Source: Spirochaetia bacterium (GTDB lineage: Bacteria > Spirochaetota > Spirochaetia > Treponematales > Breznakiellaceae). From it: a stretch of 14,615 nt of DNA. Numbering within the stretch: position 1 is the first letter of the stretch; each line of letters begins with the position of its first letter. Made by a program: the position numbers and the translations under genes. Shown piece by piece: positions 1-14,615 of this stretch. Location of the stretch: assembly GCA_026002305.1 (NCBI GenBank), contig BOBI01000046.1, positions 1-14,615 of the forward strand, in the 5' to 3' direction. Below the pieces are notes generated by a model, which had not been told where the DNA came from, did not search any database, and saw nothing but the letters and a program-made list of their open reading frames with translations.

Positions 1-1
1 G

Positions 2-484
2 GCGGTGTTTCCGCAGACCCGCGTACAACTTTGTATTGTGCACATGGTTCGTAATTCCACCAAGTTCGTTTCCTACAAGGACCTCAAAAAACTATGCGCG
101 GATTTGAAGGCGGTTTATTCGGCGCCGAGCGAGGAGGCCGGACGCGCGGCGCTTGACGAGTTCGGCAGAATCTGGAACAACAAATATCCGATGATTCAAC
201 AATCATGGGAAAATCACTGGAATGATTTGAGCGAGTTTTTTAAATATCCGCCTGAGAATCGCAGAGCGATTTACACGACTAACGCCATTGAATCGCTTAA
301 TTACCAGTTGCGAAAAGTTACGCGTAACCGCTTGACATTCGTAAACGATGACGCTATATTCAAGATACTTTATTTGGCAATTCGCAACGCTTCAAAAAAG
401 TGGACGATGCCGGTAAAGCAGTGGGGAATGGCGTTAAACCAATTCGCCATTTTGTTCGGAAATGAGCGGGTTCCGCTCTTATAG
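2..484 (+). CDS. IS256-family transposase, C-terminal fragment (5' end outside window)
   Basis: This is the catalytic C-terminal part of a DDE transposase of the IS256/Mutator class, which moves the insertion sequence by cut- or copy-and-paste. Visible family signatures are the Cys/His segment VQLCIVHMVRNS near the start of the fragment and the block RRAIYTTNAIESLN, whose Glu (residue 96 counted from the GTG at position 5) is the third acidic catalytic residue of the family. The frame is open to the window edge and the codon before the GTG also fits the family, so the true start is upstream; about 160 residues of a protein usually near 400 are seen. The gene ends with TAG just before the terminal repeat, the normal IS256 layout. 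The visible part shows no frameshift, so the copy could be intact. Confidence 0.88.
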   Translation, partial: AVFPQTRVQLCIVHMVRNSTKFVSYKDLKKLCADLKAVYSAPSEEAGRAALDEFGRIWNNKYPMIQQSWENHWNDLSEFFKYPPENRRAIYTTNAIESLNYQLRKVTRNRLTFVNDDAIFKILYLAIRNASKKWTMPVKQWGMALNQFAILFGNERVPLL

Positions 485-492
485 CAAAGTGC

Positions 493-520
493 TATTTACA
501 CAAAACTTCTGACAGGCTCC
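493..520. repeat. Right terminal inverted repeat of the IS256-family element
   Basis: Read inward on the minus strand, the end begins GGAGCCTGTCAGAAG and continues to TTTTGTGTAAATA, the usual look of IS256-family ends. It starts 8 bases after the transposase stop. The partner repeat is outside the window. It overlaps the last seven codons of the minus-strand ORF next to it. Confidence 0.7.
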
Positions 521-1011
521 AATTCAGGCCAAAATCTTTTTGATTTTTCGCAGAATTTCTTGTATTTTTCAGGATCGTCTTCATCAACACTTGCCATAAG
601 CTCTTTTATGGCGGTATACGCTGCCCATTCCGTTTCCAGCCGCTCTATTTCTTTCCGTCTATCCTCTACGATTTTCTGAATCTTAATAAAATCTTTAGAT
701 TTATCCGGCTTTAACGGGTTCGCATTGTTTCCGGCCAGTTTCCGCAAGGTCCCCCGTTTTATCCTGAACGTGGTTTCTATGGGCGCCCAAAAGCCGCTGG
801 TTACATACTCCACATCCCCGTCAGCCCACTTAAAGTATTCGGCCAGGCTTGTTTTGCTTTTAGTCCACTTGTACTCATCAAAGGCGACATGCTTAATCAC
901 TCCTTCATCAATGAGTATATTGAAATCCTTACGGAAATGGGGGAAGTTAAAAAAGCAATGGGAGATATCCTCCATTTCTTTTCCGTTATCCCCGTCGCCG
1001 TATATCCACAT
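496..1011 (-). pseudogene. Hypothetical element-borne protein, 3' end replaced by IS256 insertion
   Basis: I do not recognise a family. The reading frame gives 171 residues starting at an ATG with an AAGGGGAG ribosome-binding site; the integrase stop codon lies 16 bases upstream of the ATG, so the two were probably co-transcribed. The product is soluble and highly charged, with aromatic and acidic N-terminal half and a Lys/Glu-rich stretch around residues 100-155 that could be helical or coiled coil. There is no signal peptide or membrane segment. The last seven codons (EPVRSFV) and the stop lie inside the IS256 terminal repeat, so the native C-terminus has been lost; the original length is unknown. 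A short winged-helix-like segment in the first 60 residues is conceivable but unproven. Confidence 0.6.
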
Positions 1012-1026
1012 ACTGATTTTCTCCCC

Positions 1027-2315
1027 TTAACCTGCTCTAGCCATAGACGGTATAAGAGCGCCAAAAGTCTCTGTGGCTGCTATCTGTATTTTCTCCCTAT
1101 CCCCGGCTATTGTATGATCCCCGTATAAGCTTAACATGGTATCCGTCCGGTGTCCCGTTTGTGATTTCAGTAATTTCTTCCCCAGCTTTTCAATCATGTA
1201 ACTGGTATAAAAATGCCGCCATCCATGGAACATATATCCTGCCGCCGCTTCTTTTGAGAAACCGGCTTTTTCCAACGCTTCCCGTAACCCATCAACACAA
1301 TGCCTTCCCGTCATCGGAGCATCGGCCCTGCGTTCCGTCCAGAAAATAAAACTTTCAGGCGTTACACCCCAGGGGTTTTTCTGAGCTAGTTCAAAGAGCC
1401 CTTGTATCAAATCGGTGAAGGGTAATTCTACCTGCCGGGTTTCGCCATTTTTCGGTACCTTGAGTTTATCCATACTGTTGAATGAGTGCCGGACATACAG
1501 GCAATCCGGCCCCAGGTCTTGCACCTGTAATCCCATTATCTCACCCTGCCGCATCCCGGTAACTGCCGCAATCTGATTGGCAAGTTTTGCCCGCTCATCC
1601 TTTCAGTCCACCCGGAAAATAGCCGCTGCCGCCGTGGGGCTGAGGATCTGTTTCTCCGCCGCCTCACCGGAAAACAGCACATGGCCCCGAGTGGGATCTG
1701 TCTCAATCTTCCCTTTTGAAAACGCCCATCGTAATGGTTTTGTTCTTGCCAGTATTACCTGATTTTTCCGGGACGGCGAAAGTTCCTTATCACCCATAAA
1801 AGATATAAAGCCGTCTATATCCCCTGCAGTTATATCCCCTAATACTCTGCTTTTAAAGTACGGAACCCAATACATGGCCGCCGCCTGTTTCTGATGGGCA
1901 CAATGAGTTTATGTATTCCGTGATTTTTTCGCCGTTTCTCTTTAATATAGGCCGAAGTTTCCCAATCCCAAAAGTCCAATAGAAACGCCGGGAAGTCCTG
2001 TGCCGCCGTGGAGTCAGCCAAAATATAACTTTTAACCCACCCATGCCGTTTCAATTCTTTCAGGAGGACCTCCGCCTCTTCCTTCGACGCAATTTTACGG
2101 GCAGTATCTTTAAGGGATAATTGATTCACGTCAACTGTTGCCTGTTTTTGTGGTATCCCATCTCGCAGCCAGAGAAACGCCGTTTGTTTTGCCTCATCCT
2201 CCGTTCGCTTTTTGGTAGATACGGGAGGAAGGTACTTGCCGTTTTCGTCTTTGAAGGACACCAAATAGAAAGGCCGGTCGGCCCTTTTAAAAATAGAGAA
2301 GGGGTATTCGTTCAC
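1027..2315 (-). pseudogene. Tyrosine recombinase/phage integrase, disrupted by a frameshift and a nonsense codon
   Basis: Three reading-frame pieces together make one integrase of roughly 430 residues. The GTG start at 2315 opens an N-terminal arm-binding type region (1839-2315). A shift near 1908-1910, explained by loss of one A from a run after GIHK, moves into the frame carrying QAAAMYWVPYF, the core-binding region. That frame is stopped by TGA at 1603-1605, at a place where Trp (VDWKDERAK) would fit the family; it then continues without further error into the catalytic domain. The catalytic residues are all present: Arg in TGMRQGE, His and Arg in FHGWRHF, His in TGHRTD and Tyr in LSLYGDH. 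The gene points away from the 3' end of tRNA-Leu, its likely integration target. As it stands no full-length enzyme can be made, so the element is probably immobile unless helped in trans. A homopolymer sequencing error could explain the shift, but less easily the TGA. Confidence 0.85.
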
Positions 2316-2336
2316 AATTTTACCCTGTAAAACCCC

Positions 2337-2375
2337 GACATTGAAAACGACGGTTTATATGTCGTTTTTTGTGTC
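2337..2375. repeat. Interrupted inverted repeat upstream of the integrase
   Basis: The arms AAAACGAC (2344-2351) and GTCGTTTT (2361-2368) pair perfectly around a 9-base AT-rich centre. They extend outward, after a 3-base mismatch, by GACA (2337-2340) with TGTC (2372-2375). It sits just upstream of the integrase start (minus strand). It could be an arm-type binding site for an integrase or excisionase, an operator, or a hairpin; the T-run on the plus strand also resembles a terminator. Confidence 0.45.
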
Positions 2376-2426
2376 AGTCAGCTTACACAATGATTTGTGA
2401 ACGCCCCTCTTGGGGTAGTTCCTTCA

Positions 2427-2451
2427 TAAGTCCTTATAACATAAGGACTTA
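2427..2451. repeat. Perfect 11-bp inverted repeat just beyond the tRNA 3' end
   Basis: The arms TAAGTCCTTAT (2427-2437) and ATAAGGACTTA (2441-2451) are exact reverse complements with a 3-base loop, starting 8 bases past the tRNA-Leu 3' end. In the direction of tRNA transcription there is no clear U-run after it, so it is not a classical intrinsic terminator. It may help end or process the tRNA transcript, or be part of the integration site. Confidence 0.55.
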
Positions 2452-2458
2452 GCTCATA

Positions 2459-2500
2459 TGCCGGCGATCGGACTTGAACCGATACGCTATCGCTAGCAGT
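2459..2500 (-). other. Probable attachment site (3' half of tRNA-Leu)
   Basis: Tyrosine integrases of this kind usually recombine in the anticodon-to-3' half of a tRNA gene and rebuild the tRNA. The integrase remnant begins 144 bases from the tRNA 3' end and points away from it. The exact crossover cannot be placed because the duplicate att repeat is not in the window. Confidence 0.4.
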
Positions 2501-2541
2501 AGATTTTGAGTCTACCGTGTCTGCCATTTCACCACGCCGGC
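2459..2541 (-). tRNA. tRNA-Leu (anticodon CAA)
   Basis: The minus strand folds into a full class II tRNA of 83 bases. The acceptor stem is GCCGGCG with CGCCGGC plus discriminator A. The anticodon stem GTAGA/TCTAC holds the loop CTCAAAA, giving anticodon CAA. The variable arm is long (GCTA-GCGA-TAGC), and the T arm is ATCGG-TTCAAGT-CCGAT. The long variable arm and A73 fit leucine, reading UUG codons. CCA is not encoded: the bases after A73 are TAT, so it must be added by nucleotidyltransferase. Confidence 0.96.
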
Positions 2542-2551
2542 CAGTAAAGAA

Positions 2552-2610
2552 AGCCGCCCGGGAAGGGGGGTTAAAAATTCCGTGGGTGGGGTATAAACCT
2601 CCGGACGGCT
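2552..2610 (-). terminator. Probable terminator after the DUF1015 gene, with a long loop
   Basis: On the minus strand AGCCGTCCGG (2610-2601) pairs with CCGGGCGGCT (2561-2552), ten base pairs with one G-U, and the second arm is followed by TTCTTT. The 39-base loop is longer than usual and contains GGAGG and CCCCCCTT stretches that could pair further. It lies between the DUF1015 stop and tRNA-Leu and probably separates the two transcripts. The long loop keeps this moderate. Confidence 0.45.
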
Positions 2611-2626
2611 CTCCACGACAAGTCTA

Positions 2627-3982
2627 TCAGGAAATCTTTCTACATTCAAGATAAAAGCGTTTTTCGCTAGGCTCGCCCATAGAAAATGTCTTCCGCGGAA
2701 GCGCGCCGTTTTTAGAAATCGCTGTAAAAAGTTGATTTTTCTTGAACGGCGGCATGAGAATCCCTGTATTTCTTGAACCTTCCGCGCCGGAAAGCCTGAA
2801 TAACTCTTCTATACCGTGAATATAATCAATCGAAATTGCGTCCCCGCCTGTAGTTTTTGATGAATTCGCAAGTTTATCAAGTATGGGCTCCAAAAATTCA
2901 ACGGAAATTTTAGTATTATCGAATTGGGCTAATGTAAATTTACCGCCGCAAAACAAGCCGACTCTGTTTTTTTCATTGTTATCTTGGGCAACAAGCCGGA
3001 CAAGCTCATTTTTACTTATAAGTGTGCTGCACTCAAAACCGGGAAGCTCTTGCATAGCCTTCAACACCAAATCCTGATCCGCGTTAAAGACAATACGGTG
3101 TATCGGCTCAAAATCAAGAGCCGGATCGTAAAGGTTTACCACCTCCACCATAGCATAGCGGCATGGGTGGTCTAAACATGAATCCCCGCCATGCGCAGCC
3201 TTGTATTCCTCCCATGCGGCTTTTGCCGTCGCCAGTGAGTGGTTTCCATCACCTACGGCAAATATCATCCCTTGTTCACTGTCAAGCGTTGTCCGCGATT
3301 TACGTAAAAGATATTCAAAGGCATCGGCAATAAACGCCCAGTCATTCCTGCGGTACAGCAGACGGGCGCTGACTTTGCCGCCGTCCATCATAAGCTGGGC
3401 ATTGTAAGCATCCGGCGCACCGTGCAAAACATTTTTTAACAATGTCATCAAGATGTTTTCCTCGTCGTTAATTAAAAGCAAAATATGCGGCAATTCCAGC
3501 GCCGCGCCGCGTCGTATTTCCAAACGCGGAGGTATGCGCTCCCGTATCGTACCTTCGGTAGTACGTATCAAACCTTTTGCACTATTGTGCCAGTCATAAC
3601 ATTCAAGATCCACCGCGATAATAAGCCCGTATCTTGTGCCATGCAAACATTCCCGCTCAATAAAAACGCCTGCCCTGCGCGGCGGACACAGAATCGCCTC
3701 TTTGCTATATGTATTTTTTAAATAGCGATCCATTGTTTCATGAATTCGCTGCACCCTATCCGCCTTATCGGGAGCGTTCAGGTAAATTTCGGGATAAATC
3801 ATGTTTAAGGTTGAAGGCGAATCACCAACAATCTTCTCAACCTGCTCCCAATAAGCGGCATCCTGCGTCCACTGATCGCAGGCAATAACCGCCCATTTTC
3901 TAATATCAACATTTTTTGCGGGCAGGATAATTTCCGGTATAACAACGCCCATACTCATAAGTTTTTCGTCTACTTGGTTCAT
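2627..3982 (-). CDS. DUF1015 family protein
   Basis: The product of about 451 residues matches the DUF1015 family, soluble proteins of unknown function found in Treponema, Clostridia and other bacteria. Family marks are the N-terminal WAVIACDQWTQD segment (about 30-41), the block IRTTEGTIRERIPPRLEIRR (about 139-158) and the motif AVGDGNHSLATAK (about 242-254), whose Asp, Asn and His suggest a ligand- or metal-binding site. There is no signal peptide or membrane span. I chose the ATG at 3982; a TTG two codons upstream (3988) is also in frame, and neither has a strong ribosome-binding site. It ends with TGA and is followed by a hairpin. It is divergent from the signalling operon, sharing a short intergenic region. 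Its length is normal for the family and it seems intact. Its biochemical role is not established, and nothing in this neighbourhood defines it. Confidence 0.9.
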   Translation of the reverse strand: MNQVDEKLMSMGVVIPEIILPAKNVDIRKWAVIACDQWTQDAAYWEQVEKIVGDSPSTLNMIYPEIYLNAPDKADRVQRIHETMDRYLKNTYSKEAILCPPRRAGVFIERECLHGTRYGLIIAVDLECYDWHNSAKGLIRTTEGTIRERIPPRLEIRRGAALELPHILLLINDEENILMTLLKNVLHGAPDAYNAQLMMDGGKVSARLLYRRNDWAFIADAFEYLLRKSRTTLDSEQGMIFAVGDGNHSLATAKAAWEEYKAAHGGDSCLDHPCRYAMVEVVNLYDPALDFEPIHRIVFNADQDLVLKAMQELPGFECSTLISKNELVRLVAQDNNEKNRVGLFCGGKFTLAQFDNTKISVEFLEPILDKLANSSKTTGGDAISIDYIHGIEELFRLSGAEGSRNTGILMPPFKKNQLFTAISKNGALPRKTFSMGEPSEKRFYLECRKIS

Positions 3983-4087
3983 AACCAAATCTTAACACTT
4001 TAAGAAAAAAAAGATAATTAGCCGAACCATGCCATTTATAACGACTAATTGCAAGAATAAAGCCTTTAGGGGTATCATTTCAATAGG
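3983..4087. other. Divergent intergenic region
   Basis: This 105-base AT-rich gap separates the minus-strand DUF1015 gene from the plus-strand signalling operon and must hold promoters for both. It includes a run of A on the plus strand (about 4004-4011), i.e. T on the minus strand upstream of DUF1015. No clear long operator palindrome was seen. Confidence 0.6.
4049..4078 (+). promoter_or_regulatory. Candidate sigma-70-type promoter of the signalling operon
   Basis: TTGCAA (4049-4054) and TATCAT (4073-4078) are spaced by 18 bases and resemble -35 and -10 boxes. Transcription would begin around 4085-4088, almost at the ATG of the first gene, implying a leaderless or nearly leaderless message. 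A competing -10-like TATAAC at 4037-4042 would leave a leader of about 40 bases containing AGGGG at 4068-4072. This is pattern matching only. Confidence 0.25.
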
Positions 4088-6769
4088 ATGTATATTAATA
4101 ATATTGAAGCATTATTTATTGCACTTTGCGGATTTTATGTTTGTGCAAGTCTACATCATACACTTATTTTTCTAGGCCGCCGCATTGAACGTTACAATTT
4201 ATATTACGGTGTTTTTAGCCTTCTTTTTGCTTTATATATTTTTTCCGAAAAAACGCAGATTATATTCAATTTATTTGATAATCCCGGGGCGGTGGACTTG
4301 CTGGGATATGGTGCGTTATATTTAATGTTTCCGCTTTTTATAGCGTTTTTTGAGGATATTAGTTCTAATAAAACAATGCCCCCTACAAAAATATTTTTTG
4401 TTTTGGGTCTGCTGCTATCAGTTATTCAATTCTTTGTAAATTCGCATAATGCAAATAATATTTTCTTAATTTGGAAATATACGGCATTATTTATTTTTAT
4501 TCCATATTTTATTATCTACGTAGTGATATATTCTATTTTAGGCGCCGCGCGCAAAAATGCGGGAAAATTTTTTAATGAAAAAACAGAAAGCGATTTTTTC
4601 CCGGAAAACGAAGATAAAATAAAACGATTTCCTGCCATGGCGCCGGATTTTATTAAGCTCGAAATAAAAGAAATATTTTCCACAGCACAAGGAATGTTAT
4701 TATTGCCGGCCTTAATTATGATGTTTTCTTTTGCCCGTTATATTTCTTATTCAGTTTTTATTAATTCCGGTGTCAGGCTTTCAATGTACGGCTTTTTTAT
4801 TTTTACTGCCTGTGCGTCAATATTGCTTGCCAAAAAGTTTTCAGACCTTAATAAAATTGCACGCAACACCACTAACGAATTAAAACATCAAACGGAAATA
4901 GCAGGAAAGGCGTTAAATGCAAAAAGCGAATTTATAGCAACCATGAGCCATGAAATCCGCACGCCGCTTAACGCTATACTTGGTTTATCAGAAATTGAAC
5001 TGCAAAAAGATTTACCGCAGGATTATTTAAACACAATCTTAAATATAAAGAATTCGGGCGAAGATCTGCTCTCGCTTGTTGATACAGTTCTTGATATAGC
5101 TAAAATCGAAACAAAGACATTGGAAACTTCGCTTGCAAACTATGATACAGCTTATCTGATAAATGACACGATACAAACTAATATGCGCCACATAAACTCC
5201 AAACCTATTGTATTCAAAATTTCTATTCCCGATGATATGCCTTCTATACTTTGCGGTGATAGAATGCGTATTAAACAAGTCTTGGATAATCTTTTATCAA
5301 ACGCTTTTAAATGGACGGAAGAAGGAAGCGTAACATTCGATATTAAATTTATTAAGCTGCCCATGAGTTTCTGGCTTTCTTTTTCCGTAACAGATACAGG
5401 AATAGGAATAAGAGAGGAAAACATCGACGAAATTTTTACAAAGTATTCCCAGATTGATACAAAGGCAAACAGAAAGAATGAAGGCGCCGGTTTTGGATTA
5501 GCAGTATCAAAACATCTTGCTGTAATTATGGAAGGCACAATTAACGTACAAAGTGAATTTGGCAAAGGCTCAACATTTGAATTTGTCCTGCCGCAAAAAG
5601 TTACCGATACAAAACCATTAGGCAGAAAAATAATTAACAGCCTTATAGCATTACAGCCTATCGACAAAAAAACACTTCCCGACGGACTTATAAGGTCTTA
5701 CTTTCCTGAGGGCAGGATTCTTATCGTTGATGACGTCCCGACAAATCTAGCCGTTGCAAAGGGTTTCTTGAAGCCCTACGGGCTGTCAGTGGATTGTCTT
5801 TCAAGCGGCAGCGATGCGGTAGAAGCTATACGCAGCGCGGACATTGTGTATGATCTTGTGTTAATGGATTACATGATGCCGCAGATGGACGGACTTGAAG
5901 CGGTGCGCATTATACGAAATATTGGCACAGTGTATGCTGCAAATGTTCCTGTAATCGCGCTTACCGCGAATATTACAAAAGAAGCCAAGCATAAGTTTTT
6001 ATCAAACGGCTTTAACGGTGTTTTGACAAAACCGGTTGACATTTTAAAACTAGATACTATTCTAAACCGCTATATTCACATTAAAGACGGCGGAATAATG
6101 AATGCCGGGGCATTTGCAGGAAATGAGACTGCCGGTGTTATAGAAGATGAAAGAATGGAATTGTTCCGGCAGATAAACCCTGTGGACGGTATCGAAATAA
6201 ATGATGCGGTTAATATGTTTAATAATGTAAGCAGTTATCTGGAAGTTATAAAGGTATATGTTTCCGGGACTGAAACCTTTTTAGATAAATTAAAAGAACA
6301 ATTAACAAACGGAATAGATGCGAAAGAATATGCCATGATTATGCATGGAATTAAAGGGTCAAGTTACAGTATATGCGCAAAAGAGTTAGGCGACATGGCG
6401 GTAAAACTGGAAAACTATTCTGTAACCGGAGACATTGAGGCAATAAAACACGAAACACCCATGTTTATTGCCGTTGCTAACAAATTACTTGCCGGGTTAA
6501 CCGTATTTATAAACATAAATCAGGGTACGCAAAAAGAATTAATGCGTCCGTCCCCCGATAAAAAATTACTATCCGATATGGTTATTGCATGTAAAAACTA
6601 TAAGATAAGTGATATAGACAAGATATTAACTGAACTGGAAGAATACCAATACGAAAATGATAATGATCTTATTTTATGGTTGCACGATCAGGTAAATAAT
6701 GCTGAGTTTGAGAAAATAATTATGCGTCTTGAAAAAAAGGAGAATCATGAAACGGCTGATTTCCGTTAA
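4088..6769 (+). CDS. Seven-TM hybrid histidine kinase (7TM-HisKA-HATPase-REC-HPt)
   Basis: This 893-residue membrane sensor kinase senses an unknown signal and runs an internal phosphorelay. About seven hydrophobic segments lie in residues 8-30, 37-53, 72-88, 101-118, 124-151, 200-222 and 230-248, resembling a 7TMR-type module without a large extracellular domain; a charged loop of about 48 residues sits between segments 5 and 6. HisKA follows, with His288 in TMSHEIRTPLN. The ATPase has the N box DNLLSNAFKWT (about 400-410), G1 DTGIGI (436-441) and G2 GAGFGLAVSK (466-475). The receiver has Asp548/549, phospho-acceptor Asp594 and Lys648. The HPt has His753 in MHGIKGSSY. A tail of about 60 residues (about 825-885) is shared with the next protein. 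The start is the first possible one after a TAA at 4058-4060; AGG directly before it is too close to be a normal ribosome-binding site. It is the first gene of the operon and overlaps the next by 23 bases. Confidence 0.93.
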   Translation: MYINNIEALFIALCGFYVCASLHHTLIFLGRRIERYNLYYGVFSLLFALYIFSEKTQIIFNLFDNPGAVDLLGYGALYLMFPLFIAFFEDISSNKTMPPTKIFFVLGLLLSVIQFFVNSHNANNIFLIWKYTALFIFIPYFIIYVVIYSILGAARKNAGKFFNEKTESDFFPENEDKIKRFPAMAPDFIKLEIKEIFSTAQGMLLLPALIMMFSFARYISYSVFINSGVRLSMYGFFIFTACASILLAKKFSDLNKIARNTTNELKHQTEIAGKALNAKSEFIATMSHEIRTPLNAILGLSEIELQKDLPQDYLNTILNIKNSGEDLLSLVDTVLDIAKIETKTLETSLANYDTAYLINDTIQTNMRHINSKPIVFKISIPDDMPSILCGDRMRIKQVLDNLLSNAFKWTEEGSVTFDIKFIKLPMSFWLSFSVTDTGIGIREENIDEIFTKYSQIDTKANRKNEGAGFGLAVSKHLAVIMEGTINVQSEFGKGSTFEFVLPQKVTDTKPLGRKIINSLIALQPIDKKTLPDGLIRSYFPEGRILIVDDVPTNLAVAKGFLKPYGLSVDCLSSGSDAVEAIRSADIVYDLVLMDYMMPQMDGLEAVRIIRNIGTVYAANVPVIALTANITKEAKHKFLSNGFNGVLTKPVDILKLDTILNRYIHIKDGGIMNAGAFAGNETAGVIEDERMELFRQINPVDGIEINDAVNMFNNVSSYLEVIKVYVSGTETFLDKLKEQLTNGIDAKEYAMIMHGIKGSSYSICAKELGDMAVKLENYSVTGDIEAIKHETPMFIAVANKLLAGLTVFININQGTQKELMRPSPDKKLLSDMVIACKNYKISDIDKILTELEEYQYENDNDLILWLHDQVNNAEFEKIIMRLEKKENHETADFR
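6737..6742 (+). promoter_or_regulatory. Ribosome-binding site deciding the start of the hydrogenase-like kinase
   Basis: AAGGAG lies four bases before the ATG at 6747 and supports that start over the in-frame TTG at 6729, which has no such site. It lies inside the end of the preceding gene, so the two are probably translationally coupled. Confidence 0.75.
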
Positions 6770-9700
6770 TATGACAAAATGCAATAATTGTCTTGCATGT
6801 ATTTCCGTTTGCCCTGTTAAAACATGCATTGATGGTTCCGGCAGTATTGTTGATGTTATTGCGGAACGTTGTTTAGGCTGCGGAAATTGTATTCCTGTTT
6901 GTTATCAAAAAGCACGCGCCTTTGACGATGATACAGAAAGATTTTTTCTGGATTTGTCTAATGGCATTCCCATAACTGCCATTATTGACCCTTCCGCCGC
7001 CGCGCTGTTTGCGGATATTAATTTGCTCATAGCATTTTTAGAGTCGCAAGGTGTTAGAGCGGTTTTTGATGCTTCATTTGGTGCGGAACTAACCGTAAAA
7101 TCATACTTGGAATACATAAAGGAAAAGAAACCCGCAACGCTTATATCGTCGGTGTGTCCGGCCATTGTAACCTATTGTGAAATTTATAAGCCTGAACTTT
7201 TGCAATATTTGGCGCCAATTCAAAGCCCCGTGCTTCATACGGCAAAAATGATTAAAGAATTCTTTCCTGAATATAAAAACAATTCTTTAGCTTCAATATC
7301 TCCGTGTGCCGCTAAGGCGCGGGAGTATGCGGCTGAAGGTTTTATCGAATATAACGTCAGTATGATAATGTTAAAAAAGTATATGAAGAAATTTGATTTT
7401 AGCTCTTTAAAACGTAAAGATTTTAACGGGCCTGTGGCGGAACGTGCTGTTGGATTTTCTTCCCCCGGCGGTTTTACAGATGTTATAAACAGGGAAGGTA
7501 ATCCCATAAAGACAAGTCGGCGCATAGAAGGTTCCGATGTTTACGCCTATTTAAACCAACTGCCGCTTATGATCGAAAAAGGCTGCGCACCGGATTTTAT
7601 TGACTGCTTAAGCTGTGCATGGGGCTGCAATGTAGGTCCCGGCAGTGGCGCAAATAATTCTACGGCTGTACTGCTTGAAAGCAAAATAAACAAAAGAAAA
7701 GAAGAACATCTTAAAAATAAAAGTGATGATTTTGAAAACAATATCAACAAATATTGGAAAAAGGATATTTACACAAGAAGCTTTAAAGATACAAGCGGTG
7801 TTCTTTCCCAAATACGAAAACCTAATATTAATGAACTGAATAAAATTTATTTTAAAATGAGAAAGTTTTGCCATTCCAATATGATTAACTGTTCAGCCTG
7901 TGGTTACGGAAGCTGCTATGCAATGGCGGTAGCGATATTTAACAATTTGCAAAAACCTGAGAACTGCCATCACTATTTGCGTTTAATATCGTCAGAAAAC
8001 GAAAAACTTTTGGAGAAGGAAACAATAAAAGCAAATTTGGCATCGGAGGAAAAAACCAGATTTCTTGCGACGATGAGCCATGAAATCCGTACGCCGCTTA
8101 ACGCGATACTAGGATTTGCAGAAATAGTTTTAAATAAAAATCCATCTAATGATATAGAGATGGATGTAAATAACATTTACAATTCAGGAAAAAATTTGCT
8201 TGCGATAGTAAATGATATTCTTGATATATCAAAAATTGAAGCCGGTAATTTTGAGCTTATTTCTGTTACTTACGATGTTGCGCGTATAATAAGCGATTCT
8301 ATAAATTCAAATATTGTTCGTATAAAATCAGAGCCAATTGAATTCCGGCTTAATATAGAAAAAAATGTTCCCAAGGAACTTTTGGGGGATGAGCTTCGTG
8401 TAAAACAAATATTAAACAACCTGCTTTCTAATGCTTTTAAATATACAAAGCAAGGCAGCGTAGATCTTAACATATCTTTTTCAGAAGAAAATTATAAAAC
8501 CTTTTTACATTTTACTGTTATCGATACGGGTATCGGTATACGCGATAAAGATACTTCTAAACTTTTTGGGGAATATCATCAATTAGACAAAAGAGCAAAC
8601 CGTGAAATTGAAGGCACAGGCCTTGGGCTTGCGATAACAAAACGTATTGTAGAGAAAATGAACGGTGTTATTTCGGTGGAAAGCGTATTTAACAAGGGCA
8701 GTACGTTTAAGGTTCGCATAGAACAAACACAGGTTGGTAAAGATTGTATTGATGAAAAAACCATAACCGAACTTAAAACATATAATTTTGTAAATACGGC
8801 AAATAAAAATTTTGAGATAAATAAAATAATAAACAACGGCAGGGCGCTTGTTGTCGATGACGTGCAAACAAACCTTGATGTTACAAAAGGCATTTTAATG
8901 CGTTACAAACTTTTAGTTGATTGCGTTAGAAGCGGAAAAGAAGCAATAAAACTTATTGAAGAACAAAAATACATCTACGATATTGTTTTTTTAGATCATA
9001 TGATGCCGGAAATGGATGGCATTGAAACCATCCAGATAATACGCAAGAAAATTGATAGTGAATACGCAAAAACAGTTCCAATTGTTGCGCTTACAGCAGA
9101 CGCAATAGCGGGTAGCCGTGAAATGTACTTAAACGCCGGTTTTAATGATTATATTTCAAAACCAATCGACATAATGCTGCTTGATAAAGTGCTGAATAAA
9201 TATATGTCAAATAAATTCCAAAATGTACCAGTTTATGATTTTATTAATAACGCATCTTTAAACACAGTAGAAGATAAAATTAACAGCACTATTGATATTG
9301 ATGGTTTTGATTGGAATGAGGGCCTGCAGCGTTTTGGAAACCAAGAAGATTATTTAGAAATACTAAAATCGTATGTAGAGACAACGCCCGATCTACTGAA
9401 TAATATACAGGCTGTAAGTTCCGAAACATTGCCGAATTATGCTATTACAGTCCACGGCATAAAAAGCACATGCAAATCAATAGGAGCATTTGCCGCCGGT
9501 AAAAAAGCGGAAGAACTGGAATACGCTGCAAAAGAAAGACGGCTTGATTTTGTCCTAAAAGAAAATCCGGCGTTTCTTAAAATGACATATAAGCTTATAT
9601 CGGAATTAACGGACATAATCAATAATTATTCAAGCAATCAGGAAAAGCCAAAAAAAGAAAGCCCCGATGCCGGTACAATTAACAGTTTGTTTAACGCGTG

Positions 9701-9878
9701 TACTAATTATGATATGCAAAATATTGATGCGTATATTGAAGAACTGGAAAAATATGATTACAAATACGGTGCGGATTTAATTTTAGAATTGCGAAAACAT
9801 TTGAATATGTCAAATTTTGAAGCGGTAACGGAAAGAATAAAAAAATATATGGAAGAATTAAATGAAACAAAAGAATAA
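6747..9878 (+). CDS. [FeFe]-hydrogenase-like sensor fused to hybrid histidine kinase (2x[4Fe-4S]-H-cluster domain-FeS-HisKA-HATPase-REC-HPt)
   Basis: This is a soluble 1043-residue sensor kinase. Two ferredoxin-type clusters come first (Cys12/15/18/22 and Cys42/45/48/52). A [FeFe]-hydrogenase large-subunit domain (about 75-310) follows with the three H-cluster motifs: SSVCPAI (L1, Cys137), SPCAAKARE (L2, Cys187) and CLSCAWGC (L3, Cys290 and Cys294). The four cluster ligands are kept, but the proton-shuttle Cys of L1 (TSCCP in enzymes) is Val136 and the Met residues of the L2 and L3 motifs (MPC, MAC) are replaced. A further FeS domain of the CSACGYGSC type (Cys375, 382, 385, 390, 407) leads by a short helical linker, with no PAS domain, into HisKA (His445), the ATPase (N box NNLLSNAFKYT, DTGIGI, GTGLGLAITK), receiver (Asp704/705, Asp750, Lys805) and HPt (His903). 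The tail (about 975-1037) resembles that of the previous protein. I infer that hydrogen or redox state controls autophosphorylation. Related sensory (group C) hydrogenases are known; turnover activity is unlikely. It overlaps both neighbours. Confidence 0.94.
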   Translation: MKRLISVNMTKCNNCLACISVCPVKTCIDGSGSIVDVIAERCLGCGNCIPVCYQKARAFDDDTERFFLDLSNGIPITAIIDPSAAALFADINLLIAFLESQGVRAVFDASFGAELTVKSYLEYIKEKKPATLISSVCPAIVTYCEIYKPELLQYLAPIQSPVLHTAKMIKEFFPEYKNNSLASISPCAAKAREYAAEGFIEYNVSMIMLKKYMKKFDFSSLKRKDFNGPVAERAVGFSSPGGFTDVINREGNPIKTSRRIEGSDVYAYLNQLPLMIEKGCAPDFIDCLSCAWGCNVGPGSGANNSTAVLLESKINKRKEEHLKNKSDDFENNINKYWKKDIYTRSFKDTSGVLSQIRKPNINELNKIYFKMRKFCHSNMINCSACGYGSCYAMAVAIFNNLQKPENCHHYLRLISSENEKLLEKETIKANLASEEKTRFLATMSHEIRTPLNAILGFAEIVLNKNPSNDIEMDVNNIYNSGKNLLAIVNDILDISKIEAGNFELISVTYDVARIISDSINSNIVRIKSEPIEFRLNIEKNVPKELLGDELRVKQILNNLLSNAFKYTKQGSVDLNISFSEENYKTFLHFTVIDTGIGIRDKDTSKLFGEYHQLDKRANREIEGTGLGLAITKRIVEKMNGVISVESVFNKGSTFKVRIEQTQVGKDCIDEKTITELKTYNFVNTANKNFEINKIINNGRALVVDDVQTNLDVTKGILMRYKLLVDCVRSGKEAIKLIEEQKYIYDIVFLDHMMPEMDGIETIQIIRKKIDSEYAKTVPIVALTADAIAGSREMYLNAGFNDYISKPIDIMLLDKVLNKYMSNKFQNVPVYDFINNASLNTVEDKINSTIDIDGFDWNEGLQRFGNQEDYLEILKSYVETTPDLLNNIQAVSSETLPNYAITVHGIKSTCKSIGAFAAGKKAEELEYAAKERRLDFVLKENPAFLKMTYKLISELTDIINNYSSNQEKPKKESPDAGTINSLFNACTNYDMQNIDAYIEELEKYDYKYGADLILELRKHLNMSNFEAVTERIKKYMEELNETKE

Positions 9879-12030
9879 AAGTTTGGATTTCAGGCGGCAA
9901 TTCCTTTCGATAATATTAGTACCGGTAATTATTATTGTTTCAATCTTCCTTATACTGATTGTTGCGTCATTTCAAACTGTAGAAGGTTTTGTCATGAACA
10001 ATTCCGGGTTGCTTGGTAACGCGACTTCGGATATAAGCACGAATGCTCTTGAACGCCAGCTTTCAAACAATATTAAGCAAATCGCTGCCGATACTGCGTT
10101 TTCAATTGATGATAAATTACGAAGACTGCAAAACTTTTCAAAGATGCTGTCCGAATATTGCGGTGGTATTTATGCTAATCCAAAAGATTATAAAGCGCGT
10201 GAGTTAGAATATATACCCGGCGGCAAACGGCAGACAGGGACTGTTAATGCGTTTGTTCATTCAAGAAACGGGGTTGCGTTTAATAAAGTAAAAGACGAAG
10301 CTGCACTTATATCAAATGTATCTGACATAATTAATCAAATACCGAATATATCACGCGATATTTTTTCCTGTATGATCGCAGGTGATTCCGGTTACATTAT
10401 AGCGTATGACCCTACCCAATCACCTTCGGTAAATTATAATCCTGAAGACAGAGACTGGTATATAGGCGCTAAAGAACAAGGCGGATTATACTGGACTGAT
10501 TTTTACATTGATATTCGCGGAGGCGGAATACTAATTGCTTGTTCCATACCTTTTTATCAAACTATAAACGGTAAAAAAACATTTAAAGGTGCTGTAGCCT
10601 GCACCGCTTCTTTAGGCAGCTTTTCAAATTTTATTAATGCAGTAGGGGTAATTAACAGAAAAGAAAGCTATGTTTTTTTGCTTGATAAGCAAGGCACAAA
10701 ACTTTTTTCGTCGGACGGAAGCGGGATAAAAATTGACGAGAATAATAATCTGGCCGGCGAAAACTATCTTGAAAGCGATAATAGTGAGTTAAAACATTTG
10801 GCGGAATTAATGGTTATTGGTGCAAGCGGTATTATGGCTGTTAATATTAACGGTGAAGAATGTGAGGTGGCGTATCATCCATTATCAATACTAGACTGGA
10901 GCGCGGGTGTTGTTTATAAGAAAAGTGTTATAGAAGAATCTGTAATCCCGCTGGAAAATCATATTCAGGAATTAACAACTAATATGAAAAATCATACAAG
11001 AGAATTATTTCTGATAGTTATTTTAACTGCCATTGTTATAAGTTTAGCTGCGATAGGACTTATCATGCTATTTGTTATTAAGAATGCAAAAACTATCAGC
11101 CAGCCAATAGTTAATATAGCAAAGGAAGTAAAACACATTGCCGACGGGCACATGGATTATCATGTGAATGAATCGACGGGTATAAAAGAAATAGATACAT
11201 TATCTGTAACTTTTAATGATATGACAAATAAATTAAAAGAACACATTGAAGATTTAAGATCTGTAACGGCAGAAAAGCAGCGAATATCTACTGAGTTGAA
11301 CGTAGCTACAAGAATACAAACGGAAATGCTGCCGTTCATTTTTCCGCCGTTTCCTGATAAGAAAAATACATTTGATCTATACGCAAAAATGTATCCGGCA
11401 AAAGAAGTAGGCGGCGACCTTTACGATTTCTTTTTTATTGACGATGATTATTTTGCCGTTATTGTTGCCGATGTTTCAGGCAAAGGCGTGCCCGCGGCAT
11501 TGTTTATGGTTATAACCAAAACACTTTTAAAGACGGCATTAATGAATTCCAAAGACCCAAAAGAAGCAATTGAAAATGTTAATAACCAGCTTTGTCAAAA
11601 TAATGTTGAAGGAATATTTGTAACAATATGGATTGGCGTTTTGGAAATATCAACAGGAATTGTCCGGTATATTAATGCGGGGCATAATCCGCCGCTTGTT
11701 AAAATTGGCGATAATCCGTTTTCATACTTAAATGACAATCGCCACGATCTTGTTGCCGGCTTTATGGCAGATACGGATTACCATCTTAACACATTGACTT
11801 TACATAAAGATGATGTTCTATTTTTATACACTGACGGTATAACAGAGGCTTTTAACGAAGAAGATAAAATGTTTGGCGAAGAAAATTTAAAGGAATATAT
11901 GGACAATAATAACAACAGGGATCTGCATAGTCTGCTGGAAAACTTAAAGAATACCATTGATAATTTTTCTGTCGGAAGAGATCAATCTGATGATATTACT
12001 ATGTTGGCAATTCGTATAGGGATAAACTAA
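9862..12030 (+). CDS. Cache-HAMP-SpoIIE (PP2C) membrane phosphatase, RsbU-like
   Basis: A 722-residue membrane protein with a transmembrane segment at about 14-36, a large periplasmic double-Cache-type domain (about 40-375, with NPEDRDWYIGA at about 193-203), a second membrane segment (about 382-406), a HAMP domain (about 407-462), a helical linker and a C-terminal SpoIIE-type PP2C Ser/Thr phosphatase (about 500-720). The metal-binding acidic residues are visible: Asp519 in VGGDLYDF, Asp537 in ADVSGKG, Asp658 in LYTDGITEA and Asp710/711 in SDDITML, so the enzyme should be active. The usual substrate of such phosphatases is a phosphorylated STAS anti-anti-sigma protein, and one is encoded two genes downstream. 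The Cache domain probably binds a small extracellular ligand. The ATG at 9862 overlaps the preceding gene by 17 bases and has GGAAGA upstream; the stop shares its last base with the next ATG (TAATG). Confidence 0.94.
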   Translation: MKQKNKSLDFRRQFLSIILVPVIIIVSIFLILIVASFQTVEGFVMNNSGLLGNATSDISTNALERQLSNNIKQIAADTAFSIDDKLRRLQNFSKMLSEYCGGIYANPKDYKARELEYIPGGKRQTGTVNAFVHSRNGVAFNKVKDEAALISNVSDIINQIPNISRDIFSCMIAGDSGYIIAYDPTQSPSVNYNPEDRDWYIGAKEQGGLYWTDFYIDIRGGGILIACSIPFYQTINGKKTFKGAVACTASLGSFSNFINAVGVINRKESYVFLLDKQGTKLFSSDGSGIKIDENNNLAGENYLESDNSELKHLAELMVIGASGIMAVNINGEECEVAYHPLSILDWSAGVVYKKSVIEESVIPLENHIQELTTNMKNHTRELFLIVILTAIVISLAAIGLIMLFVIKNAKTISQPIVNIAKEVKHIADGHMDYHVNESTGIKEIDTLSVTFNDMTNKLKEHIEDLRSVTAEKQRISTELNVATRIQTEMLPFIFPPFPDKKNTFDLYAKMYPAKEVGGDLYDFFFIDDDYFAVIVADVSGKGVPAALFMVITKTLLKTALMNSKDPKEAIENVNNQLCQNNVEGIFVTIWIGVLEISTGIVRYINAGHNPPLVKIGDNPFSYLNDNRHDLVAGFMADTDYHLNTLTLHKDDVLFLYTDGITEAFNEEDKMFGEENLKEYMDNNNNRDLHSLLENLKNTIDNFSVGRDQSDDITMLAIRIGIN

Positions 12031-12458
12031 TGGAAAAAAATATTACATTAACAGCGGAGTTAAAAAATCTTGACGTGCTTATTGAATCTGTAGATAATAT
12101 CTTAAATGAATTATCCTGTTCTTCAGAAAACAGGAATGCACTATATTTATCTATTGAAGAACTTTTTGTAAATATAACAAGTTATGCTTATGATAACTCC
12201 AGCGGAACGGTTAATATATTATTTACTACAACAGACAATGAAAGCAAAATCAAATTATGCATAACCTTTATAGACAAGGGGAAGCCATTCAATCCTCTTT
12301 TAAGCGATGATCCGGATACAACAAAGCCGCTTGAAGAACGGAATCCGGGTGGGCTTGGAATATTTTTGGTTAAGAAAAATGTAGACGAAATAAAATACAC
12401 TTACGAAGATAACTGTAATAAACTAACAATCTACAAAACACTGGATCGGGAGGTATAA
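12030..12458 (+). CDS. RsbW/SpoIIAB-like ATP-binding protein (anti-sigma serine kinase type)
   Basis: A 142-residue GHKL ATPase of the RsbW class, normally a serine kinase that phosphorylates its STAS partner and holds a sigma factor or other target. Visible motifs are the N box SIEELFVNITSYAYD (Glu44 and Asn48), G1 IDKGKPFNP (Asp82) and the glycine-rich lid GGLGIFLVKK (107-116). Its length is typical and it has no extra domain. It starts in a TAATG overlap with the phosphatase and is followed three bases later by the STAS gene, the normal partner order. No sigma factor gene is in the window, so the client is unknown and could be a non-sigma target. Confidence 0.9.
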   Translation: MEKNITLTAELKNLDVLIESVDNILNELSCSSENRNALYLSIEELFVNITSYAYDNSSGTVNILFTTTDNESKIKLCITFIDKGKPFNPLLSDDPDTTKPLEERNPGGLGIFLVKKNVDEIKYTYEDNCNKLTIYKTLDREV

Positions 12459-12461
12459 TAA

Positions 12462-13136
12462 ATGGCCGCTACAGTAAAAACATCCGGCACAAAATCCGTC
12501 TTTATTTTTTCGGGAAAATTGGATGCAAAATCTTCACATATAGTTGATTTGCAGCTAAAAAAAACACCGCGCTTTGTAGATGAGATCATATTCAATTTCG
12601 CAGCCTTGGAATATATTTCAAGTATGGGTCTGCGGCTTGTCTTAAAAGCATACAAAATGATGGAAGAACGCGGCGGCAAGTTCACCTGCAGTAATATACC
12701 GGATCATATAAAACACGTATTTGAAATAAGCGGCTTTATAGGCAAAATTGTTGCCGACGAGAAAACAGCAATTATCAGGAACTTTGTTTTGGGTAACGCC
12801 GCCTCTTTTTATATTTTTGGCGATCTTGAAAGAGATAAGGCTTTGGATTTTAAAGAACAGGTGGAAATACTCGTAGGTGATGGGGTTACGAGTTTACAGG
12901 TTAATTGCAAAGGCTTGAATACGATTTCGAATGATTCCTATCCTGTTCTTACCGACATACAAAAAAGTGTATCAAAAAAAGATGGTTCTCTTGCCCTAAT
13001 AAATATTTCTGACCAGCTTAAAGATGATTTATCAAAAAGTAATTTAAAAGTTCTATTGGAGGAAAAAGAAAAGGAAATAATACCAACTAACGAAATTGAA
13101 GCGCAGATTCTTAAAAAACGAATAAATGAAAAATGA
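12462..13136 (+). CDS. Tandem STAS-domain protein (anti-sigma factor antagonist type)
   Basis: A 224-residue soluble protein. Residues 1-105 form a STAS domain with the phosphorylation motif ALEYISSMGLRLVL; Ser54 matches the serine that RsbW-type kinases phosphorylate and SpoIIE-type phosphatases dephosphorylate. Residues about 106-205 look like a second, diverged STAS domain: the core strand LQVNCKGLNTIS is kept, but SSxGL is replaced by SNDSY, so Asn157 sits where the phosphorylatable serine would be. A charged tail follows. The ATG has a GGGAGG site eight bases upstream. It probably works with the upstream phosphatase and ATPase as a partner switch, with the second domain acting as a docking or regulatory partner. 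The second domain assignment is by inspection and less sure than the first. It ends in ATGA, overlapping tsaD. Confidence 0.87.
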   Translation: MAATVKTSGTKSVFIFSGKLDAKSSHIVDLQLKKTPRFVDEIIFNFAALEYISSMGLRLVLKAYKMMEERGGKFTCSNIPDHIKHVFEISGFIGKIVADEKTAIIRNFVLGNAASFYIFGDLERDKALDFKEQVEILVGDGVTSLQVNCKGLNTISNDSYPVLTDIQKSVSKKDGSLALINISDQLKDDLSKSNLKVLLEEKEKEIIPTNEIEAQILKKRINEK

Positions 13137-14170
13137 AAATCCTTGGAATTGAAACATCCTGCGATGAATGTGCGGCTGCTATTGTAGAAGACGGACGCAC
13201 AATTCTATCGAATGTGATCGCAACACAAATACCGTTTCACGCGGAATACAACGGTGTTGTGCCGGAGATAGCAAGCCGCAAACACACGGAATGGATTTAT
13301 AATATTGTTAATGAAGCATTTGTACAAGCTCATCTTTCCGTGTCAGATATTGATGGAGTTGCCGCCACAGCAAATCCGGGATTGTTGGGATCGCTTTTAG
13401 TCGGATTAACATTTGCGAAAACATTTGCGTGGGCACGCCGTATTCCTTTTATTGCGTGTAACCATATTCTTGCTCATCTTTATGCGGCACAATTATGTAA
13501 TAACCACTTGTGCAATGACAATCTAAAGTATCCATTTTTAGGCTTGCTTGTTTCGGGAGGGCATACCATTATCTGCCGTGCGCTGGATTTTGACAATATT
13601 GAAATATTAGGCACAACAATAGACGATGCCGCAGGCGAAGCTTTTGACAAAGTTTCAAAGCATTTTCAAATGGGCTACCCGGGCGGTAAATATATTGATG
13701 GGCTTGCAAAATCGGGCGACAGTGATGTATTCTCTTTTCCGCTTCCGAACTTGCATAAAGGAGGGCACCGCTGTGATGTTTCGTATTCAGGATTAAAAAC
13801 TGCCGTAATAAACCAAACAGAACAGTTCCGAAAAAAAGGAACCCCCGGTATTATACCATTGCCAGACCTTGCCGCATCTTTTCAAAAAACCGCTGTTGAA
13901 ATATTACTGCGTGCGTTATTTAACGCCGTAGAGGATAGTGGTATTAAAACAGTTGTAGCAGGCGGCGGCGTTGCTGCGAATTCGTACCTGCGTGAACGTT
14001 TAGCCGAAAAAAAAGAACTAAATTGTATTTTCCCGCCCCCCGAACTTTGCGGCGACAACGGCGCAATGGTTGCCGGTATCGGTTTTAAATATCTTGAACG
14101 CGGTGAACAATCACCGTTATGCGTTACCGCAAGCGCGCGCGTAAAAGGATTTAAGCGGAAATATCCGTAA
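13133..14170 (+). CDS. tsaD: tRNA N6-adenosine threonylcarbamoyltransferase TsaD
   Basis: TsaD transfers the threonylcarbamoyl group from threonylcarbamoyl-AMP to A37 of tRNAs that read ANN codons, working with TsaB, TsaE and TsaC. The 345-residue product has normal length and all family blocks: GIETSCDECAAAI (5-17), VPEIASRKH (43-51), the metal-binding HILAH (His111, His115), LVSGGHT (139-145), AGGGVAAN (276-283) and CGDNGAMVAG (306-315) with metal-ligand Asp308. The gene appears intact. It overlaps the STAS gene by ATGA, so its translation is likely coupled to the signalling operon, an unusual place for a housekeeping gene; it may also have its own promoter, though none was recognised. Confidence 0.97.
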   Translation: MKILGIETSCDECAAAIVEDGRTILSNVIATQIPFHAEYNGVVPEIASRKHTEWIYNIVNEAFVQAHLSVSDIDGVAATANPGLLGSLLVGLTFAKTFAWARRIPFIACNHILAHLYAAQLCNNHLCNDNLKYPFLGLLVSGGHTIICRALDFDNIEILGTTIDDAAGEAFDKVSKHFQMGYPGGKYIDGLAKSGDSDVFSFPLPNLHKGGHRCDVSYSGLKTAVINQTEQFRKKGTPGIIPLPDLAASFQKTAVEILLRALFNAVEDSGIKTVVAGGGVAANSYLRERLAEKKELNCIFPPPELCGDNGAMVAGIGFKYLERGEQSPLCVTASARVKGFKRKYP

Positions 14171-14176
14171 TAGAGA

Positions 14177-14615
14177 ATGTGTAATTACATAACGACATTG
14201 CACAAAAAAATACCCGCGCTCTACGCAATGAATATTAACAACAACGTGCTTAATGATGATTCCATAAACGAGCGCCTGCAAAACATGCCGCGCGAGCGTG
14301 CCGAAAAGGTGCGCGCGTATAAATTTTTAGATGACAGGAAACGCTCTTTTTGTGCAGGTCTCCTCGTACAGGCTGTTTTGGGTGAACAGGTAAATATCCA
14401 AGAGGATAAATATGGCAAGCCCTTTGCGAAAGGCTGCCCGCACTTTAGCATTTCTCATTCGGGGGAATGGGTACTTCTTGCGTTATGCGAAACTCCTGTC
14501 GGCATTGATATTGAAAAAACCAGATCGTATAGCCAGGATAAAATGCTGGCAATGGCAAAACATTTTTTACATCCGGCGGAGATTGAGACAATTAACGCCG
14601 CACAGGACCGCCTTG
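14177..14615 (+). CDS. 4'-phosphopantetheinyl transferase (Sfp/AcpT type), 5' part only
   Basis: The reading frame stays open to the window edge (146 codons seen). The product would attach phosphopantetheine from CoA to a carrier protein. Family marks are the N-terminal LYAMNIN segment, the block YGKPFAKGCPHFSISHSGEW, the Mg-binding GIDIEK motif with Asp and Glu, and the following helix KHFLHPAEIE with a further acidic residue. I take the ATG at 14177, six bases after the tsaD stop, because the family pattern YAMNIN (usually close to the N-terminus) lies in frame after it. The ribosome-binding site is poor, and a TTG at 14198 or the ATG at 14228 are alternatives. It continues the operon direction. 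Confidence 0.87.
   Translation, partial: MCNYITTLHKKIPALYAMNINNNVLNDDSINERLQNMPRERAEKVRAYKFLDDRKRSFCAGLLVQAVLGEQVNIQEDKYGKPFAKGCPHFSISHSGEWVLLALCETPVGIDIEKTRSYSQDKMLAMAKHFLHPAEIETINAAQDRL

Follow-up and report, generated by a model that had tools for sequence, protein, structure and literature searches.

Hydrogen sensors of treponemes were reportedly treated by Ballor in 2012. Sensory [FeFe]-hydrogenases linked to a kinase (class C1) or to a phosphatase (class C3) are entered in HydDB, as far as the accessible part of its table goes, as putative and with undetermined roles. According to the accessible parts of two studies, the cysteine serving proton transfer in catalytic enzymes is kept in just 17% of sensory sequences (PMC10055695), and a C-terminal Cx2Cx4Cx16C cluster motif is a feature of the sensory type (PMC8163306); the accessible part of PMC6288185 holds nothing on sensors. 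Among partner switches, SiaABC(D) of Pseudomonas aeruginosa brings a membrane sensor-HAMP-PP2C protein, a switch kinase, and a STAS-type protein together in one cluster. In the HptB-HsbR-HsbA system of the same species, hybrid kinases and Hpt act with a PP2C/switch-kinase/STAS partner switch, the receiver domain of HsbR being the target of HptB (PMC6482189, accessible part).

We compared with these systems a stretch of 14,615 nucleotides (the window; positions 1-14,615 of contig BOBI01000046.1, forward strand, assembly GCA_026002305.1) from a Spirochaetia bacterium of the Breznakiellaceae. We propose, with confidence evenly balanced, that it carries two modules acting as co-expressed parallel branches, with unlinked outputs that bear on one physiological state.

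RESULTS

As the preliminary description had stated, ORF and profile searches found five tightly packed genes on the same strand with intact catalytic motifs, for HK1, HydHK, a SpoIIE phosphatase, an RsbW-like protein, and a STAS protein, and the domain search of these genes matched no DNA-binding regulator or sigma factor. Successive genes overlap by 23, 17, and 1 bp, and a 3-bp gap precedes the last. The unit had been drawn to end at position 13136; the same-strand run in fact goes on through a 4-bp overlap into tsaD (13133..14170, +; t6A tRNA modification; TIGR03723, 383.6 bits against a cut-off of 296.1) and, 6 bp downstream, into a 4'-phosphopantetheinyl transferase-like gene (14177..14614, +) that is incomplete at the window end. 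The five genes presumably form a single transcript. Against co-expressed branches, terminator-like sites outnumber those of shuffled sequences (19 versus 9.3, sd 3.0), every site being intragenic, and a split transcript is possible.

HK1 (4088..6769, +) encodes a multi-pass membrane hybrid histidine kinase with HisKA (H288), HATPase_c, and REC (acceptor D594) above cut-off, followed by Hpt (H753), just under cut-off (23.5 versus 24.6), and a C-terminal helical domain. It had been called a 7TM hybrid kinase, of which the hybrid kinase stands; the 7TM part rests on a sub-threshold profile match (7TMR-DISM_7TM, 27.8 versus 29), since a simple hydropathy scan of the N terminus gave six peaks above threshold, not seven.

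HydHK (6747..9878, +), a predicted cytoplasmic protein of 1043 aa, was read from the ATG at 6747 with its GGAG in preference to the TTG at 6729. A sensory-type [FeFe]-hydrogenase domain (two 4Fe-4S motifs, H-domain, Cx2Cx4Cx16C FeS domain) is fused to HisKA (H445), HATPase, REC (acceptor D750), Hpt (H903), and a C-terminal helical domain. Fe_hyd_lg_C (96 bits), FeS, HisKA, HATPase_c, and REC scored above cut-off, the ferredoxin-type domains near their cut-offs and Hpt just under (22.9 versus 24.6), which gives a histidine kinase output in the same chain. C137, C187, C290, and C294 are invariant in 12 aligned sequences including the window and, by motif reading, would be the four H-cluster cysteines. 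On the same motif-based equivalence, V136, S185, and L288 stand at the sites of C299, M353, and M497 in catalytic enzymes, so that the proton-transfer cysteine (C299 of CpI) is replaced, and the Cx2Cx4Cx16C motif lies at residues 382-407, as in the sensory type. The profile search matched no PAS domain in HydHK, whereas group C/M2f has one behind the FeS domain; a kinase-linked sensory type is thus supported, and strict group C/M2f membership is not.

HydHK resembles, at the level of sequence, HydDB C1, a known putative class of kinase-linked sensory hydrogenases, sharing with it the sensory-type H-domain, two N-terminal 4Fe-4S motifs, the Cx2Cx4Cx16C domain, and a kinase output in the same chain. 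It differs in that TmHydS has a PAS domain, none being detected here, and in that its single chain also carries REC and Hpt. Moreover, HydHK adjoins a Cache-type PP2C, class C3 being phosphatase-linked, so that C1-like and C3-like outputs lie side by side. Elsewhere, the same assembly holds a separate C3-like pair, Hyd-PAS and SpoIIE.

The structure model of HydHK (mean pLDDT 70, pTM 0.40, below 50 over the first 60 residues) predicts one continuous helix, residues 416-463, from the FeS domain into the kinase, in a region of low confidence. In a Foldseek search with this model kinases came first, and rank 46 (E 1.1e-11) went to an [FeFe]-hydrogenase; we take this outcome as supportive only. 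The hydrogenase tree, with 70 rows and without named reference enzymes, left the nearest neighbour of the window HydHK unresolved. Its starred branches demand at least six changes of label, the label being a length of >=940 aa only, which suggests that the hydrogenase-kinase fusion probably arose more than once.

The hydrogenase class makes H2 the presumed signal of HydHK. Separately from the wiring, the FeS clusters of the domain could instead serve to sense CO, O2, or redox state, since of the H-cluster perhaps no more than the [4Fe-4S] part is present, a reading that we consider doubtful. The three replaced catalytic residues are consistent with it, as is the failure of HydG and HydF to exceed cut-off in the window's own assembly (64.5% complete). 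However, all four H-cluster cysteines are invariant, and that assembly contains HydE (537 bits versus 254.6) together with two hydrogenases whose domain layout is that of catalytic enzymes; given the incompleteness, the missing HydF and HydG may be assembly gaps. TmHydS and TamHydS, altered at the same kinds of positions, are yet active, according to the accessible part of the source.

The third gene (9862..12030, +) encodes a Cache-HAMP-PP2C phosphatase with dCache_1, HAMP, and SpoIIE above cut-off, dCache_1 being flanked on both sides by membrane segments. GGD 517, DVSGKG 537, YTDG 656, and DDIT 710, which we take to be the PP2C metal-binding motifs, supply the metal-binding aspartates. The RsbW/SpoIIAB-like switch kinase (12030..12458, +) matches HATPase_c_2 above cut-off and RsbW models below theirs; its N-box (E44/N48) and G-box motifs (D82-x-G84, G107-G108-x-G110) are intact, E43, E44, N48, D82, G84, G107, G108, and G110 being invariant in 12 sequences including the window. 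Searched alone, it matched no solved structure at E <= 0.001. The STAS gene (12462..13136, +) encodes a tandem STAS protein (two stretches above cut-off). Its first domain aligns with SpoIIAA and has a Ser pair (S53/S54), invariant in 14 sequences including the window, as predicted phospho-acceptor; the second is degenerate, without a conserved phospho-Ser in the same 14 sequences. The single-sequence model (mean pLDDT 41.6) was useless for the second domain.

These residues, with the linkage in the family described below, support the SpoIIE-RsbW-STAS partner switch proposed earlier and a SiaABC/RsbU-RsbW-RsbV-like assignment of genes 3 to 5, of a kind common in this spirochaete family. The architecture recalls SiaABC(D) in its membrane sensor-HAMP-PP2C protein, switch kinase, and STAS-type protein; unlike SiaABC(D), the locus has two upstream hybrid kinases, tandem STAS domains, no diguanylate cyclase among these genes, and a predicted phosphosite that is Ser, not Thr, and the SiaA model scores 70 bits against a cut-off of 700. 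Catalytic and switch residues are shared with RsbU-RsbW-RsbV and SpoIIE-SpoIIAB-SpoIIAA, from which the locus differs by the lack of an adjacent sigma factor.

We then surveyed 100 RsbW loci in 81 other genomes of the family, many with short flanks. PP2C or STAS lies in the gene run of RsbW at 96 of the 100 and both at 62, with PP2C and RsbW fused in one protein at 53. The proposal of a five-gene unit had been made answerable to conservation of its gene order, which was found at none of these loci; a conserved five-gene operon was thus not found in the family genomes of this census, a result that also weighs against parallel branches. Within the same flanks, no hydrogenase and no match to the HK1-type membrane domain occurred in any run, and hybrid kinases occurred in two. 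The order RsbW-STAS-tsaD was found at 4 of 100 loci. A periplasmic binding protein lies upstream of Cache-PP2C at 11 of 100 (two confirmed as Peripla_BP_4, a third confirmed outside the census), supporting an extracellular ligand for related phosphatases.

Conversely, 80 homologue loci were mostly matched through the kinase half, the hydrogenase part being present in five (L034, L035, L036, L055, and L065). Hydrogenase-kinases of three genomes (G125, G009, and G122) have no partner-switch gene in the stretches examined, that of G125 ending ~1 kb past the gene, which again speaks against parallel branches. The combination of a hydrogenase-kinase and a hybrid kinase ahead of a partner switch appears rare, each part being of a known kind.

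Such rarity would also be expected if two paralogous kinases came to lie by chance ahead of an older partner-switch/tsaD block, functionally unconnected to it. HK1 and HydHK are 39% identical across the kinase half, such kinases are very numerous in the family, and the run also contains tsaD, for which no link to signalling suggests itself. We nevertheless regard this fortuitous neighbourhood as quite improbable, given the four gene overlaps from HK1 through tsaD and a HydHK-type Hpt that adjoins Cache-SpoIIE in another genus too.

In that other genome (G127), an intact 189-aa gene encodes Hpt and the C-terminal domain, without sensor or kinase, and Cache-SpoIIE follows after 32 bp. When the 301 sequences that match it are ranked, self apart, HydHKs take the first five places, that of the window among them. 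Furthermore, a hydrogenase-kinase (P0005) and a Cache-SpoIIE homologue (P0123) from source lgn are both on 8513-bp contig entries, probably one contig, and for both of them g59 is the closest genus in the set of genomes searched. In the SpoIIE tree, P0123 and the phosphatases of the window and of G127:C26 fall within one 12-row clade (100/99), all 11 binding-protein-linked proteins being in another. The Hpt gene and the P0005/P0123 pair suggest that the link between hydrogenase-kinase and SpoIIE probably predates the window genome; it is perhaps functional.

The same observations favour a direct coupling, in which Hpt and the C-terminal helical domain of HydHK (and of HK1) would bind or modify SpoIIE, RsbW, or STAS; a single switch would then answer to both H2/redox and the Cache ligand. 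This appears rather unlikely to us: the switch proteins all lack a receiver domain, the G127 Hpt gene, with no clear ribosome site ahead of it, could be a deletion remnant, and the Hpt tail is common to many hybrid kinases, a kinase piece cut by a contig end (L037, hydrogenase part not visible) outranking three HydHKs as a match. Likewise, within that SpoIIE clade six further loci (L339-L343 and L347) have no HydHK-type match next to SpoIIE, and the three HydHK-linked rows form no clade of their own.

DISCUSSION

The preliminary description had joined intracellular H2/redox, a membrane signal, and an extracellular ligand into one decision, which the genes do not by themselves support, no receiver domain joining relay to switch. 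In this respect the locus departs from HptB-HsbR-HsbA, which it otherwise recalls: its PP2C protein is Cache-HAMP-SpoIIE, without a receiver, and neither Hpt thus has a target encoded here. With relays that end at Hpt and no receiver for either Hpt in these genes, the modules would most likely be parallel.

We propose a model of parallel branches in which the first module is a complete partner switch. A ligand bound by Cache would alter the PP2C domain, which would dephosphorylate the Ser of STAS-1; the unphosphorylated STAS protein would bind the RsbW-like kinase, which would release a client encoded elsewhere (sigma factor or other effector), and re-phosphorylation of STAS by RsbW would reset the switch. 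Both the client and the direction of the switch are conjectural. The second module would comprise two complete phosphorelays, HK1 and HydHK, each His-Asp-His in a single polypeptide. The HK1 relay would be membrane located, and in HydHK the state of the H-cluster/FeS centres would be passed along one long helix to the kinase dimerisation helix. Both relays would finish at Hpt domains whose receiver is encoded outside these genes, the modules being coupled through shared expression rather than through a phosphate hand-over visible in the sequence.

Candidates for the missing partners were sought in the same assembly, 64.5% complete, and their lack there weighs against this model. Concerning the client, its sigma factors comprise an RpoD-like, a WhiG, and an RpoS-like one and three short ones of ECF size; none of its three long sigma factors reached the cut-off of SigB/F/G-type models, and a sigma-B-type client was set aside on these three. 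Concerning the receiver, a REC-HD response regulator follows the switch-linked hybrid kinase at G078:C37 and G206:C94, and no REC-HD fusion is among the 16 matches listed in the own assembly.

A further possibility, which we regard as quite improbable, would be a hydrogen-sensing phosphorelay wired to a Ser partner switch through the receiver-free Hpt and C-terminal helical domain. If true, it would join His-Asp to Ser/Thr signalling in a way of a new kind, and G127 would present the joining piece alone beside the phosphatase gene, sensor and kinase missing.

The window cassette and its Hpt-only relative in G127 offer a concrete biochemical test of the signal target of a sensory hydrogenase. 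In guts, where this spirochaete family probably lives judging from named relatives, H2 holds a central place among fermentation intermediates. The same test would bear on whether an H2-responsive phosphorelay can be joined to a Ser-based partner switch without a receiver domain.

The five-gene run and its surroundings

The five genes that the preliminary description had joined into one operon were all found at their positions on the plus strand; the description was good and its observation real. They encode the hybrid kinase HK1 (4088-6769), the [FeFe]-hydrogenase-like hybrid kinase HydHK (6747-9878, from an ATG at 6747 preceded by GGAG), and a partner switch of SpoIIE phosphatase (9862-12030), RsbW-like kinase (12030-12458) and STAS protein (12462-13136). 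Successive junctions are overlaps of 23, 17 and 1 bp and a 3-bp gap, and the run goes on past STAS into tsaD (13133-14170, overlapping by 4 bp) and, 6 bp further, a PPTase gene (14177-14614). Upstream, an intergenic space (3989-4087) separates HK1 from a divergent DUF1015 gene (2627-3988). Across 3800-14615, promoter-like matches were not in excess (35 versus 41.6 in shuffles). Terminator-like hairpins were twice as frequent there as in shuffles (19 versus 9.3, sd 3.0), every one within genes.

At the left end, tRNA-Leu(CAA) (2459-2541, minus strand) is adjoined by phage-integrase-like ORFs in pieces, one of them scoring 23 bits, below cut-off, and ORF 2-484 reads like a transposase end; region 2-2541 is probably an eroded element at this tRNA gene.

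Two complete relays beside a partner switch

HK1 has a multi-pass membrane N-terminus with six hydropathy peaks and a 7TMR-DISM profile match below cut-off, and its relay residues follow in His, Asp, His order (H288, D594, H753). HydHK carries, N-terminal to its kinase, two ferredoxin-type cluster motifs, an H-domain retaining all four H-cluster Cys (assigned from motifs) and a Cx2Cx4Cx16C domain; the domain profile search gave no PAS match, and in the predicted structure a single helix (416-463, its start at low confidence) links the FeS domain to the dimerisation helix. Its relay residues are H445, D750 and H903, and the kinase halves of the two proteins are 39% identical over 623 columns. 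Both relays are complete as far as Hpt.

The third protein has the order dCache_1-HAMP-SpoIIE, with Asp motifs in the SpoIIE domain that we take to be metal-binding. The N-box Glu/Asn and glycine boxes of the RsbW-like protein are kept in 12/12 aligned sequences, and the Ser pair S53/S54 of STAS-1 in 14/14, the window counted each time; STAS-2 has no conserved Ser across the same 14. The partner switch is complete, and by analogy may be read on the model of SiaABC (PMC7647112) and RsbU-RsbW-RsbV.

Because no acceptor for the phosphate of either Hpt is encoded among the window's genes, the most economical reading of the wiring is that the switch and both relays would act in parallel with shared expression, a reading that we consider evenly poised. 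Direct coupling of a relay to the switch through Hpt is bolder and seems unlikely, and chance assembly of kinases and switch slightly less probable again; a gene that bears on direct coupling is described below. These gradings concern the wiring; whether the sensor responds to H2 or to some other redox cue stands apart from them. In HptB-HsbR-HsbA, where hybrid kinases and Hpt likewise work with a partner switch, HptB acts on a receiver domain of HsbR (PMC6482189).

Gene order in the family

A search of 195 family genomes for the RsbW-like protein was positive in 82, our own counted; a scripted census of its surroundings in the 81 others gave 100 RsbW loci in 99 gene runs (same strand, gaps <=200 bp). 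RsbW was accompanied by PP2C or STAS in 96/100 and by both in 62/100, and was fused to PP2C in 53/100. The five-gene order, which the preliminary description had read as one decision, did not reappear: neither the hydrogenase domain nor the HK1 membrane domain occurred in the run at any of the 100 RsbW loci. Both flanks were 2 kb or longer at 62 loci, and one flank was under 500 bp at 13, so that these absences in part reflect the limits of contigs and stretches.

A hybrid kinase lay in the run at two of the 100 loci (G078:C37 and G206:C94; handles L228 and L353), each time followed by a receiver-HD response regulator (REC-HD), an order which suggests this regulator as the output of such relays; a third run (G196:C73) had a weak kinase/receiver-like match. 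At 11 of the 100 loci, L166 and L168 among them, the run has a gene for a periplasmic binding protein upstream of Cache-PP2C, RsbW and STAS, probably marking a binding-protein-fed partner switch; Peripla_BP_4 was confirmed for both and for L169, outside the census. The order RsbW, STAS, tsaD recurred at four of the 100 loci (G031, G162, G127 and G163, the last overlooked by the ORF picker and added via tblastn).

In five genus g9 genomes, the stretches retrieved around STAS-RsbW loci also include tsaD. In genus g70, PP2C-RsbW is followed at nine loci (L222, L358, L359, L365, L375, L381, L403, L404, L405) by a constant run of four genes (~169, 629, 416 and 146 aa), which may form the output of that switch. 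Another STAS/kinase neighbourhood (L170 1192-4683; G001, C152) has a dual-STAS gene, with no RsbW match nearby, followed 39 bp on by a 944-aa hybrid kinase gene on the same strand.

Signal, maturation and sigma factors

Our own assembly (352 contigs, 64.5% complete, with the window on contig C46) contains HydE and two hydrogenases with catalytic-enzyme domain layout; at that completeness, neither HydF nor HydG was found over cut-off. Its sigma factors include one WhiG over cut-off (387 versus 343 bits), two RpoD/RpoS-like proteins below all equivalog cut-offs shown, and three short ones outside the classified set. HydHK's named relatives are Termitinemataceae/Spirochaetaceae MAGs, so that an insect gut is most likely the habitat of this Treponematales spirochaete (Breznakiellaceae: PMC13067680).

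A second sensory-hydrogenase unit lies on contig C19 of the same genome, where a Fe_hyd-FeS-PAS protein is directly followed by a SpoIIE phosphatase (L281 7560-10590), a C3-like pair with an MCP-hemerythrin gene some genes upstream. A third sensory-type hydrogenase protein, on C83 (L278 7036-9180), has 714 aa, the family's common ~700-aa kind, with a weakly CheA-like C-terminal part.

HydHK and SpoIIE in other genomes

HydDB distinguishes C1 (histidine kinase-linked), C2 (chemotactic) and C3 (phosphatase-linked) hydrogenases, all putative (PMC5037454), and the Ruminococcus albus group C enzyme is described with a putative Ser/Thr phosphatase subunit (PMC6776011); the sensory-enzyme signature is treated in PMC8163306, PMC10055695 and PMC13104023 (see also PMC8924675, PMC4070709). 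Among the matches listed, no title or abstract linked kinases of the sensory hydrogenase type with an RsbW/STAS switch, a weak sign of absence since the listings are capped and mostly lack subscription journals.

The hydrogenase part occurs in 147 of the 195 family genomes (E <= 1e-20), mostly as ~700-aa proteins among the matches listed. Full hydrogenase-kinases like HydHK occur in at least three genomes besides the window (G125, G009, G122), with no partner-switch gene near them in the fetched stretches. Two observations point the other way, toward a HydHK-SpoIIE link. In G127 (L338), a 189-aa gene with Hpt and C-terminal domain precedes a Cache-SpoIIE gene by 32 bp; compared with 257 database proteins and 3383 ORFs (301 matching sequences, itself included), its five best non-self matches were HydHKs, the window's included, the sixth was a kinase piece cut by a contig end (L037), and three more HydHKs ranked lower. 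Moreover, a HydHK homologue (P0005) and a Cache-SpoIIE homologue (P0123) come from the same source and share a longest-contig value of 8513, a coincidence whose chance we roughly put at 0.006 among the nine best rows, window included, and at 0.08 across all 120; genus g59 is nearest to both among the genomes searched.

A 53-row SpoIIE tree places the proteins of the window and of G127:C26, together with P0123, in one 12-row clade (100/99), within which the three form no clade of their own; the adjoining 14-row clade (100/100) contains all 11 binding-protein-linked proteins. At L339-L343 and L347, six further loci belonging to the 12-row clade, no HydHK-type match lay beside SpoIIE. Altogether, the combination appears rare and is built of mostly known parts, and a single evolutionary trace is suggestive of coupling.
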